Under the pieces are notes generated by a model. The model was not told where the DNA came from. It made no database searches and worked only from the letters and a program-made list of their open reading frames with translations. Below are positions 1 through 64,000 of a stretch of 64,000 nt of DNA, one piece after another. The first letter of the stretch is position 1. Each line of letters opens with the position of its first letter. The translations under genes were made by a program, and so were the position numbers. Location: assembly GCF_004135735.1 (NCBI RefSeq), contig NZ_CP012670.1, positions 5,162,501-5,226,500 of the forward strand, given 5' to 3'. Source of the DNA: Sorangium cellulosum. GTDB lineage: Bacteria; Myxococcota_A; Polyangia; Polyangiales; Polyangiaceae.

Positions 1-154
1 CGCGGACCCCAACCTGGGTGCCGCGGACCCCAACCTGGGTGCCGCGGACCCCAACCTGGGTGCCGGCCGAGACCCCAACCTGGGTGCCGCGGACCCCAAC
101 CTGGGTGCCGGCCGAGACCCCAACCTGGGTGCCGGCCGAGACCCCAACCTGGGT
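1..154. repeat. 21/24-bp minisatellite in frame with CDF gene
   Basis: Seven units, each holding GACCCCAACCTGGGT, alternate between 21 bp (GCCGCG before the core) and 24 bp (GCCGGCCGA before the core). Every unit is a multiple of three. In the frame of the downstream transporter they read A-A-D-P-N-L-G or A-G-R-D-P-N-L-G without a stop. The array reaches base 1, so its true length and any upstream start codon lie outside the window. Confidence 0.9.
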
Positions 155-1066
155 GTGGCCCCCGACCCCGGCGCCCGCGCCGCCGAGCGCGCCCGCCTCG
201 CGCTGCGTGCCGGACGGATCGCAGCGTTGACCGCCGGCGGCCTCGCCCTCGGCAAGCTCATCGCCGGCCAGCTCGGCCACTCCATGGCCGTGACCGCGAG
301 CGCCGTCGACTCCCTCTCCGACCTCTTCGCGTCCTCGGCGAACGCCCTCGCCATCCGGCTCGCCCACGCCGCGCCCGACCGGTCCCACCCGTTCGGCCAC
401 GCGAAGATCGAGACGCTCGCCACCGCAGGCCAGGGCCTGCTCATCGGCGGCTCGGGCGTCTACCTGCTCATCGAGGGCGTCCGTCGGCTGTTCTCCCCCG
501 AGCCGCTCCGCCTCGCCGCCGTCACGCTCGGCGCCATGGCCGTCGCCGCGCTCATCACCGCGGCGCTCGTCGCCTACCTCGGCCGCGTCGCCGCGCGCAC
601 CGGGTCGAGCGCCATCCAGGCGGACGCGGTCCACTACCGCACCGACATCGCCGCGAACCTCGCGGTCTTCCTCGGCGTCGCCCTCACCTACGCGACGGGC
701 ATCTCCCGCGTCGACGGCGTCCTGTCGATCGCGGTCGCCGTCTACATCCTCGCCTCGGCGGGCTCCCTCCTCCGCCTCGGCGTGCGCGACCTCATCGACA
801 CGAGCGCCCCCGAGGAGCGCGTCCGCTCCATCGAGGCCGCGCTCGACGCGCTGCGCGCGGTCGGCGAGATCGCCGGCCACCACGCGCTGCGCACGCGGAT
901 CGCCGGGCACACGCTGTTCGTGGACGTGCACATCGAGCTCCCCGGCGACCTCCGCCTCGCCCGCGCTCACGCGATAGGCGACCGCGCGCGCGACGCGATC
1001 CTGGCCGTCGAGCCCGACGCCGAGGTGCTCGTGCACATCGACGTCGAGCGCGACGAGCCCGCCTGA
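155..1066 (+). CDS. Cation diffusion facilitator (CDF) metal exporter
   Basis: Inner-membrane efflux protein expected to exchange divalent metal (Zn, Fe, Mn, Co or Cd) for protons, resembling FieF. The CDF zinc site is visible: D52 and D56 in VDSLSD on TM2, and H160/D164 in HYRTD on TM5. HPFGHAKIE (about 78-86) follows TM2, and a soluble metal-sensing C-terminal domain covers about 215-300. The first start is GTG at 155 with no good ribosome binding site. The frame stays open upstream through the repeat to base 1, so an earlier start outside the window is possible; 303 aa from GTG is already normal for the family. It converges on the PAS-STAS gene. Substrate metal cannot be told from sequence. 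Confidence 0.88.
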   Translation: MAPDPGARAAERARLALRAGRIAALTAGGLALGKLIAGQLGHSMAVTASAVDSLSDLFASSANALAIRLAHAAPDRSHPFGHAKIETLATAGQGLLIGGSGVYLLIEGVRRLFSPEPLRLAAVTLGAMAVAALITAALVAYLGRVAARTGSSAIQADAVHYRTDIAANLAVFLGVALTYATGISRVDGVLSIAVAVYILASAGSLLRLGVRDLIDTSAPEERVRSIEAALDALRAVGEIAGHHALRTRIAGHTLFVDVHIELPGDLRLARAHAIGDRARDAILAVEPDAEVLVHIDVERDEPA

Positions 1067-1198
1067 GGCCAGGCGGGCGCACTCCCGGGCGGCGGTCGCC
1101 GGGAGCCCGCCGGACGGAGCCGGCGCCGACGCGCCCCCGATGTGCGCTCCCCACCCGCCCCGGGTACAAGCGCCACGGAGCGGCGGTCCCCCGCACAG

Positions 1199-1281
1199 GA
1201 GACGGGCCCAGATCGGCGTTTTCGGCGCGGAAGCGCGCTCCGGTGCGCTGAGCACCGAAAACGTCGAGATGGGCCCGTCTC
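1199..1281. terminator. 30-bp inverted repeat between convergent genes
   Basis: Arms 1199-1228 and 1252-1281 match at 26 of 30 positions; each carries GAGACGGGCCCA and CGTTTTCGG in opposite orientation, around a 23-nt loop. It lies between the ends of the CDF gene and the PAS-STAS gene, where a bidirectional terminator would sit. No T-tract follows, so intrinsic termination is unproven. It could also be a dispersed palindromic element. Confidence 0.6.
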
Positions 1282-1301
1282 CGAAGCGGGTGACCGCCGC
1301 T

Positions 1302-2618
1302 CTAGCGCCCGGCGTGGCGGAGGGCGTGGGCGATGCCGCTCTGCAACGTGCCCAGCGTGGTGATGCCGGACAGATCCACGCCGAGCACGACCAGCGTCTG
1401 CGCCACCTCCGGGCGGACGCCGGTGAGCACCACGCGGGTGCCGAGCAGCTGGGCGGCGCGCGCGGTCCGCGTCAGCGCGTCGGCGACGAGCGTGTCGACC
1501 GCGCGCACGCCGGTGATGTCCAGGATCGCGGTGTGGGCGCCCTGGCTGCTGATACCGGAGAGCAACGTCTCCATGATCTGCGCGGCGCGCGCGCTGTCGA
1601 TCGTCCCCACGAGCGGCATCGCCACCACCCGGTCGGCGAGCGGGATGAGCGGCGTGGACAGCTCCCGGAGGGCAGCCTGCTGGGCGACGATGATCTTCTC
1701 CTGCAGCGCCGCCCGCTCGGCCTCCGCGCGCCTCAGCATCGTGATCTCGGTCACGATGCCGCCGAGGCCGATCGCCTGGCCGCGCTCGTCGAGGATCGGG
1801 AACTTGACCGTGGAGAAATGGATATGCGTGCCGCCGAACGGCAGCGCCTCCTCGAACTGCATGACGCTCCCCCCGGCGAGCACCTCTCGCTCCTTCGCCA
1901 GGAGCATCTCGGTGCCCTCGGGGGTCAAGGTGTTCACCTCATGTTCTTTCTTGCCGATGACCTCGATGGCGTGCCTCTGCAGGACTTGCGCGAGAGCACG
2001 GTTGACGAAGACGTAACGCCCCTCGAGATCCTTGACGAAGATCGAGCTGCTCGCGTTGTCCACGAGCTGGAGGAGGAGCTGATATCGCCCGCGCATCATC
2101 TGCTCCCTCCGCCGCGGATCGCTGGTGTCGTCGACGATCGCCGCGATCTCGCGCACGTCGCCCCCGTCGTCGCGCAATACGGTGTACGTCCAGCGGCAGG
2201 GGCGCGCGTGCCCGTCTCTCGTCCTGGCCTCGCCCTGAGCCACGGCGAACCGGTTCTCCATCCAGTGGAACTCGAAGGCGCTCACCGCGTCTGGGGTCAC
2301 GGGATCCGCGGCCACGAGGTCGGACAGCCTGCGACCGACGGCCTCGCTCGCGCGCCAGCCGAAGATGCGCTCGGCGCCGTCGCTCCAGCGCGTCACCGTG
2401 CCCTCCGGGCGCCAGTGGATCAGCGCCGGTGACGTCGTGAGCACCCACTCGAGCGCGGCGTGACCGCCCGCGTCGGTCGCGTCGCGCTGCGCGGATCCCT
2501 CGGGCGAGCGGCCACGCGACCGCTCCGCCAGCGCTCCCTCCAGCGCCTCGACGCGCGCGTGCAGTGCTGCGTTCTCTGCCCTGAGTCGCTCGAGCTCGTC
2601 CAGTTCTTCACGCACCAT
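1302..2618 (-). CDS. PAS-PAS-STAS sensor protein (RsbR-like)
   Basis: Soluble regulator of the stressosome RsbR type. A short N-terminal coiled coil (about 1-30) leads into two PAS domains (about 60-175 and 180-300). The C-terminal STAS domain (about 315-435) begins with the RsbR-family signature ELSTPLIP. LDITGV holds the Thr that the partner kinase RsbT phosphorylates in Bacillus RsbR. No RsbS or RsbT homologue is next to it, so partners are encoded elsewhere or it acts differently. A paralogue with a closely similar STAS domain lies at 29976-31610. The start chosen is ATG at 2618, which opens directly on the coiled coil; an in-frame GTG at 2696 would add 26 residues with no recognisable content. 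The signal sensed is unknown. Confidence 0.82.
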   Translation of the reverse strand: MVREELDELERLRAENAALHARVEALEGALAERSRGRSPEGSAQRDATDAGGHAALEWVLTTSPALIHWRPEGTVTRWSDGAERIFGWRASEAVGRRLSDLVAADPVTPDAVSAFEFHWMENRFAVAQGEARTRDGHARPCRWTYTVLRDDGGDVREIAAIVDDTSDPRRREQMMRGRYQLLLQLVDNASSSIFVKDLEGRYVFVNRALAQVLQRHAIEVIGKKEHEVNTLTPEGTEMLLAKEREVLAGGSVMQFEEALPFGGTHIHFSTVKFPILDERGQAIGLGGIVTEITMLRRAEAERAALQEKIIVAQQAALRELSTPLIPLADRVVAMPLVGTIDSARAAQIMETLLSGISSQGAHTAILDITGVRAVDTLVADALTRTARAAQLLGTRVVLTGVRPEVAQTLVVLGVDLSGITTLGTLQSGIAHALRHAGR

Positions 2619-2754
2619 TCGCCAGAGGATGGAGCGTACGCCGGGCGTGAGCGGGGTTTCAAGGCTGCCGTCCGGCACGAATGCACAGGAACGCACCGCA
2701 GCGCTCAGACACGATGGTGCCCTCGACCACCCAGCCCCCGATGTGAGGGGCTAC

Positions 2755-2800
2755 CGGCGAGGCCTGGAGTCGCCCGGTGGACCGACTCCAGGCCTCGCCG
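2755..2800 (-). terminator. Perfect 18-bp stem-loop after pckG
   Basis: Arms 2755-2772 and 2783-2800 are exact reverse complements (18 of 18, core GAGGCCTGGAGTC) with a 10-nt loop. It begins 36 nt past the pckG stop on the minus strand, the right place for transcription termination before the PAS-STAS gene. No clear T-tract follows on the minus strand. Confidence 0.65.
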
Positions 2801-2835
2801 ACGTCGGTGTCCCGCGCGATGGCCCCCACCACGCC

Positions 2836-4758
<1,923 letters not shown>

Positions 4759-4996
4759 TGGCGTACCCTCCTTCAACCGTGTGCGACGAGCGCGCTCTGC
4801 AAGCCGCGGGCCCCGCACGCCATTTTCCGTAGTCTGGCCGGAACGCGGCCTCCGGGCCGCCCCGAACCTCCTCGAGCCCGCTCGCCCCGGCGAGGTCGCG
4901 CGCACGCGCTGCGCGCCGCGGCACGGCCTGCGCCGCGGCGACGGCCTGCGCCGCGGCGTCATGCCGAGGCGCACGTCGCCCGCGCTCGGATGCCAT

Positions 4997-5028
4997 CTCC
5001 GGCGCCGGAGCTCTCCCCGGCGCCGGAG
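4997..5028. terminator. Twin GC-rich palindromes after the dab cluster
   Basis: CTCCGGCGCCGGAG (4997-5010) is a perfect 14-bp palindrome; CCCCGGCGCCGGAG (5015-5028) repeats it with one change. They begin immediately after the stop of the last dab-cluster gene. They may end that transcript, or be a small repeat element. The rest of the 4759-5029 spacer holds an 18-bp direct duplication near 4925-4960 and the pckG ribosome site, but no gene. Confidence 0.4.
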
Positions 5029-5029
5029 C

Positions 5030-6532
5030 TCACTCCGCCCGCGCGTGGAGCGACGCCTTCACCGGGCCGTCCCCGACCGTCGCAAGGACGCGCTCCACCA
5101 CCGGCGCATGCAGCGCGAGGAGCCGGGACGGCGCGACGCCCAGGGTCACGATCAGCGCCAGGATCGACAGCAGGGCGGCCCGCTCCCGGAACAGGAGCGA
5201 CTCGATCGCCGCGCCGCTCGCCCGGCCCCGCGGGATCGGGCCCAGGAAGGTGCGCTGGAACGCGCGGAACATCGTGATCCCGTTGAGCGCCGTCGCGCCC
5301 AGCATCATCACCGCGAGCGCCGGGCTCACGTGCAGGACGCCGTGCAGCAAGAGATCCTCGCCGATGAACGTCAGCGCGCCCGGGAACCCGATCGCCGCGA
5401 ACGCGAGCAGGAAGAAGAAGGCGGCCATGCGGGGCGTCTTCGCCACGAGGCCGCCGAGCTCCCTCATGTCCGCCGTGCCCGTCCGCGCCTCGATCGCCCA
5501 GACGACCATCGCCACCCCGATGACCGCGATCGACAGGCCGAAGCTCTGCACCAGCGCGCCGCTCACGCTCTGCGGGTTCATCGACGCGATCCCGAGGAGG
5601 ATGAGCCCCTTCTGGCTCGCCACGAGGTACCCGATCATCCGGCGTAGATCCGTCTGCGTGAACGCGAGGACCGAGCCGTGCAGCGCGCTGAAGAGCCCCA
5701 GCGCGGCGAGGATCGGCATGTCCTCGGCGCACGCCTCGGGCAGGAGCGGCGCCGCCACGCGGACCAGCACGCAGACGCCGACCTGCATCTCGGCGAGCAG
5801 GACGGTCACGCCGATCGGCCCCCGCTCGAGCAGCACCGGCAGCCAGCCGTGGAACGGCACGGCGGCCATGCGCATCAGCACCGAGATGCCGACGAGCGCG
5901 AGCAGCGGCGACTGCCACGCCTCGGGGATGCCGACGCGGGCGATCTCCTGGAGGTCGAACGGCAGCGCCGCGCCGCGGCGCGCGGCGAGCGCGGCCATGG
6001 CGCCGATCGCGAGGACGAGCGGCGCCGCGCCGCCGATCAGGAAGATGCGGTAGGTGCGCCGGAGGAGCTGGTCGGACGCGCCCTCCCTGGCGACGAGGCG
6101 CGCGCCCGGCAGGAGCGCGGCGACCCACGCCACGGCGAGCACCGCGAGGTCCGACGCGCAGTAGACGCCGAGGATGGCGCTCGCCGTGGCGAGCAGCGCC
6201 GCGAGGTTCGGCCGGTCGAGCGCGGCGCGCGGGCCCGCGGCGATCAGGGCGAGCAGCATGAAGCCGAGCAGCGGCAGCAGGGAGGCGCTGAAGCCGTCGA
6301 GCCCGAGGCGGAGGCGCACGCCGAGGGGCGGCACCGCGGGGCCGATCGCGTCGAGGGCGACGCCGCCCCCTGCGCGGAACAGCGCGAGCGCCACGAGCGA
6401 GAGCAGCAGCGTGAGCGCCGCCCCGGCGAGGGCCACGCGGCGCGCGGCCTCGTCGCCGCGCGCGCGGGAGGCGGCCAGCGCGGCGAGCGCGGGCGCGAGG
6501 ACGAGCGCCGAGAGGAGCAGGAACATCGTCAT
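5030..6532 (-). CDS. Divergent antiporter-like subunit of the dab cluster
   Basis: A 500-aa polytopic membrane protein of the proton-conducting Mrp/NuoL-M-N family (PF00361), with about 13-14 hydrophobic segments. It is closest in layout to NuoM/NuoN. Two residues normally essential for proton translocation are changed. The TM5 glutamate of the W-E motif is V here ([11 protein letters not shown], about residue 135), and the TM7 lysine before the PVHTWLP-type motif is R ([13 protein letters not shown], about residue 220). The start is ATG at 6532, overlapping the dabB stop as ATGA. The upstream open frame to 7294 is a shadow of dabB. It is probably an accessory subunit of the DabA/DabB carbon transporter; whether it conducts protons is doubtful. 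Assignment to the complex is inference from operon position. Confidence 0.8.
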
Positions 6533-7992
6533 GACCGCGCCCCCTTCGCGTCGACCGTGGAGGCCGCCACGCCCACGGAGGCCGGGGCGCCCGCGGTGGC
6601 CGCCGCGCCCGCGCGCTCGCCGTGAGCGCGGCCGTCGTCGCGCGCGGCGCCAGGGTGGCGCTCGGCGACGCCGCTCAGCGCCGCGACCCAGCGGCGCTCG
6701 AACCGGTCGACCGCCTGACCGAGGCGCACGAGCGGCGCCGCGATGAACCGCTGCTGCAGCGCCTCCAGGTGGAAGCGCTCGAGGGCGAGCCAGTACGCGC
6801 GCCGCACCAGCGGCGCCGGCAGCACCCGGCCGGCGATCCCGAGGAGCGGCAGCGGGTCGCCGGCGTGCGCGGCCCGGATCTCCTGCGCGTCGCGGAGCGC
6901 CGAGGGGGAGCGCAGCATCTGCAGGCACCTGAGGCACGCGTGCGCGAACAGGTGCACGAGCGCGAGCCAGTAGAGCCCGAGCCCGATCTCCACGAACATG
7001 ATCCCGACCTGCGACATCGTCGCGTACGCGAGCGCGCTCTTCACGTCGGCCTGCACGCGGCCCACCAGGGTCCCGTGGACGGCCGTGAGCGCCCCCACGA
7101 CGACGACCACCGCGCTCGCCGCGGGCGAGCGCTCGAGCACGGGCGCCGCGCGCAGCATCAGGTACACGCCCGCGTGGATCGAGATCGCGCCGTAGAACAG
7201 CGCGCTCGAGGGCGTCGGCCCCTCCATCGCCCGCGGCAGCCAGCTGCCGAGGGGGAACTGCGCGCTCTTGCCCATCGCGGCGAGGAACAGGCACAGCGCG
7301 AGCGCCGTCGCCCCGGGGGCGCCGATCGCGGCGGCCGTCCCGGGCCAGGCGGCGCCGCCGAACACCTCGCCGAAGTGGGTGGAGCCGGCGATCTGGTGCA
7401 TCAGCACCACGCCCACGAGCAGCCCCACGTCGCAGAGCCGGTAGGTGACGTAGACCCTGAGCGCCGCCCGCGCCGGCGCCGCGCGCTCGTGAAAGAAGGC
7501 CACGAGGAGCACGCTCGTCACGCCGACGATCTCCCAGCCCGCGAAGAGCAGGTCGATGCTCCCCGCGGACACGAGCGCCAGCATGCCCGTCGAGAACAGC
7601 GCGAGGAGCAGGAAGAACCGCGCGAACCCCGCCTCGCGGTGCAGGTAGGCGACCGAGAACCTGCCGGCGACGAGCGCGATCAGCGAGACGAGCACCATCA
7701 TCGTCGCCGACAGCCGGTCGACGAGCAGGATGACGTCGAACGAGTAGCCCGACGCCTCGAACCAGTGCCCGAGCTCCACGGGGAGGAAGGCGTAGGGCGC
7801 CGCGACGGACGAGCCCCAGACGACGAGCGAGGCGGCGAGCGAGATCGCGAGCGAGGACTGCACGACGCCGGACACCACGCGCTCGCTCGGCGTGCGCAGG
7901 AGGAGCAGGAAGGCGCCGAGCGCGGCGAAGGCCACCGCCGGCGAGAGCACGGCGAGCGCGGCGAGCTTGCCGAGGACGAGATCAGGCAGCAT
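6529..7992 (-). CDS. dabB: DabB-type proton-conducting membrane subunit
   Basis: A 487-aa NuoL/NdhF-like membrane protein that in DAB systems anchors DabA and is thought to couple ion flux to CO2 hydration and uptake. It keeps the canonical charged residues: Glu in FAGWEIVG (about 151) and Lys in KSAQFPLGSWLP (about 241). The segment FYGAISIHAGVYLMLR is the form typical of DabB-like proteins, rather than the HAATMVTAG of true NuoL. It overlaps dabA by 11 nt and the next gene by 4 nt, so the three are translationally coupled. Length is typical for DabB. Confidence 0.87.
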   Translation of the reverse strand: MLPDLVLGKLAALAVLSPAVAFAALGAFLLLLRTPSERVVSGVVQSSLAISLAASLVVWGSSVAAPYAFLPVELGHWFEASGYSFDVILLVDRLSATMMVLVSLIALVAGRFSVAYLHREAGFARFFLLLALFSTGMLALVSAGSIDLLFAGWEIVGVTSVLLVAFFHERAAPARAALRVYVTYRLCDVGLLVGVVLMHQIAGSTHFGEVFGGAAWPGTAAAIGAPGATALALCLFLAAMGKSAQFPLGSWLPRAMEGPTPSSALFYGAISIHAGVYLMLRAAPVLERSPAASAVVVVVGALTAVHGTLVGRVQADVKSALAYATMSQVGIMFVEIGLGLYWLALVHLFAHACLRCLQMLRSPSALRDAQEIRAAHAGDPLPLLGIAGRVLPAPLVRRAYWLALERFHLEALQQRFIAAPLVRLGQAVDRFERRWVAALSGVAERHPGAARDDGRAHGERAGAAATAGAPASVGVAASTVDAKGARS

Positions 7993-10900
7993 GTTCGGCG
8001 ATCTCCAGCGAGGCCCCGAGGGGCGCGGGGCGGACGACGGCGGGCGGCACGAAGTCGCGCTTGCCCGCGTACCAGTCGGAGGACCGCGCCACCGTGGGCA
8101 GGGGGCGCTCCGGGGGCGAAAACGGCGCGAAGGCGCCGCGGGCGAAGTGCTCGATCCGGCCCGTCGCCGGATCGACGCAGGCGAGCTGGATCCAGCCGTT
8201 GAAGATGAGCTCGCGGAGCGACGGCTGCCGCGCGCAGATGGCCGCGGCCGTCTCCGTGCTCGCCTCCACGACGGTGAGCATGCGCACCGGCTCGTGGATC
8301 TCGATCATCTGCTTCGGCAGGCCGGTGCGCAGATCGCTCCGCGCGCCGTCCATGACCCCGAGCAGCGAGACGAGGTTGTGGGGGAGCTTGGTCCCCGCGC
8401 CGAAGCGGAGGTTGTCGACGCGGGAGAAGTAGTACTCCAGGTTGATCCCCGCCCCGACCGGCCCGGCGGAGAGCAGGACGCGCTCGAGGACCGCGCCGGT
8501 GGGGTCCTGGGTCGGGTCGTACGACGTGAGGAACACCCGGCGGTCGAGGAAGAGCCCGCGGGTGAGCTCGCGGCGGCCGATCACGCAGACGGCGTTGGTC
8601 GCGTGCCCGAGCTCGGGCCGGGCCTCGCTGAGGTCCACGGCGCGCGCCTCGACGTGCGCGAGCGCCTGCTCGGGGCTCAGGCGCTCCGGGGCCGACGCGA
8701 AGCGGCGGCAGCGCTCGTGCGCGTGCCGCTTGCGCGCCTCGACGAGCGCGCCCTTGAGCGCGGCGATCTCGCCGCGGTGCGACGGCGGCGCGAGGATCTC
8801 GTCGTAGAAGACGATCTCCTCGGTGGTCGTGTTGTTCATCCCGCCGAGGAAGAAGGTCCCCTCCGGGATGTCGATGCCGCGCGCGCGGAGCAGCGCGCGC
8901 ACCTCCCGGTCGTTGGCCATGGCGGCGAACAGCCGCGCGTTCGGGCCGCCGTGCCGGCCGCCGCACGCGCCGCAGTCGTACGCGGAGTGGTGCGGGTTGT
9001 TCACGCTGCTCGCGCCGTGGCCGAGCACCACCACGAGCGGCGCGAAGCGCCGGGTGAGCCCCATGATCTCGAGCGTCGCCGCCACCATCGCGGCCTCCTC
9101 GGCGGCCGCGAGGGGCGCGCCCCCGCCGCGCGCCTGCGCCCCCTCCTCGTGCGGGCTGTGGAGCTGGGTCGGCACCGCCGGCAGGAGGCGCCGCGCGATC
9201 GCGCCGCGCAGCCGCGCGTACGCCCGCGGGAAGAGGGTGCGCCCGACGAGCGGGATCGTGGAGAACAGCCCGAGGGTCGGCGTGAGCAAGAGGCCGCGCG
9301 AGAGGGTCCGGGTCCCGTGCCCGAGCGCGTGGACGAAGCGCGCCCAGCGCCTGCGGCGCGCCTTCCGGACGAGCCCGAAGCCCTCGACGCGGGGTCGCTC
9401 GACGATCTCGTGCGCCGGCACGACGTTGACGGGGCAGAGGCTCGCGTGGCCGGCGTCGTCGAGCCCGCGGTACCGGATCGGCACGCCGAAGAACCCGGCG
9501 ATGCCGAACGTCTCGTGCCGCGGGGAGAGCTCCTCGAAGTGCCGCCGGAGCCCCTCGCAGCGGTCGTCGATGCAGAGCGCGACCTGGAACCGCGGATCGG
9601 AGACCGCGCGCTCGCTCGCAGGGCGGCGCAGGTTCGCCGCGATGCCGTGCAGCACCTCGACCCGGTGGTGGTGCTCGTAGGCCTCGTGGAGCAGGCGCCG
9701 CCGCGCCATCTCGTCGAGCCCCTCGAGCACCTCGAGCGCCCAGACGCGATCCTCCACCGGGAGCGGATGGATCTGGGCGACCGACAGCCCCGCGAGCTGC
9801 GCGAGCTGGAACAGGCGGAAGGGCCTGTCGCCGTCGGGCGAGCGCGGCGGCGGCTCGACGGGCTTCGCGGCGCGCCGGGCGTGCTCGACGAGCCCCGCGA
9901 GGGGCCCCTTGTACCCCAGCTTCCGGCGCGCCACGTGGCGCAGCGCGTACCGGGCGAGGGTCAGGCGCACGGCGAGGTAGTCGACCAGCGACGCGGGCGG
10001 CGCGCCCTCGGGCCGGTCGCCCGGCGTGCGCTCGAGGCGGTGGACCATGCCGGCCCAGCCCGGCAGCTCGAGCAGCACGCGCGTCACGTAGCCCTCCCAC
10101 CGGTCCTCGGCGACGCCGAGCTCGCGCAGGGCGGCGACGGCGACGGCGGCGGGCGGCGTGCTCGCCCCGAGCGCGCGGAGCTCCGCGTCGAGCCCGGCGA
10201 AGCACGCCTCGGCCGGCCTCGACCCGTCGAGCACGAGGCCGCGGAACGCGCGGAAGAGCCCCTGCGCGCGGTCCGGCATCGCCCAGTGCGCGATCCCCTC
10301 GTCGAGGTAGGCGCCGAGGAGCCGGATGAAGAGCGGATCGATGAGCTCGGCCGGGTCCTCCCCCGTGAGCGCGAGCAGGAGATCGCGGTGCGATCGATCG
10401 ACGCCCACGCGATCGATGAGCGGCGGCGCGGCGGGCGTCGCGGGCGGCAGCGGCACGCTGCAGCAGGCGTCCCAGAGGGCGAGCGCGGCGCGGGACTCCG
10501 GGTCGCGGCCGCCCAGGTCGACGAGGCGCGCGGCGGCGTCGGGGCGCTCGGCCAGCCAGCGCTCGGTACCGACGATGAGGCGGCGGTACGGCTTGGGCGG
10601 GAGGTCGGGCCGGAGCCTGCGCGTCTCTCCCGCCTCGGCGATGCGCCACCGGAGCCCCGCCTCGGTGACGCCCTCGACGCGGAAGCGCAGCGCGAGGCGC
10701 TCGATCTCGTTGCGTGACAGCGGGCCCCGGCGCTCGTCCGGCCTCTCGGCGAAGCGCTCGGCGAGCGCCGCCTCGATGTCCTGGTCGTCGATCCGGCCCG
10801 ACGCGATGTGCGCGCGGTACTCCGCCTCGGGGAGGTACGGCTCTGCCTCGAACAGCGCGCTCGCCGCGGCGAGCGCGTCGTGGAACGGCAGGTGCTGGAA

Positions 10901-11038
10901 CGCGTGCAGCGTGTTGTGGTGGACGAACACGCCGATCGGCCCCTGCGCGGGCAGGAAGTGACCGGCGTGCTGGAGGAGGGTGCGCAGGCGCTCTTCTGGA
11001 GCTTCGTCTGCGCTGGACGTCGAACTTGGCTCGTTCAT
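7982..11038 (-). CDS. dabA: DabA inorganic-carbon transporter subunit (DUF2309)
   Basis: Large cytoplasmic-face subunit (PF10070) with a buried beta-carbonic-anhydrase-like zinc site. It is believed to hydrate CO2 vectorially so that bicarbonate accumulates. The proposed zinc ligands and catalytic Asp are present: C and D in CIDDRCE (about 487), H in VLGHGAS (about 673) and C in DCGACGG (about 688). The family start motif VFVHHNTLHAFQHLPF is near the N terminus. From ATG 11038 the protein is 1018 aa. An ATG at 11089 would add 17 residues, with GAAGG placed too close to be a good ribosome site. It overlaps dabB by 11 nt and lies about 110 nt after the SulP gene. The host has no visible carbon-fixation genes here, so a role in feeding carboxylases is likelier than autotrophy. 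Confidence 0.9.
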   Translation of the reverse strand: MNEPSSTSSADEAPEERLRTLLQHAGHFLPAQGPIGVFVHHNTLHAFQHLPFHDALAAASALFEAEPYLPEAEYRAHIASGRIDDQDIEAALAERFAERPDERRGPLSRNEIERLALRFRVEGVTEAGLRWRIAEAGETRRLRPDLPPKPYRRLIVGTERWLAERPDAAARLVDLGGRDPESRAALALWDACCSVPLPPATPAAPPLIDRVGVDRSHRDLLLALTGEDPAELIDPLFIRLLGAYLDEGIAHWAMPDRAQGLFRAFRGLVLDGSRPAEACFAGLDAELRALGASTPPAAVAVAALRELGVAEDRWEGYVTRVLLELPGWAGMVHRLERTPGDRPEGAPPASLVDYLAVRLTLARYALRHVARRKLGYKGPLAGLVEHARRAAKPVEPPPRSPDGDRPFRLFQLAQLAGLSVAQIHPLPVEDRVWALEVLEGLDEMARRRLLHEAYEHHHRVEVLHGIAANLRRPASERAVSDPRFQVALCIDDRCEGLRRHFEELSPRHETFGIAGFFGVPIRYRGLDDAGHASLCPVNVVPAHEIVERPRVEGFGLVRKARRRRWARFVHALGHGTRTLSRGLLLTPTLGLFSTIPLVGRTLFPRAYARLRGAIARRLLPAVPTQLHSPHEEGAQARGGGAPLAAAEEAAMVAATLEIMGLTRRFAPLVVVLGHGASSVNNPHHSAYDCGACGGRHGGPNARLFAAMANDREVRALLRARGIDIPEGTFFLGGMNNTTTEEIVFYDEILAPPSHRGEIAALKGALVEARKRHAHERCRRFASAPERLSPEQALAHVEARAVDLSEARPELGHATNAVCVIGRRELTRGLFLDRRVFLTSYDPTQDPTGAVLERVLLSAGPVGAGINLEYYFSRVDNLRFGAGTKLPHNLVSLLGVMDGARSDLRTGLPKQMIEIHEPVRMLTVVEASTETAAAICARQPSLRELIFNGWIQLACVDPATGRIEHFARGAFAPFSPPERPLPTVARSSDWYAGKRDFVPPAVVRPAPLGASLEIAEHAA

Positions 11039-11145
11039 TTCAATCGTGGAGTGGTAGTATCGTCTCAAATCTGCGGCGCGCACGCGCATCCTTCGCGCGT
11101 CTCGCCATCTTTCACGTCACGTGCCTCACACCCCGCCGTGCGGGC

Positions 11146-12786
11146 TCAACGGATCACCACGGGCGCGAGGACGACCTTCTTCCTCGCGGAGAGCGGGTGC
11201 GACGACAGCGGGCCGTGGTCTTCGAGGCCCGAGAGCGTCAGCGTCCGCCCCTTGCGCTCGAGGGAGGCCTTGAGATCGTGCAGGTTGGCCATGACCGTGT
11301 GATCGACCAGGCGGGTGTCGGAGAAGTCGATGTCGATGACGGAGGCGCCCGGGTGCCGCGCGAGCCTCCGCTTGATCGAGAGGTAATTGCTGAAGACGGC
11401 GGCCTGCTTGACGCGCAGCACGAGCCGCTCGCCGTCGACGCGCTCCTCGATGTCGGGCCGGAAGAGGCTGCGGATCGGCGCGCCGTGGAGCACGTGGATG
11501 AACATCTCCACCGCGATGCCGGCCGCGACGCCCACGAGCAGATCGGTCGCGATGGTGATCACGGCGGTGGCGACGAAGACCACGAGCTGCTCCTTGCCGA
11601 TGCGGAACGTGTGCACGAACTCCCTGGGAGACGCGAGGCGGACGCCCGTGAAGACGAGCATCGCGGCCAGCGCGGCCAGCGGGATCCTGTGGATGAGCCC
11701 CGGCGCGAAGGCGACGAAGACCAGGAGGAACGCGCCGTGGAAGAAGTTCGAGAGCCGGCTCTTCGCGCCGTATCCGATGTTGGCGGAGCTGCGGACGATC
11801 TCCGAGATCATGGGCAGCCCGCCGAGCAGGCCCGCGGCGAGGTTGCCGGCGCCGGTGGCGAGCAGGTCCTTGTCGAGATCGGCGTTGCGCCTCTCGGGAT
11901 CGAGGGAGTTGACCGCCTTCGCGGACAGCAGCGACTCGATGCTCCCCACCAGGGCGAACATCACGACATACTTGAGGGACGCGGCCGTGGTGACCTGGCT
12001 GAAGTCCGGCAAGGCGATCGCCTGAACCAGGCTCCCCGGGAGGCTGACGAGGAACTTCGGCCCGACCGTGTAGATCGAGTCCGTCATCGAGAAGGTGTAC
12101 GTGTGCCTGTGCTCGAGGTCGAAGGCGAGCGCGAGCGGCATCGCGGCCGCGAGCACCAGGAGCGGCGCGGGGATCTTCTGCATCCATCGCCCTCTCCGGG
12201 CCAGCAACGGATAACCGAACAGGAGGACGAGAGACAGGACGCCTATCAGGGCGATCGCGGGGTTCAGCCGGAGGGCGCTCGCCGGGATCTCCAGGAGCAG
12301 GGGGAGCGGCTCCTTGGCCGTCGGGGAGACGCCTAGGAGCGTGTGGACCTGCTTCGAGCAGATGATGATCCCGATGGCCGCGAGCATGCCGTGCACCACC
12401 GAGGAGGGGAAGAAGTCGCCGAGGGTGCCGGCGCGCGCGAGCGCGAAGGCGATCTGCACCACGGCGGCGACGACGATGCAGGCGAGCGCGCGGCGGTAGC
12501 CCGTCGCGTTGTCCCCGCCGCCGAGCTCCTGCACCGCGCCGAGCGCGATGACGATGAGCCCCGCTGCCGGGCCTTTGATGGTGAGCCGCGCGCTGCCGAG
12601 CCAGGTGGCGATCACGCCGCCGACGATGGCGGTGAGCACGCCGGAGATGGGGGGGAATCCGCTCGCCATGGCGATGCCAAGGGAGAGCGGGAGAGCTATC
12701 AAGAAGACGAGGAATCCCGAGACGAGATCGCTCTTCCACGTTGATGGTGCCGGTTCTGGTGGCTCCGGCATGTTCGTCATGGACAT
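11146..12786 (-). CDS. SulP-family anion transporter with STAS domain
   Basis: A 546-aa inner-membrane transporter of the SulP/SLC26 family. The transmembrane domain covers about 20-400, with the family pattern around IALPLSLGIAMASGFPP and GLIVIALGAV. A shortened STAS domain follows at about 430-540. SulP proteins carry sulfate, bicarbonate (BicA) or other anions. Its place directly upstream of dabA on the same strand favours bicarbonate, which is inference. The start is ATG at 12786, with GAGGG about 10 nt upstream. The frame stays open 50 codons further but reads as low-complexity basic sequence. A second ATG at 12780 is possible. A 5-bp hairpin (CCCGC/GCGGG) just after the stop may partly attenuate readthrough into dabA. 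Confidence 0.88.
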   Translation of the reverse strand: MSMTNMPEPPEPAPSTWKSDLVSGFLVFLIALPLSLGIAMASGFPPISGVLTAIVGGVIATWLGSARLTIKGPAAGLIVIALGAVQELGGGDNATGYRRALACIVVAAVVQIAFALARAGTLGDFFPSSVVHGMLAAIGIIICSKQVHTLLGVSPTAKEPLPLLLEIPASALRLNPAIALIGVLSLVLLFGYPLLARRGRWMQKIPAPLLVLAAAMPLALAFDLEHRHTYTFSMTDSIYTVGPKFLVSLPGSLVQAIALPDFSQVTTAASLKYVVMFALVGSIESLLSAKAVNSLDPERRNADLDKDLLATGAGNLAAGLLGGLPMISEIVRSSANIGYGAKSRLSNFFHGAFLLVFVAFAPGLIHRIPLAALAAMLVFTGVRLASPREFVHTFRIGKEQLVVFVATAVITIATDLLVGVAAGIAVEMFIHVLHGAPIRSLFRPDIEERVDGERLVLRVKQAAVFSNYLSIKRRLARHPGASVIDIDFSDTRLVDHTVMANLHDLKASLERKGRTLTLSGLEDHGPLSSHPLSARKKVVLAPVVIR

Positions 12787-13250
12787 GGTGGTATTCGACC
12801 CTCGGATACGCGGGCAGGACGCCGTCCTGCAGTCTCCGTCCCGACCGCTGGTGCGTTGTCGTCCAGGTTCGTTCCAGGCTCGTCGCTCACGTGGCCAGCG
12901 CGCCAGCGAGCCTCCTGTTGCGGCTCGCCTCCACACCGGTCCCTCCGCGGCGGACCTCGGACGAACTTGGGCGACGCGTTACTAGGAAACGGGGTGTTTC
13001 ATTTCCAGTACCCGGCCACACGATTTTTTAGAATGTCGACCGGACGCTCCATGCTGGAAAATTACAAACCAAACGGATCTGCATGCTGTGCCAGCGCCGC
13101 CGTCGAAGCCGGGCTTGAGCGGCGCCGCGCCGGGCAGCGGGATCGGCACGCTGCCGAGGAGCTAGCCGGGGGCGCTCCCCAGGCTCGACAGGATGACGTC
13201 GATCTCCGAGAACGCCTGAGCGCGTCGCCCTCACCGCCGATCACGCCCAC
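12787..13250. other. Gene-free region upstream of sulP
   Basis: I see no gene here. A relatively A/T-rich stretch at 12990-13075 is the likely site of the sulP promoter on the minus strand, but I cannot fix -35/-10 boxes. On the minus strand near 13159-13215 a short open segment ending in EIDVILSSLGSAPG-stop looks coding-like. It is interrupted upstream by a stop and may be the relict 3' end of a gene. Confidence 0.45.
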
Positions 13251-13370
13251 GAGGTCGCCGCGCTCGCACCTCGTGAGATCGCCGCGCTCGCACCTCGTGA
13301 GATCGCCGCGCTCGCACCTCGTGAGATCGCCGCGCTCGCACCTCGTGAGGTCGCCGCGCTCGCACCTCGT
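13251..13370. repeat. Five tandem 24-bp repeats
   Basis: Units at 13251, 13275, 13299, 13323 and 13347 are GAGRTCGCCGCGCTCGCACC plus TCGT. They differ only at the fourth base, where outer copies have G and inner copies A. No spacers separate the units, so this is not a CRISPR array. On the minus strand the units are open in frame (CERGDLTR per unit). They lie 61 nt past the Uma2 gene stop and may be the remains of a coding repeat. Confidence 0.9.
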
Positions 13371-13431
13371 CTCGTCGGGGACGACGGCGAGCCCTCCGCC
13401 CCGGCGCGTGCCCCCCACCGCCGCGGACGCT

Positions 13432-14187
13432 TCAGGACCCGTCGCTGTCCGGATCGATGCCCATCGCGCGCAGCCGCGCAGCGAGCCGGCGCGCGCGCGC
13501 CTCGGCGTCGGTCGCGCGCGCCTCGGCGTCGGTCGCGCGCGCCTCGGCGTCGGTCGCGCGCTCCGCGCCCGTCGGCACCACCGCGCCGTCCGCGGTCCGC
13601 CACCGCAGCCAGGTCGTGTGGATCCCCTCGAATGTGCCCTCCCAGAGGACGAGCCCGAGCCCCGCGAGCCCGAACCACGGCTCCGTCGGCACATAGAACC
13701 TGCCGTGAAGCTCGAAGGCGTGCAGCGGCTGCTCGCCCTGGTGATGTGCGGGATCGAAGACGACGTAATAGGGGATCCCCGCCCGCGCGTAGCGCGCCCG
13801 CTTCTCGCCGAGCTCCCTGCCCTCCCGGTTCGAGACGATCTCGACGACGATCTCGGGCGCCTTGCCGAACTCCCAGAAGAAGTACGTCCGGTTCTTCTTT
13901 GCCCAGAAGTCCTCGCGGACCTGGACATCCAGGCTCAGGAAGACATCGGGGACGATCGGCGGCTCGTGCAGCGCCGGGAACAACCCGACGTTGGCCGCCG
14001 CGACGAACGGGCGCGCCTGGCCGTCCTCGCCGGGCGGGGGGCCGGACCAGGAGCTGTAGAGCGGCTCCGTGAGCAGGCGCTGCTGCTTCTCCGAAGGCAG
14101 GTTGTCCACGGGGGTCTCGTCCTCGGTCACGATGCCGGAGATGTCGGGCTCCTCGGGCTGCAGGAGGACGGCGGTCGAGGACCTCAT
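13432..14187 (-). CDS. Uma2-family protein with heptad-repeat tail
   Basis: A 251-aa protein of the Uma2 family (PF05685, PD-(D/E)XK restriction-endonuclease-like fold). The core shows VPDVFLSLDV followed by PEIVVEIVSN and the basic GEKRARYARAG segment. This is the acidic/basic spacing of the nuclease active site, at about residues 80-130. Biological role of the family is not settled. The C terminus carries three exact ATDAEAR heptads encoded by a 21-bp DNA repeat (13493-13555), followed by a basic helix, so it is probably a coiled coil. The start is ATG at 14187; no convincing ribosome site is visible. A second, shorter Uma2 gene is at 56789-57379. No methylase or partner is nearby. Confidence 0.82.
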   Translation of the reverse strand: MRSSTAVLLQPEEPDISGIVTEDETPVDNLPSEKQQRLLTEPLYSSWSGPPPGEDGQARPFVAAANVGLFPALHEPPIVPDVFLSLDVQVREDFWAKKNRTYFFWEFGKAPEIVVEIVSNREGRELGEKRARYARAGIPYYVVFDPAHHQGEQPLHAFELHGRFYVPTEPWFGLAGLGLVLWEGTFEGIHTTWLRWRTADGAVVPTGAERATDAEARATDAEARATDAEARARRLAARLRAMGIDPDSDGS

Positions 14188-14360
14188 GCCGGAAGATTCC
14201 CAACCCAGGGCCGGGATGTCAACGAGGGCCAGGTGGGAAGGCGGGCTCGGAAGACCGGGCGGGCCCCCGGAGGCCACGCGCGGGGCGGGCGCGAGCCCGC
14301 GGGCCGCTGGCCCCGCCCCCTGCCCGGGCCGACATCGCTGCACGCGCTCAAGGCACGCGC

Positions 14361-15029
14361 TCAAGGCCCTATCCGGACGAGCCCGACCCAGTCGAGCCGG
14401 GCGCCGTCCTCCCGGCACTCGAACGAGACGGTGTGCTCTCCGGGGTCGAGCGCCACGAGGACCTCCGCGTCGTCGGCCTTCGAGTCCTTGACGCGATCGA
14501 GGTGGAACTCGGCCCCGCTGAAGCTGTAGACGATGCCCGCCTCCGGCTGGCGATCCACGCGGACCAGGAACGAGTTGTCCGTGCTCGGATTGGGCCCCAC
14601 GGCGACCTTGACCTTGATCTGGTAAGAGCCTGCCTCGCCGACCTCCATCCGGCATTCGACCCGGTCCCCGTGACAGCCCGCGTCCTCGGGGACGACCACG
14701 TACTCCACGCCGCTCGGGTCGGTCTCGACCATGAACCTGCCGTCCCGCGCGCAGCGCTCGGCCTCGCGCGCCAGCGGATTTCCCTCGCCCCCGCCGGCCG
14801 CGCCCGTGGACGCCGAGGACGCGTCCCACTCCGCGGACAGCCCCTCGAGCGAGCAGCCGCACAGGAGCGCCGGGAGCAGCGCGACCCAGCTCCCCCACCC
14901 CGGCGCGCCGCGCGCGCCAGCGGACGCGCGGCGCGCGGGCGCGCGAGGCGACCGGCCGCCGCCCGCGCCCCGTCTCGTTCCTCCATGCAACTCCGGGTGC
15001 CCTGTCGGCTGGACAAAGAATGGCAGCAT
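14361..15029 (-). CDS. Lipoprotein with carbohydrate-binding-like domain
   Basis: Predicted outer-membrane or periplasmic lipoprotein. A hydrophobic stretch WVALLPALLCGC (about 48-59) ends in a lipobox-like LCGC with acylated Cys at about 59. A Ser/Gly-rich linker follows, then a beta-rich domain (about 95-222). Segments such as AGSYQIKVKV and DDAEVLVALDPGEHTVSF resemble CBM6-like or malectin-like carbohydrate-binding modules; this is a resemblance, not a proven family. The start is uncertain. ATG at 15029 leaves an unusually long N terminus before the signal, and TTG at 14990 would be shorter. It is followed on the same strand by the Uma2 gene after 173 nt. No enzyme domain is seen. Confidence 0.65.
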   Translation of the reverse strand: MLPFFVQPTGHPELHGGTRRGAGGGRSPRAPARRASAGARGAPGWGSWVALLPALLCGCSLEGLSAEWDASSASTGAAGGGEGNPLAREAERCARDGRFMVETDPSGVEYVVVPEDAGCHGDRVECRMEVGEAGSYQIKVKVAVGPNPSTDNSFLVRVDRQPEAGIVYSFSGAEFHLDRVKDSKADDAEVLVALDPGEHTVSFECREDGARLDWVGLVRIGP

Positions 15030-15065
15030 CGCGCGGACCGTCAGCGTCTGTTCCGGCGATTCTAC

Positions 15066-15117
15066 CAGCGTCTCGATGCGCCGCGCGAAGCTTCTCAGCG
15101 TCTCGATGCGCCGCGCG
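15066..15117. repeat. Two-copy 30-bp direct repeat
   Basis: A 22-bp block beginning CAGCGTCTCGATGCGCCGCG occurs at 15066 and 15096, 30 bp apart. It lies in the short spacer upstream of the lipoprotein start, on the promoter side. It could be a paired operator or a simple duplication. Confidence 0.7.
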
Positions 15118-15206
15118 GAGGTCCTGGCCCCGCGTGGCTCGCCCGGCAGGCGCCGCCGGGGCGCTCGCGGCGCTCGACGCGGCGAGCCCGCGGCGAGGGC
15201 GGCCGC

Positions 15207-17156
15207 TCAGGTGGGCCCGGAGATCCGCCAGAACCCGATCCTCGCGGCGCCCCGGAGGTCCGGGCCGACTGGGCCCTTGCCCCAGAAGTGATCATCGTAG
15301 TTGGGGATCGTCCAGCCCGGGCCGTACACCCCCATCACCGCGTAGATCACCTTGTCATCCGGCTGGACCTCGATCGCCGTCGTCGCCCACGCCTGCCGCA
15401 GCGGCGCCGGGCTCGCCTCGTCGAGCAGGCGGCCCGCGAACAGCGCCCCCTCGGTCGTGTCGTCGTACGAGATGGTCGCATAGCCGAGCAGGAGGTGCAG
15501 GCCGTTGAACGCGCCCGACCAGCGGAAGCGCCACGCGCCCGCGTCGTCCTGGAGCGGGCCGCAGGCGGCGACCACCATCCATTCCAGGTTGGAGTTCCCC
15601 CAGTGGGCGTCGCCGAAGTGCAGGAAGCGGTCGCTCATGTTGCTGCAGAACATGAACCCGGAGCCGTTCGCGTGCCCCGTGTAGAACGTGAGATCGACGG
15701 AGTCCACGAAGGACGCGTCCTGGCCCCCCATCACCGGATCCTTGAAGTCGATCTCCCACGCGCGCTGATCACCCCAGTTGAACCGGGGCGTCACGCCGCC
15801 CGCCTCGAAGCGCTTCAGCAGCCCGTCGACGTTCGCCGCCGAGTGATCGAGGCCGCCGCAGCGCCCGACCCACTCGGCGCCGACCACGCCGCGCCCGTCC
15901 TCGTCCGGCGCGGGGACAGGCGCGCGCGGCGCCTCGCCCCCCGGCGCCGCGCGGAGCACCGGGATCGTGCGCGAGGCGGTCGCCACCAGGCCGTTCGCGT
16001 CCGTGACGTACAGCGAGAGCGTCTCCGTCTGTCCGCGGACGAGAGGGCCGCTGTCCGGGAGGGCCATCGGATACCGCACCTCCGCGGCGAGGGGGTCCGC
16101 GCCGTCGAGCGAGCGCGCTGACGATACCCACCTGTACGTGTACGGCGCAGCGCCCCCGGCGACGATCGCCTCCGCGGTGACGGTCTCGCCATCCATGCGC
16201 ACGGCGACGGCGGCGCGCGGAGCGTCCTTGACGGCCGGCACGACCGCCCTGCGCACGTCCACGACCTCACCGCCGGAGAACCGCCGGGCGCTGCATATAT
16301 AATGAGGCAGGATCCGCGTCACCTCGCGGGAGAGCGGCGGCGCGTAATACACGAGCTCCGGCTCGGCCGCGATCTCCGCGCCGCCGCCCAGCGCGCGGGC
16401 GCACAGCGCCGGGGCCTCCGAGGCCGGGACGATCGCGACGTCCTCCCCGCGCTCCAGCTCGCGCCGCGCGTAGATCAGGTGGGTCACGGCGCCCTCGGCG
16501 TCGAACGTGATCCTGACCTTGGCGCCGGGGCCGATCAGCCGTAGTCCCTCCAGCTCGTCGCGGAAGCTCACCTGCGTGTCGAGCTCGGCCCGCGCCCCCC
16601 GCAGCCCCGCGGCGTCGATCGACTCGAAGACGGAGTGGCCCACGGCGATATCGCGTCCGACCGGCAGGCGCGCCGCCTCCAGCGCGGCCCACGCCCGCGC
16701 CGCCGCGTCCTGCTCGGGGAGGACGCGGATCGCCGAGAGCGCCTCGAAATCCACGGCGTCATCGCCGGCCACCGTGGCGAAGCCGCGCTCGTCGCGAAAT
16801 CCGGGCGCGGGCGGGGCGACCTTCCTCGTCGGCAGGCGCTGGAACCGCGCGCGGTCGAGGTATCGAATCGCGCCATCCGGCGCGAGCGCGGCGCCGCCCC
16901 GAAAACCCTCCCGCGCGAGCCCCAGCGCGCCGGCGAGCGCGGCCGCCCGCCCGGCGTCGGCGCTGCGGCCGATCACGCGGTAGCTGGGCAAAAAGCTCGC
17001 TTCTCGGGCGAGGGGCGAGCGATCGCCCCCCGTGCCGGACACACGGCGATCGGCGCTCTCCTGTGGATCCTCGCGCGCGTGGCCGCCGCTGCACGCCGTG
17101 GCTCCGGACGCCACGAGGAAGAAGATTCCAAACACCTCAACCGGCGATCTCTTCAT
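15207..17156 (-). CDS. Large lipoprotein, possible DUF6345 domain
   Basis: A 649-aa exported protein. The signal peptide MKRSPVEVFGIFFLVASGATAC ends at a Cys that fits lipoprotein processing. A strong AGGGGGG ribosome site precedes ATG 17156. The N-terminal half (about 30-330) is not recognised. Around 340-440 there is a PKD/Ig-like beta segment (TYRWVSSARSLDGADP, LSLYVTDANGLVATASRT). The C-terminal 220 residues contain NWGDQRAWEIDFKD, DLTFYTGHANGSGFMF and WMVVAACGPLQ. These resemble DUF6345-type proteins with a GH motif reminiscent of caspase-fold hydrolases; this is a tentative resemblance from memory. No transport or regulatory partner is adjacent. Function unknown. Confidence 0.75.
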   Translation of the reverse strand: MKRSPVEVFGIFFLVASGATACSGGHAREDPQESADRRVSGTGGDRSPLAREASFLPSYRVIGRSADAGRAAALAGALGLAREGFRGGAALAPDGAIRYLDRARFQRLPTRKVAPPAPGFRDERGFATVAGDDAVDFEALSAIRVLPEQDAAARAWAALEAARLPVGRDIAVGHSVFESIDAAGLRGARAELDTQVSFRDELEGLRLIGPGAKVRITFDAEGAVTHLIYARRELERGEDVAIVPASEAPALCARALGGGAEIAAEPELVYYAPPLSREVTRILPHYICSARRFSGGEVVDVRRAVVPAVKDAPRAAVAVRMDGETVTAEAIVAGGAAPYTYRWVSSARSLDGADPLAAEVRYPMALPDSGPLVRGQTETLSLYVTDANGLVATASRTIPVLRAAPGGEAPRAPVPAPDEDGRGVVGAEWVGRCGGLDHSAANVDGLLKRFEAGGVTPRFNWGDQRAWEIDFKDPVMGGQDASFVDSVDLTFYTGHANGSGFMFCSNMSDRFLHFGDAHWGNSNLEWMVVAACGPLQDDAGAWRFRWSGAFNGLHLLLGYATISYDDTTEGALFAGRLLDEASPAPLRQAWATTAIEVQPDDKVIYAVMGVYGPGWTIPNYDDHFWGKGPVGPDLRGAARIGFWRISGPT

Positions 17157-17475
17157 GAAGTCCCCCCTTTTCTTCGGTTGCGGCGTGGTCCGGCGCGCAA
17201 CTCCGGAGGATCGATCTCGCAGGGAGCTTGCGCGCGGCGCTCCCGGCCCGCGACGCGCGACCGGCCCGTTGCACGACCCAAGCCACCCCGGGGCCCGCGG
17301 TGCGGCGCGGACGCAGCGCGCTCGCGCGGCGCGGGGGTGGCCCGCGAGGGGCGCGGCCACGCCGGCGTCCCGCCCCGGGCCCGGTGCGCGATCGCCGCGG
17401 GACACCGGCGCCATCCCCCTTCCGCCGGGCGAGATTGACCGGCTCCCGTCGGGCTCCTAGGCTGCCGCGCACTCC
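17157..17475. other. Divergent intergenic region, nothing identified
   Basis: This spacer separates the minus-strand lipoprotein from the plus-strand isoprenoid operon, so it should carry both promoters. Apart from the AGGGGGG ribosome site (near 17161-17167) and general GC richness I see no repeat, RNA gene or convincing promoter box. Confidence 0.5.
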
Positions 17476-18588
17476 ATGACAGCGCACACGAAGGGCGCAG
17501 CGCGCGCCCCGCAGGCCGGCGATCGGACGCTCGAAGGGACCGCGGATCCCGGCGCGCGGCTGTTCCTCGACTTCCTGTCGTCGATCCGCCCCGAGATCGA
17601 CGCCGCCCTCGAGCGGCGCTGGCGCGACAAGGTGAGCGACGTGGAGCGCTACGGCCGCGAGGTCGCGGCGATGGCCATGGAGGCCAGGAGCCTGACCCTG
17701 CGGGGCGGCAAGCGCTTCCGCGCCGGGCTGCTCGTCGCCGCCTACCAGGGCGTCGCGCCCGACGCGCCGCTCGCGCCCGCGATCGACGCCGGCGTCGCGC
17801 TCGAGCTGCTCCAGACCTACCTGCTCATCCAGGACGACTGGATCGACGGCGACGCCGTCCGGCGGGGCGGCCGCACCGTGCACGTTGGGCTGACCGAGGT
17901 GCTCGGCGACGCGCACCTCGGCGCCTCGTCCGCGATCCTCGCCGGCGATCTCACCTGGGGCTTCGCGCTGAGCACGCTCGCGGCCGCCGCGGCGCCCCCG
18001 GACAGGACGCTCGCGGCCGTGCGGAGGTTCTGCACGATGCACGAGGACGTCGTGATCGGGCAGCACCTCGACGTGGTCGGCCGGGCCGAGGACGTCGAGC
18101 AGATGCACGCGCTCAAGACCGGCAGCTACACGGTGCGCGGCCCGCTCGCGCTGGGCGCCACGCTGGCCGGCGCGCCGGCCGAGACCGTGGCCGCGCTCGA
18201 GCGGTTCGCCGAGCCGGTCGGCGTCGCCTTCCAGCTACGCGACGACCTGCTCGGCACCTTCGGGAGCGCGGCCGCCACGGGCAAGCCGGTCGGCAACGAT
18301 CTGCGCGCCGGCAAGCGCACCGCGGTGCTCGCGTCGGCCGAGGGGCGCCTCGACGCCGCGGGGCAGAGCGCGCTGGAGCGCGTGCTCGGCCGGAAGGACG
18401 CGAGCGACGACGCGGTGGCGGACGCCGCCCGGGCGCTCGAGGCGTGCGGCGCGCGGGGCGCGGTCGAGGCGCGGCTGTCGGCCCTGTGCGGCGAGGCCGA
18501 GGTCCTCGGCCGCTCGCTGCCCGTGAGCGAGCGGGCCCGGCAGATCCTGTGCGGCGCGGCGAGCGCGCTCCGGTGGACGGGCGCATGA
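17476..18588 (+). CDS. Polyprenyl diphosphate synthase
   Basis: Soluble trans-isoprenyl diphosphate synthase that condenses IPP with allylic diphosphates to make geranyl, farnesyl or geranylgeranyl diphosphate. The first Asp-rich motif is DDWID (about 120-124) in a short-chain-like context, and the second is RDDLLG (about 255). The GGKRFR substrate-binding motif is at about 78-83. Length 370 aa is slightly long for the family because of an N-terminal extension of about 25 residues. It is the first gene of a four-gene mevalonate operon; its stop overlaps the next start as ATGA. Chain length cannot be assigned with confidence. No strong ribosome site precedes ATG 17476. Confidence 0.92.
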   Translation: MTAHTKGAARAPQAGDRTLEGTADPGARLFLDFLSSIRPEIDAALERRWRDKVSDVERYGREVAAMAMEARSLTLRGGKRFRAGLLVAAYQGVAPDAPLAPAIDAGVALELLQTYLLIQDDWIDGDAVRRGGRTVHVGLTEVLGDAHLGASSAILAGDLTWGFALSTLAAAAAPPDRTLAAVRRFCTMHEDVVIGQHLDVVGRAEDVEQMHALKTGSYTVRGPLALGATLAGAPAETVAALERFAEPVGVAFQLRDDLLGTFGSAAATGKPVGNDLRAGKRTAVLASAEGRLDAAGQSALERVLGRKDASDDAVADAARALEACGARGAVEARLSALCGEAEVLGRSLPVSERARQILCGAASALRWTGA

Positions 18589-19631
18589 CGGAGGCGCTCG
18601 GCGCCGCCTCGGGCAAGGTCATCCTGCTCGGCGAGCACGCGGTCGTGTACGGGGCGCCGGCGCTCGCCGCCGGCATCGAGCGCGGCGCCCGCGCCCGGGC
18701 CACCCGCGCCGCCGGCGCGAGCGCGCTCTGGCTGGGCGGGCGCGAGCACGGCCCGCCGCCGGCTGGCGGCGACGTCGCGGAGGCGTTCGCGGCGCTGCTC
18801 GCCGAGCTCCCCGGCGCGAGCCCGGCCCGCGTCGAGGCGGAGAGCGATCTGCCGCCCGGCGGCGGCCTCGGGAGCTCGGCGGCGCTCGGCGTCGCGATCG
18901 CGCGGGCGATCTCCGCGCTCACGCCCCCGGGCGAGCCCGCGCCCCCGGGCGAGCCCGCGCCCCCGGGCGAGCCCGCGCCGACGGGGCCCGCCCGGGGGGC
19001 CCTCCACGCCGACCCGGCGGAGCGCGTGCTCGCGGCGGCCGCCGCCTGGGAGCGGGTGTTCCACGGCAACCCGTCGGGCATCGACACCACCGCGGCGGCC
19101 CTCGGCGGGTGCTTCCGCTACACCCGGGCGCACGGCGCGACCCCCGTCGTCCCGCGCGACGACCTCTGGCTCTGCGTGGGCTCGACGCGGACGCCGTCGT
19201 CCACGCGGAGCATGGTCGAGCTCGTGGCGCGGCTCTTCGAGCGCAAGCCCGCCCTGGCCGAGCGCTCCATCGCCGGCATCACCGCGCTCGTCGAGAACGC
19301 CGCGCTCGCGATCCAGGCCGGCGATGTCGTCGGGCTCGGCCGGCTGATGGACCTGAACCAGATGCTCCTCGCCGGGATGTTCGTCTCGACCGAGGCGATC
19401 GAGGCGCTCTGCCAGCTCGCCCGCGAGGCCGGCGCGCTCGGCGCCAAGCTCACCGGCGCCGGCGGCGGCGGCTCGGTCCTCGCGCTGCTCCCGCCGCCCG
19501 AGCCGGGCGACGACGGCGCGCCCGGCGCGGCGGAGCGCGTGCTCGCCGCCTGGCGCGACGCGGGGTACAGCGGCTTCGTGACCAGGGTGCGGGGGGGCCT
19601 TTCGAAGACGGAGCCAGAGAAGCACGCATGA
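18585..19631 (+). CDS. mvaK1: Mevalonate kinase
   Basis: GHMP-family kinase that phosphorylates mevalonate to 5-phosphomevalonate. It has the N-terminal KVILLGEHAVVYG motif (about 8-20), the ATP loop PPGGGLGSSAALG (about 86-98) and the C-terminal LTGAGGGGSV motif. FHGNPSGIDTT matches mevalonate kinases specifically, including the catalytic Asp. Between the ATP loop and that motif the protein carries three in-frame copies of PPGEPA from an 18-bp DNA repeat (18924-18977), expected to form a surface loop. ATG 18585 overlaps the previous stop as ATGA, and its own stop overlaps the next ATG the same way. Length 348 aa is in range. Confidence 0.93.
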   Translation: MTEALGAASGKVILLGEHAVVYGAPALAAGIERGARARATRAAGASALWLGGREHGPPPAGGDVAEAFAALLAELPGASPARVEAESDLPPGGGLGSSAALGVAIARAISALTPPGEPAPPGEPAPPGEPAPTGPARGALHADPAERVLAAAAAWERVFHGNPSGIDTTAAALGGCFRYTRAHGATPVVPRDDLWLCVGSTRTPSSTRSMVELVARLFERKPALAERSIAGITALVENAALAIQAGDVVGLGRLMDLNQMLLAGMFVSTEAIEALCQLAREAGALGAKLTGAGGGGSVLALLPPPEPGDDGAPGAAERVLAAWRDAGYSGFVTRVRGGLSKTEPEKHA

Positions 19632-20680
19632 GCGTCGTGAGCCGGGCGACGGCGATCGCCCACCCGAACATCGCCCTCGCAAAGTACTGGGGCAAACGGG
19701 CCTACGGACACAACCTGCCCGCGGTCCCGAGCCTCTCGGTGACGCTCGCCGGCATGGCGACGACGACGGAGGTCGCCTTCGACGCGTCGCTCGAGCGCGA
19801 CGAGCTCCACCTCGGCGGCGCGGCGCTGCCGGAGGGCGCCGAGGCCACGCGCCGCGTGGCCGGGCTCCTCGACCGGGTCCGCGCCGCGTCGGGGCGGCGC
19901 GAGCGCGCCCGCGTGGTCAGCCGGAACGACTTCCCCACCGCGGCGGGGCTCGCCTCCAGCGCGTCGGCGTTCGCCGCGCTCGCGCTCGCGGCCAGCGCCG
20001 CCGCGGGCCTGCCCACCGCGCCGGCCCAGGTGAGCGATCTCGCCAGGAAGACGTCGGTCTCCGCCGCGCGCTCCGCGTTCGGCGGCTTCGTCGAGCTCCG
20101 CGCCGGGCGCCCCGGGGACGAGGCGCTCGCGGCGACGCCGCTGGCGCCGGAGGACCACTGGCCGCTCGCGGTCGTGATCGCCGTGACCCGCGAGGGGCCG
20201 AAGGACGTGGGCTCCAGCGACGGCATGCGGCACACGGCGGCGACGAGCCCGTACTTCCCCGCCTGGGTCGACGCCGCGCCGGCGCTGTTCGAGGAGGTGC
20301 GCGCGGCGGTCCTCGCCCGCGATTTCGCGGCCCTCGGCGCCGCGGCCGAGGCGAGCGCCCTCCGCATGCACGCCTCGAGCATCGCCGCCGCGCCGGCGCT
20401 GCTCTACTGGACCGGCGCCACCGTCGAGGTGCTCGCCGCGGTGCGGCGGCTCCGCGGCGAGGGCACGCCGGCGTTCTTCACCATCGACGCCGGGCCGCAC
20501 GTGAAGGTCTTCACGACGCCCGAGGCGCAGGGCGCGGTCGAGCGGGCGCTGCTCGCCGTCCCCGGCGTGCTCCGCACGATCTCGGCCGTCCCTGGCGGCG
20601 GCGCCCGCCTCGCGCCGGCCGGCGCCATCGGCACGCCGTCGGCGTCCGGTGGCGCCGCGGACGGGAGCGCGGGCGCGTGA
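19628..20680 (+). CDS. mvaD: Diphosphomevalonate decarboxylase
   Basis: GHMP-fold enzyme performing the ATP-dependent decarboxylation of mevalonate 5-diphosphate to isopentenyl diphosphate. Family signatures are clear: NIALAKYWGK near the N terminus, PSLSVTL, the ATP loop AAGLASSASAFAALALA (about 98-114), SSDGMRHTAATSPYF, and FTIDAGPHVK (about 284) with the catalytic Asp region. Length 350 aa is normal, with a low-complexity Ala/Gly tail. It overlaps the upstream and downstream genes by 4 nt each (ATGA and GTGA). No HMG-CoA synthase, HMG-CoA reductase or IPP isomerase is in the window. Confidence 0.94.
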   Translation: MSVVSRATAIAHPNIALAKYWGKRAYGHNLPAVPSLSVTLAGMATTTEVAFDASLERDELHLGGAALPEGAEATRRVAGLLDRVRAASGRRERARVVSRNDFPTAAGLASSASAFAALALAASAAAGLPTAPAQVSDLARKTSVSAARSAFGGFVELRAGRPGDEALAATPLAPEDHWPLAVVIAVTREGPKDVGSSDGMRHTAATSPYFPAWVDAAPALFEEVRAAVLARDFAALGAAAEASALRMHASSIAAAPALLYWTGATVEVLAAVRRLRGEGTPAFFTIDAGPHVKVFTTPEAQGAVERALLAVPGVLRTISAVPGGGARLAPAGAIGTPSASGGAADGSAGA

Positions 20681-21693
20681 TCGTCCGGGCGCCTGGCAAG
20701 CTGGTCCTCTCGGGCGCGTACGCCGTGCTCGAGGGCGCGCCCGCGCTCGTGGCCGCGGTCGACCGGTACGTGATCGCCGATCCGGCGCGCCCCGCCGAGC
20801 GCGTCACCGAGGAGGTCCAGGCGGCGATCGACGCCGGCGCGCTCGACCGGGCGGTGTGGTTCGACGCGTCCGCGCTCCGGTCGACGGAGCCGGCGGCCGC
20901 CGGCGGCGCGCCGGCCGCGCTGGCCGGCGCGAGCCGCAAGCTCGGCCTCGGCTCGAGCGCGGCCATCCTCGTCGCGACGCTCGCGGCGCGCGCCGCGGCG
21001 ACGGCCGCCGGTGCCGCGGCGACGGCCGCCGGCGCCGCGGCAGGAGCGGCGAGCCGCCGCGCGGCGCCCGCATGGGACGCGCGCGCGATCTTCCTCCGGG
21101 CGCTCGCGGCACACCGGCGGGCGCAGGGCGGCGGCAGCGGCATCGACGTCGCGGCGAGCGTCCACGGCGGCGTGGTCTGCTGCCGGCTCGGGCCGGGCGG
21201 CGAGCTCGCGGTCGCGCCGCACGCGCTGCCGGGCGGCCTCGCGATCGAGGTGCTCGCCAGCGCCCAGGCGGCGCGCACGAGCGCCATGCTCGAGCGCGTG
21301 CGCGCGCTCGCCGCGCGCGAGCCCGAGGCGCACGCCGCGCTGCTCGGCGCGGCCGCCGCGGGCGCGCGCGCCGCCGTCCTGGCCACGGACGTCCGCGCGT
21401 TCTTGGCCGCGCTGGACGGCCAGGTCGACGCCCTCGCCGAGCTCGGCGACCGCGCCGGCGCGCCGATCGTCACCCCCGAGCTCAGGCGCCTGCGCCGCGC
21501 CGCGGCCGCCGAGGGCGCCGTGCTCGCGCCGAGCGGCGCCGGCGGCGGCGACGTCGCCCTCTTCGTCGGCGGCGCGCCGCCCTCGGCGGCGTTCCTCGCG
21601 GCCGCGCGCGCGTCCGGCATGGAGCGCGAGCCGATGTCGCTCGGCGCCCCCGGCGTCCACGTGCTGGACGCCGACCGTCCGCCCCACACCTGA
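20677..21693 (+). CDS. mvaK2: Phosphomevalonate kinase
   Basis: GHMP kinase converting 5-phosphomevalonate to the diphosphate, which the preceding gene product consumes. Visible motifs are RAPGKLVLSGAYAVLEGAPA at the N terminus (about 4-23), the ATP loop LGLGSSAAIL (about 88-97), GGGSGIDVAASVHGG (about 149-163) and APSGAGGGDVALF (about 284-296). An Ala-rich linker at about 107-120 comes from a two-copy 21-bp repeat (20998-21039). The start is GTG at 20677, overlapping the mvaD stop as GTGA. Length 338 aa fits. It is the last gene of the operon and is followed by a hairpin. Gene order and motifs, rather than overall length, separate it from mevalonate kinase. Confidence 0.9.
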   Translation: MIVRAPGKLVLSGAYAVLEGAPALVAAVDRYVIADPARPAERVTEEVQAAIDAGALDRAVWFDASALRSTEPAAAGGAPAALAGASRKLGLGSSAAILVATLAARAAATAAGAAATAAGAAAGAASRRAAPAWDARAIFLRALAAHRRAQGGGSGIDVAASVHGGVVCCRLGPGGELAVAPHALPGGLAIEVLASAQAARTSAMLERVRALAAREPEAHAALLGAAAAGARAAVLATDVRAFLAALDGQVDALAELGDRAGAPIVTPELRRLRRAAAAEGAVLAPSGAGGGDVALFVGGAPPSAAFLAAARASGMEREPMSLGAPGVHVLDADRPPHT

Positions 21694-21714
21694 ACGCGCC
21701 CCCCCGCCGGGCGT

Positions 21715-21736
21715 GCGCCGCGCGGTGCCGCGGCGC
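21715..21736 (+). terminator. Hairpin after mevalonate operon
   Basis: Perfect 8-bp stem GCGCCGCG/CGCGGCGC (21715-21722 and 21729-21736) with a 6-nt loop, 21 nt past the phosphomevalonate kinase stop. No T-tract follows, so an intrinsic terminator is only a candidate. Confidence 0.4.
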
Positions 21737-22135
21737 TTGGCACGGCGCCCGCTCTGCTCGCTCCGGGATCCATCGCGACGCTGCGCCTCGGCGCCGCACC
21801 GCGGGTGTCCGCGGGGTTTTTGAGATGCGAAGAGCATGGAAGGCACGAACTTCATGGAGCGCGCGACGCCGTCATGCCGTCAGGAAAACCCAAATTTCCG
21901 CGGATTTACCGCATGGGCGGCCGATGAGCGCGGCGGGCTCCGGGTCCTCCGAGGCGGGCTCCGCCGGACTGGCCGCCGCTGGCGTGAGCTCCGCGAGCGT
22001 GAGCTGCGTTCACAGGGCGCCGGGGCGCCGGGGCGGTGCGCGGGCATCGGCTGACCGGCTGTTTCCCGCCGCAGGGGGTGGTGAACGGGGCGAGGTGGCA
22101 CGAGGACCAGAGGACCAGGTGAGAAGGGGGGCTCC
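21737..22135. other. Gene-free spacer
   Basis: About 400 bases with no supported gene. It contains a less GC-rich patch (about 21880-21912) with a near-palindrome around AAATTTCCGCGGATTT, possibly an operator or promoter for the membrane coiled-coil gene. The ribosome site GAAGGGGGG of that gene is at its end (about 22122-22130). Confidence 0.45.
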
Positions 22136-23080
22136 ATGACGAGGTGCGATCGAGAGCTTTGCCGGTTGGAGGATGTGCTTGCCGCGAGCATGGCCGAGTC
22201 GCGGGCGACGCTGGCCGCGTTCGGCGTCCAGGTCGCACCGGTGCGGCGGCGCACCGCGCGCACCTACCTGGGGCGCGTGCTGGTCCACCCGTACAACCTG
22301 CTCGTCGTGGGCAGCGCGCTCCTCCTGAGCTTCATCGGCTGGAGCCCGCTCCTCCTGCTGCTCGGCCTCGGGGCGGAGCTCGCGATCCTGTGCATCGTCC
22401 CGTGGCGCGGCTACTTCCGCCAGCGCATCGACGCGCAGCTCGACGAGATCGATCGGGCGTCCTGGGCGAGGGCGCGGGAGTCGCTCATCCGGCAGATGGA
22501 CATCCGGCACCAGCAGGAGCTCGCGAGGCTCGATCGGCTGATCGAGCGGACCCGCGAGAACATCCGGCGGCGCGGCGGCGCGGTCCCGATGCTGCTCGAC
22601 GACGGCTTCGGGCTGAGCCACCTCCTCATGAGCTACATCCGCCTCGCGATCGCGCACCGGGCCGGCCAGGAGTCGCTCGCGATGACGAACCACACCGAGC
22701 TCATGGAGACGATCCGCTCGCTCGAGGCGGTCCGGAACACGTCCGCGGGGCGGACGCGCGGGCTATCGGAGCGGCGGCTCTCGATCGCCTACCGGCGCGC
22801 CGAGTGCTGGAGCCAGACCCGCGAGGGGCTGGAGGTCGTCTCGCAGAAGCTCGCCACCATCCTGGAGCTCATCCAGCTCATGCACGAGCAGTCGATGACG
22901 CCGGTCGACTCGCCGTCGACGTGCGCGGAGATCGATCGGTTCATGCGCGAGCTCGACGACCTCGACAACGGCGAGAGCACGCAGCGCGAGCTCGAGGAGC
23001 TCGACGTCGAGAGGGCGTTCGAGCTCGAAGAGCTCGAGGCCGAGCAGGGCCGCCCGGCGATGCGCCTCGTCGCGCGGTGA
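22136..23080 (+). CDS. Membrane-anchored coiled-coil protein, unknown
   Basis: I do not recognise a family. The 314-aa protein has a basic N terminus (to about 48), then two closely spaced hydrophobic segments (about 52-68 and 72-88), giving a hairpin in the membrane. A long charged helical region follows (about 95-314), rich in Glu, Arg and Leu with heptad character, ending in an acidic run (ELEELDVERAFELEELEAEQ). A strong GAAGGGGGG ribosome site precedes ATG 22136. It stands alone between the mevalonate operon and hisC. It could be a scaffold or a cell-envelope organiser; no catalytic motif is visible. Confidence 0.75.
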   Translation: MTRCDRELCRLEDVLAASMAESRATLAAFGVQVAPVRRRTARTYLGRVLVHPYNLLVVGSALLLSFIGWSPLLLLLGLGAELAILCIVPWRGYFRQRIDAQLDEIDRASWARARESLIRQMDIRHQQELARLDRLIERTRENIRRRGGAVPMLLDDGFGLSHLLMSYIRLAIAHRAGQESLAMTNHTELMETIRSLEAVRNTSAGRTRGLSERRLSIAYRRAECWSQTREGLEVVSQKLATILELIQLMHEQSMTPVDSPSTCAEIDRFMRELDDLDNGESTQRELEELDVERAFELEELEAEQGRPAMRLVAR

Positions 23081-23304
23081 CGGGCGGACGACACGCGTGG
23101 GGCGCACGCCGGTCTCTCGCGAGCCCGCCCGAGTGTGCTCCGCACGATGGGCGCCCGCTCCTGCCTGCTGGTCACGCGACGTGCCCCGCCCGTCGTCCCC
23201 GCCGGATCGCCCCTCTCCAGCACGTCGGCCACCGCCTCGGGGATCACCTGGTAGTATACCGCTCCCCGAACCCCCCGCGCCCGCGACGGACGCGGACCGA
23301 ACCG

Positions 23305-24396
23305 ATGCCGCCGCCCGACTTCCTCCCTGCGCTCCTCCGCCCGGAGCTCGCCGAGCTCCACGCCTACACCCCCGTCGCCGGTCAGTTCGCCGTGCGCCTC
23401 GACGCGAACGAGAGCCCGCCGCTGCTCTCGGCCGAGGCGCGGGCCGCGCTCGCGCGCGCCATGGCGCCCGAGGACTGGGGCCGCTACCCCGACGCGCGCA
23501 TGCTCGAGCTCCGCGAGGCCATCGCCGCGCGCTGCGACGCCGAGCCCGACGAGATCCTCGCGGGCGCCGGCTCCGACGAGGTGATCGCGACCTTGCTCAC
23601 CGCGCTCAGCCGCCCGCGGCCCGGCGCGCCCGCGGCGAGCGTCGTGACGGTCACCCCCACCTTCGTCATGTACCGGCTGAGCGCGCGCGCGCGGGGCCTC
23701 CGCGCCGTCGAGGTCCCGCTCGACCCGAGCTGGGATCTCGACGTCGCGGGCCTCGTGCGCGCCGTCGAGCTCGCCCGCCCCAACGTGGTCTTCATCGCCT
23801 CGCCGAACAACCCGACGGGCGCCCTCATGTCGCGGGACCGGCTCGAGGCGGTCCTCGCCGCGGCGCAGGACGCGCTGGTGATCGTCGATGAGGCGTACAT
23901 CGATTTCGCGCCGCACGATCAGCTCGCCCTGCGGCGCACGTACCCGAACGTCGCCGTGCTGCGGACGCTGTCGAAGATCGGCCTCGCGTCGCTGCGCGTC
24001 GGCTGGCTCGTCGGCGCCCGGGAGCTCGTGGCCGAGCTCGACAAGGTCCGCCAGCCCTACAACGTCCCCGTCCCGTCGCAGCGCGCCGCGGCCTTCGCGC
24101 TGCGCGAGCTCGACGGCGAGCTCCGCCGCGCGGCGGCGACCGTGGTGAGCGAGCGCGAGCGGCTCGCGCGCGAGCTCGCCGGGCTCGGGCTCGAGGTCGC
24201 GCCGAGCCACGCCAACTTCCTGTGGGTCGGGACGCGGCGCCCTGCCGGCGAGGTGTTCGAGGCGCTCGCGGCGCGCGGCGTCCTCGTGCGCAGCTTCCAC
24301 GCGGCGGGCGGGCGCCTCGCCCGGAGGCTCCGCATCACCGTCGGCCTCCGGGAGGAGAACGATCGCCTCCTCGCCGAGATGGCCGCGTGCGCGTAG
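23305..24396 (+). CDS. hisC: Histidinol-phosphate aminotransferase
   Basis: PLP-dependent class I/II aminotransferase making histidinol phosphate from imidazole-acetol phosphate, with glutamate as donor. Visible features: LDANESPP at the N terminus, SPNNPTGAL (about 170-178), DEAYIDF (about 196-202), and the PLP lysine in TLSKIGLASLRVGWL (about 222-236). Length 363 aa is typical. The start is ATG 23305; the frame is open far upstream, but that is a shadow of the preceding gene and spacer. It is isolated from other his genes. Broader specificity (aromatic or phenylalanine transamination) occurs in this family and cannot be excluded. The next gene starts inside its last codons. Confidence 0.93.
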   Translation: MPPPDFLPALLRPELAELHAYTPVAGQFAVRLDANESPPLLSAEARAALARAMAPEDWGRYPDARMLELREAIAARCDAEPDEILAGAGSDEVIATLLTALSRPRPGAPAASVVTVTPTFVMYRLSARARGLRAVEVPLDPSWDLDVAGLVRAVELARPNVVFIASPNNPTGALMSRDRLEAVLAAAQDALVIVDEAYIDFAPHDQLALRRTYPNVAVLRTLSKIGLASLRVGWLVGARELVAELDKVRQPYNVPVPSQRAAAFALRELDGELRRAAATVVSERERLARELAGLGLEVAPSHANFLWVGTRRPAGEVFEALAARGVLVRSFHAAGGRLARRLRITVGLREENDRLLAEMAACA

Positions 24397-25598
24397 CCCC
24401 GCCGCCACGAGATCGCCGCGAGATCGCCGCCCCGCCGCGCCGCCGCCGCGCGCGCGCCGCCCTGCGGCTCGCGGGCGCGCTGCTCGCCCTGCTCGCGACC
24501 GCGCAGGGCTGCGGCGCGCCCACGGTCGCGCGCGCGGTGGACGGCCAGATCGTCGAGGGCCGCTTCATCTCCCCGCACGCCTACGCGCTCTACGCCATCG
24601 GCGCCGAGGCCGAGGCGCGCGGCGATCTCGAGCTGGCCCTCCTTTCGTACGAGCGGGCGGAGGACAGCGACCCCGAGAGCGCGGACATCTGGACCCGCGT
24701 CGGGGCCGTCCGCTGCCGCCTCGGCCGCGGGGAGGCCGCGGCCGACGCGTTCGAGCGCGCCCGCGCGATCGATCCCGACTACGAGCCGGCCCACCGGGAG
24801 CAGGCGCGCTGCGATCTCGCGGCCGGCCGGCTGCAGGCCGCGCTCGGCCGCATCGACCGGGCGGTCGCGCTCGATCCCGACCGCGACGACGGCCTCCTGC
24901 TCCGGGCCGAGATCCTCCGGCGGCTCGGCCGGACGGACGACGCGCGCCGCGCGTTGCGGGCGCTCCTCGTGCGCCGCCCCCGGTCCGTGGACGCCTGGCG
25001 GGCGCTCCACGCCGTCGCCGTGGCGGCCGGAGATCGTCCGGCGGCCGCGCAGGCGTCGCGGCGCCTGCTCGAGCTCGCGCCACCGAGGCGCGCCGCCGCG
25101 CTCCCTTCGCCCTCGCGGCCGCTGCTGGCCGAGCTCGACCTGGCGCTCCAGTCGGGGCAGCTCCGCCGCGCGCGGCGCCTGGCGCGCGACGCGGGGCTGC
25201 CCCCCGCCGAGGTCGCGGTGCGCGCGGCCGCCCTGGGCCGCGCCCGCGAGGCCCACGAGCAGGCCGAGCTCGTCTCGGGCGCGGATCCGGCGAGCGCCTC
25301 GGCCCTCGTGGCGCTCGCCGTGGCGGCCGACCTGATCGGCGACGAGGCGACGCTGGCCCGCGCGTGCGACGCGCTCCACTCGCCCGCGGCGGGCAGCGGC
25401 CCCACGGTGCCCCCCTCGCCGCTCGCCCGGCTGCTCTTCGCCGAGCTGCTCTCGCGGCGGGTCGGCGGCGACGCCGCGCTCGCGTGGCTGGGTCCGCTGC
25501 CGGCGGTGCCCGCGGCCGGCGCGCCAGATCCGCTCTCTCAGGAGGTCGAGCGGCGCGTCCGGCGCGAGCTCGCCGGGCGCCCGCCGGCCGCGCCCTGA
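24387..25598 (+). CDS. TPR-containing lipoprotein
   Basis: A 403-aa exported protein. The N terminus is basic, followed by a hydrophobic segment and a lipobox-like ATAQGC (Cys about 48). From about 70 to 210 there are consecutive tetratricopeptide repeats (for example AEARGDLELALLSYERAEDSD, split over two helices, and GRGEAAADAFERARAIDPDY). The rest is an alpha-helical Ala-rich region without a clear family. GTG 24387 is the likely start, as it overlaps the hisC stop by 10 nt, implying translational coupling. TPR lipoproteins usually act as assembly scaffolds at the outer membrane; the partner is unknown. It converges on the next gene with only 19 nt between stops. Confidence 0.82.
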   Translation: MRVAPPPRDRREIAAPPRRRRARAALRLAGALLALLATAQGCGAPTVARAVDGQIVEGRFISPHAYALYAIGAEAEARGDLELALLSYERAEDSDPESADIWTRVGAVRCRLGRGEAAADAFERARAIDPDYEPAHREQARCDLAAGRLQAALGRIDRAVALDPDRDDGLLLRAEILRRLGRTDDARRALRALLVRRPRSVDAWRALHAVAVAAGDRPAAAQASRRLLELAPPRRAAALPSPSRPLLAELDLALQSGQLRRARRLARDAGLPPAEVAVRAAALGRAREAHEQAELVSGADPASASALVALAVAADLIGDEATLARACDALHSPAAGSGPTVPPSPLARLLFAELLSRRVGGDAALAWLGPLPAVPAAGAPDPLSQEVERRVRRELAGRPPAAP

Positions 25599-25617
25599 CC
25601 CCGGGCCCCGAGGGGGC

Positions 25618-26589
25618 TCACGGCGACGCCGGATCGCCCTTGGCGCGCTTCTTTGCGTTGTACTTCTCGAGATCGAAGCGAAGCTCGAAGTCGAGCGTGT
25701 TGTCGCCCTCCTTGATCTCGATCTGCTTCTTCGAGTCCTGGCCGAGCGCCGGCAGGAGGGCGGCCGAGAACACCTTGCCCACCGGGATGCCCTTGATCTC
25801 GTACCGCCCGTCGAGATCGGTCACGTCGTGCGTCGCGTACTTGAGCACGAAGACGTCCGCCTTGAGGAACGGCTTCGTGAGCTTGTCCGTGAGCTGGTAG
25901 TAGCCCGGCTGCAGCGGGGTGAACGTCACCGGGTCGCCCTGCGGCATGGCGACCATGACCGCCGTGAAGGGGGCGCCGTCGAGGTTCGGCATGTACGGCT
26001 CGAGCCGGTCGAGGTTCGCGACCTCGACGCGCTGCCCGTACGACACGGCCACGGTCCGGCTCGAGAACGCGCACCCGTGGATGGTCACCTTCTCGGTCTC
26101 CTCGCGCTCGGGCACGTAGCCGTCGTAGTTGACGACGGTGACGAGCGCGTCGGCGAGCCCTTTGTTCTGGCCGACCCGGAACAGCCTCCCGTAGGTGGCC
26201 GCGGCCTCGCCGCACTTGCCGATCGGGAAGCTGAGCCCCGTGCCGGGCGGCGGATCCCCCACGATCGTGACCCGACCCCGCAGCGTCCCCGTGGGCCCGC
26301 TGTATGGCGGCTGCTTCTTCGGGTTCATCACCTTCAGGACGTCCTCCGACGTCAGCGAGATCTGGGGCACCCGCTGCGGCTCGGCCTGGGCGCTCGCCGC
26401 CGCCGGCGCGCTCGCTGCCGGCGCCGCGCTCGCCGCCGGCGCGGCGCTCCCCACGGTCGCCGCGCTCCCCGCCGGCGAGCTCCCTGCCCCGCTGCCGCCC
26501 TGACACCCGAGGGCCCCGAGCAGCGCGAGGCCCGCCGCCCGCACCCACCCAGCGCCCGCATTCGTCCGAATCGTCTCGCCCGTTCGCAT
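25618..26589 (-). CDS. Lipoprotein with regulatory-like beta domains
   Basis: A 323-aa lipoprotein. ATG 26589 opens a signal peptide ending in LLGALGCQGG (Cys about 26), then an Ala/Ser-rich linker (about 30-65) and a beta-rich body. GTLRGRVTIVGDPP and DLDGRYEIKGIPVGK are the start and end signatures of carboxypeptidase-regulatory/CnaB-like domains. VTIHGCAFSSRTVAVSYGQR resembles the metal-free cupredoxin-like repeats often paired with them. A highly charged C terminus follows. It is convergent with the TPR lipoprotein and lies beside the octamer repeat array, which begins 143 nt upstream of its start. No enzyme motif is seen; a structural or binding role at the envelope is likely. Confidence 0.78.
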   Translation of the reverse strand: MRTGETIRTNAGAGWVRAAGLALLGALGCQGGSGAGSSPAGSAATVGSAAPAASAAPAASAPAAASAQAEPQRVPQISLTSEDVLKVMNPKKQPPYSGPTGTLRGRVTIVGDPPPGTGLSFPIGKCGEAAATYGRLFRVGQNKGLADALVTVVNYDGYVPEREETEKVTIHGCAFSSRTVAVSYGQRVEVANLDRLEPYMPNLDGAPFTAVMVAMPQGDPVTFTPLQPGYYQLTDKLTKPFLKADVFVLKYATHDVTDLDGRYEIKGIPVGKVFSAALLPALGQDSKKQIEIKEGDNTLDFELRFDLEKYNAKKRAKGDPASP

Positions 26590-26731
26590 CGGCGCCGACT
26601 TTAGCAACTTGCGAGCCGCGCGCGATCCGCACGACGGAGCGCGGCGCGCAGAAAACGGCGGCGCCGGCGGCGTCAATCGAGTTGGCGGCGGGAGCCCCCG
26701 AGGTGAGCGCCGCCACAAGGGCGGGAGGAGC

Positions 26732-26963
26732 GACGCGACGACGCGACGACGCGACGACGCGACGACGCGATGACGCGACGGCGCGATGACGCGACGACGC
26801 GACGACGCGACGACGCGACGACGCGACGACGCGACGGCGCGATGACGCGACGGCGCGATGACGCGACGACGCGACGGCGCGATGACGCGACGACGCGACG
26901 GCGCGACGGCGCGACGGCGCGATGACGCGATGACGCGACGACGCGACGACGCGACGACGCGAC
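26732..26963. repeat. 29-copy octanucleotide array
   Basis: Exactly 29 head-to-tail 8-bp units fill 232 bp with no indel. The basic unit is GACGCGAC. Only two positions vary: base 2 is A or G, and base 8 is C or T, giving four unit types. The array lies in the divergent spacer between a minus-strand lipoprotein gene and a plus-strand heme-protein gene. Because 8 is not a multiple of 3, all frames cycle and remain open, which creates spurious Arg/Ser/Ala-rich ORFs. Copy-number change would alter spacing to both promoters. Confidence 0.95.
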
Positions 26964-27020
26964 GGCACAACCTGCGTATCGCGCTCGCCGATTGTCGTGC
27001 CCGCTCGGCAGCCAGCGCGA

Positions 27021-27032
27021 TATAGTGATAAT
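27021..27032 (+). promoter_or_regulatory. Possible -10 element of heme-protein gene
   Basis: TATAGT (27021-27026) followed by GATAAT (27027-27032) is one of the few A/T-rich spots in this part of the window. It lies 112 nt upstream of the start at 27144. No good -35 box is found at the usual distance, so the assignment is weak. The ribosome site AGGAGG is at 27129-27134. Confidence 0.3.
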
Positions 27033-27143
27033 GACGGCTTCTATCATCGAATCCCGCGGTGCCGAGCGCTCGCGTCCTGCGGTGGGACGACGCTCGCCGC
27101 CGGGAGGAGGCCGCCCCTGGCCATGAACAGGAGGTATGATGCC

Positions 27144-29972
27144 ATGATCTCTCACCGGCCCTCGGCGCTCCTACGCGCTCTTCTGATGGTCGCGCTCGCG
27201 CTCTCGGCGTGGTGCGGCGCGCCGCGTGCGGCGCGCGCGGCCTCCTCCTACACGCTGTTCGAGAGCGGGCAAGTCCGGCCGCTCGCGCTCTCCCCGAGCG
27301 GGAAGCTGCTCTTCGCGACGAACACGCCGGACAACCGCCTCGAGGTCTTCCGGGTCAAGCCCCGCGGCCTCCAGCACCTGGCCTCGATCCCGGTCGGCCT
27401 CGAGCCGGTCGCGGTGGCCGCGCGGAGCGAGACCGAGGTGTGGGTCGTCAATCACCTGTCCGACAGTGTGAGCGTCGTGCGATTCAACCCGATCTCCGGG
27501 ACAGGCCTCGTGGAGCGCACGCTGCTCGTGGGCGACGAGCCCCGCGACATCGTGTTCGCCGGGCCGGGCCGGCGCCGCGCGTTCATCACGACGGCTCACC
27601 GCGGCCAGAACAGCCCCATCGATCCCCAGCTGACGACGCCGGGGATCGGCAGGGCCGATGTCTGGGTCTTCGACGCGCTCGCCCTGGGCGGCGGGCTCGG
27701 GGGAGCTCCGCTCAACGTGATCACCCTGTTCAGCGACACGCCCCGCGCGCTCGCGGTGACCCCGGACGGCGATCGGGTCTATGCCGCCGCGTTCCACTCG
27801 GGCAACCGCACGACCGTCGTCATGGATGCGCTCGTCCCCGACGGCGGGCAAGCGGCGGGCGGCAGCCCCGGGCCCAGCGAGAACTGGCAGGGGATCGGCG
27901 CGCCCGAGGTCGGGCTCATCGTCCAGCACGACGGCTCTCACTGGGTCGACGAGCTCGGGCGCCACTGGGACGATCAGGTCTATTTCTCGCTCCCCGACAA
28001 GGACGTCTTCGTCATCGACGCGATGGGCGATCCGCCCGCGCAGCTACCGGGATCCCAGGGCTTCTTCCAGGGCGTCGGGACCATCCTCTACAACATGGCC
28101 GTCAACCCCGTGAGCGGCCGGGTCTACGTCTCCAACACCGAGGCGCAGAACCAGGACCGCTTCGAGGGCCCCGGGGTCTTCGCCGGGACGAGCGTGCGGG
28201 GGCACCTGCACGAGAGCAGGATCACGGTCCTCGACCCGGCCACCGGCGGCGTGCTCCCGCGCCACCTGAACAAGCACATCGATTACAACACCTGCTGCGC
28301 GCAGGCGCCGAACGGCGAGAACGCGCGCAGCCTGGCCTTGCCGCAGGCGATGGCCGTGACCAGAAACGGCGCGACGCTCTACGTGAGCGCGCTCGGGTCG
28401 GACAAGATCGGCGTGCTCGACACCGCGGCGCTCGAGGCCGACACCTTCGTGCCGGACGCGGCGAGCCACATCGCCGTGAGCGGCGGCGGCCCCACGGGCA
28501 TCCTGCTCGACGAGCCCCGAAGGCAGCTATACGTGCTCACCCGCTTCGACAACTCCATCTCCGTGATCGACACGGTCGCGCGCGTCGAGCGGGCCCACGT
28601 CGCCATGCACAGCCCGGAGCCGGAGAGCGTCGTCCGCGGCCGGCGCTTCCTCTACGACGCGTCGTTCAGCTCGAGCCACGGCGACTCCTCGTGCGCGAGC
28701 TGCCATGTGTTCGGCGATTTCGACAGCCTCGCCTGGGACCTCGGGGACCCGGACGGCACCGTGAAGGACAACCCCCAGCCGATCGCGGGGGTGCAGGATC
28801 CCACCGATCCGGCCAATCCGCCGCCGTTTCTGGACCCGACGTTCACCATCGACTTCCACCCGATGAAGGGCCCGATGACCACGCAGAGCCTGCGCGGCAT
28901 GGCCAACCAGGGAGCGATGCACTGGCGAGGGGACCGCACGGGCGGAGGCGACGGCGCGCCGGCCGTGCAGCCCGACGGCGGGGCGCTCGACGAGAACGCG
29001 GCGTTCCTCGAGTTCAACGTCGCCTTCCCGGGCCTGCTCGGGCGAGACGCCGAGATCGCGCCGGAGGACATGCAGGCCTTCGCCGACTTCATCCTCCAGG
29101 TCACCTACCCGCCGAACCCGATCCGCAACCTGGACAACTCGCTCACGCCCGATCAGGCGGCCGGCCGCGACTTCTTCTTCGGGCCGCCGTCGATTCTGTT
29201 CCACGACCTCGACTGCGAGAGCTGCCATCGACTCGACCCGAACGCGAACCCGGGCTCGTCAGCCCCGGGCTTCTTCGGGACGGACGGCCGCTCCTCGTTC
29301 TCGTTCGTCTCGCAGCTCTTCAAGATCCCGCACCTCCGCAACATGTACCAGAAGGTCGGCATGTTCGGCCTCCCGCCCGTGGCCTTCATCCTCCCCGGGC
29401 TCGAGGGCCCTCAGGGGGATCAGGTGCGGGGCTTCGGGTTCACGCACGACGGCGCGTTCGACACGATGTTCCGCTTCTTCAGCCTGGCCGCGTTCACCCA
29501 GAGCGACCTCAACCCGCAGGGCTTCGCGCCGGGGCCGGACGGGGATCTGCTCCGGCGCCAGGTCGAGGAGTTCATGTTCGCCTTCGACTCGAACCTCGCG
29601 CCGATCGTCGGCCAGCAGATCACGCTCACCCGCGACAACGCGGCGCTCGCGGGGCCGCGGCTCGATCTGCTCCGGTCGCGCGCCGACGTCGGCGAGTGCG
29701 ATCTCGTGGCGAGGACCGCCCTCCTCCATCACGAGCTCGGCTTTCTCTACGTCGGCGGCGGCCAGTTCATGGCCAGCCGGCAGGCGCTGCCCCCGATCCC
29801 CGAACCGCTGCTGCGGCTGCTCGCCCTGAGCCCGACGAGCCCGGTGACGTTCACGTGCGCGCCGCCGGGCTCCGGCGAGCGCATCGGCCTGGATCGCGAC
29901 GACGACGGCCACCTCGACGGCGACGAGCGGGACGCGGGCACGGACCCCGCGGACCCGGCCAGCCACCCGTGA
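27144..29972 (+). CDS. Secreted beta-propeller/di-heme cytochrome protein
   Basis: A 942-aa periplasmic protein with a signal peptide ending at about ARAA (residue 32). The N-terminal half (about 35-510) is a YncE/YVTN-like beta-propeller, with repeated [23 protein letters not shown] and [13 protein letters not shown] blades. The C-terminal half has two c-type heme sites, CASCH (about 516) and CESCH (about 690), in an arrangement like cytochrome c peroxidase/MauG-type electron-transfer proteins. The C terminus carries a calcium-type [12 protein letters not shown] motif. ATG 27144 is chosen because AGGAGG lies 9 nt upstream; ATG 27123 is too early for it. It ends only 3 nt from the convergent PAS-STAS gene. 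The substrate is unknown. Confidence 0.85.
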
Positions 29973-29975
29973 CGC

Positions 29976-31610
29976 TCACGGGCGCCGCGCCGCCGGAGCC
30001 GCGGCGGCGCGGCGCCCCAGCGCGTGGGCGATCCCTGCCTTCAACGTGCCGAGCGTCACGAGCCCGGTCATGTCCACGCCCATGGTCACGAGGGTCTGCG
30101 CCACGTCGGGGCGCATGCCCGTGAGGAGCACGTTCGCCCCGAGGAGGCGCGCCGCCTGGGCGCAGCGCATGAGCGCGCCCGCGGTCTGGGTCGTGATCGA
30201 CGAGACGCCCGTGACGTCGAGGATGATGACCTGCGCCCGGTGGCTCGAGACCCCGTCGAGCAGCTTGGTCATGAGCTGTTGCGCCCGCCGCTCGTCGATG
30301 GATCCGATGAGCGGCATCACGACGACCGTATCGCTGATCGGGATGAGCGGCGTCGACAGCTCCGCCACGAGCGCCTCCTGCATGCGGAGCACCTCGTCGT
30401 GCAGGCGGCGCTGGGCCTCGGCCGCGAGCCGGCTCTCGGTGACGTCCAGCACGACGCCGATCGCCGCCGGCTTGCCATCCATGCTCACGGCGGCGCAGCA
30501 GGTGTCGAGGTAAACGGTCGTCCCGTCGCGGCGCCTCCCCGTGAACGTGCGCTGGAGGCCGCCGGAGCCCCCGTCTCCCGGGCGATCGAGGTCGTCGAAG
30601 AAGCGCTTCAGCGCGGCGCGGTCGGCCTCCGCGATCCACGGCATGAGCCCCTCCGCCTCGATCTCGGCCCCGGCGCAACCGACGATGTCCGCGAGCTTCT
30701 GGTTCGCGTAGAAAAGCCGGCCCTCGCGCGCGACGAACACGCCGAACAGCGATTGCCCCGCGAAGGCGCGGAACCGCGCGTCCGCGTCCCGGAGCTGCAT
30801 CTCCGTCTGCTTCTGCCGGCTGATATCCCGGACGATGAACAGCACATCGTCCGGCCCGCTCGCCATGACCCGGGCCTCATAATCGACGAAGCGCCCCTGC
30901 ACGAACATCTGATATTCCCGGGACAGCACCTCTCCCGTCCGGAGCGCCTCCTCGACGCACTCCATGACCCACGGAGCGATATCCGGGGTGACGTCCTGGA
31001 CCCGCTTGCCGAGGAACAGCGACGGAGGGAGCGCGGTGTCCATGCCCCTGCCCGCGGAGAACTCGACGTAGGTGCCGTCGCGGCTCAGGCGGAAATACAT
31101 GTCCGGGATGACGCTGAGCATCGCCCGGTTGTGCCTCTCCGCGCGGACCGCGACCGCCGAGGCCGCGCCGCCCTCTTCGCGCACGCCGCGCGCCGACACG
31201 ACGACGCCCTCCACGTTCCCCTCGGCGTCGCGCAGGGGGCACCGCTGGACATGGAAGGTGAGCGCCACGCCGTCATGGCGCGTCTGGACCGCGTACGGCA
31301 CATCGACATAGATGCCCGTCGAGAGCACCTGCCGATCCTGCGCCGCGGCGGCCTCCGCCTCGCCCGCGCTCCGGAAGGACGACTCGGGCGCGCCGACGAT
31401 CTCGTCGAGGCGCTTGCCGTGAAACGCGCAGAACGCCTGGTTGGCGTGGAGGACCCTGAGGTGCGGATCCTTCACGACGATCAGGTCGGGGAGCGCGTTG
31501 ATGGCGCGCTCGATCATCGACGCCTTCCACTCGAGGGCCGCCGCGCGCCGCTCAAGCTCGACGATCTGCCGCGACGGCGCGTCGGAGCCTGTGTCATGGG
31601 GGGTGATCAT
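29976..31610 (-). CDS. Triple PAS-STAS sensor protein (RsbR-like)
   Basis: A 544-aa soluble sensor. Three PAS-like domains are seen (about 30-150, 165-275 and 285-400), the first recognisable from LPDLIVVKDPHLRVLHAN. A STAS domain follows (about 420-535), starting with ELSTPLIP and carrying the potential phospho-Thr in LDVTGV. The STAS part closely parallels the paralogue at 1302-2618, but the sensory half differs, so the two may feed different signals to one switch. No RsbS/RsbT genes are adjacent. A GGGAGG ribosome site stands about 9 nt before ATG 31610. PAS ligands (heme, flavin or small molecule) cannot be inferred. Confidence 0.85.
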   Translation of the reverse strand: MITPHDTGSDAPSRQIVELERRAAALEWKASMIERAINALPDLIVVKDPHLRVLHANQAFCAFHGKRLDEIVGAPESSFRSAGEAEAAAAQDRQVLSTGIYVDVPYAVQTRHDGVALTFHVQRCPLRDAEGNVEGVVVSARGVREEGGAASAVAVRAERHNRAMLSVIPDMYFRLSRDGTYVEFSAGRGMDTALPPSLFLGKRVQDVTPDIAPWVMECVEEALRTGEVLSREYQMFVQGRFVDYEARVMASGPDDVLFIVRDISRQKQTEMQLRDADARFRAFAGQSLFGVFVAREGRLFYANQKLADIVGCAGAEIEAEGLMPWIAEADRAALKRFFDDLDRPGDGGSGGLQRTFTGRRRDGTTVYLDTCCAAVSMDGKPAAIGVVLDVTESRLAAEAQRRLHDEVLRMQEALVAELSTPLIPISDTVVVMPLIGSIDERRAQQLMTKLLDGVSSHRAQVIILDVTGVSSITTQTAGALMRCAQAARLLGANVLLTGMRPDVAQTLVTMGVDMTGLVTLGTLKAGIAHALGRRAAAAPAARRP

Positions 31611-31811
31611 CGCAGGGCGACCTCCCGTCGGGCAACGGACAGATGGGGGAACATGCCGCAGACCGGACGCATCTCCCCCAAGCTATCCAGCCGTACCATG
31701 CAGGACGTCCATGGCACAATCAACCCACCGCGCAGGGGAGCCGGGTCCGGGGAACCGGCCCGGGTGGTGCTCCCCGCGCAACCGGGAACGAGCTGTCGTG
31801 GAGGGAGGTCT

Positions 31812-31832
31812 GGAGCGCCTGTTCGGCGCTCC
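31812..31832 (-). terminator. 8-bp hairpin at the end of the nuo cluster
   Basis: GGAGCGCC (31812-31819) and GGCGCTCC (31825-31832) form a perfect stem around a 5-nt loop, starting at the nuoN stop codon. It is a plausible end for the nuo transcript before the PAS-STAS promoter region; no T-tract is present. Confidence 0.45.
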
Positions 31833-33358
31833 TAGAGCGAGGCGAGGACCGCGCGGACGGCGATCCCGAGGGAGGTCGTCGGCCAGATGCCGAGGACCAT
31901 CACGAGCGCCGCGGACACGACCAGGGCCGCGTTGACGTAGCCCGAGCGCATGGGCCGGGCGATCGGCGCGCCGGGCGCCGGCTCGCGCATGTACATGAAC
32001 ACGAGCACCCGCAGGTAGTAGTAGGCCGACAGCACGCTGTTGAGGAGCAGCGCCACCGACAGCGCGTACAGCTCGGCGCCCATCGCCGCCTTGACGATGT
32101 AGAGCTTGCCGAAGAAGCCGGCCGTCGGCGGGACGCCGGCGAGCGAGAGCAGGAACAGCGAGAAGGCGAGCGCCGCCACGGGGTGCCGCTTGCCGATGCC
32201 GGCGAGGTCCTCGTAGCTCACCGCCTCGGCGCCGCGGCTGCCGCACAGGATGAGCGTGCCGAAGGCGCCGACCGTCGAGACCGTGTAGACGAGCAGGTAG
32301 AACATCACGCTCGCCTGCGCGTCCTCGCTCGCGCGCACCGTCGCCGCGACCCCGACGAGCAGGTAGCCGGCGTGGGCGATGCTCGAGTAGGCGAGCATCC
32401 GCTTCACCGAGTCCTGCCGGCCCGCGATGAGGTTCGCGACCGTCATCGTGAGCAGCGCCATCACCGCCACGGCCGGCGGCCAGCCCGCCGCCCACGACGC
32501 GAGCGCCGGATCGCTGAACGCGCCGAGCAGCACGCGGAGGAGCGTCGCGAACGCCGCGCCCTTCACCGCGACCGCCATGAACGTGGTGGTCGGGGTCGGG
32601 GCGCCCTCGTACGCGTCGGGCGTCCACATGTGGAACGGCACCGCGCTCACCTTGAACGCGAGCCCGACGAGGATCAGCGCCACCCCGATGAGCAGCAGCG
32701 CCGGGTTCGGCGCGCTGGCCCCCTTCGCGCCGGCGATGGCGTCGCGGATCCCGGCGAGATCGGTGTGCCCCGTCGCCCCGTAGATCAGCGCGCCGCCGTA
32801 GAGCAGGAGCGCCGCCGCGAACGAGCCGAGCAGGAAGTACTTGATCGCCGCCTCGGCGCTCCGCGGCGACGTGCGGCGGAAGCCGGTCAGCGCGTACGCC
32901 CCGAGCGACATCGTCTCCAGGCCGAGGAAGAGCGTCAGCAGATCCCCCGCCCCGGCGAGGATGATCGCGCCGACGGTCGAGAAGGTCAGGAGCGGATAGA
33001 ACTCGCCGCGGTCGAGCCGGTGCTCCGGGAGGTACCCCCCCGCGAGCAGCGCCGCGAGGGCGCCGCTCAGGCAGAGCATGAAGGAGAAGAACAGCGTGAA
33101 GCGGTCGATGATCAGGTACGGGGCGAGCGCGTCGACCCCGTCCAGCGTCTCGGGGCCGACGAACCCGACCGCGGCCGCGAACACCGCCCCGGCGAGGAGC
33201 GTGATCGCGGTCCCGAGCGCCATGTCCGACGAGGGGCCGGACTTGCGGTCGTGCGACTCCTCACGGCGGCGCGAGAACGCCTCCGCGAGCATGAGCAGCA
33301 TGCCGCCGAGCGAGACGACGAGCAGCGGCGACGCCGCGAGGAACGGTCCGTAGCTCAT
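31832..33358 (-). CDS. nuoN: NADH-quinone oxidoreductase subunit N
   Basis: Antiporter-like membrane subunit of respiratory complex I, one of its proton channels. It is 508 aa with about 14 transmembrane helices. Key residues are present: TM5 Glu in LGLETMSLGAYAL (about 139) and the TM7 Lys in AFKVSAVPFHMWTPDAYEGAP, split as AFKVSAVPFHMW and TPDAYEGAP (about 230-250). ATG 33358 overlaps the nuoM stop by 4 nt. It is the last gene of the cluster, followed by a small hairpin. Length is normal (E. coli NuoN is 485). Confidence 0.95.
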   Translation of the reverse strand: MSYGPFLAASPLLVVSLGGMLLMLAEAFSRRREESHDRKSGPSSDMALGTAITLLAGAVFAAAVGFVGPETLDGVDALAPYLIIDRFTLFFSFMLCLSGALAALLAGGYLPEHRLDRGEFYPLLTFSTVGAIILAGAGDLLTLFLGLETMSLGAYALTGFRRTSPRSAEAAIKYFLLGSFAAALLLYGGALIYGATGHTDLAGIRDAIAGAKGASAPNPALLLIGVALILVGLAFKVSAVPFHMWTPDAYEGAPTPTTTFMAVAVKGAAFATLLRVLLGAFSDPALASWAAGWPPAVAVMALLTMTVANLIAGRQDSVKRMLAYSSIAHAGYLLVGVAATVRASEDAQASVMFYLLVYTVSTVGAFGTLILCGSRGAEAVSYEDLAGIGKRHPVAALAFSLFLLSLAGVPPTAGFFGKLYIVKAAMGAELYALSVALLLNSVLSAYYYLRVLVFMYMREPAPGAPIARPMRSGYVNAALVVSAALVMVLGIWPTTSLGIAVRAVLASL

Positions 33359-35379
33359 CGCCCCGCCTCCTCGCCGCGCGCCGCGAGCGCGCCGCCCGCC
33401 CGCCCCGGGGCCCGGGCCTCCTCATCGCCCTGCCCTGCGCCGCCCTCCGGCGCGCCCCCGCTGGGCCGCAGCGCGGGCGCCCCCTTGAGGAACGCAGGGG
33501 AGAACGTGTCCTCGGGCAGGAGCTTCGCGTCCCGTTCGTCCGCGAAGAGGATCGCCTGACCGGAGACGACCTTGAACTGGTTGTACGTAGACAGGACCGA
33601 CTCCTTCATCCGATCGAGGAAGATCCCTGGGAACAGGCCGATCACGAAGATCATCAGCACGAGGGGCGCGAGCGCGAGCGCCTCGCGGGGCGTGACGTCG
33701 GGCAGGTGCTTGTTCTTCGGATTCGTGAGCGGGCCGAAGAACATCTTCTGCACGACGCTCAGCATGTAGACGGCGGCGAGGATGACGCCCGCGGCGGCGC
33801 CCACGGTGTGGAGCCCGCTGAACGTCCCGAGGCGCTCGGAGACGTAGGTCCCGGTGATGATCATGAACTCGCCGATGAAGCCGTTCGTGCCGGGCACGCC
33901 GACGGAGGCGAACGTCACGATGAGGAAGAGCGTCGCGTAGACCGGCATCACCTTGGCCAGGCCGCCGAACTCGGAGACCAGGCGGGTGTGGCGCCGGTCG
34001 TAGATGACGCCGACCAGGAGGAAGAGCGCGCCGGTCGAGATGCCGTGGTTCACCATCTGGAGCACCGCGCCCTGCATCCCGCTCGGCGTGACGCCGAAGA
34101 GCCCCAGCATCACGTAGCCCAGGTGGGCGACCGACGAGTACGCCACGAGCCGCTTCACGTCGGCCTGCTTCCAGGCGACGAGCGCGCCGTAGAGCACGCC
34201 GCCGAGGATCGCGATGCCCGCCAGGTTGGCCGCGAGGCTCGACGCCGGGCCGGGGAAGAGGCCCATCGAGAAGCGCATGTACGCGTACGTCCCGATCTTC
34301 AGCATCACCGCGGCCAGGATGACCGAGCCGCCGGTCGGCGCCTGCACGTGGGCGTCCGGCAGCCAGGTGTGCACCGGCCACATCGGCACCTTGATGAAGA
34401 ACGCGAGCGAGAACGCCCAGAAGAGGATCATCTGGGCGTCGCGCGGCAGCACCACGCGCGAGAGCGCGAGGTAGTCGAACGTGTACGCCCCCGTGAGCTT
34501 CTGGTTCGCCCACACGAGGTACACGATGCCGGCCAGCATCAGCATCGAGCCCGTCATCGTGTAGATGAACAGCTTGACCGCGGCCTTGATCTTCTCGACG
34601 CCGCCCCAGATGCCGATCATCACGAACATCGGCACCAGCATCAGCTCCCAGAAGACGAAGAACAGGAACAGGTCGAGCGCGAGGAACGCGCCGAGCATCG
34701 CCCCCTGGAGGAGCAGGAAGCAGAAGCAGAGCTCCTTGATCCGGGTCTTGATCGAGCTGAACGACGCGTACGCCGCGATGGGCGCGATGAACGTCGTGAG
34801 CAGGACCAGCCAGAGGCTGATGCCGTCGATCGCGACGTGCCACCGGATGCCGAGCGACGGGATCCACTCCTTGATCGACTGGAAGTGCCAGCCCGGCGTC
34901 ATCGGCACGCTGAGCAGCCAGAGCGACGCCACGAAGCCCACGCCGAGCACGGCCAGCGTGAAGCCCCGGAGCAGCGAGAGCATCTGCCGCGGCACGAACA
35001 GCACCGCCGCGGCGCCCACGAACGGCAGGGCGATGAGCAGGTCGAGGAGCGACGACCACTCCCCGTCCGCGGACGCGGCCGCCGCCGCGCCGGACGGCCA
35101 GAGCCACTGCACGCCGAGGACGGTGAGCGCGGCGATGAGCCCGAGGCCGAACCGCTGCCACGAGGTCCACGCGGAGCCCGCGCCCTCGCCGGCGTGGGCC
35201 TCCCCGTGATCATCGCCGCCCGCGTGGTGATCGTCGCCGTCCGCGTGGTGGTCGTCGCCGCCCGCGTGGTGGTCCGCGTCGCTCGCCTGGGCGCTGTCCG
35301 CGCCCCGCGGGAGGAGCGCCCCGGCGACGCCGGCGGCGAGCGCCGGCCAGTTCTGAGTTACGAGGTCGAGCGCGCTCAT
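33355..35379 (-). CDS. nuoM: NuoM with His/Asp-rich N-terminal extension
   Basis: Complex I proton-channel subunit. The conserved core starts at about residue 105 and has TM5 Glu in FWELMLVPMF and Lys in FFIKVPMWPVHTWLPDAH. The protein is 674 aa, well above the usual 490-550. The extra sequence is mainly N-terminal: a first hydrophobic segment, then a His/Asp/Gly-rich stretch (about 35-65, repeated DHHAGGD and DHHADGD) encoded partly by a 21-bp DNA repeat near 35206-35280, then an extra hydrophobic segment at about 75-95. A charged, Gly-rich tail of about 50 residues closes the protein. The His/Asp stretch could bind metal. ATG 35379 overlaps the nuoL stop by 4 nt. Core function is certain; the role of the extension is unknown. 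Confidence 0.93.
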   Translation of the reverse strand: MSALDLVTQNWPALAAGVAGALLPRGADSAQASDADHHAGGDDHHADGDDHHAGGDDHGEAHAGEGAGSAWTSWQRFGLGLIAALTVLGVQWLWPSGAAAAASADGEWSSLLDLLIALPFVGAAAVLFVPRQMLSLLRGFTLAVLGVGFVASLWLLSVPMTPGWHFQSIKEWIPSLGIRWHVAIDGISLWLVLLTTFIAPIAAYASFSSIKTRIKELCFCFLLLQGAMLGAFLALDLFLFFVFWELMLVPMFVMIGIWGGVEKIKAAVKLFIYTMTGSMLMLAGIVYLVWANQKLTGAYTFDYLALSRVVLPRDAQMILFWAFSLAFFIKVPMWPVHTWLPDAHVQAPTGGSVILAAVMLKIGTYAYMRFSMGLFPGPASSLAANLAGIAILGGVLYGALVAWKQADVKRLVAYSSVAHLGYVMLGLFGVTPSGMQGAVLQMVNHGISTGALFLLVGVIYDRRHTRLVSEFGGLAKVMPVYATLFLIVTFASVGVPGTNGFIGEFMIITGTYVSERLGTFSGLHTVGAAAGVILAAVYMLSVVQKMFFGPLTNPKNKHLPDVTPREALALAPLVLMIFVIGLFPGIFLDRMKESVLSTYNQFKVVSGQAILFADERDAKLLPEDTFSPAFLKGAPALRPSGGAPEGGAGQGDEEARAPGRAGGALAARGEEAGR

Positions 35380-37934
35380 TGCAGGCCTTCCGGCTTGATC
35401 ATGTCCTGGGTCGGCTCCGCCGGGGTCGCCCCCGCGGGGAGCCTGGGCACGTTCGGGGTCACCATGGAGGTCGGGCCCGTCGGGAATCCACGGCCCGTCG
35501 GCCGCGAGAAGGAGAAGGTCTCGGTCGCCTCGCGATCGAACGCGTTGCGCACGCGGAGCACGACGTCCTTCTTCTCGCCGGGCTCGAGCTTCAGCGTGAG
35601 CTCGTTGTCCTCGGAGAAGTCGCTCGCCGGCACCCCGGGCGCCTCCCAGCGGTACCGGTAGCCGAGCCCCGGCGCCGCCGTGAGCGTCACCTCACCGGAG
35701 CGCCGCAGCGCCGCGTCGTCGACGGTCGCGTCGGCGTGCGGCCGGACCAGGAACCAGCCCGTGGCGACGAGGCCGACGACGATCGACGCGGCGTAGACCT
35801 GCACGCGGCCCGTCTGGAGCGCGCGCAGCACCGTGCCGAAGAAGCCGACCAGCGCCGCGGAGAGCTTCGCGAGGACCCCGTCGATGATCCACTTGTCGGC
35901 CGTCGTGAAGATGTCGGCCAGCGCGTCGACCATGCCCACGACCGTGGCGTCGTAGAGCTCGTCGATCCGCCACTTGTCGTAGATGAGCCGGTGGAGCCCC
36001 GGGAACTGCTCGGCGAAGCTCTTCTCGGGCTCGCCGCGGAGGTTCCAGTACACGAACATCGCCGCGCCGGTGCCGGCCAGGAACGCGCCGACGCCGGGGA
36101 GCATCATCGGGAAGAGCAGCCCCTCGGTGCCCTCGCGCGCCTGGATCGCGCTCGAGGCGCCCGCGAAGACCGGCTCGAGCAGGTGGGCGAGTGGCGCGAA
36201 CGCGTGGTTGTGGGTCAGGTGCACGAGCGGCTCCGCCATGAGGAAGCCGGCGAAGACCGAGAACGCCGCGAGCACGAGCAGCGGGACCGTCATCGGGAGC
36301 GGCGACTCGTGCGGCTCGGGGCCCTCGAGCTTCTCGCCGTGGCCGTGGTGATGATCGTGGTGGCCGTGCGGGTTCGGGTCCTTCCAGCCGCGCACGATCG
36401 TCCAGCCGCGGAACTCGCCGTGGAACGTCATGAAGTAGGCGCGGAACATGTAGAACGCGGTCATGGTCGCGGCCGCGATGCCGGCCCAGTAGATCGCCGG
36501 GCCGAGCCAGTCGGGCCACTGCCACGCCGCCTGCCCGCGCGTGGCGACCGCGGCGACCTTGCCGGAGAAGGCGCGCCACAGGATCTCGTCCTTCGACCAG
36601 AACCCGGCGGTGAAGGGGAAGCCGGCGATCGAGCAGCAGGCGAGCAGGAACGTCACGTGCGTCAGCGGCATGAACTTCCGCAGGCCACCCATGTTCCGCA
36701 TGTCCTGCGACTGGTCGGTGTCGTGGATGCGGGCGTGCATCGCGTGGATCACCGAGCCGGCGCCGAGGAAGAGGCAGGCCTTGAAGAAGGCGTGCGTGAA
36801 GACGTGGAAGAAGCCGGCGGCGAACGCCCCGACGCCCACGCCGATGAACATGAACCCGAGCTGGCTCACGGTGGAGTAGGCGAGGACCTTCTTCAGATCG
36901 TGCTGGAACAGCCCGATCGAGGCCGCGAACAGCGCCGTCAGCACGCCCACCACCGCGACCACCGCCATCGCGAACGGCGACAGCACGAACACGGCCGCGA
37001 GCCGCGCCACGAGGTAGACGCCGGCGGTCACCATCGTCGCGGCGTGGATGAGGGCCGAGACGGGGGTGGGGCCGGCCATCGCGTCGGGCAGCCAGACGTA
37101 GAGCGGGATCTGCGCGCTCTTGCCGGCGCAGCCGAGGAACAGCGCGAGCCCGACCAGGGTCGACGCGTACACGAGCACGGGCTGCGCCGGGACGAGGAAC
37201 TCCAGGAACCCGGGCACCGTCGCGGCCGACATGTTGCCGATCGGCCAGACCTTCACCGCCGTGAGCAGGCTGCTCGCGTTCGCGGCGATGCCGTCGAACG
37301 TGAGCGTGCCGCCGTAGTAGGCGAGCATGGCCATCGCGACGAGGAGGCCGAAGTCGCCGATGCGGTTGACGACGAACGCCTTCTTGCCGGCGGTCGCGTT
37401 CTTGTCCTCCTTGAACCAGAAGCCGATGAGCAGGTAGCTGCACATGCCGACGCCCTCCCACCCCACGAAGAGGACGGGGAGGTTGTCGGCCATGATCAGC
37501 ACGAGCATCGAGAAGCAGAACAGGTTCAGGTAGGCGAAGAACCGGTAGTAGCCCGGGTCCTCGCGCATGTACTCGGACGAGTACAGGTGGATGAGGAAGC
37601 CGACGCCGGTGACGACGAGCATCATCGTGGCGCTCAGGCCGTCGACGCTGAAGGCGACGTCGATCGGGATCGACTGGCCCATCCGGCCGGTGATCGAGAA
37701 CCAGTGCCACGCCGTCCAGCTCAGCTTGCCGCCGTCGTGCGGCAGCAGGAGGAACGTCACGACGCTCGCCAGGAAGGCGCCGCCGAGCGCGGCGAGCGCC
37801 ATCAGCCGGACCGCGTCCTTGCCGAGGCGCTTGCCGAAGAGGCCGTTCACGAACGCGCCGAGCGCCGGCAGGCCGAGCACGACGGCGAGCAGCGCGAACT
37901 CCGACGCGGGGAATAAGACTCTCAGGGCTTCCAC
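35376..37934 (-). CDS. nuoL: NuoL with hydrophilic C-terminal domain
   Basis: Distal proton-channel subunit of complex I with the long lateral helix. It is 852 aa against the usual 600-690. The core shows the Glu in FVGWEGVGMCSYLLIGF and the Lys in KSAQIPLYVWLPDAM. A His-rich loop (HGHHDHHHGHGE) lies at about 522-533, in the second half of the protein. After the final membrane helix (ASIVVGLVATGWFLVRP, ending about 732) there is an extra 120-residue tail. It reads as a single beta-sandwich-like domain (GYRYRWEAPG, NELTLKLEPGEKKDVVLRVRN) plus a Pro-rich end. The tail should face one side of the membrane next to subunit M. It overlaps nuoM by 4 nt and is separated from nuoK by one base. Confidence 0.94.
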   Translation of the reverse strand: MEALRVLFPASEFALLAVVLGLPALGAFVNGLFGKRLGKDAVRLMALAALGGAFLASVVTFLLLPHDGGKLSWTAWHWFSITGRMGQSIPIDVAFSVDGLSATMMLVVTGVGFLIHLYSSEYMREDPGYYRFFAYLNLFCFSMLVLIMADNLPVLFVGWEGVGMCSYLLIGFWFKEDKNATAGKKAFVVNRIGDFGLLVAMAMLAYYGGTLTFDGIAANASSLLTAVKVWPIGNMSAATVPGFLEFLVPAQPVLVYASTLVGLALFLGCAGKSAQIPLYVWLPDAMAGPTPVSALIHAATMVTAGVYLVARLAAVFVLSPFAMAVVAVVGVLTALFAASIGLFQHDLKKVLAYSTVSQLGFMFIGVGVGAFAAGFFHVFTHAFFKACLFLGAGSVIHAMHARIHDTDQSQDMRNMGGLRKFMPLTHVTFLLACCSIAGFPFTAGFWSKDEILWRAFSGKVAAVATRGQAAWQWPDWLGPAIYWAGIAAATMTAFYMFRAYFMTFHGEFRGWTIVRGWKDPNPHGHHDHHHGHGEKLEGPEPHESPLPMTVPLLVLAAFSVFAGFLMAEPLVHLTHNHAFAPLAHLLEPVFAGASSAIQAREGTEGLLFPMMLPGVGAFLAGTGAAMFVYWNLRGEPEKSFAEQFPGLHRLIYDKWRIDELYDATVVGMVDALADIFTTADKWIIDGVLAKLSAALVGFFGTVLRALQTGRVQVYAASIVVGLVATGWFLVRPHADATVDDAALRRSGEVTLTAAPGLGYRYRWEAPGVPASDFSEDNELTLKLEPGEKKDVVLRVRNAFDREATETFSFSRPTGRGFPTGPTSMVTPNVPRLPAGATPAEPTQDMIKPEGLQ

Positions 37935-37935
37935 G

Positions 37936-38247
37936 CTAACTCCTCAGGAGATCGGCGTCGTCCGAGCGCATCGTCTTCCGGATGCGGTAGAACGCGAGCA
38001 CGATCGCGAGCCCCACGGCGGCTTCCGCCGCCGCGATGGCGATGACGAAGAAAGTGAAGATCTGCCCGGCGTGATCGTGCGGGTGCATCCGGTTGTACGC
38101 GACGAGCGTGAGGTTCACGGCGTTGAGCATCAGCTCGATGCTCATCAGGAGGACCAGGAGGTTCCTGCGCAGCAGGAACCCGGCCGACCCGATCACGAAC
38201 AGCACCGCCGCGACGACGAGGTAGTACTCGATGGGGACGGAGATCAC
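37936..38247 (-). CDS. nuoK: NADH-quinone oxidoreductase subunit K
   Basis: Small membrane subunit of complex I, 103 aa with three transmembrane helices. The conserved acidic residues of the proton path are in LMSIELMLNAVNL (TM2 Glu) and AAAEAAVGLAI (TM3 Glu). ATG 38247 overlaps the nuoJ stop by 4 nt. Length and sequence are fully typical. Confidence 0.96.
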   Translation of the reverse strand: MISVPIEYYLVVAAVLFVIGSAGFLLRRNLLVLLMSIELMLNAVNLTLVAYNRMHPHDHAGQIFTFFVIAIAAAEAAVGLAIVLAFYRIRKTMRSDDADLLRS

Positions 38248-38893
38248 GACTTGGATTCCTTCGTCGACATGGTGAAGTGGCCGGTGAGGGCGCCGGGCTG
38301 CGGGTCCGGCGTGGCGGCGTCCCGGGCCGGGACCTGATCACGCGGGTCCGGCGAGCCGGCGCTGGCGGGGAGGAGCGTGGGGTCGACCTGCCGGCCGCGG
38401 GCGACGGCGACGGCGCCGATGACCGCGACGAGGAGCAGCGCCCCCGAGAGCTCGAACGGCACGACGCCCTTCGTGAACAGCTCGTGCCCGAGCGCGTCGA
38501 TGGTCCCGAGCGACTCCGGGGCGGGCGGCACGGCCGCGGCGCCGGGCTTCGAGGCGCTCGCGACGAGGGCGAGCGCGCCGAGGCTGCCCGCCACGAAGAC
38601 GCCGGCGCCGATGTAGCGCGGCACCGCGGTGCGGGCGTCGCGCGGCGACGTCGCCGACGGGCCGAGGAGCATGATCACGAAGAGGAAGAGGACGACGACC
38701 GCGCCCGCGTACACGAGGATCTGGATCGCGGCGAGGAACTCCGCGGACAGCATCAGGTAGAGGCCCGCGATGCCGAAGATCGTCGTGAGCAGGCCCATCG
38801 CGCTGCGGATGGGGTTCCTGGCCGCGACCGTGGCCAGGCCGCCCAGGAGGACGAGCAGCGACGCGAGAGCGAAGAAGCCGAATTCGAAGATTT

Positions 38894-38897
<4 letters not shown>
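38244..38897 (-). CDS. nuoJ: NADH-quinone oxidoreductase subunit J
   Basis: Membrane subunit of complex I, 217 aa with five helices. The third helix AIQILVYAGAVVVLFLFVIMLLG is recognisable in two halves (AIQILVYAGAVVVLF and LFVIMLLG) and carries the conserved Tyr and Gly bulge region that forms the pi-bulge in known structures. The start is GTG 38897, overlapping the nuoF stop as GTGA, with AGGGG upstream. A hydrophilic tail of about 40 residues after the last helix is longer than in E. coli. Confidence 0.94.
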
Positions 38898-40246
<1,349 letters not shown>

Positions 40247-40250
40247 CTCG

Positions 40251-40733
40251 TCACCTCGTCAACCGATCGAGGATCGCGTCGACCTTCTCGAGGGTGAGCC
40301 CCTCGTGGTAGTCGCGATCGACCTGCATCATCGGGGCGGTGCCGCACGAGGCGAGGCACTCCGCCGTGCGCAGCGTGACCTTCCCGTCCTTCGTGGTCTC
40401 GCCCGCGCGGATCCCGAGCCGCTTCTCGCAGTGGTGCAGCACCGCGTCCGCGCCGTTCAGCGCGCAGCTCAGCGTCCGGCAGACCCAGACCTGGTGCTTG
40501 CCCACGGGCTCCTTGTTGAAGAGCGTGTAGAAGGTCGCGACGCCCTGTACGTGCGCCGCCGAGAGGCCGAGCTGCTCGGCGACCCAGCGGATGACCCGCT
40601 CGGAGACCCACCCCTCCTGGCTCTGGCAGAGGTGGAGCACCGGGATGCACGCGGCCTGGCGGTTCGGATAGCGCGCGAGGATGTTCTCGAACTCGGTCCT
40701 TCGCTCGGCGCTCAGTGCAAATTCATGCGTCAT
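40251..40733 (-). CDS. nuoE: NADH-quinone oxidoreductase subunit E
   Basis: Thioredoxin-fold peripheral subunit holding the N1a [2Fe-2S] cluster. The four ligands are in CRTLSC and CLASCG. It is 160 aa, typical. ATG 40733 (MTHEFALSAE) is chosen because homology starts there; the upstream open frame is Arg/Pro-rich. It is the first gene of the nuo cluster, downstream of a long divergent intergenic region that must hold the promoter. Confidence 0.95.
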   Translation of the reverse strand: MTHEFALSAERRTEFENILARYPNRQAACIPVLHLCQSQEGWVSERVIRWVAEQLGLSAAHVQGVATFYTLFNKEPVGKHQVWVCRTLSCALNGADAVLHHCEKRLGIRAGETTKDGKVTLRTAECLASCGTAPMMQVDRDYHEGLTLEKVDAILDRLTR

Positions 40734-40837
40734 GTCGGCTGCTGGCACGGTCCGCTGGCTCCCTGGGCGCGCCGCGTTGTGGCTGCGCGCCCGCTTCGGC
40801 ATGGAGTCGGGACTCCGCGACGCGGGTCCCCATCCAA

Positions 40838-40873
40838 CGAGGGGCTCGCCCGGCAAAGCCGGGCGCACCCTCG
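40838..40873. repeat. Hairpin with AAA loop upstream of nuoE
   Basis: CGAGGGGCTCGCCCGGC and GCCGGGCGCACCCTCG pair with one bulge and few mismatches around an AAA loop. It lies about 105 nt upstream of the nuoE start, so it may sit in the nuo leader RNA or be a dispersed repeat. Confidence 0.55.
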
Positions 40874-41067
40874 TGCGCCCCCTGTGTGGAGGCGCCCGCC
40901 GGAGGCGGTCAGCCCCGCGCACCGGCGGCCGGGTATTCGGTTATCCGTCGTACGGAGCCGTTCCCGAGGCGCGGGCACGCTAGTGAGCGACGGTGGCGGA
41001 TGTCAAGGCACGCCGGGGGGAAACCTCCGGCGAATAACAGAAAAACGCGGGGCGACCCTAAAACCGG

Positions 41068-41102
41068 GTGCCGGGGCGCCCCGGCGCCCGGCGCTCCGGC
41101 AC
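41068..41102. repeat. 13-bp stem hairpin in divergent region
   Basis: GTGCCGGGGCGCC (41068-41080) and GGCGCTCCGGCAC (41090-41102) pair at 12 of 13 positions around a 9-nt loop. It lies 16 nt before the much longer inverted repeat at 41119-41249 and may be part of the same composite element. Confidence 0.55.
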
Positions 41103-41118
41103 AAGCGCCTCGGCTCCG

Positions 41119-41249
41119 CGCGCAGGTGGAGCGTGGGCCCGGGGGGTGCTCACCTCCGGGGCTTGCGTTCCGGCGAGCCCCTTTCGTGGCTCGCCTGCAC
41201 GAAAGCCCCTCCGGGGAGCACCCCCCCGGGCCGACGCTCCACCTGCGCG
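41119..41249. repeat. 131-bp imperfect inverted repeat
   Basis: Arms 41119-41179 (61 nt) and 41188-41249 (62 nt) pair with roughly nine mismatches and one 1-base gap around an 8-nt loop (CCTTTCGT). The outer 16 bases CGCGCAGGTGGAGCGT are exact, and so are the innermost 8, GGCGAGCC. The structure could extrude as a cruciform, or act as a strong RNA hairpin in either transcript. It lies between divergent nuoE and the zinc-ribbon gene, with no coding content. It resembles a small non-autonomous palindromic element; no flanking target duplication was found by eye. Confidence 0.85.
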
Positions 41250-41592
41250 CCGCGACGGCCCCGAAGTTCAAGGGCCATCTGCCGTCAAGCCCCTTGGTGG
41301 CTGACGCCGTGAATTGGCCGGTTGAATCCGGAGGTTCCAGGGCGACCTTTGCCCAGCGCGCGCTTTTCCTGGAGAGGAGGCGCACCCGGGTGAGCGCGTG
41401 AGCTGCGCCGCCGATCCGCAAGAACTCCCTGGGTTTTCTGTCGAGGAAAGCGTAGCCTCGGGCGTCGTCCGTGGCGCTTTTCGTCTTTCGCTTGAGAACC
41501 GGACGGCGCTTCAACTACCCTCCGCGCCCATTGCGACGCGCGCAGGGCGCGGCATCCGTAGTAGCAGCGAACCCCCCATCCGGAGGTGGTGC
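41250..41592. other. Leader of the zinc-ribbon gene
   Basis: There is no supported gene here. It holds a duplicated fragment near 41258-41282 (GCCCCGAAGTTCAAGGGC) that closely matches codons inside the downstream gene near 41679. A possible promoter lies at TTGAGA (about 41491) with TACCCT 18 nt later. The GGAGG ribosome site is at 41582-41586. The reading frame of the downstream gene is open back to 41398, but that part lacks conserved content. Confidence 0.45.
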
Positions 41593-43008
41593 GTGTTCTG
41601 TCCGAATTGTGGGACGCAAAACTCGGAAACGGCGTCCACGTGCACGAAGTGCGGCTTCAACCTGAAGGGAGCGGCCGCGCCGAAGTTCAAGGGCACCATG
41701 CTGATGAGTCAGCCCTCTGGAGCGAGCCCGCCGCAGGCTCCGGGGGCGCCTCCGCCGCCGGCGCCGCCCGCCGGCGCTCCGCCGGGGATGCCTGCGGCGC
41801 TGCCGAATCCGCCGCAGGGGCTGGCCGGCACGATGGTCGGTGTTCCTCCGGCAGGGCTCGGCGCCTCCGCGGGCCCCCCCCCTGCGCCGCCGCCGCCCGC
41901 GATGGGCGGCTACGGTCCTCCGCCGTCCCCCGCGTCGCCGCAGGCGTCCGGCCCGGCGTTCGGCGGCGCGGCCGCGAGCCCGTCCGGCGGCTACGCGCCG
42001 TTCGGCCAGCCGCCCAACCAGGGCGTGAACCCGCTGGGCGGCACCATGGCCATCGACCAGATGCCGCCGTTCGGCCCGGCCGGCGGGGCGCAGCAGCCCG
42101 GCGCGGCCGGCGGCGCGCAGCCCGGCGCGTTTCCGCCGCCCGGCGGCAGCTACGGCCAGCCCCCGCAGGCGGGCGGCGCGGGCGGCAGCCCCTACGGAGC
42201 GCCCCCTGGCCAGGACCCGATGGGCGGCCTCGGCGGCGCCCCTCCCGGCTACGGCCAGCCTCAGGGCTACGGTCAGCCTCCCGGGTACGGTCAGCCCCAG
42301 GGCTACGGTCAGCCCCAGGGCTACGGTCAGCCCCAGGGCTACGGCCAGCCGCCCGGGTACGGTCAGCCCCAGGGCTACGGCCAGCCTCCGCAGCACGGCC
42401 CGAGCGGGTACGGGCCGCCTCCGGGGCAAGATCCGCAGGGCGGCGGCTACGGCAGCCCCCCGGGGGCCTACGGCGGCGGCAGCGGCCCTCAGGGCTACGG
42501 CGCGCCCGCCCAGGGCTCGAGCGATCCCGGCGCGTTCGGCGCGGCGCCGGCGTATGGCTCGTCGCCTTCGACGTACGGCGCGGCGCCCGGCGGCGCTCAG
42601 CTGTCGGCGCCTGGCCAGTTCGGCCAGGCGGCCAGCAACCTGGGCGTCTACGGCGGCAGCGGGTCGCTTTCGCCGGGCGGCAAGGGCGAGACGCGCAACC
42701 CGGTCATGGTCTGCGTGATCGGGATGGTCTGCTTCATCTACGCCATCTGGCAGCTCTGGGCGATGCTGAACGAGCTGCAGCAGGCGACCAAGGATCCCGA
42801 GTTCAAGCCCTGGTACGTCTTCATCCCGCTGCTCAACTACTACTTCCTCTGGGTGAAGGTGCCCGAGCAGGTGACCAGGGCCAAGCAGATGGCGGGCTCG
42901 CGCAACCCCCAGGCAGAGGGCATCGTGCTCTACATCTTCCTGCCGCTGTATGCCCTCGCGAAGGACCTCAACGAGGTCTGGGACCCGAACGCCGCGCCGG
43001 CGTCGTAA
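41593..43008 (+). CDS. Zinc-ribbon, GYGQP-repeat, DUF4234 membrane protein
   Basis: A 471-aa protein with three parts. A short N-terminal zinc ribbon has CPNCG and CTKCG (about 3-23). A long Pro/Gly/Gln-rich low-complexity linker (about 40-360) includes eight perfect GYGQPQ/P hexapeptides. A C-terminal membrane domain (about 370-460) has two to three helices ([35 protein letters not shown] and [17 protein letters not shown]), resembling DUF4234. The FKGTM motif after the zinc ribbon (about 36-40) recurs in myxobacterial zinc-ribbon proteins. GTG 41593 is chosen because GGAGG lies 6-8 nt upstream and the ribbon begins at once. Function unknown; a membrane-tethered, possibly phase-separating adaptor is conceivable but speculative. 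Confidence 0.82.
42247..42390. repeat. Eight 18-bp coding repeats (GYGQPQ/P)
   Basis: Eight consecutive 18-bp units encode GYGQPQ or GYGQPP with only synonymous or Gln/Pro changes. The period keeps the reading frame, so copy-number change would lengthen or shorten the disordered linker without breaking the protein. Confidence 0.92.
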
Positions 43009-43030
43009 CGCGCGCCGCCGCGTCTCTCCG

Positions 43031-43486
43031 TTGTCCTCGCCTCCATCGAGCAGAGCCCCCTCGCCTGCTCCGCCGGCCTCATCCCGGTGGAGCGCGGCGC
43101 ACCCGCTCGGCCGCGCCGCCCGCATCGGGGCGGTCGCGGCGGCGCTCGGGCTCTCCGTGGCGTGCGGCGTCCCGCTCTGCCCGTTCGCGCTCGTCACGCG
43201 CCACCCCTGCCCCGGCTGCGGGCTGACGCGCGCGACCCTCGCCCTCGCCCAGGGCCGCGTGGCGGAGGCGCTGCGCTTCCACCCGCTCTGCCCGGTCGTC
43301 GCGCCGCTCGTGATCGCCGCGCTCGCGTACAACGCGGCGATCTACGTGAAGGAGGGCCGCATCGCCGCGGCCGAGTCGCTGCAAGGCGCGTGGGTGACGC
43401 GGCTCGGCCTGGCGCTGGCGGCCGCGATGCTGGCGGTCTGGGTCGCGCGCTTCTTCGGAGCGTTCGGCGGCCCCGCGCCCGTCTAG
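43031..43486 (+). CDS. DUF2752-family membrane protein
   Basis: Small inner-membrane protein (about 151 aa) with the DUF2752 signature CPGCGLTRA (about 61-69) between two hydrophobic segments, and a third near the C terminus. The family has no firm function. The start is uncertain: no ATG or GTG precedes the first helix, and TTG 43031 is the best in-frame candidate, without a clear ribosome site. Its start lies 22 nt past the zinc-ribbon gene stop, so co-transcription is likely. DUF2752 proteins often sit beside zinc-ribbon/DUF4234 genes; that is a recollection, not tested here. Confidence 0.75.
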   Translation: MSSPPSSRAPSPAPPASSRWSAAHPLGRAARIGAVAAALGLSVACGVPLCPFALVTRHPCPGCGLTRATLALAQGRVAEALRFHPLCPVVAPLVIAALAYNAAIYVKEGRIAAAESLQGAWVTRLGLALAAAMLAVWVARFFGAFGGPAPV

Positions 43487-43499
43487 CGCCAGCACCCCC

Positions 43500-44066
43500 T
43501 CAGCAGCCGCGGGCGCGGAGCGGCTCGCCGCGTCGGCGCGAGACCGGGCGGACGATGCGGCAGGGATAGGTGCTGCGCCTCGACCAGCCGCGCGGCGGCC
43601 TCGCGAGCGGGCCGATCGCGGGCACGCCGACGCGCAGCAGGACCTCGTACGCCCGCTCGAGATCGCAGCCGATCATGTCGAGCTGCTCGTCGGTGAGGCC
43701 GCGCTTCGCCTTGGGGAAGAGGACGCCCTCCTCCTCGTCGGCGTGGTGGGCGAAGACGTCCCGCAGGAGCTTCAGCCGCGCCTCGAAGCGCACGTCGGTC
43801 GCGCGCGTGCGCAGCAGGTTGTCCGCCGCGAAGCGCGCGAGGCCGTGCTTTTCGTACGCCTCGTGGAGCGGCTTCCTGTCGCCGGTCATCCGCTCGGCAC
43901 ACACCGGATAGAGGTACGTCTCCTCGATGCGTACGTGCGCGTCGATCATCCGGGAGAGCTGCGCGACCATCGAGGTCCGGCGGCCCGGGCTGGACTCGGC
44001 GGCGATGCGCTCCATCAGCGCCCTGACTTCGAGATGCTGCTGCTCCAAGAGATCGAGTGCGTCCAT
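43500..44066 (-). CDS. Hemerythrin-like protein
   Basis: A 188-aa four-helix HHE-type hemerythrin domain protein predicted to carry a di-iron centre. Likely ligands are His in LEQQHLEVR (about 11), His and Glu in HVRIEETYLYP (about 44-48), and His and Glu in FAHHADEEEGVLFP (about 103-111). The domain covers about 1-140. A basic tail without known features follows. ATG 44066 is preceded by AAGGGG at 6 nt. Such proteins bind O2 or NO, or handle oxidative and iron stress. The adjacent gene on the same strand encodes a protein kinase, 170 nt upstream. Confidence 0.85.
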   Translation of the reverse strand: MDALDLLEQQHLEVRALMERIAAESSPGRRTSMVAQLSRMIDAHVRIEETYLYPVCAERMTGDRKPLHEAYEKHGLARFAADNLLRTRATDVRFEARLKLLRDVFAHHADEEEGVLFPKAKRGLTDEQLDMIGCDLERAYEVLLRVGVPAIGPLARPPRGWSRRSTYPCRIVRPVSRRRGEPLRARGC

Positions 44067-44236
44067 GGGGTTCCCCTTGCGTGAGATCACCGCGCCGCGT
44101 CGCCGCCCGTGGGCAGCGCGTGCACAGCCCGGCTCGCGGTGCTGCGCGGCGCGGTGCAGGCGGGCACGGTCGTGGCAAGGAGCGGGCCGGCCGTTCGGCG
44201 CCCGCGCCGCGCGCGCCCCCTCGCCGCGCCGAGGGG

Positions 44237-45388
44237 CTACGCGCGGACCGCGGCGAGCGCGTCGCGCATCGCGGCGGCGCCGGCGAAGCGGTGGTCGGGG
44301 TGCTTCGACAGCGCGCGGGTGAGCACCTCGTCCAGCACGCGCGGGACGTCACGGCGCTCTCGCCGGAGGGGCACGGGCGAGGAGCGCACGATCGCCACGA
44401 GCACGTCGAGATCGCCCCGACCCCGGAAGGGGAGCTTGCCCGAGAGCGCGTAGTAGATGAGCAGCGCGGCCGCGAACAGGTCGCTGCGCTCGGTGATGGC
44501 GCGGCTGCGCATCGCCTGCTCGGGCGACATGAACCGCAGCGTGCCCACGAGCGAGCCAGGGCTGCCCGGCGTGACGCCGTCGCCCGTGTCGGCGCCGGGC
44601 TCGTGCGCGAAGCCGAGGTCGATGAGCTTGACGGTGGGCGCGGCCTCGCCGGCGCCGGACGGCGCGTCGACGAGCAGGACGTTGCCGGGCTGGAGGTCCC
44701 GGTGGACGACCCTGGCCGCGTGCATGGCCGCGAGGCCGGCGAGGATCTGGTCCGCGAGGGCGAGCGCGCGGCGGAGCGGCAGGGGGCCGCTCCGCCGCAC
44801 CTCCTCGCCGAGCGTGACCCCCCGGAAGAGCGGCATGAGGAAGAACGGGCGCCCGTCCTCGAGGCGCCCCTCGCCGAGCACAGGGCAGACGTTCGGGTGA
44901 TCGATGCGGCGGGCGAGCCGCACCTCGCGCGCGAACCGGCTCGCGATCCCGGGGTCGCCGGCGTGCACGCGCCGGAGCACCTTGAGCGCCACCGGCTCCC
45001 CGGTCGCGGTGCGACGGGCCGCGTACACCGCGCCCATCCCCCCCTCCGCGATGAGCCGCTCGATGTGCAGTCCCTGCTCTGTGCGGTCGACGAGCGGATC
45101 GCCCGAGGAGCCCCCACCCCCGGGGCGCCTGGCGCCGGCCCGGCCCGCGCCGTCGAGCGCCCCGGGGTGGTGCGCCCTCGCCGCGCGCCGCTCACGGCCC
45201 GGATGGCATACGATGCCGGAACGAGGGGGCACCGATCCCTCCTCGGGGCCGTCGCTATCCACCGACGCAGCCTCGGGGATCGCCCCAGCAACCTCGGAGG
45301 GGTCCCTGGCTGAACCGGGAGTGAAACGGAGATGACAGCCAGGTGTCACGCGGGGAACCTCGTCAGAAATTACCTGACGAGTGTCCAT
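44237..45388 (-). CDS. Hanks-type Ser/Thr protein kinase
   Basis: A 383-aa cytosolic eukaryote-like kinase. The kinase domain spans about 105-383: Gly-loop AEGGMGAVYAAR, VALK lysine (about 134), catalytic loop HRDLQPGNVLL (about 229), metal motif DLG in LIDLGFA, and activation segment GTLRFMSPEQ. The catalytic loop has Gln where Ser/Thr kinases have Lys (HRDLK), so activity may be altered. There is no membrane anchor or sensor domain. The N-terminal 100 residues look disordered, and the start (ATG 45388) is uncertain; a later start is possible. It is divergent from the exonuclease gene and upstream of the hemerythrin gene. Confidence 0.83.
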   Translation of the reverse strand: MDTRQVISDEVPRVTPGCHLRFTPGSARDPSEVAGAIPEAASVDSDGPEEGSVPPRSGIVCHPGRERRAARAHHPGALDGAGRAGARRPGGGGSSGDPLVDRTEQGLHIERLIAEGGMGAVYAARRTATGEPVALKVLRRVHAGDPGIASRFAREVRLARRIDHPNVCPVLGEGRLEDGRPFFLMPLFRGVTLGEEVRRSGPLPLRRALALADQILAGLAAMHAARVVHRDLQPGNVLLVDAPSGAGEAAPTVKLIDLGFAHEPGADTGDGVTPGSPGSLVGTLRFMSPEQAMRSRAITERSDLFAAALLIYYALSGKLPFRGRGDLDVLVAIVRSSPVPLRRERRDVPRVLDEVLTRALSKHPDHRFAGAAAMRDALAAVRA

Positions 45389-45604
45389 GGACCTGGCCCC
45401 TCAAGCAAGCGGATTAGGGCCCCAAATGACGGGTTGGTGACGGACCACACCTCGTCTTATGTCCCGTTTTTACTATGTTTTTTCCCTGGACACAGCAGAC
45501 CGTCCCAGGCGCTCCTGATTGTCGGGGAAATCCCGAACCTCATTGCGTCCCGATCGCCGTTACCATGCCAGCGTACTCATCCAAAAACGTGAGGATCATT
45601 ACTT

Positions 45605-46159
45605 ATGGCCAAGCGCCTTGATCTCATCCTCGTGGTGGACGTCGAGTCGACGTGCTGGGAGGGCGACCCGCCGCGGGACCAGGAGAACGAGATCATCGAG
45701 ATCGGCGTGTGCACGCTGGAGGTCGCGTCGGGCCGGCGCCGCGATCGGCGATCGATCCTGGTGCGCCCGGAGCGCTCGGTCGTGAGCCCGTTCTGCACGA
45801 GCCTCACGACGCTGACGCAGGAGCAGGTCGACGCGGGCGTCTCGTTCAGGGAGGCGTGCGCGGCGCTCCGGGGCGAGCTCAAGGCGCAGGACCGCCTCTG
45901 GGCGAGCTACGGCGACTACGACCGGCGCATGTTCGAGCGGCAGTGCGAGGCGCGCGGCGTCCCGTTCCCGTTCGGGCCGAGCCACCTCAACGTGAAGAGC
46001 CTGTTCGCCGTGACCTACGCGCTGTCGCGTGAGGTCGGGATGGCCGAGGCCCTGGAGCGGGTCGGCCTGCCGCTCGTGGGCACGCACCACCGGGGCGACG
46101 ACGACGCCTACAACATCGCCGGTCTGCTCGCGCACCTGCTGCTCGCCGCGCGGCGGTGA
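45605..46159 (+). CDS. DEDDh 3'-5' exonuclease (ERI1/KapD-like)
   Basis: A 184-aa RNase T/DnaQ-fold exonuclease. The catalytic residues of the DEDDh class are visible: DVEST (about 12-16) with Asp and Glu, Asp in SYGDYD (about 101-106), and His/Asp in THHRGDDDAYN (about 159-169). SPFCTSLTTLTQEQV matches the ERI1/KapD branch, which trims RNA 3' ends. Length is that of a single-domain enzyme. GAGG lies about 11 nt before ATG 45605. An A/T-rich stretch around 45470-45490 upstream is a likely promoter region. Its targets are unknown. Confidence 0.87.
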   Translation: MAKRLDLILVVDVESTCWEGDPPRDQENEIIEIGVCTLEVASGRRRDRRSILVRPERSVVSPFCTSLTTLTQEQVDAGVSFREACAALRGELKAQDRLWASYGDYDRRMFERQCEARGVPFPFGPSHLNVKSLFAVTYALSREVGMAEALERVGLPLVGTHHRGDDDAYNIAGLLAHLLLAARR

Positions 46160-46187
46160 GGCGCGCCGCGCGGAGGCCGGGCCGCGC

Positions 46188-48599
46188 TCACGCCCCCGGC
46201 GCCCCGGACCGCGCCGCCGCGGCGCGCGCCGCGGGGGGAGCCTCGGACATCGCGGCGCCCGCGCCGTCCTGCGCGCCCGCCTCGTCGTCCTGGGCGACCT
46301 CCCCGGCCGCGGCGGCCGGCGGCACGGCGGCGGCGGCGAGCAGGTACGCGAGGCCCGCGCAGAGCAGCAGGGCGCTGTAGCCGAGGTTCATGGCGCACAG
46401 GGCGCCGAGGGCCATGGCCACCGCGCCGGCGAGCGCGGAGAGCCCGAAGCACCAGGGGAGCAGCGCCGGCGAGCGCGAGGCGACGAGCTTGACCCCGAGC
46501 GGCGCGAGCGAGCCCGCGAGCAGGCCGACCGGCGCGAGGAGGACGACGGCGAGGGCCGCGCGCAGGAAGGGCGCGAGGCCGAGGCTCCACTGCGTGAGCG
46601 GGACGAGCCCCACCGCGGCGAGCGCCGCGGCGGCGACGAGCAGCGCCGCCAGCGTCGCGGCGGCGCCGGCCGCGGCGGGCGGCGCCACCCGGGCGGTGCG
46701 CAGGCCGCCCCCGCCCACCGAGACGAGGAGGACCACGAGGACGGCCGGGAGCTCGTGCGCGGGCAGGTCGAGCAGGACGAGCGCGTGCCGGACGAGCGCG
46801 AGGCCGACGAGCGCGAAGCCCGCGCCGATCGCGGCGAAGAAGAGGAGCGCGCGGGCGCGCGGCGCGGGGGCCGCCGCGCGCGGGCCGAGGCGCCGCCCGG
46901 CGCGCCCCGCGAGCAGCGGGAGGAGCACGCCCAGCGCGAGGAGCCCCGATCCGCCGGCGAGCAGCGCGAGCAGCGCGGAGAGGCCCGCGTGCTCGGCGCG
47001 GAGCGCCTCGAGGTCGCCGAGCACCGCGGGGAGGCGGCGGGCCGGCACGCTGTAGGAGAAGAACGGCCTGTCGTCGGTGGGCGGCGTGAGGTCGACGCGC
47101 GCGTCGGGGGCCGCGGCGCGGGCGTCCGCGGTCGCGACGAGCCGGCCGCGCGCCGGGGTCCGGGGGCGGTCCGGGGCGAAGGCCTCCGAGAACTTGTGCC
47201 GGCGGCAGTGGCGGCGGAGCGCGTCGATCTCGGCGCGCGCGAGCGGCGCGCGCTTGACGAGCAGCGCGGTCTGCTTCGCGGCGCCGCACCCGAACAGGTG
47301 GTCCCCCGGCGCGCCCGCGCCCGCGCGGCGCAGCGCCGCGGCCGCGAGCGAGAGCAGGCGGTCGAAATCGCCGTCGGCGCGGGTCACGACCAGCGTGCCC
47401 TCCGGCGAGAGGCGCGCGAGGAAATCCGAGAGCCCCTCGAGCGTGTGGAGCCGGCTCTCCGAGAGCGCGAGCGCGCCGGCCGTCGATCCCGCCGGGGCGT
47501 CGGTCGACGCGATCACGATGTGCCTGAAGCGCAGCGGCGTGCGCCGGATGAAGCTGCGCCCGTCCGTCACGGCGACGCGGACCTCGGGCCTGTCGAACAG
47601 GTGACCGCTGAACTCGGCGTAGCGGCCGCGCATCGCCTCGACGACGTCGCGGCTCTCCTCGACGGCGTACACCTCCTTCTGCCCGGCCTTGAGCGCGGCG
47701 CGGAGGTCGCGCCCGCCGCCCGCGCCGACGACGAGCACGGGGCCGCGGTCCCGGTGGAGCGCATAGGCCATGTCCTCGGGCTGGGGAGGAGGCCGCGTCT
47801 TCGCGGCGAGGATGGCGCTCGCCCCGGCGCCGTCCCGACGCATCCACGCGGTGCCGGCCCTCGCGCGCTCGACCGTGATCAGCGCCTGATCGCTCCAGGA
47901 CTCGAGCTCGGGCGCCGCCCCGCGCAGGCCGGTGAGCCGGAGCCACGGGGCGCCGACGTCGCCCGCGAGGAGCACGGCGCTGCCGAGCACGAACGTGGCG
48001 ACGAGGCCGCCCGACGCCCGCGGCTCGTCCTCGCGGACGCGCGACGCGAGGTAGAAGAAGACGCCCGCCACGGCGAAGAAGATCGCCGCCGCGAGCGCGG
48101 CGCGGGGCGCGCCGGCGCGGAGCGCGGCGGCCGCCGCGAGCCCCCCGAGCGCGCCGCCGACGAGGGAGAGCAGGTGGAGGCGGGGCATCTCCGCCGCCGC
48201 GTGCCGGATCGCCGCCGCGACCGCGAGGCCCGCGAGCGCGAACGGCACGGCGGACGCGGCGTAGAGCAGCGCGAGCCAGAGCAGCGACCGCGGGGCGGGG
48301 CCGGCGGCGGCCCCGCGCTGCGCGAGCAGGATGACCGCGGCGAGCGTGGCGCCCGACGCGAACGAGGAGAGCGCCGCCATGCGGGCGAAGAGCGAGGGCG
48401 GGCGGGCGATCGAGGGGGCGAGGTGGAGCAGCACGCCGCCCACGCCCGCGCCGAACGGCGCGAGCGCGAGCGCGAGGAACGCGTAGGGCCCACCGAACAG
48501 GGCGGCGAAGATCCGCGTGAGCGTGATCTCGAGCAGGACCGTGGCGCACGCGAGGGCCGCGACGCCGCTGAACAGGCCGCTCCGCTGGGAGACCCACAT
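46188..48599 (-). CDS. Spermidine-synthase-like multi-spanning membrane protein
   Basis: An 803-aa protein. An N-terminal set of about 7 hydrophobic segments (about 1-215) and a C-terminal set of about 6-7 (about 525-760) flank a soluble SAM-methyltransferase fold like polyamine aminopropyltransferases. The nucleotide-binding motif VLVVGAGGGRDL is at about 286 and the acidic AVEESRDVVEAM at about 306. VTDGRSFIRR and DDRPFF also match the SpeE-like fold. Membrane-embedded SpeE homologues are common, but few have known function; true spermidine synthesis is not established. ATG 48599 begins in the first helix. It is convergent with the exonuclease gene and 60 nt after the metalloprotease gene. 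Confidence 0.8.
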   Translation of the reverse strand: MWVSQRSGLFSGVAALACATVLLEITLTRIFAALFGGPYAFLALALAPFGAGVGGVLLHLAPSIARPPSLFARMAALSSFASGATLAAVILLAQRGAAAGPAPRSLLWLALLYAASAVPFALAGLAVAAAIRHAAAEMPRLHLLSLVGGALGGLAAAAALRAGAPRAALAAAIFFAVAGVFFYLASRVREDEPRASGGLVATFVLGSAVLLAGDVGAPWLRLTGLRGAAPELESWSDQALITVERARAGTAWMRRDGAGASAILAAKTRPPPQPEDMAYALHRDRGPVLVVGAGGGRDLRAALKAGQKEVYAVEESRDVVEAMRGRYAEFSGHLFDRPEVRVAVTDGRSFIRRTPLRFRHIVIASTDAPAGSTAGALALSESRLHTLEGLSDFLARLSPEGTLVVTRADGDFDRLLSLAAAALRRAGAGAPGDHLFGCGAAKQTALLVKRAPLARAEIDALRRHCRRHKFSEAFAPDRPRTPARGRLVATADARAAAPDARVDLTPPTDDRPFFSYSVPARRLPAVLGDLEALRAEHAGLSALLALLAGGSGLLALGVLLPLLAGRAGRRLGPRAAAPAPRARALLFFAAIGAGFALVGLALVRHALVLLDLPAHELPAVLVVLLVSVGGGGLRTARVAPPAAAGAAATLAALLVAAAALAAVGLVPLTQWSLGLAPFLRAALAVVLLAPVGLLAGSLAPLGVKLVASRSPALLPWCFGLSALAGAVAMALGALCAMNLGYSALLLCAGLAYLLAAAAVPPAAAAGEVAQDDEAGAQDGAGAAMSEAPPAARAAAARSGAPGA

Positions 48600-48659
48600 G
48601 GGCCCGCTCCTACCACAGCGCGCAGCGGTCGCTCACCTCTCCCGGCGCGGAGCGGTCGC

Positions 48660-50576
48660 TCACCGCTCCCGGCCGAGCGGCACGAGCGGCCAGGGCGCGA
48701 GCAGGGGCACAGGTCCGCTCGGCCGGAACCCGGGCGCGCGGCCCTCCCCCTGCCCGGCCGGCGCCGGGCCGCGCGCGCCCGGCCCGAGCGGCGCGCCCGC
48801 GTCGCGCGCCGCCGCGCCGCTCTGCCGGATGGCGCGCGCGCACTCCTCGACCGTGAGGCGGCGCGGGCCGTAGGCCGACGCGTTCGCGGCGTCGGCGTCC
48901 ATCAGCCGGGTCGGGGTGTCGATCCCGAAGTCGTCGGGGTGCCCGGGCTCGTCGAGCAGGACGTGGCCGAGCTCGTGGGACAGCGCGAACGAGGCGCGAT
49001 CCGCGCGCAGGCCGGCGCGGTCCTCGATGATCGCGTTCCGGATCGCCCCGCCGTCGGCGAAGATGAACGACTCGCCGATCCGCCCGCCGCCCGCGAAGCT
49101 CGGGACCATCACGACGTCGACCGTCGCGGGATCGCCGTCGTCGAACGCCTTGAGCAGCGCGCGCTCCTCGACGGTGCCGGCGATCGCGTCCGTGTCGCTG
49201 AAATGCTGGAGGCCGTCGTCGAGGTCCACGGCGCCGATGCACGCCGTGAGCGTGGCGTCGGTGCTCAGCGCGCCCGACGCGGGCGGCTCGATCGTCGCGA
49301 GCGCGCCGCCCGGGCGCCGCACGAGCACGTCGGTGGTCCCGTGGGCGCCCGCGCCGATGACGGGGTTGTCGGAGAGGCGCACCGAGAACCCCGCGGCGCC
49401 GATCGCCGCGGCGACGGCGCGGGCCGCCGCGGCCGGGCGCATGCGGGGCGCGATCGCCGCGGTCACCTCGCGGCCGTCCACGCGCACCCGGATCGCGCCG
49501 CCGCTCGCCGGCAGGCCGTGGTCGCAGCCGATCGCGAGCAGGTGCGGGCGCGGCGGATCGACGAAGGTGATGTCGAGCTCCTCCGGCGGGCCGAAGCTCA
49601 CGCCGCAGGCGCCCCAGAGGGCGTTCGCGCGCTCGACCTCCGCGCGCGCGATGGCGATCGCGCCCGCGTCGTCCCCGCCCATCGGCGGCGGTCCGCCCGC
49701 GCGCGGGCGCACCATGAGGATCCGGAGGCGCGCGCGCGTGCGCCCGAGCGGCCCGAGCGGCGAGGTGCGCGGGCCCGCGACGCGGATCATCTGGAGCTTC
49801 GGCCCGCCGGGCAAGGCGACGACGAGCGCCCCGCCGACCTCGCCCTTCACGGACCGGTCCGCGATCATCGGGTGGCTGCGGTCGATGTCGTCCGCGACCG
49901 CGCGGATGGGGCGCGTCGATCCGCACGCGAGGCCCGGCGCGACGTCCCCCGGGCACGGCACGTGGCCGAGCGGCACGCCCGGCAGGCGGTCGATCACCTC
50001 GCCGGAGGGCGCCATCGCGTGGAGGTCGAGGGTCGTCGGGATGTCCTCCGGCGCGCCGATCACGAGCAGCCGGATCGCGTCGGGGTCGTCGAGGTTCCCG
50101 AACGGGTCGTCGCCGAGCCGATCCGGGGGCGTGCGCTGCAGCGACGCGTGCGATCGCGCCATGTCGATGCGGCGCCCGGCGCCGTCGAGCGCGCGGACCT
50201 CGAACGCGCTGATCCGCAGCGCCTCACCGGCGAGCGTGATCTCGCCGCGCCCCGCCCGGGTCGCCTGGATCTCGACGCGGCGGGCGCTCGCGGGGATCGC
50301 GCCGCCGGGCGCGAGGGGGCTGCCGTCGACCAGGAGCCGCACGCCCGCGGGGAGCGACACGGGCCCGCGGAGCGCGCCGCGCGGCGCCGCGTGGCGCCGC
50401 AGCGCGAAGAGCTCCGGCGAGGGCGGGACGCGCGGCTGCTCGCCGTCGGGCACGCCGTCGGCGTCGTCGTCGTCCTGATCGACGACGAGCAGGACGCGCT
50501 CGGGCTCCGCGCCGGACGTCGCCGGGCAGAGGAGCGCGGCGAGGAGCGCCGCGTGTGCCAGAAGCCGCCGGTTCAT
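48660..50576 (-). CDS. Secreted zinc metalloprotease-like protein
   Basis: A 638-aa exported protein with signal peptide MNRRLLAHAALLAALLCPATSGAEP split at about residue 22. The middle (about 80-330) is not recognised. HELGHVLLDEPGH (about 534-546) is a zincin motif of the extended metzincin type: two His and catalytic Glu, then a third His. A likely Met-turn, RLMDAD, follows about 20 residues on. A Pro/Ala/Gly-rich tail without an anchor closes it. It lies 60 nt upstream of the SpeE-like gene on the same strand, so the two may be co-transcribed. In the spacer a 27-bp sequence is duplicated in tandem around the stop codon. The substrate is unknown. Confidence 0.8.
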   Translation of the reverse strand: MNRRLLAHAALLAALLCPATSGAEPERVLLVVDQDDDDADGVPDGEQPRVPPSPELFALRRHAAPRGALRGPVSLPAGVRLLVDGSPLAPGGAIPASARRVEIQATRAGRGEITLAGEALRISAFEVRALDGAGRRIDMARSHASLQRTPPDRLGDDPFGNLDDPDAIRLLVIGAPEDIPTTLDLHAMAPSGEVIDRLPGVPLGHVPCPGDVAPGLACGSTRPIRAVADDIDRSHPMIADRSVKGEVGGALVVALPGGPKLQMIRVAGPRTSPLGPLGRTRARLRILMVRPRAGGPPPMGGDDAGAIAIARAEVERANALWGACGVSFGPPEELDITFVDPPRPHLLAIGCDHGLPASGGAIRVRVDGREVTAAIAPRMRPAAAARAVAAAIGAAGFSVRLSDNPVIGAGAHGTTDVLVRRPGGALATIEPPASGALSTDATLTACIGAVDLDDGLQHFSDTDAIAGTVEERALLKAFDDGDPATVDVVMVPSFAGGGRIGESFIFADGGAIRNAIIEDRAGLRADRASFALSHELGHVLLDEPGHPDDFGIDTPTRLMDADAANASAYGPRRLTVEECARAIRQSGAAARDAGAPLGPGARGPAPAGQGEGRAPGFRPSGPVPLLAPWPLVPLGRER

Positions 50577-50719
50577 GTTCGCATCGCCCGTGCCCGCTCG
50601 CCCTCCCCGGGGAGTCTATCGCGCCCTCGGTCCGGCGCCGCTCGCGCTCGCGCGCCGCGCGAGATCCGTCGGGAGCGCTCCGATGGCGGTGGGTCGCGGG
50701 CCGCGCCACGTGTCGTGCC

Positions 50720-51412
50720 ATGGTCAGCGTCAGCGCGGTCATTTTCGACGTCGACGGGACGATCCTCGACACCGTCGACCTGCAGGCGACCGCCTGGCAG
50801 CGAGCTCTTCAGCGCTTCGGCCACGAGGTCTCCCTGGAGAAGCTGCGCCACCACATCGGCAAGGGGGCGGATCAGCTCCTGCCGGTGTTCCTCTCGGCCG
50901 AGGAGATCCGCCGGATCGGCGCCGAGGTCGCGGCGCTGCACGGCGAGCTCTACGGGCGCGAGCTCCTCCCGCGCGCGCGGGCGTTCCCGAAGGTGCGCGA
51001 GCTGTTCGAGCGCGTCGCGCTCGACGGGCTCCGGATCGTGCTCGCGTCCTGCTCGCCGCGCGGCGTGCTCGACGCGAGCATCGAGCGCGCCCGGGTGGGC
51101 GATCTGCTCTCGGGGGCGGTCTCGGCGGACGACGCGGACAGGTCGAAGCCGCACCCCGACGTCTTCGAGGCCGCGCTCGACCGGCTGGGCAGCGTCGATC
51201 CGCGCGAGGTCGTGATCGTGGGCGACGCGCCGCACGACGCCGAGGCCGCGGCGAAGCTCGGCATCCCCACGGTGGGGCTCCTCTGCGGGGGCTTCCCCGA
51301 GATCGAGCTGGTCGAGGCCGGGTGCGTGGCCATCTACCGCGATCCGGAGGATCTCCTCGCGCGCCACGAGGCCTCGCCGCTCTCGCCGTCCTCGCCGCGG
51401 CGCCCGTTCTAG
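50720..51412 (+). CDS. HAD-superfamily phosphatase
   Basis: A 230-aa cytosolic HAD hydrolase of the phosphoglycolate-phosphatase/beta-phosphoglucomutase type. Motif I is FDVDGTILDT (about 9-18) with both catalytic Asp. Motif II is Ser in LASCSPRG, motif III is Lys in SKPHPDVFEAAL, and motif IV is GDAPHDAEAA. A small helical cap follows motif I. ATG 50720 is chosen because motif I begins nine residues later; the open frame upstream is a shadow of the metalloprotease gene. The substrate is not deducible. It is divergent from the protease gene and convergent with the ATPase gene. Confidence 0.87.
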   Translation: MVSVSAVIFDVDGTILDTVDLQATAWQRALQRFGHEVSLEKLRHHIGKGADQLLPVFLSAEEIRRIGAEVAALHGELYGRELLPRARAFPKVRELFERVALDGLRIVLASCSPRGVLDASIERARVGDLLSGAVSADDADRSKPHPDVFEAALDRLGSVDPREVVIVGDAPHDAEAAAKLGIPTVGLLCGGFPEIELVEAGCVAIYRDPEDLLARHEASPLSPSSPRRPF

Positions 51413-51433
51413 AGCGGCCGCGGCACCGGGGGC

Positions 51434-52651
51434 TCAGGAGGCGCCGGGGACGAGCTCGGGGCGTGACGGGCGGGCGCGCTCGCCCTCCGAGGCCAGGAGC
51501 CGCTCCCGGAGCGCGCCCCGCTGCGACCCGTCGAGGGGCGCCGCGATCGTCGCGCCGTCGCGGCGCTCCACGGCGTAGACGGCCTCGCTCGGCAGGAGGT
51601 CGAGGAGCGCGGGGCTCTCCGTCGTGAGCAGGATGTGGCGCTGCGCGGAGGCGGCGCGCAGGTACTCGAACAGCGCCGGCAGCGCGCCGCGCTCGACGCC
51701 CGCCTCGGGGTGCTCGAAGCCGGCGAGCACGAGCGGAGGCTCCTGCGAGAGCGCGGTGACCATGGCCGCGAGCCGCAGCGTGGCGTCCGGCTCGTCCGCG
51801 GCGGCCCTCCAGCGCTCGCGCCCCTCGCCGTCGACGCCGTGGCGCAGCTCCGTGACGAGGAGCCCGCCGGACGAGGACACGCGGGCGTCGTCGACGTCGC
51901 CGGTCACCTGGGCCAGCCCCGCGAGGAAGTCCGCCTTCCAGCGCTCTCGCTCGAGCGCCCGGAGGACGGAGCCAAAGTTGTCGCCGCCCGCGCGGAGGCG
52001 CCGGGAGGCGCTGAGCTTCTGGGGCGCGCGGAGCGTGCGCGGCGCGAGGGAGTACAGGACGGCGCGGCGCAGCTCGTCGAGCATGGGGGTGAGCGGGCCG
52101 TCGGAGAGCAGCGGCAGGACGAGCCTCGCGCCGCTCACGGCGATCGGGGCGACCCCGCGGTAGGCGAGCATGCCGCTCCGCCCCTTGTCCTTGCGCGAGA
52201 ACCCCTTGGGGCTGCCCTTCAGCCGGTCGAACGAGACCTCGGGCGGATCGCTGCCGGGGTCGAAGACGTCGCGGAGGCCCGGCTTGACGAGCCGCGTGAG
52301 CGCGCTGCGCTGCCACCACGCGGCCGTCTCGCTCTTCACGCGCGTCTCGCCCTCGCGGTCGCCGGGCGCGAGCTGCACGAGCCAGAACCCGTGCCCCTCG
52401 GTCCTGGAGACCGCGACGCCGAGGGTGGTGAGGGTCGCGTCGCCGCGCAGGCGCTGCAGCGCGCCGCCGCGCCGGCTGGCCGCGGCCTGCTCGAGCGCCC
52501 CGCTCGCGCACTCGGCGAGGAAGCGCACGGCGTCGAGCAAGCAGCCCTTCCCCGAGCCGGGCGGGCCGACCAGCGCGGTCAGCCCCCCGAGGGTGAGCTC
52601 GAGGCCGGCCCCGATGGCGCCGTAATTGCTGGCGTAGACGTGGGTGATCAT
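51434..52651 (-). CDS. AAA/SMC-type ATPase, RecF-like
   Basis: A 405-aa ABC-class ATPase of the AAA_21 type. Walker A is GPPGSGKG (about 29-36). Late in the protein is a Walker-B-like LVLAGFEHPEAG (about 320), where the usual Asp before Glu is Phe but the Glu is kept. A D-loop/switch-His-like ILLTTESPALLDLLP follows. No coiled-coil arms or nuclease domain are present, and no TOPRIM or HNH partner is adjacent, so it is not an obvious OLD or defence pair. ATG 52651 begins the conserved N-terminal strand. It lies 166 nt downstream of ileS on the same strand. Function unknown; DNA- or protein-remodelling is likely. Confidence 0.8.
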   Translation of the reverse strand: MITHVYASNYGAIGAGLELTLGGLTALVGPPGSGKGCLLDAVRFLAECASGALEQAAASRRGGALQRLRGDATLTTLGVAVSRTEGHGFWLVQLAPGDREGETRVKSETAAWWQRSALTRLVKPGLRDVFDPGSDPPEVSFDRLKGSPKGFSRKDKGRSGMLAYRGVAPIAVSGARLVLPLLSDGPLTPMLDELRRAVLYSLAPRTLRAPQKLSASRRLRAGGDNFGSVLRALERERWKADFLAGLAQVTGDVDDARVSSSGGLLVTELRHGVDGEGRERWRAAADEPDATLRLAAMVTALSQEPPLVLAGFEHPEAGVERGALPALFEYLRAASAQRHILLTTESPALLDLLPSEAVYAVERRDGATIAAPLDGSQRGALRERLLASEGERARPSRPELVPGAS

Positions 52652-52817
52652 CGCCGCGCGGAGCCCCTCGTCGAGGACATCCCCCCTCCTTCCCGCGCTG
52701 CGGCGACCCCTGTGCCGGCCCCGGCGCCGCAGCAGGGACGAGCTTACACCAAGCGGGTATGGGATCGGCGCGCGCGGCGCGCGCGGCGCGTCGATCCCTC
52801 TGCGCGCTGGCTGACCA

Positions 52818-55800
52818 TCAGGACACGCGCGAAAGGCCGATCTCGAGCGCCTCGCCCTCGACGGAAGCCTCTGTGGCGCTGGATTCTCCGTCGATCTGGC
52901 CGCCCACCACCAGCTCGGCGGCGAGCGACTCGGCCATGATCATCGCCCGAGCCGCGTCAGCGACGCGGCACACGCGCTGGCTCCCCCGGATCGCGAGGCG
53001 GATCCGGTCGGTGAACTCCAGCCCAGCGCTCTTCCTGGCCGCCTGCACGCGCGAGAGGATCTCCCGCCCGAGCCCCTCGTCGCGCAGCGCGTCCGTGAGC
53101 GCCGTGTGCAGCACGACGACCCCCGCGCGGCCGCCGGCCGCCGCGAACCCCTCGCCCGCCTCGACCGCGACGTCGATCTCCTCGGGGCCGAGCTCCACCG
53201 GCTCGCCGTCGAGCACGATCACGATCTTGCCCTCGGTCGCCAGCGCCGCGCGCAGCGCCGAGGCGTCGGCCTTCGCGAGGACCTGCTTCGCGAGCTGCAC
53301 CTTCTTGCCGAGCTTCGGGCCGAGGGCGCGGAAGTTCGGCTTGAGCACGTAGCGGACCGCGCTCCCCTCCTCGCCGGGCTTGAGGAAGCGCACCTCGTGG
53401 ACGTTCAGCTCCTCGGCGATGAGGGGCACGTGCTCGGCGAGCGCCGCCGAGAGCCCCTGCTGCGACAGCACGACGTCCGCCCGCGAGAGCGGCTGCCGCA
53501 CCTTGAGCTTGTTCGCCGTGCGCACCTGCAGGCCGAGCGAGACGAGCTCGCGCACCGCGCGCATCTCGACCGCGAGCGGCTCGTCGATCGCGGCCGCGTC
53601 CGCCTCGGGGAAGGCCACGAGGTGCACGCTCTCCGGCTGCGACGCGGGCCACGGCCGCCGCACCAGGTTCTGGTACATGGCCTCGGCGAGGAACGGCGTG
53701 AACGGCGCGATCAGCTTGGCGAGCGTGACGAGCGCCTCGTACAGCGTGAAGTACGCGTCGCGCTTGTCCTGCGCCGCGCGCACGGCGCCCGGCGCGATCT
53801 CGAGCGGCTCGGCCGACGGCGCCCAGAAGCGCGCGCGGCTCCGCCGGACGTACCAGTTCGAGAGCGCGTCCACGAGATCGACCAGCCGCTGCGCGGCCTC
53901 GTACAGCCGATATTCGTCGAGGTGCGCCGTCACCTCCCGCGTCGCGAGCGCGAGCTCCGAGAGGATCCACCGGTCGAGCAGCGACCGCTCCTTCGCCGGC
54001 CGATAGCCGGCGCTCGCCGCGAGCGCCGCGGGCGAGGTGTCCCTCGCGTCCGGGTTCCCCTCGGCGGGCGAGAACCCGTCGATGTTCGCGTAGATGGTGA
54101 AGAACGAGTAGACGTTCCGGAGCTTGACCGCGAACTCCTTCTGGGTCGCGCGCACGTTCGTGAGCGAGTGGCGCGTGTTCGTCCACGGCGGGGAGGACGC
54201 GTAGAAGAACCAGCGGAACGCGTCGGCCCCGGGCGCGGGCGTCGAGGGGTCCTCGATGATGACGCGCTGGTCCTGGGGCAGACGAAAGACCTCGTTGGGC
54301 TTCACCTCGGCGCCCGCCGCCCGCTCCTTCTCTCCGAGCGGCCGGGAGAGCGGCGCGAGGCCCAGCCGCGCTCGCCCCCCGGCGCTCAGCAGCACGACCC
54401 GCCGAGGCATCCTCTTCGACGGGCGCAGGCGGAGCTCCAGCGCGTCCGCCTCCCGATCGGCGCGGTAGATCCTGACCTTCGCCGCGTCGCCGGTCAGATC
54501 GAGCCCCTCGTAGTCCTCCCTCGCGATGACCGCGACGTCGTCCTCGTCGGGCTGCCGCTCATGCACGTTGAGCGGCGTCTCGACGGGCGCCGCGAACTCC
54601 ATCCGCACGCGCTCCAGGATGACCTCGGGCGGCGTGTAGTTGCCCTTCGACTTGCTCTCCTTCTTGCCCTCGCGGTCGCCGACGTGCCCCAGCACGACGC
54701 ACGTCCGGTACGGGTGCGGGTAGCTCCGGGGCCGCGACAGGCCGAGCTTCTCCTGCGTCGCCTCGTCGAAGACCAGCGTCGAGACCATGAGCAGCGAGTA
54801 GAACCAGCCGCGCGTCTGGTCGATCGCCTCGCTGATGAAGTCGGCCGGGAAGGCGCGGTCGAAGAGCTCCTTCGAGCCGGGCGCGTGCGGGTAGCCCCAC
54901 TGCGCGAACGGCATGCTCCCGCTGTCGAACCAGGCGTCGATGACCTCGGTCACGCGCCGCATCTCGCCGCCGCACGTCGGGCACGGGAACGTGACCTTGT
55001 CGATCCACGGCTTGTGGACGATGAGGTGATCGTTCAGGCCCGGATCGGCCCTCTTCGCCGCGTGGAAGTGGTCGAACGCGCGCGGGTTCAGCGCCTCGAT
55101 CTCGGCGACCGACGCCGGGGCGTGCTGGTGCTCCTCGCTCTCCTTGCAGACCCAGACGTTGAGCGGCGTCCCCCAGTACCGCTCGCGCGAGAGCGCCCAG
55201 TCGACGTTGTTGGCGAGGAAGTCGCCGAACCGGCCCTCCTGGATGTGGGGCGGGAGCCAGCGGATCGCGCGGTTGTTGGCGATCGCCTTGTCGATGTTGT
55301 CGCGCGTCCTGATGTACCAGGCGGGCCGCGCGAGCTGGATCAGCGGGTCGTCGTCCGCGCGCCAGCAGAACGGGTACTCGTGGCGGTACTTCTCCTCGTG
55401 GACGAGCAGCCCGCGCGCCGCGAGATCCTTGACGATCAGCGGATCGGCGTCCTTCACCCAGACGCCCGAGAACGGCGTGAGCCCCGGCTCGAACGTGCCG
55501 TCCGGCCGCACCGCGCAGAGCATCGGGATCTCGCCCGCGGCGCCCGGATCGAGCTCCGCGACGCGGCGCCGGTGCGCGTTGAAGTCGTCCTCGCCGAACG
55601 CGGGCGCCACGTGGACGACGCCGGTGCCGGCGTCGAGCGTGACGAAGTCCGCGCCGAGGACCAGCCAGTAGAACGGCTCGTCCCCGCCGTCCTTCCTGCG
55701 CGCCCGGGCGTCGAACAGCGACCTGGAGAAGCCGTCGAACGGCGGGCGGTAGCGCTTGCCGACGAGCTCGCTCCCCTTGAGCTCGCGCAGCACGGGCAGG

Positions 55801-56702
55801 TCCCGCTTGAGCTTCTTCGCGAGCTCCTCGCGCAGCGCCGCGGCGACGATGAGCTTCTTGACGGCCGGCGCCGCCGCGCCGCCCTGCGCCCCCGCGTCCA
55901 CGACCACGTAGTCGAACTCGGGCCGGACCGCGGCGTACCCGTTCGAGGGCAAGGTCCACGGGGTCGTCGTCCACGCGCAGAGCGCCGTGTCCGGCTCGTC
56001 CACGAGCGGGAACGCCACGAACACGCTCGGGTCGTCGACGGTCTTGTAGTTCGAGCCGACCTCGGCCGCGCTGAGCGCCGTCCCGCCCTGGGGCCACCAC
56101 CAGCAGACGCGGTGGCCGCGGTAGAGCAGCCCCTTCTTGTGCAGCTCCGACAGCGCCCACCAGACGCTCTCGACGTAGCTCCGGTGGTAGGTGACGTAGG
56201 CGCTGTCGAGGTCGACCCAGAAGCCGATCTTGTCGGTCAGGCTCTCCCACGCCTCGGTGTACCGGAAGACGGAGTCGACGCAGCGCGAGATGAACGGCTC
56301 GACGCCGTAGCGCTCGATGTCGGCCTTGCCGTGGATGCGCAGCTCCTTCTCGACCTCGACCTCGACCGGCAGCCCGTGCGTGTCCCAGCCCGCCTTCCGC
56401 GGGACGTCGTAGCCGCGCATCGTCTTGTAGCGGGGGAAGACGTCCTTCACGGCGCGCGTGAGCACGTGGCCGTTGTGCGGCATGCCGTTGGCCGTCGGCG
56501 GGCCCTCGTAGAAGACGAACGTGCCCTTCGACGGGCCGGTGGCGCGGGTCTCGGCGCGGAGGGTCTTCTCGAAGATGCGGCGCTGCTTCCAGAAGGCGAG
56601 GATCTTCGCCTCGTCCGCGGGGAAGTTCAGCTCGGTCGCCACCCTGTCGAACAGGGGCTCGAGCGGGCCGTCGGTCGGTTTCTTCGAGGGGGCTTCGGAC
56701 AT
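52818..56702 (-). CDS. ileS: Isoleucyl-tRNA synthetase, eukaryote-like type, enlarged
   Basis: Class I tRNA synthetase charging tRNA-Ile. HIGH-type motif is PHNGH (about 75) and the KMSKS-type motif is KESKSKGN (about 690), with Glu in place of Met. GWDTHGLPVEVEVEKEL and the C-terminal EILSRVQAARKSAGLEFTD are of the type 2, eukaryote-like IleRS seen in many environmental bacteria. That type is often naturally tolerant of mupirocin. The protein is 1294 aa, about 200 more than type 2 enzymes. Roughly 120 residues of this are inserted straight after KSKGN, before GADAFRWFFY. ATG 56702 (MSEAPSKK) is preferred over the ATG six codons earlier. It is divergent from a Uma2 gene. Confidence 0.94.
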   Translation of the reverse strand: MSEAPSKKPTDGPLEPLFDRVATELNFPADEAKILAFWKQRRIFEKTLRAETRATGPSKGTFVFYEGPPTANGMPHNGHVLTRAVKDVFPRYKTMRGYDVPRKAGWDTHGLPVEVEVEKELRIHGKADIERYGVEPFISRCVDSVFRYTEAWESLTDKIGFWVDLDSAYVTYHRSYVESVWWALSELHKKGLLYRGHRVCWWWPQGGTALSAAEVGSNYKTVDDPSVFVAFPLVDEPDTALCAWTTTPWTLPSNGYAAVRPEFDYVVVDAGAQGGAAAPAVKKLIVAAALREELAKKLKRDLPVLRELKGSELVGKRYRPPFDGFSRSLFDARARRKDGGDEPFYWLVLGADFVTLDAGTGVVHVAPAFGEDDFNAHRRRVAELDPGAAGEIPMLCAVRPDGTFEPGLTPFSGVWVKDADPLIVKDLAARGLLVHEEKYRHEYPFCWRADDDPLIQLARPAWYIRTRDNIDKAIANNRAIRWLPPHIQEGRFGDFLANNVDWALSRERYWGTPLNVWVCKESEEHQHAPASVAEIEALNPRAFDHFHAAKRADPGLNDHLIVHKPWIDKVTFPCPTCGGEMRRVTEVIDAWFDSGSMPFAQWGYPHAPGSKELFDRAFPADFISEAIDQTRGWFYSLLMVSTLVFDEATQEKLGLSRPRSYPHPYRTCVVLGHVGDREGKKESKSKGNYTPPEVILERVRMEFAAPVETPLNVHERQPDEDDVAVIAREDYEGLDLTGDAAKVRIYRADREADALELRLRPSKRMPRRVVLLSAGGRARLGLAPLSRPLGEKERAAGAEVKPNEVFRLPQDQRVIIEDPSTPAPGADAFRWFFYASSPPWTNTRHSLTNVRATQKEFAVKLRNVYSFFTIYANIDGFSPAEGNPDARDTSPAALAASAGYRPAKERSLLDRWILSELALATREVTAHLDEYRLYEAAQRLVDLVDALSNWYVRRSRARFWAPSAEPLEIAPGAVRAAQDKRDAYFTLYEALVTLAKLIAPFTPFLAEAMYQNLVRRPWPASQPESVHLVAFPEADAAAIDEPLAVEMRAVRELVSLGLQVRTANKLKVRQPLSRADVVLSQQGLSAALAEHVPLIAEELNVHEVRFLKPGEEGSAVRYVLKPNFRALGPKLGKKVQLAKQVLAKADASALRAALATEGKIVIVLDGEPVELGPEEIDVAVEAGEGFAAAGGRAGVVVLHTALTDALRDEGLGREILSRVQAARKSAGLEFTDRIRLAIRGSQRVCRVADAARAMIMAESLAAELVVGGQIDGESSATEASVEGEALEIGLSRVS

Positions 56703-56788
56703 GGCCCGGCCTAGTAGCAAGGCGGGTTGCCAGCGTCGAGGAGGCGCTGGAGCGCGCGGGGCAGGGGGAGGGGTGCTAGACTCTGACG

Positions 56789-57379
56789 ATGAGCGCGCAG
56801 CACCCGCCGTTCCCCGGCAACGCGCCCGAGGTGGAGGCCGCGTTCCAGGCCGTGCCGGACGAGATGGTCGCCGAGATCCTCGACGGGGAGCTGTTCACGT
56901 TCCCGAGGCCGGCGCGGCCGCACACGCGGACGGCGTCGCGGCTCGGACGTCGGCTCGGTCCGTTCGACGACGATCCTGGTGAGCCCGGGGGCTGGGTCAT
57001 CCTCGACGAGCCCGAGCTCCACCTCGGACCGGGGCCCGACAAGGTCGTCCCCGATCTCGCCGGCTGGCGCCGCGAGCGCATGCCCGACGCGCTCGGTCCC
57101 GACGACGCGCCGGCGCACTACGACATCGCGCCCGACTGGGTCTGCGAGGTGATCTCCCCGTCCACCGAGCGCGTCGATCGCGGCAAGAAGATGCGGATCT
57201 ACCGGCGCGAAGGCGTCCGCCACGCCTGGCTCATCAACCCGGTCGCGCAGACGCTCGAGGTGTACCGGCTCGACGATGGCCGGTTCTGGCTGCTCGACCC
57301 CCACGAGGGCGATGCGGCCGTGCGGGCCGAGCCATTCGGCGCGCTCGAGCTGCCGCTCGCCGCGCTCTGGGCCAGGTAG
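56789..57379 (+). CDS. Uma2-family endonuclease-fold protein
   Basis: A 196-aa Uma2 protein (PF05685) with the PD-(D/E)XK-like core. It reads PDLAGWRRERMP (about 91-102), then CEVISPSTERVDRGKK (about 118-133) with the acidic and lysine residues expected for the active site, then REGVRHAWLINP. ILDGELFTFPRP and HTRTASRLGRRLG are typical N-terminal signatures. Unlike the paralogue at 13432-14187 it has no heptad tail. It is divergent from ileS (86-nt spacer) and convergent with thiE (43 nt). Biological role unsettled. Confidence 0.88.
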   Translation: MSAQHPPFPGNAPEVEAAFQAVPDEMVAEILDGELFTFPRPARPHTRTASRLGRRLGPFDDDPGEPGGWVILDEPELHLGPGPDKVVPDLAGWRRERMPDALGPDDAPAHYDIAPDWVCEVISPSTERVDRGKKMRIYRREGVRHAWLINPVAQTLEVYRLDDGRFWLLDPHEGDAAVRAEPFGALELPLAALWAR

Positions 57380-57422
57380 CGCGCCGTCCGGCCCGGGGCG
57401 CGAGAGGGCGCGGCGGCGGGGC

Positions 57423-58043
57423 TCACGCGCCGCCGGGCGGGGCCGGCAGCGCGCCGCCGAAGTCGGCGCGGATGGCGGCCACCCCGTCCGCGCCCGCCGC
57501 GAGGCAGCGCGGCGCCGAGGCCGCGTCCACGCCGCCGAGGGCGATGAGCGCGACGCGGCGCGGGGCCGCCGCGAGGCGCGCCCTCGCCTCGCGGAGCGCC
57601 TCCGGGCCGAGCGGCGGGCCCTTGCCGGGGGTCGCGAAGATCGGCGAGAGCACGGCGGCGTCCGCCCCGGCCTCGGCCGCGCGGAGCACGTCGTCCACGC
57701 CGTGGCACGCGACCGAGACGAAGGCGCCCTCGCCGAGCAGGGCGCGCGCGTCGGCGACCCCGACCGAGCGGCGGCCGAGGTGCACGCCGTCCGCGCCGAG
57801 GAGGACCGCGAGGTCCAGGCGGTCGTTGACGACGAACGACGCGCCGAGCGCGGCGGTGGCGTCGCGCAGCCGCCGGCCGAGCGCGTGGAGCGCCGCGCCG
57901 GAGAGCGCCGGGTCGCGGAGCTGCACCGAGACGCGCGCGCGGGCCTCGGCGGGCAGGGCGCCGAAGGCCGACAGGCGCGCGAGCAGGAGCGGTTCAGGGA
58001 CGTCTGCGGTCTGTGTGATCAGGGTGAGCCGCGGGATCAGCAT
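57423..58043 (-). CDS. thiE: Thiamine phosphate synthase
   Basis: TIM-barrel enzyme joining the pyrimidine (HMP-PP) and thiazole phosphate to thiamine phosphate. Visible signatures: VQLRDPALSG (about 36-45), FVVNDRLDLAVLLGADGVHLG in two parts (about 68-88), SVACHGVDD, AVLSPIFATPGK (about 121-132) and IALGGVDAASAP. Length 206 aa is normal. ATG 58043 (MLIPRLTLITQ) is chosen because the barrel starts there; the open frame continues upstream through the next gene as a shadow. The thiG gene lies 2.3 kb away, so thiamine genes are scattered. Substrate-site residues look intact. Confidence 0.9.
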   Translation of the reverse strand: MLIPRLTLITQTADVPEPLLLARLSAFGALPAEARARVSVQLRDPALSGAALHALGRRLRDATAALGASFVVNDRLDLAVLLGADGVHLGRRSVGVADARALLGEGAFVSVACHGVDDVLRAAEAGADAAVLSPIFATPGKGPPLGPEALREARARLAAAPRRVALIALGGVDAASAPRCLAAGADGVAAIRADFGGALPAPPGGA

Positions 58044-58060
58044 GGGGCCGTCGTCGCTCG

Positions 58061-58393
58061 CTAGCGCGCGGGGTCGTCCGGGGCGCGGTCGCCCGGAGCG
58101 CGCCCGCCCGGAGCGCCCGCGTCGCCGAGCGCGTCGAGGTCGCGCCGGGCCATCCGCGCGAACCGGCTCGAAGGATAGCGCTCGACCAGGAAGCGCAGCG
58201 TGTCGACGCGCGCGCGGCGCTCGCCGCTCGCCTCGAAGCGCTCGGCCAGCTCGTACAGGGCCTCGCTCGGATCCTCGTACAGGCGGCGATCCGGATCGAC
58301 CTCGCTCGCGCACTGGTAGGGCGCCCGCGCGACGGCGGCGAGGACGACGAGCGAGCCGAGGACCGCGCGGAAGCCGGTGAGCACGAGGACCAT
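58061..58393 (-). CDS. Small exported TPR-like protein
   Basis: About 110 aa. A hydrophobic N terminus (VLTGFRAVLGSLVVLAAVA, about 4-22) looks like a signal or anchor. One or two helical-hairpin repeats follow (ALYELAERFEASGERRARVD, then FLVERYPSSRFARMARRDL), which resemble TPR units of outer-membrane assembly lipoproteins such as YbgF or BamD. The C terminus is Asp/Gly/Pro-rich. ATG 58393 is preferred; an ATG nine codons earlier is possible. It lies 17 nt upstream of thiE on the same strand, so the two may share a transcript without a functional link. Confidence 0.68.
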   Translation of the reverse strand: MVLVLTGFRAVLGSLVVLAAVARAPYQCASEVDPDRRLYEDPSEALYELAERFEASGERRARVDTLRFLVERYPSSRFARMARRDLDALGDAGAPGGRAPGDRAPDDPAR

Positions 58394-58461
58394 TCGCCGA
58401 CAGGGGGGCCCGAGCGTCAAGGGCCCGCGCGCCCGGAAGCCGCGCCCCCCCGACGAGGCGC

Positions 58462-59745
58462 CTAGGTCAGCGGAGCGCCCGCCCGCGCCGCGCCGTTCTC
58501 CATCCCGCTCCTCGGCACCGGGGCGCTGAACGGCAGCTCGTCGCCCTCACGCCCGTCCGCGCCCCGCCGGCGCGCGCCGCGAACGGCGCAGAGCAGCGTC
58601 TCGTGGAGGGCGCGCGCGCTGTCGTCCCAGTCGCGCCCGCCGGCGAGCTCCGCGACCCGCGCCGGCTCGTACGCCTGACGCGCGGCGCGCCGCAGCGCGT
58701 CGGCGAGCGCGGCCGTGTCGCCCGGGGGGACGAGCTCGCCGAGCTCGGCGCTGTGCAGGATGTCGGGGATGCCGCCCACGCTCGTCGCCACCACGCGCCG
58801 CCCCGCGGCGAGCGCCTCCAGCACGACGTTGGGCGTCCCCTCGTGCAAGCTCGGGAGCACGAGGGCGTCACACGCCCCGAGCCAGAGCGACACCTGATCG
58901 TGCGGCAGGTAGCCGGTCACCGTCAACCTGCCGCCGAGCCGGGCGGCGACCGCCCTGCACGCCTGCTCTTCCGACCCGCTGCCCACGATCGCGAGCTCGA
59001 TGTCCGGGTCCCCGCGCGTGAGCTGCTCGAACGCCGCGAGGAGGTCGAGCACCCCCTTGTCGCGGTTGAGGTGGCCGACGAAGAGGAGCAGCCGCGAGCC
59101 CGCGGGCCGGCCGAGCGCCGCGCGCGCCTCGGCGCGGCCCCGCGGCCGGAACAGCCGGAGATCGACGCCGTTCATGATGAGGTCGATGCGATCGCGCGGC
59201 ACGCCGAGCGCCTCGACGCCGTCGGCCAGCGTGCGGCTCACCGCGACGACCCGGGTCGCCCGGGAGAGCCCCCAGCGGAGCGGCCCCCGCATCCGCCGAT
59301 CGCGCGGGATCACGTCGATGTCCGAGCCGTGGACCTTGATCACGGCGGGCACGCGGAGCAGCCGCGCCAGGCAGACGGAGGCGAAGCCGTCCGGGTAGGC
59401 GAACGCGCCGACGATCACGTCCGGCCGCGGCCCGAGCCGGACGATCTCCGGGAGCATCGACGCCGCGTAGAGCGGGCCGTTCAGCGCCGGCGCGACCCTC
59501 GGGACGTACAGGTAGCGCGGGTGCCGGACCGGCAGCCCGTCGATGACCTCCTCGCGCGGCGCCTTCGCGCCGACAGGCCACCTGGAGAGCCGCTCCATGC
59601 CGGGGAACCACGGGATCGTCGCGAGCACCCGCACGTCGCAGTGGCGCGACAGCGCGGCGAACTGCCGACGGTTGTACGGCGCCTCGTCCGGGTGGACCGC
59701 GTTGGGAAAGATCTTCGTGATCAACAACACGCGCATGCGCCGCAA
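58462..59745 (-). CDS. Glycosyltransferase family 4 (GT-B)
   Basis: About 427-aa cytosolic GT-B glycosyltransferase using a nucleotide sugar, likely in polysaccharide, LPS or glycolipid synthesis. RVLLITKIFPN opens the first Rossmann domain, and KVHGSDIDVIPRD lies at about 140. The second domain has LLFVGHLNRDKGVLDLL (about 235-250) and the GT4 EX7E motif HEGTPNVVLEALAAGR (about 330-345). I favour TTG 59745, because GGAGG lies 5 nt upstream. ATG 59736, three codons later, is the alternative, but it sits far from the ribosome site. No other glycan genes are adjacent, so the product is unknown. Confidence 0.88.
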   Translation of the reverse strand: MRRMRVLLITKIFPNAVHPDEAPYNRRQFAALSRHCDVRVLATIPWFPGMERLSRWPVGAKAPREEVIDGLPVRHPRYLYVPRVAPALNGPLYAASMLPEIVRLGPRPDVIVGAFAYPDGFASVCLARLLRVPAVIKVHGSDIDVIPRDRRMRGPLRWGLSRATRVVAVSRTLADGVEALGVPRDRIDLIMNGVDLRLFRPRGRAEARAALGRPAGSRLLLFVGHLNRDKGVLDLLAAFEQLTRGDPDIELAIVGSGSEEQACRAVAARLGGRLTVTGYLPHDQVSLWLGACDALVLPSLHEGTPNVVLEALAAGRRVVATSVGGIPDILHSAELGELVPPGDTAALADALRRAARQAYEPARVAELAGGRDWDDSARALHETLLCAVRGARRRGADGREGDELPFSAPVPRSGMENGAARAGAPLT

Positions 59746-60120
59746 GAGATCCTCCTGTGTCCTCGATCCGAGGCGGCGAGCGCCCCGATGGATGCCGTGG
59801 TGGGACCGCGTTGCCCACGCAGTATGACGGGCGCGCGGGCGTGCCGCGAAGCGCGGCGCTGCGCCACCCGCACGCCGTCTCCGACGTGGTCGTCGAGCCG
59901 CTCGCCGCGCGCGGGGATCTGCGCGCCCGCCGGGAGGGGCGTGGGCTCGGCGCGGGCCGGGGGCGCCGGGCCAGGGAGTCGGCCGCGCGCTCAACGTTCC
60001 ATGGCATGGTGGCTCAAGCAGGTGAGCGTACCATGGCAGTGGCGTGTCGTTTGATTGAGTTCTCACGTCGCCTCGCCCGCGGGACGCTTGGTGGCGTCCA
60101 TGGCGTTCATGGCGTCGGCG
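59746..60120. other. Gene-free spacer before the VNTR
   Basis: About 375 bases upstream of the glycosyltransferase start on the minus strand, with no supported gene. It contains the GGAGG ribosome site (about 59751-59755) and otherwise GC-rich sequence with no hairpin or promoter I can defend. Open frames here on both strands lack homology or are extensions of the repeat. Confidence 0.5.
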
Positions 60121-60309
60121 GCGTGAGTGGTATCCGCTGCGTCGGTGGCGTCCGCTGTGTCAGTGACGTCGGCGGTGCCGGCGGCGTGAGTGGTATCCGC
60201 TGCGTCGGTGGCGTCCGCTGTGTCAGTGACGTCGGCGGTGCCAGCGGCGTCGGTGGTATCCGCTGCGTCGGTGGCGTCCGCTGTGTCAGTGACGTCGGCG
60301 GCGGCCGCT
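60121..60309. repeat. Three-copy 63-bp tandem repeat
   Basis: Copies start at 60121, 60184 and 60247; each contains GGTATCCGCTGCGTCGG and GTGTCAGTGACGTCGG. Copy 3 decays after about 50 bp. Within each copy there is weaker internal periodicity of GTCGGTGGC-like blocks. The 63-bp period is 21 codons. Both strands are open (minus strand rich in Thr/Ala/Asp, plus strand in Gly/Val/Cys), but neither looks like a real protein. It lies just past the thiG stop codon. Confidence 0.9.
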
Positions 60310-60342
60310 GCGCCGGCGGCGTCGGTGGCGCGGCGATCCGCT

Positions 60343-61125
60343 CTACAGCGCGCTGATCTTGCCCTGCTCCGGCGACGACGCCGTCGCATAGAGCCGCTTC
60401 GGCATCCGCCCCGCGAGGTATGCCATCCGCCCTGCCCGCACCGCGTCCCTCATCGCCTGCGCCATCAGGATCGGATCCCGCGCGGACGCGATGGCCGTGT
60501 TCAGCAACACCCCATCACAGCCGAGCTCCATGGCCACGGCCGCGTCGCTCGCCGTCCCGACGCCCGCGTCCACGATCACGGGGACCCTCGCCGCCTCGCG
60601 GATGATCATCAGGTTGTAGGGGTTGCGGATGCCGAGCCCGGAGCCGATCGGCGCCGCCAGCGGCATCACCGCCGCGCACCCGATGTCCTCCAGCTTCCGG
60701 CAGACGATCGGGTCGTCGATGCAGTAGGGCAGCACCGTGAAGCCCTCCTTGACCAGGATCCGCGCCGCCTCCAGCGTCGCCTCGTTGTCCGGGAACAGCG
60801 TCCGCTCGTCCCCGATGACCTCGAGCTTCACGAGGTCGGACAGCCCGAGCTCGCGCGCGAGCCGGCAGGTGCGGACCGCCTCCTCGGCCGTGTAACAACC
60901 CGCCGTGTTCGGCAGGATCTTGAATCGCCCCTGCTGGAGCAGCGACATCATCGATCCCTCGCCGCGCGCCTTCAGGTCCACGCGGCGGAGCGCCACCGTG
61001 ACCACCTCCGCGCCGGACGCCTCCAGCGCGCGACGGGTCTCATCGAGATCCTTGTACTTGCCGGTCCCCACGAAGAGGCGGGAAGTGAACGTGTGGCTGC
61101 CGATCGTCAACGCGTCGCTCGTCAT
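60343..61125 (-). CDS. thiG: Thiazole synthase
   Basis: TIM-barrel enzyme assembling thiazole phosphate from deoxyxylulose phosphate, dehydroglycine and ThiS-thiocarboxylate sulfur. Visible signatures: [12 protein letters not shown] (about 16-27), [20 protein letters not shown] in two pieces (about 79-98), the Schiff-base Lys in VKLEVIGDE (about 107), GSGLGIRNP and [18 protein letters not shown]. It is 260 aa, normal. GAGGAG is about 7 nt before ATG 61125. No thiS, thiO/thiH or thiF is adjacent, so sulfur-carrier functions are encoded elsewhere. Confidence 0.94.
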
Positions 61126-61258
61126 CGCAGGCTCCTCGGGTCTCGACGGGTCCCGACCCAGACGATCTGCTAGTCGGACCGGGACACAGGGTCCAGCGGC
61201 TCGACCACGCTCGGGGTTGCCGGCGCGCCCCGCTCGGCAGCGTGGTATCGTTGCGCGC

Positions 61259-61933
61259 ATGTCTCCCAGAGCGTTTGGTTTGACCCTCCTCGTCGCGCTG
61301 CCCGCCGCGCTGACCCTCACGCCGGGGGGCGGCTCCGGCACGGCAGCTCAGGGGAGCGCCGGTGCGCTCCCGCTCCTGTCCGGTCCGCGCGAGGCGCACG
61401 CGGCCGTGTCCATCCAGCTCTCGCTCGATGAGCTCGTCTCGTTCACCTCGTACGTCGTCGTCGCGACGGCGACCGAGCAGCGCAGCCAGTGGGAGGAGAT
61501 CGGCGGAGCCAGGCGGATCGTCACCTACACGCGCCTGACGGTCGACCGCGCCGTCGCGGGGCAGCCCGACGCGGACGTGTGGGTCAGGACGCTCGGGGGC
61601 GTGGTCGGGGACGTCGGGCAGCAGGTGTCCGGCGACGCCCACATCAAGCTCGGGACGCAGGCGATGCTCTTCCTCACGCGGGCGGGCTCCGCCGTGGTCG
61701 TCTCGGGCATGGCCCAGGGGCACTACCCCGTCGTCGACGGCGCGGAGCCGCGCGGGCTGACCGGCGGGCCGCGCGTCGCCGTCCGGCGGCTCGCCCCGAG
61801 CCCGGACAGCGGGACGCTCCTGCCCCGGCCGGGGCCGTCGATCTCGGCGCGCGAGCAGCTCGTCGGCGCGACGCTCGACGCGGCGATCGACCTCGTGGGC
61901 CGGGCCTGGAAGGCGAAGCATGCGCAGCAGTGA
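61259..61933 (+). CDS. Secreted protein of unknown function
   Basis: A 224-aa protein with a hydrophobic N terminus ([15 protein letters not shown]) and a likely cleavage site near residue 48 (AHAAVSIQ). The mature part is beta-rich: [47 protein letters not shown]. This resembles exported proteins that accompany myxobacterial metalloproteases; I cannot name a family. The following protease gene starts inside its last codons (14-nt overlap), indicating coupled translation, so the two probably act together. ATG 61259 is the only early start and lies 133 bases from the divergent thiG start. Confidence 0.72.
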
Positions 61934-62879
61934 TCCCGCGATCTCCGGGCGCGCGCGGCGCGGCGCCGCCCTGGTCTCCAGCGTGATCGCCGCCGCCGCG
62001 CTCGCCCACCCCTCCCCCGCCCTCTCGTACTGTCGCACCAGCGTCTGCCCCGAGACGAAGCAGACCGCGGCCGTGTGCACGCCGGCCCAGCCGAACGACT
62101 GCGGCATCCCGCTCGCCTGGCCGTCGCCGTGCGTCAGCTACTCCATCCAGGAGGACGCCTCCACGCAGGTCTCGCTCGCGGACACGGAGGCGATCTTCGA
62201 GGAGGCGTTCGCCGCCTGGACGCAGGCCGACTGCGGCGGCGGGCGGACCCCGCGCATCGAGCTCGTCTACACCGGCCCGGTCGCGTGCGACGCGCACGAG
62301 TACAACCAGACGAAGGGGAACGCGAACATCATCACGTTCCGGGACGACAGGTGGCCGTACGCGGGCGCCGGCAGCACCCTCGCGCTCACGACCGTCACCT
62401 ACAACCTCAAGACCGGCGACATCTACGACGCCGACATGGAGATCAACTCGTCCGACGTGGACCTCTCGATCGGCGACTCCCGCCCCTCGTTCGACCTGCT
62501 GAGCATCGCGACCCACGAGGCCGGCCACTTCCTCGGGCTGTCCCACTCGAGCGATTTCGACGCGACCATGTTCGCCGACTACCGGCCGGGGAGCGTCGCG
62601 CTCCGCGATCTCGACGACGACGACCGCGCCGGCATCTGCGCGGTGTACCCGCCCGGCGCGCCGATCAAGGGGTGCGATCCCACGCCGCGCCACGGCTTCT
62701 CCGGCGCGTGCGCCGCCGATCAGCCCGACGAGGAGGACGGCGGCTGCGCCGCGGCGCCAGGCGGCCGCGGCGGCGCGCCCGGCGCGGGGATCCTGCTCGC
62801 CGCGCTCGCCTCGCTGGGCGCGGCCGCGAGGGCGCGGCGCGCCGCGGCCGGGCGCCCGGGCCGGGAGAGGTCCCGCTGA
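61920..62879 (+). CDS. Secreted matrixin-like metalloprotease, MYXO-CTERM-like tail
   Basis: A 319-aa exported zinc protease. A signal peptide covers about 1-36. The Cys-rich start of the mature region (about 37-70) is followed by a metzincin catalytic domain. HEAGHFLGLSHS (about 199-210) holds the three zinc His and catalytic Glu, with a Met-turn in DATMFADY. The C terminus has Cys (GGCAAAPGG), then a hydrophobic helix GAGILLAALASLGAAA and Arg-rich end ARARRAAAGR. This matches the MYXO-CTERM sorting pattern for surface anchoring. ATG 61920 overlaps the preceding gene by 14 nt, and its stop overlaps the start of the RNase D frame. Confidence 0.87.
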   Translation: MRSSDPAISGRARRGAALVSSVIAAAALAHPSPALSYCRTSVCPETKQTAAVCTPAQPNDCGIPLAWPSPCVSYSIQEDASTQVSLADTEAIFEEAFAAWTQADCGGGRTPRIELVYTGPVACDAHEYNQTKGNANIITFRDDRWPYAGAGSTLALTTVTYNLKTGDIYDADMEINSSDVDLSIGDSRPSFDLLSIATHEAGHFLGLSHSSDFDATMFADYRPGSVALRDLDDDDRAGICAVYPPGAPIKGCDPTPRHGFSGACAADQPDEEDGGCAAAPGGRGGAPGAGILLAALASLGAAARARRAAAGRPGRERSR

Positions 62880-64000
62880 GCTCGGCCGCCCTCGTCCTCG
62901 TCGAGCGCGACGCCGATCTCGCCCGGCTCGTCGAGCGCGCCGCGCGCGCCGACGCGATCGCGGTCGACGTGGAGGCCAACGGGCTGTTCGCGTACCGGCC
63001 GCGGCTCTGCACGGTCCAGCTCGCCTTCCGCGAGGGGGATCGCGTGGCGGTCGGGATCGTCGACGCGCTCCGCGTCCCCGTCGCCCCGCTCGCGCCGCTC
63101 CTCGGGGCCGCGGGGCCGCCCAAGGTGCTGCACGATCTCACCTTCGACGCCCGCATGCTCGCCGAGGCGGGGGCGCCGCTCGCCGCGGCGCGCGACACCT
63201 CGGTCGCCGCGCGCATGCTGGGGCGCGCGGCGACCGGGCTCGGCGCGCTCCTCCTGTCCGAGCTCGGCGTGAAGGTCGACAAGCAGCTCCAGCAGCACGA
63301 CTGGGCGCGCAGGCCGCTCGCGCGCGCCGAGCTGTCCTACCTGGCCGACGACGTGCTCCACCTCCTGCCGCTCGACGCGCGGCTCGCGGAGCAGGGCCGC
63401 GCGCTCGGCATCGAGGACGAGATCGCGGAGGAGTGCGCCTACAAGCTCGGCGCGGCGCTCGGGCCGCCGCGCGATCCGCGGCCCGCCTACGCGCGCATCA
63501 AGGGGGCCCAGGCGCTCGATCCGGAGGGCCGGGCGATCCTGCGGCGCCTCGTCGACGCCCGCGCGGCCGCCGCCGCGGCGGCGGACGTGCCCGCCTTCAA
63601 GATCGTCGCGAACGAGGTGCTGCTCGAGCTCGCGCGGCGCAAGCCGGCCCGGGCCGACGACGTGCGCGCGGTCCGCGGGGCCGCCGCGGGCCGCGCGGCG
63701 CCGCTCATCGAGGCGTGGCTCCGCGCCGCGCTGCAGGGGCGCGCCGACGGCGACGTGCCGGAGGAGGACCGCGCCCTCTTCCAGCCGGTCCGCCCGTCGC
63801 GCAGGGAGCTCGCCGCCCGGCGCGCGCTGGAGGGCCGGCTCACGGCGTGGCGCCGGGCCGAGGCGAAGGCGCGGAGCGTGGACGAGCAGGTCGTGCTCCC
63901 GGGGCACTGCGCGCAGGATCTCCTGACCATCGCGCTCGCGGAGGGCCACGCCGGGGACGCGGCGGTGGCCGCCGCGATCGCGCGCATCCCGGGGCTCGGG
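62876..64000 (+). CDS. rnd: Ribonuclease D (partial, runs off window)
   Basis: DEDDy 3'-5' exoribonuclease acting on tRNA and other structured RNA 3' ends. Catalytic residues: Asp and Glu in VDVEANG (about 31-33), Asp in LHDLTFDARM, and Tyr/Asp in ELSYLADDVLHLL. One or two HRDC domains follow (AFKIVANEVLLELARRKP and a second near the end). The reading frame starts at or before 62876 and is open to base 64000. No ATG, GTG or TTG lies in frame before the first catalytic motif. CTG 62876 overlaps the previous stop as CTGA, with GGGAGAGG 5 nt upstream. I take CTG as the start. The C terminus is outside the window. Confidence 0.88.
   Translation, partial: MSSAALVLVERDADLARLVERAARADAIAVDVEANGLFAYRPRLCTVQLAFREGDRVAVGIVDALRVPVAPLAPLLGAAGPPKVLHDLTFDARMLAEAGAPLAAARDTSVAARMLGRAATGLGALLLSELGVKVDKQLQQHDWARRPLARAELSYLADDVLHLLPLDARLAEQGRALGIEDEIAEECAYKLGAALGPPRDPRPAYARIKGAQALDPEGRAILRRLVDARAAAAAAADVPAFKIVANEVLLELARRKPARADDVRAVRGAAAGRAAPLIEAWLRAALQGRADGDVPEEDRALFQPVRPSRRELAARRALEGRLTAWRRAEAKARSVDEQVVLPGHCAQDLLTIALAEGHAGDAAVAAAIARIPGLG

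Follow-up and report, generated by a model that had tools for sequence, protein, structure and literature searches.

The window, a 64,000-nucleotide stretch of the Sorangium cellulosum genome, carries a gene cluster that we read, with a little more confidence than doubt, as encoding a SulP transporter plus a three-subunit DIC-accumulating complex (DAC) whose third subunit would serve as end-cap to a train of modules in which protons drive CO2 hydration. Judged from its genes, the complex seems to trap CO2 as bicarbonate using the proton gradient. Such a gene neighbourhood has been described before. New within the literature searched are a modular family that takes in the window's two-antiporter form and a four-antiporter one, the loss of the TM5 glutamate from exactly one subunit per readable cluster, the loss of TM12–15 from DabB and, in DabA, a histidine for Leu658 of DabA2 and a finger in which Glu444 is not conserved. 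Since the same catalytic subunit occurs naturally in a series with one, two and four antiporter-like modules, the proton cost per CO2 becomes open to experiment, and with it the question of how a proton gradient is converted into bicarbonate. The series may also teach how complex I modules hand protons or charge to a neighbour, and the putative cap and the His-for-Leu change lend themselves to single-residue tests.

Gene layout and family membership

The original prediction described four minus-strand genes (SulP, DabA, a DabB-like gene and a second PF00361 protein) with 4- and 11-nt overlaps among them. The coordinates confirm this arrangement, with 11 nt shared by the DabA and DabB genes and 4 nt (ATGA) by DabB and the third gene:

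11146..12786, minus strand: SulP-family (SLC26-like) anion transporter with a weak STAS domain (PF00916; alternative starts at 12780 and 12771)
7982..11089, minus strand: DabA, zinc beta-carbonic-anhydrase-like subunit, long form, 1035 aa (PF10070)
9233..9385, minus strand: membrane "finger" of DabA (AF2 helices at about 569–593 and 596–619)
6529..7992, minus strand: DabB (NuoL-like), 11 TM helices (PF00361/PF00662)
5030..6532, minus strand: third subunit, NuoM-like, full length (PF00361)
2836..4974, minus strand: neighbouring GTP-dependent PEP carboxykinase (PEPCK; NF003253, 1009.3 bits)

The operon structure rests on the overlaps, because a sigma-70 and terminator scan of the locus gave no signal exceeding shuffled sequence. 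A defence-system reading was rejected, as PADLOC returned no match; the SulP query for this search and for that of PDB relatives began 6 codons inside the gene.

The cluster belongs to the DAC/DAB family: its PF10070 protein has the Cys2His zinc site and the Asp-Arg dyad, and a NuoL-like PF00361 partner adjoins it. A neighbourhood of SulP, YbcC/DabA, NuoL and NuoM was already reported by COGNAT (Biol Direct 2017, PMC5700660), and gene order assigns the cluster to its clade C, in which ybcC/DabA likewise lies upstream of a NuoL homolog together with NuoM and SulP genes. That report described clade C as a new energy-converting complex and proposed that an exergonic reaction powers pumping outward, unlike the direction proposed here; its section on these operons names no carbonic anhydrase and contains no analysis of a cap or of TM loss (PMC5700660). 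DAB1 of Halothiobacillus neapolitanus, for its part, includes an interstitial protein as a third membrane component (PMC7714395, PMC13144422). Both precedents contradict the statement that each known DAB system consists of a single DabA and a single DabB, and we rejected it as a rule (PMC5700660, PMC7714395, PMC13144422). What stands of the proposed variant is that an extra PF00361 subunit accompanies a DAC/DAB-like complex, and that the genome gives no RuBisCO (PF00016) match. The literature searched contained no experimental work on any clade C system.

The cluster also differs from the better-described systems. DAB2 of H. neapolitanus (9rd0) shares the zinc site, the Asp-Arg dyad, a beta-CA-like DabA and a NuoL-like DabB that carries TM7 Lys and TM11 His, but has a single antiporter of 15 TM helices without TM5 Glu, a finger Glu444 and Leu658 (PMC13144422). 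In their place, the window has two PF00361 genes, one for an 11-TM DabB that keeps TM5 Glu and one for its NuoM-like partner, and a DabA with His829. DAB1 and a plasmid-borne, DAB1-like cluster in Nitrobacter hamburgensis (L178) resemble the cluster in their long DabA and third membrane protein. Nevertheless, the genes in Nitrobacter run antiporter, 253-aa membrane protein (without a Pfam match at E<=1), DabA, PII, and its DabA keeps Leu658 and Glu444; the window's order departs from this arrangement, in which a small membrane protein separates DabB from DabA and PII follows. Cyanobacterial NDH-1MS (NdhD3/NdhF3/CupA) has the NDH-1M redox part, whereas no NDH-1M redox or connecting genes lie between or beside the four genes, and the genome's own nuo genes, conceivable partners all the same, are >20 kb away at the nearest. 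Staphylococcal MpsAB, by its description, is a DabA/DabB-family system of a heterotroph, as here, but is set apart by its proposed Na+ coupling (PMC13144422).

Locus types among relatives

A gene-order search of the kind the original prediction proposed found the third gene beside dabA in 47 loci besides the window, rather than absent from all relatives, the outcome named there as refuting. With the window, DabA followed by both antiporter genes occurs in 48 distinct loci, a two-antiporter class defined by the presence of the third gene; this order is not due to chance. Another 54 loci, 41 of them readable in full, have a four-antiporter form (M-DabA-L-M-M). Two exceptions with 6–7 kb of downstream sequence, L171 (a single antiporter gene) and L042 (one antiporter gene upstream of DabA, none downstream), both have a His-type DabA of the two-antiporter class.

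The antiporter tree places the first downstream, L-like proteins in one clade of 105 (0.991) beside the single-type DabB (22, 0.967). The window's third gene belongs to a 47-member clade (0.999); joined by P+2 and P+3 from the four-antiporter loci, this clade makes up a larger one of 145 members (0.995). P-1 is sister to NuoM (0.961). The tree sample included three duplicate loci (L119, L138, L149) and typed the contig-cut four-antiporter loci L047, L056 and L063 as two-antiporter. In the residue and helix counts below, the duplicates were left out, these three loci were counted as four-antiporter and L116 as short-type.

Antiporter-like subunits and the candidate end-cap

The gene predicted to be DabB-like encodes a NuoL-like PF00361 partner but not a full DabB or NuoL. 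It matches PF00361 (150.9 bits) and PF00662 (47.5 bits), its best curated relatives are NuoL models under their cut-off, and the Foldseek matches listed for its AF2 model (mean pLDDT 87.0, pTM 0.86) are complex I/NDH chains. Hydropathy shows 11 TM helices, with amphipathic helices in place of the absent TM12–15. No TM helix follows TM11 in 44/47 two-antiporter DabBs, one follows in 41/49 four-antiporter proteins and three to four in all 22 single-type proteins. The proton-path residues are present in the window (TM5 Glu154, TM7 Lys242 and TM11 His/His/Arg), and two-antiporter DabBs retain TM7 Lys in 48/48 and TM11 His (H338) in 46/48.

The third gene (PF00361, 118.5 bits) has its best curated relative in TIGR01972 NuoM (227.2 bits, under the 263.8 cut-off). 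Aligned to E. coli NuoM, the window's protein has TM5 Glu replaced by Val, TM7 Lys by Arg and TM8 Lys by Gln, and retains TM12 Glu. The same pattern runs through the class: TM5 Glu is absent in 45/45 (L161 and L170 among them by an alignment gap), TM7 Lys is Arg in 44/45 and TM8 Lys is found in 0/45. TM5 Glu, TM7 Lys and TM8 Lys matter in complex I, and their loss speaks against a second working proton channel that would bring the cost to two protons per CO2. On the other hand, TM12 Glu is retained in 35/45 third subunits and the following residue is acidic in 43/45; three TM helices follow TM11 in 38/44, and the four-antiporter relatives carry two canonical extra modules, P+3 and P-1. COGNAT, moreover, proposed that membrane subunit number approximates ion number (PMC5700660). 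A second channel is an unlikely reading. We infer instead that the third protein caps or gates the train through a proton path that has degenerated, and does not pump independently; TM12 Glu would be needless for a purely inert cap.

Exactly one antiporter per readable cluster is without TM5 Glu, the residue contacting a neighbour. It is missing from the only DabB of the single type (22/22), always from the third gene of the two-antiporter type (45/45, with L161 and L170 by the gap) and always from P+2, the second downstream subunit, of the four-antiporter type (41/41 loci readable in full). In the latter, P+3 has TM5 Glu, TM7 Lys and TM8 Lys in 46/46 each and TM12 Glu in 44/46, and P-1 has all four residues in 48/48. 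These cap counts would be the many descendants of few events, probably two losses, rather than independent cases. Nor is the loss unique to caps, since TM5 Glu is present in 13/15 own-genome Nuo/Mrp controls, which have Lys in 15/15, and absent from the other 2/15. In the DabA-Mrp clusters L180 and L181 all three TM5 Glu are present, an exception that we explain, post hoc, by MrpC-type neighbours.

If the NuoM-like gene were a mere neighbour encoding a separate antiporter, its losses would not be expected to complement those of DabB (TM5 Glu in one, TM12–15 in the other). The conserved gene order, the overlap in the window and two natural one-frame L-M fusions (L005, which passes through an Ala-Arg-Arg repeat, and L048, from a MAG of low coverage, with a frame break close to its end) also argue for a joint complex. 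The complex is known here from genes, and L171 and L042 have a DabA of the same class without the third gene, but we find a separate antiporter hardly credible.

DAB2 provides a template for assembly, as the DabA2 finger takes the place of NuoL TM12 and DabB2 has no TM5 Glu; with DabB2, the substitution I151E cuts growth by half (PMC13144422). By analogy, DabA would hydrate CO2 to bicarbonate as protons flow in, and its finger would dock at the open C-terminal side of DabB, where TM12–15 are gone. The third protein would dock on the opposite, TM5/TM7 side and end the train, its TM12 Glu/Asp facing DabB TM5 Glu and TM7 Lys; having no further neighbour, it could have lost its own TM5 Glu. The four-antiporter relatives would have added two fully equipped NuoM-like modules and retained the cap. 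A broader generalization is tentative, and we would sooner doubt it: DACs may be modular proton-driven carbonic anhydrases, with DabA at the distal end of a train that counts one, two or four modules of the complex I type and is closed by a single subunit without TM5 Glu. Inserting canonical modules between DabA and this cap would then change the protons per CO2, and clade C would be marked by His for Leu/Gln in the active site and a basic rather than acidic finger.

DabA chemistry, SulP and host carbon metabolism

DabA matches PF10070 with 822 bits over profile positions 2–747 and DabA2 (9rd0_A) with a phmmer E-value of 7.8e-67. Its AF2 model (mean pLDDT 81.8, pTM 0.84) has the beta-CA 8thm as best PDB fold match (E 9.1e-3, prob 0.94), with a TM-score of only 0.16 on the query. 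The zinc ligands had been predicted to be intact, and alignment bears this out: C351, D353, R355, H524 and C539 of DabA2 align to C506, D508, R510, H691 and C706, giving C506/H691/C706 as zinc ligands and D508/R510 as the dyad. The zinc site is intact in 48/48 two-antiporter, 53/53 four-antiporter and 23/23 single-type proteins.

Full conservation of the zinc ligands and dyad, together with the NuoL-path TM7 Lys and TM11 His kept by DabB, tells against a different chemistry for clade C DabA, which, instead of hydrating CO2 one way, would team up with SulP in Na+/HCO3- symport or in homeostasis of pH and bicarbonate. We consider this alternative improbable, even though several features agree with it. 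H829, which aligns with the active-site Leu658 of DabA2, is invariant in 34/34 aligned sequences, and His occupies this position in 48/48 two-antiporter and 53/53 four-antiporter DabAs versus 0/23 of the single type. Although alignment of the finger is uncertain, the column of Glu444, a residue essential in DAB2, holds Pro604 here and is acidic in 0/48 two-type and 14/53 four-type DabAs, and column 617, Arg617 here, is Arg/Lys in 32/48 and 51/53, respectively, versus Asp/Glu in 20/23 of the short type. In the host genome beta-CA has two matches and RuBisCO none, and MpsAB has been proposed as a Na+/HCO3- symporter (PMC13144422). Because the Glu444 column is not conserved and Leu658 is replaced by His, coupling and chemistry may differ from DAB2 even under the CO2-hydrating reading that we prefer.

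The original prediction also linked the cluster to anaplerosis through PEPCK. The gene does adjoin the cluster, on the same strand, and SulP (>200 bits) lies near 33/48 two-antiporter loci. Yet PEPCK, a mainly gluconeogenic enzyme, is in the flank of just 2/48 two-antiporter loci, the window and L006, in a count where 20/48 loci have <6 kb of sequence downstream of DabA. The link therefore has little comparative support; PEPCK is probably not part of the system, we rejected it as a component, and we give almost no weight to an anaplerotic CO2-feeding unit of SulP, DAC and PEPCK. The genome also carries PEP carboxylase.

SulP is a frequent companion of two-antiporter loci, versus 5/54 four-antiporter and 0/23 single-type loci. 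It matches PF00916 with 209.9 bits and falls under the cut-off of every curated model compared (DauA 177.9, sulP 172.6 and BicA 125.4 bits); its identification as BicA was rejected against the NF050096 cut-off of 880. Its relatives in the PDB include 5da0 and 6ki1. Among the 25 plasmid rows listed, matches cover at most 66% of DabA.

The gene cluster and its host genome

The window carries four minus-strand genes, encoding SulP, DabA, a NuoL-like protein (DabB) and a NuoM-like protein (the third gene). Their coordinates and Pfam matches bear out this part of the original prediction, including overlaps of 11 nt and 4 nt between adjacent genes:

11146-12786, minus strand, SulP (PF00916, 209.9 bits, Pfam)
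7982-11089, minus strand, DabA (PF10070, 822.1 bits, Pfam)
6529-7992, minus strand, NuoL-like gene, DabB (PF00361, 150.9 bits, and PF00662, 47.5 bits, Pfam)
5030-6532, minus strand, NuoM-like gene, the third gene (PF00361, 118.5 bits, Pfam)

The host genome, a single contig of 11.26 Mb, has one match to PF10070 and 18 to PF00361. It also contains PEP carboxylase and two beta-CA (PF00484) matches; a profile search of this genome for RuBisCO (PF00016) returned no match. Two tandem arrays lie upstream of the SulP gene, both inside long reading frames: a 24-bp unit repeated 5.0 times (13251-13370) and a 21-bp unit repeated 3.3 times (13492-13561).

Published work contradicts the earlier assumption that one DabA with one DabB is the rule. 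In the COGNAT study, ybcC (COG3002, now DabA) upstream of a nuoL homolog is often accompanied by genes for SulP and NuoM, and the authors propose that the count of membrane subunits mirrors the ions moved (PMC5700660). Furthermore, the DAB1 construct of Flamholz et al. combined dabAB1 with one interstitial PF00361 gene (PMC7714395, available text), whose product Lo et al. term a small membrane protein (PMC13144422, available text). The literature searched, which took in passages of PMC9080137, PMC10880623 and PMC11338360 and few subscription papers or preprints, contained neither experiments on the NuoM-bearing type nor analyses of its residues.

Cluster types and neighborhoods

A scan of the genome collection seeded with the window's DabA recovered 65 loci, the closest from Sorangium (76-85% identity). 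PF10070 was present in 73 of 377 Myxococcota genomes; the 93 listed matches comprised the window, 78 taken with flanks and 14 fragments left out. DabA and PF00361 genes were located by scripts, three duplicates were dropped and three contig-cut loci were reclassified. The final 141 loci, including the window, fell into 48 two-antiporter (DabA, NuoL-like, NuoM-like), 54 four-antiporter, 3 truncated four-antiporter, 23 single (DabB with a short DabA) and 13 unclassified loci, proportions that are not population frequencies because of the seed used. Among the 54, 43 have one antiporter gene upstream of DabA (P-1) and at least three downstream, five have at least three downstream with the upstream side outside the sampled stretch, and five are cut by a contig end. 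Locus L042 (a Methylococcaceae MAG), also among the 54, has an M-like gene upstream of a long His-type DabA (His at the column of DAB2 Leu658) and no PF00361 gene within 7 kb downstream. The unclassified L171 pairs a His-type DabA with a single antiporter gene.

Several loci carry additional genes. A fifth PF00361 gene, apart from the DAC subunits in the tree, follows the four-antiporter cluster in L027 (15489 onward) and L028 (10494 onward). In L017 (Nitrosomonas mobilis), a second DabA-like frame (15832-17265), cut by the locus end, lies just downstream of such a cluster. L178 (Nitrobacter hamburgensis plasmid 1) has two adjoining tandem DAB1-like clusters (antiporter, 253-aa membrane protein, DUF2309, PII).

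At more than 200 bits to the window's SulP, a SulP gene lies near 33 of the 48 two-antiporter loci (25 have it upstream in the same orientation, 4 have it divergent and 4 downstream), none of the 23 single loci and 5 of the 54 four-antiporter loci, 11 of which had little upstream sequence sampled. Weaker SulP-family matches lie near 6 of the 54. The predicted PEPCK neighbor is indeed present in the window but is not general, as the flanks examined contain it only there and in L006.

A different arrangement occurs in Myxococcota at L101/L180 (G186:C321) and L105/L181 (G348:C267), where SulP-DabA precedes a same-strand Mrp-like operon of small MrpF/G/B/C-like proteins (named by eye) and three PF00361 genes. 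No DabB adjoins DabA, in which position 658 is Leu and the column of DAB2 Glu444 is Asp; all three antiporters keep the TM5 Glu and TM7 Lys.

The third protein among the antiporter subunits

In a FastTree phylogeny of 338 antiporter domains, genes grouped by position in the cluster, although certain inner supports were weak (0.63, 0.17). The first downstream genes (L-like, 105) formed one group beside the single-type DabB. The two-antiporter second genes grouped together (47, support 0.999) and, with the four-antiporter second (P+2) and third (P+3) genes, formed a group of 145 (0.995). P-1 adjoined true NuoM (0.961).

The TM5 Glu (E. coli NuoL E144) follows these positions, in counts that share ancestry: it is present in the L-like proteins (48/48 two-antiporter, 51/52 four-antiporter), P+3 (46/46), P-1 (48/48) and 13 of 15 own-genome Nuo/Mrp proteins, and absent from single DabB (0/22), third genes (0/45) and P+2 (0/50). 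Among fully readable clusters, exactly one subunit lacks it in each (22/22 single, 45/45 two-antiporter, 41/41 four-antiporter, from 23, 48 and 54). We infer that the residue was lost twice, once in single DabB and once in the lineage of P+2 and the third gene, each time from the subunit that would be terminal. We lean toward the third protein being a true subunit that caps a train of antiporters, a putative function. A second working channel, the main rival, seems less likely. Third proteins retain the TM12 Glu in 35 of 45 cases, and none of the 45 has the TM8 Lys found in all P+2 (50/50), P+3 (46/46) and P-1 (48/48). At TM7, Arg occupies the position in 44/45 third genes and 48/50 P+2; Lys is found in 16/22 single DabB and all members of the remaining classes.

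Two fusions hint at one complex, neither strong alone. L005 (Sorangium So0157-2, 10092-13406) joins L-like and NuoM-like domains in a 1105-residue frame through a long Ala-Arg-Arg repeat, and L048 joins them in one frame, broken at its end, by way of a hydrophobic stretch. A further copy in So0157-2, L006, is not fused.

DabB shape and the DabA active site

Hydropathy places no membrane helix past TM11 in 44/47 two-antiporter L-like proteins, one in 41/49 four-antiporter L-like proteins and three or four in 22/22 single DabBs. For the window's DabB, the AF2 model (built on 41 aligned rows; pLDDT 87.0, pTM 0.86) has 11 membrane helices followed by extra helices that no hydropathy peak backs as membrane spans; its 50 listed Foldseek matches are complex I/NDH chains, mostly labeled L, 5, F or l. 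In DAB2, for which Lo et al. provide the structure and reference residues, the DabA finger occupies the place of NuoL TM12 (PMC13144422, available text). In the window's DabB itself this place is empty.

In the AF2 model of the window's DabA (34 rows, pLDDT 81.8), the finger helices span roughly residues 569-593 and 596-619. A beta-CA is the top fold match (E only 9.1e-3), and DAB2 (9rd0) is absent among the 50 matches listed. With the finger alignment uncertain, the Glu444 column holds Glu/Asp in 21/23 short, 0/48 two-antiporter and 14/53 four-antiporter DabAs, and window column 617 holds Asp/Glu in 20/23 short and Arg/Lys in 32/48 two-antiporter and 51/53 four-antiporter DabAs.

The zinc ligands, predicted to be intact in the window, are so there and, with the Asp-Arg dyad, in every aligned DabA (23, 48, 53 and 2 rows). 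In the 141-row DabA tree, 110 of 112 long DabAs from the two- and four-antiporter side form one clade (0.999), divided nearly by type; the Nitrobacter DAB1-like DabA falls outside it and the short type lies across the midpoint root. Leu658 of DabA2 stands in place of the transition-state Gln of beta-CA (PMC13144422, available text). This position is Leu in 23/23 short DabAs and the Nitrobacter protein, and His in 48/48 two-antiporter and 53/53 four-antiporter DabAs (clade C of the YbcC/DabA operons in COGNAT).
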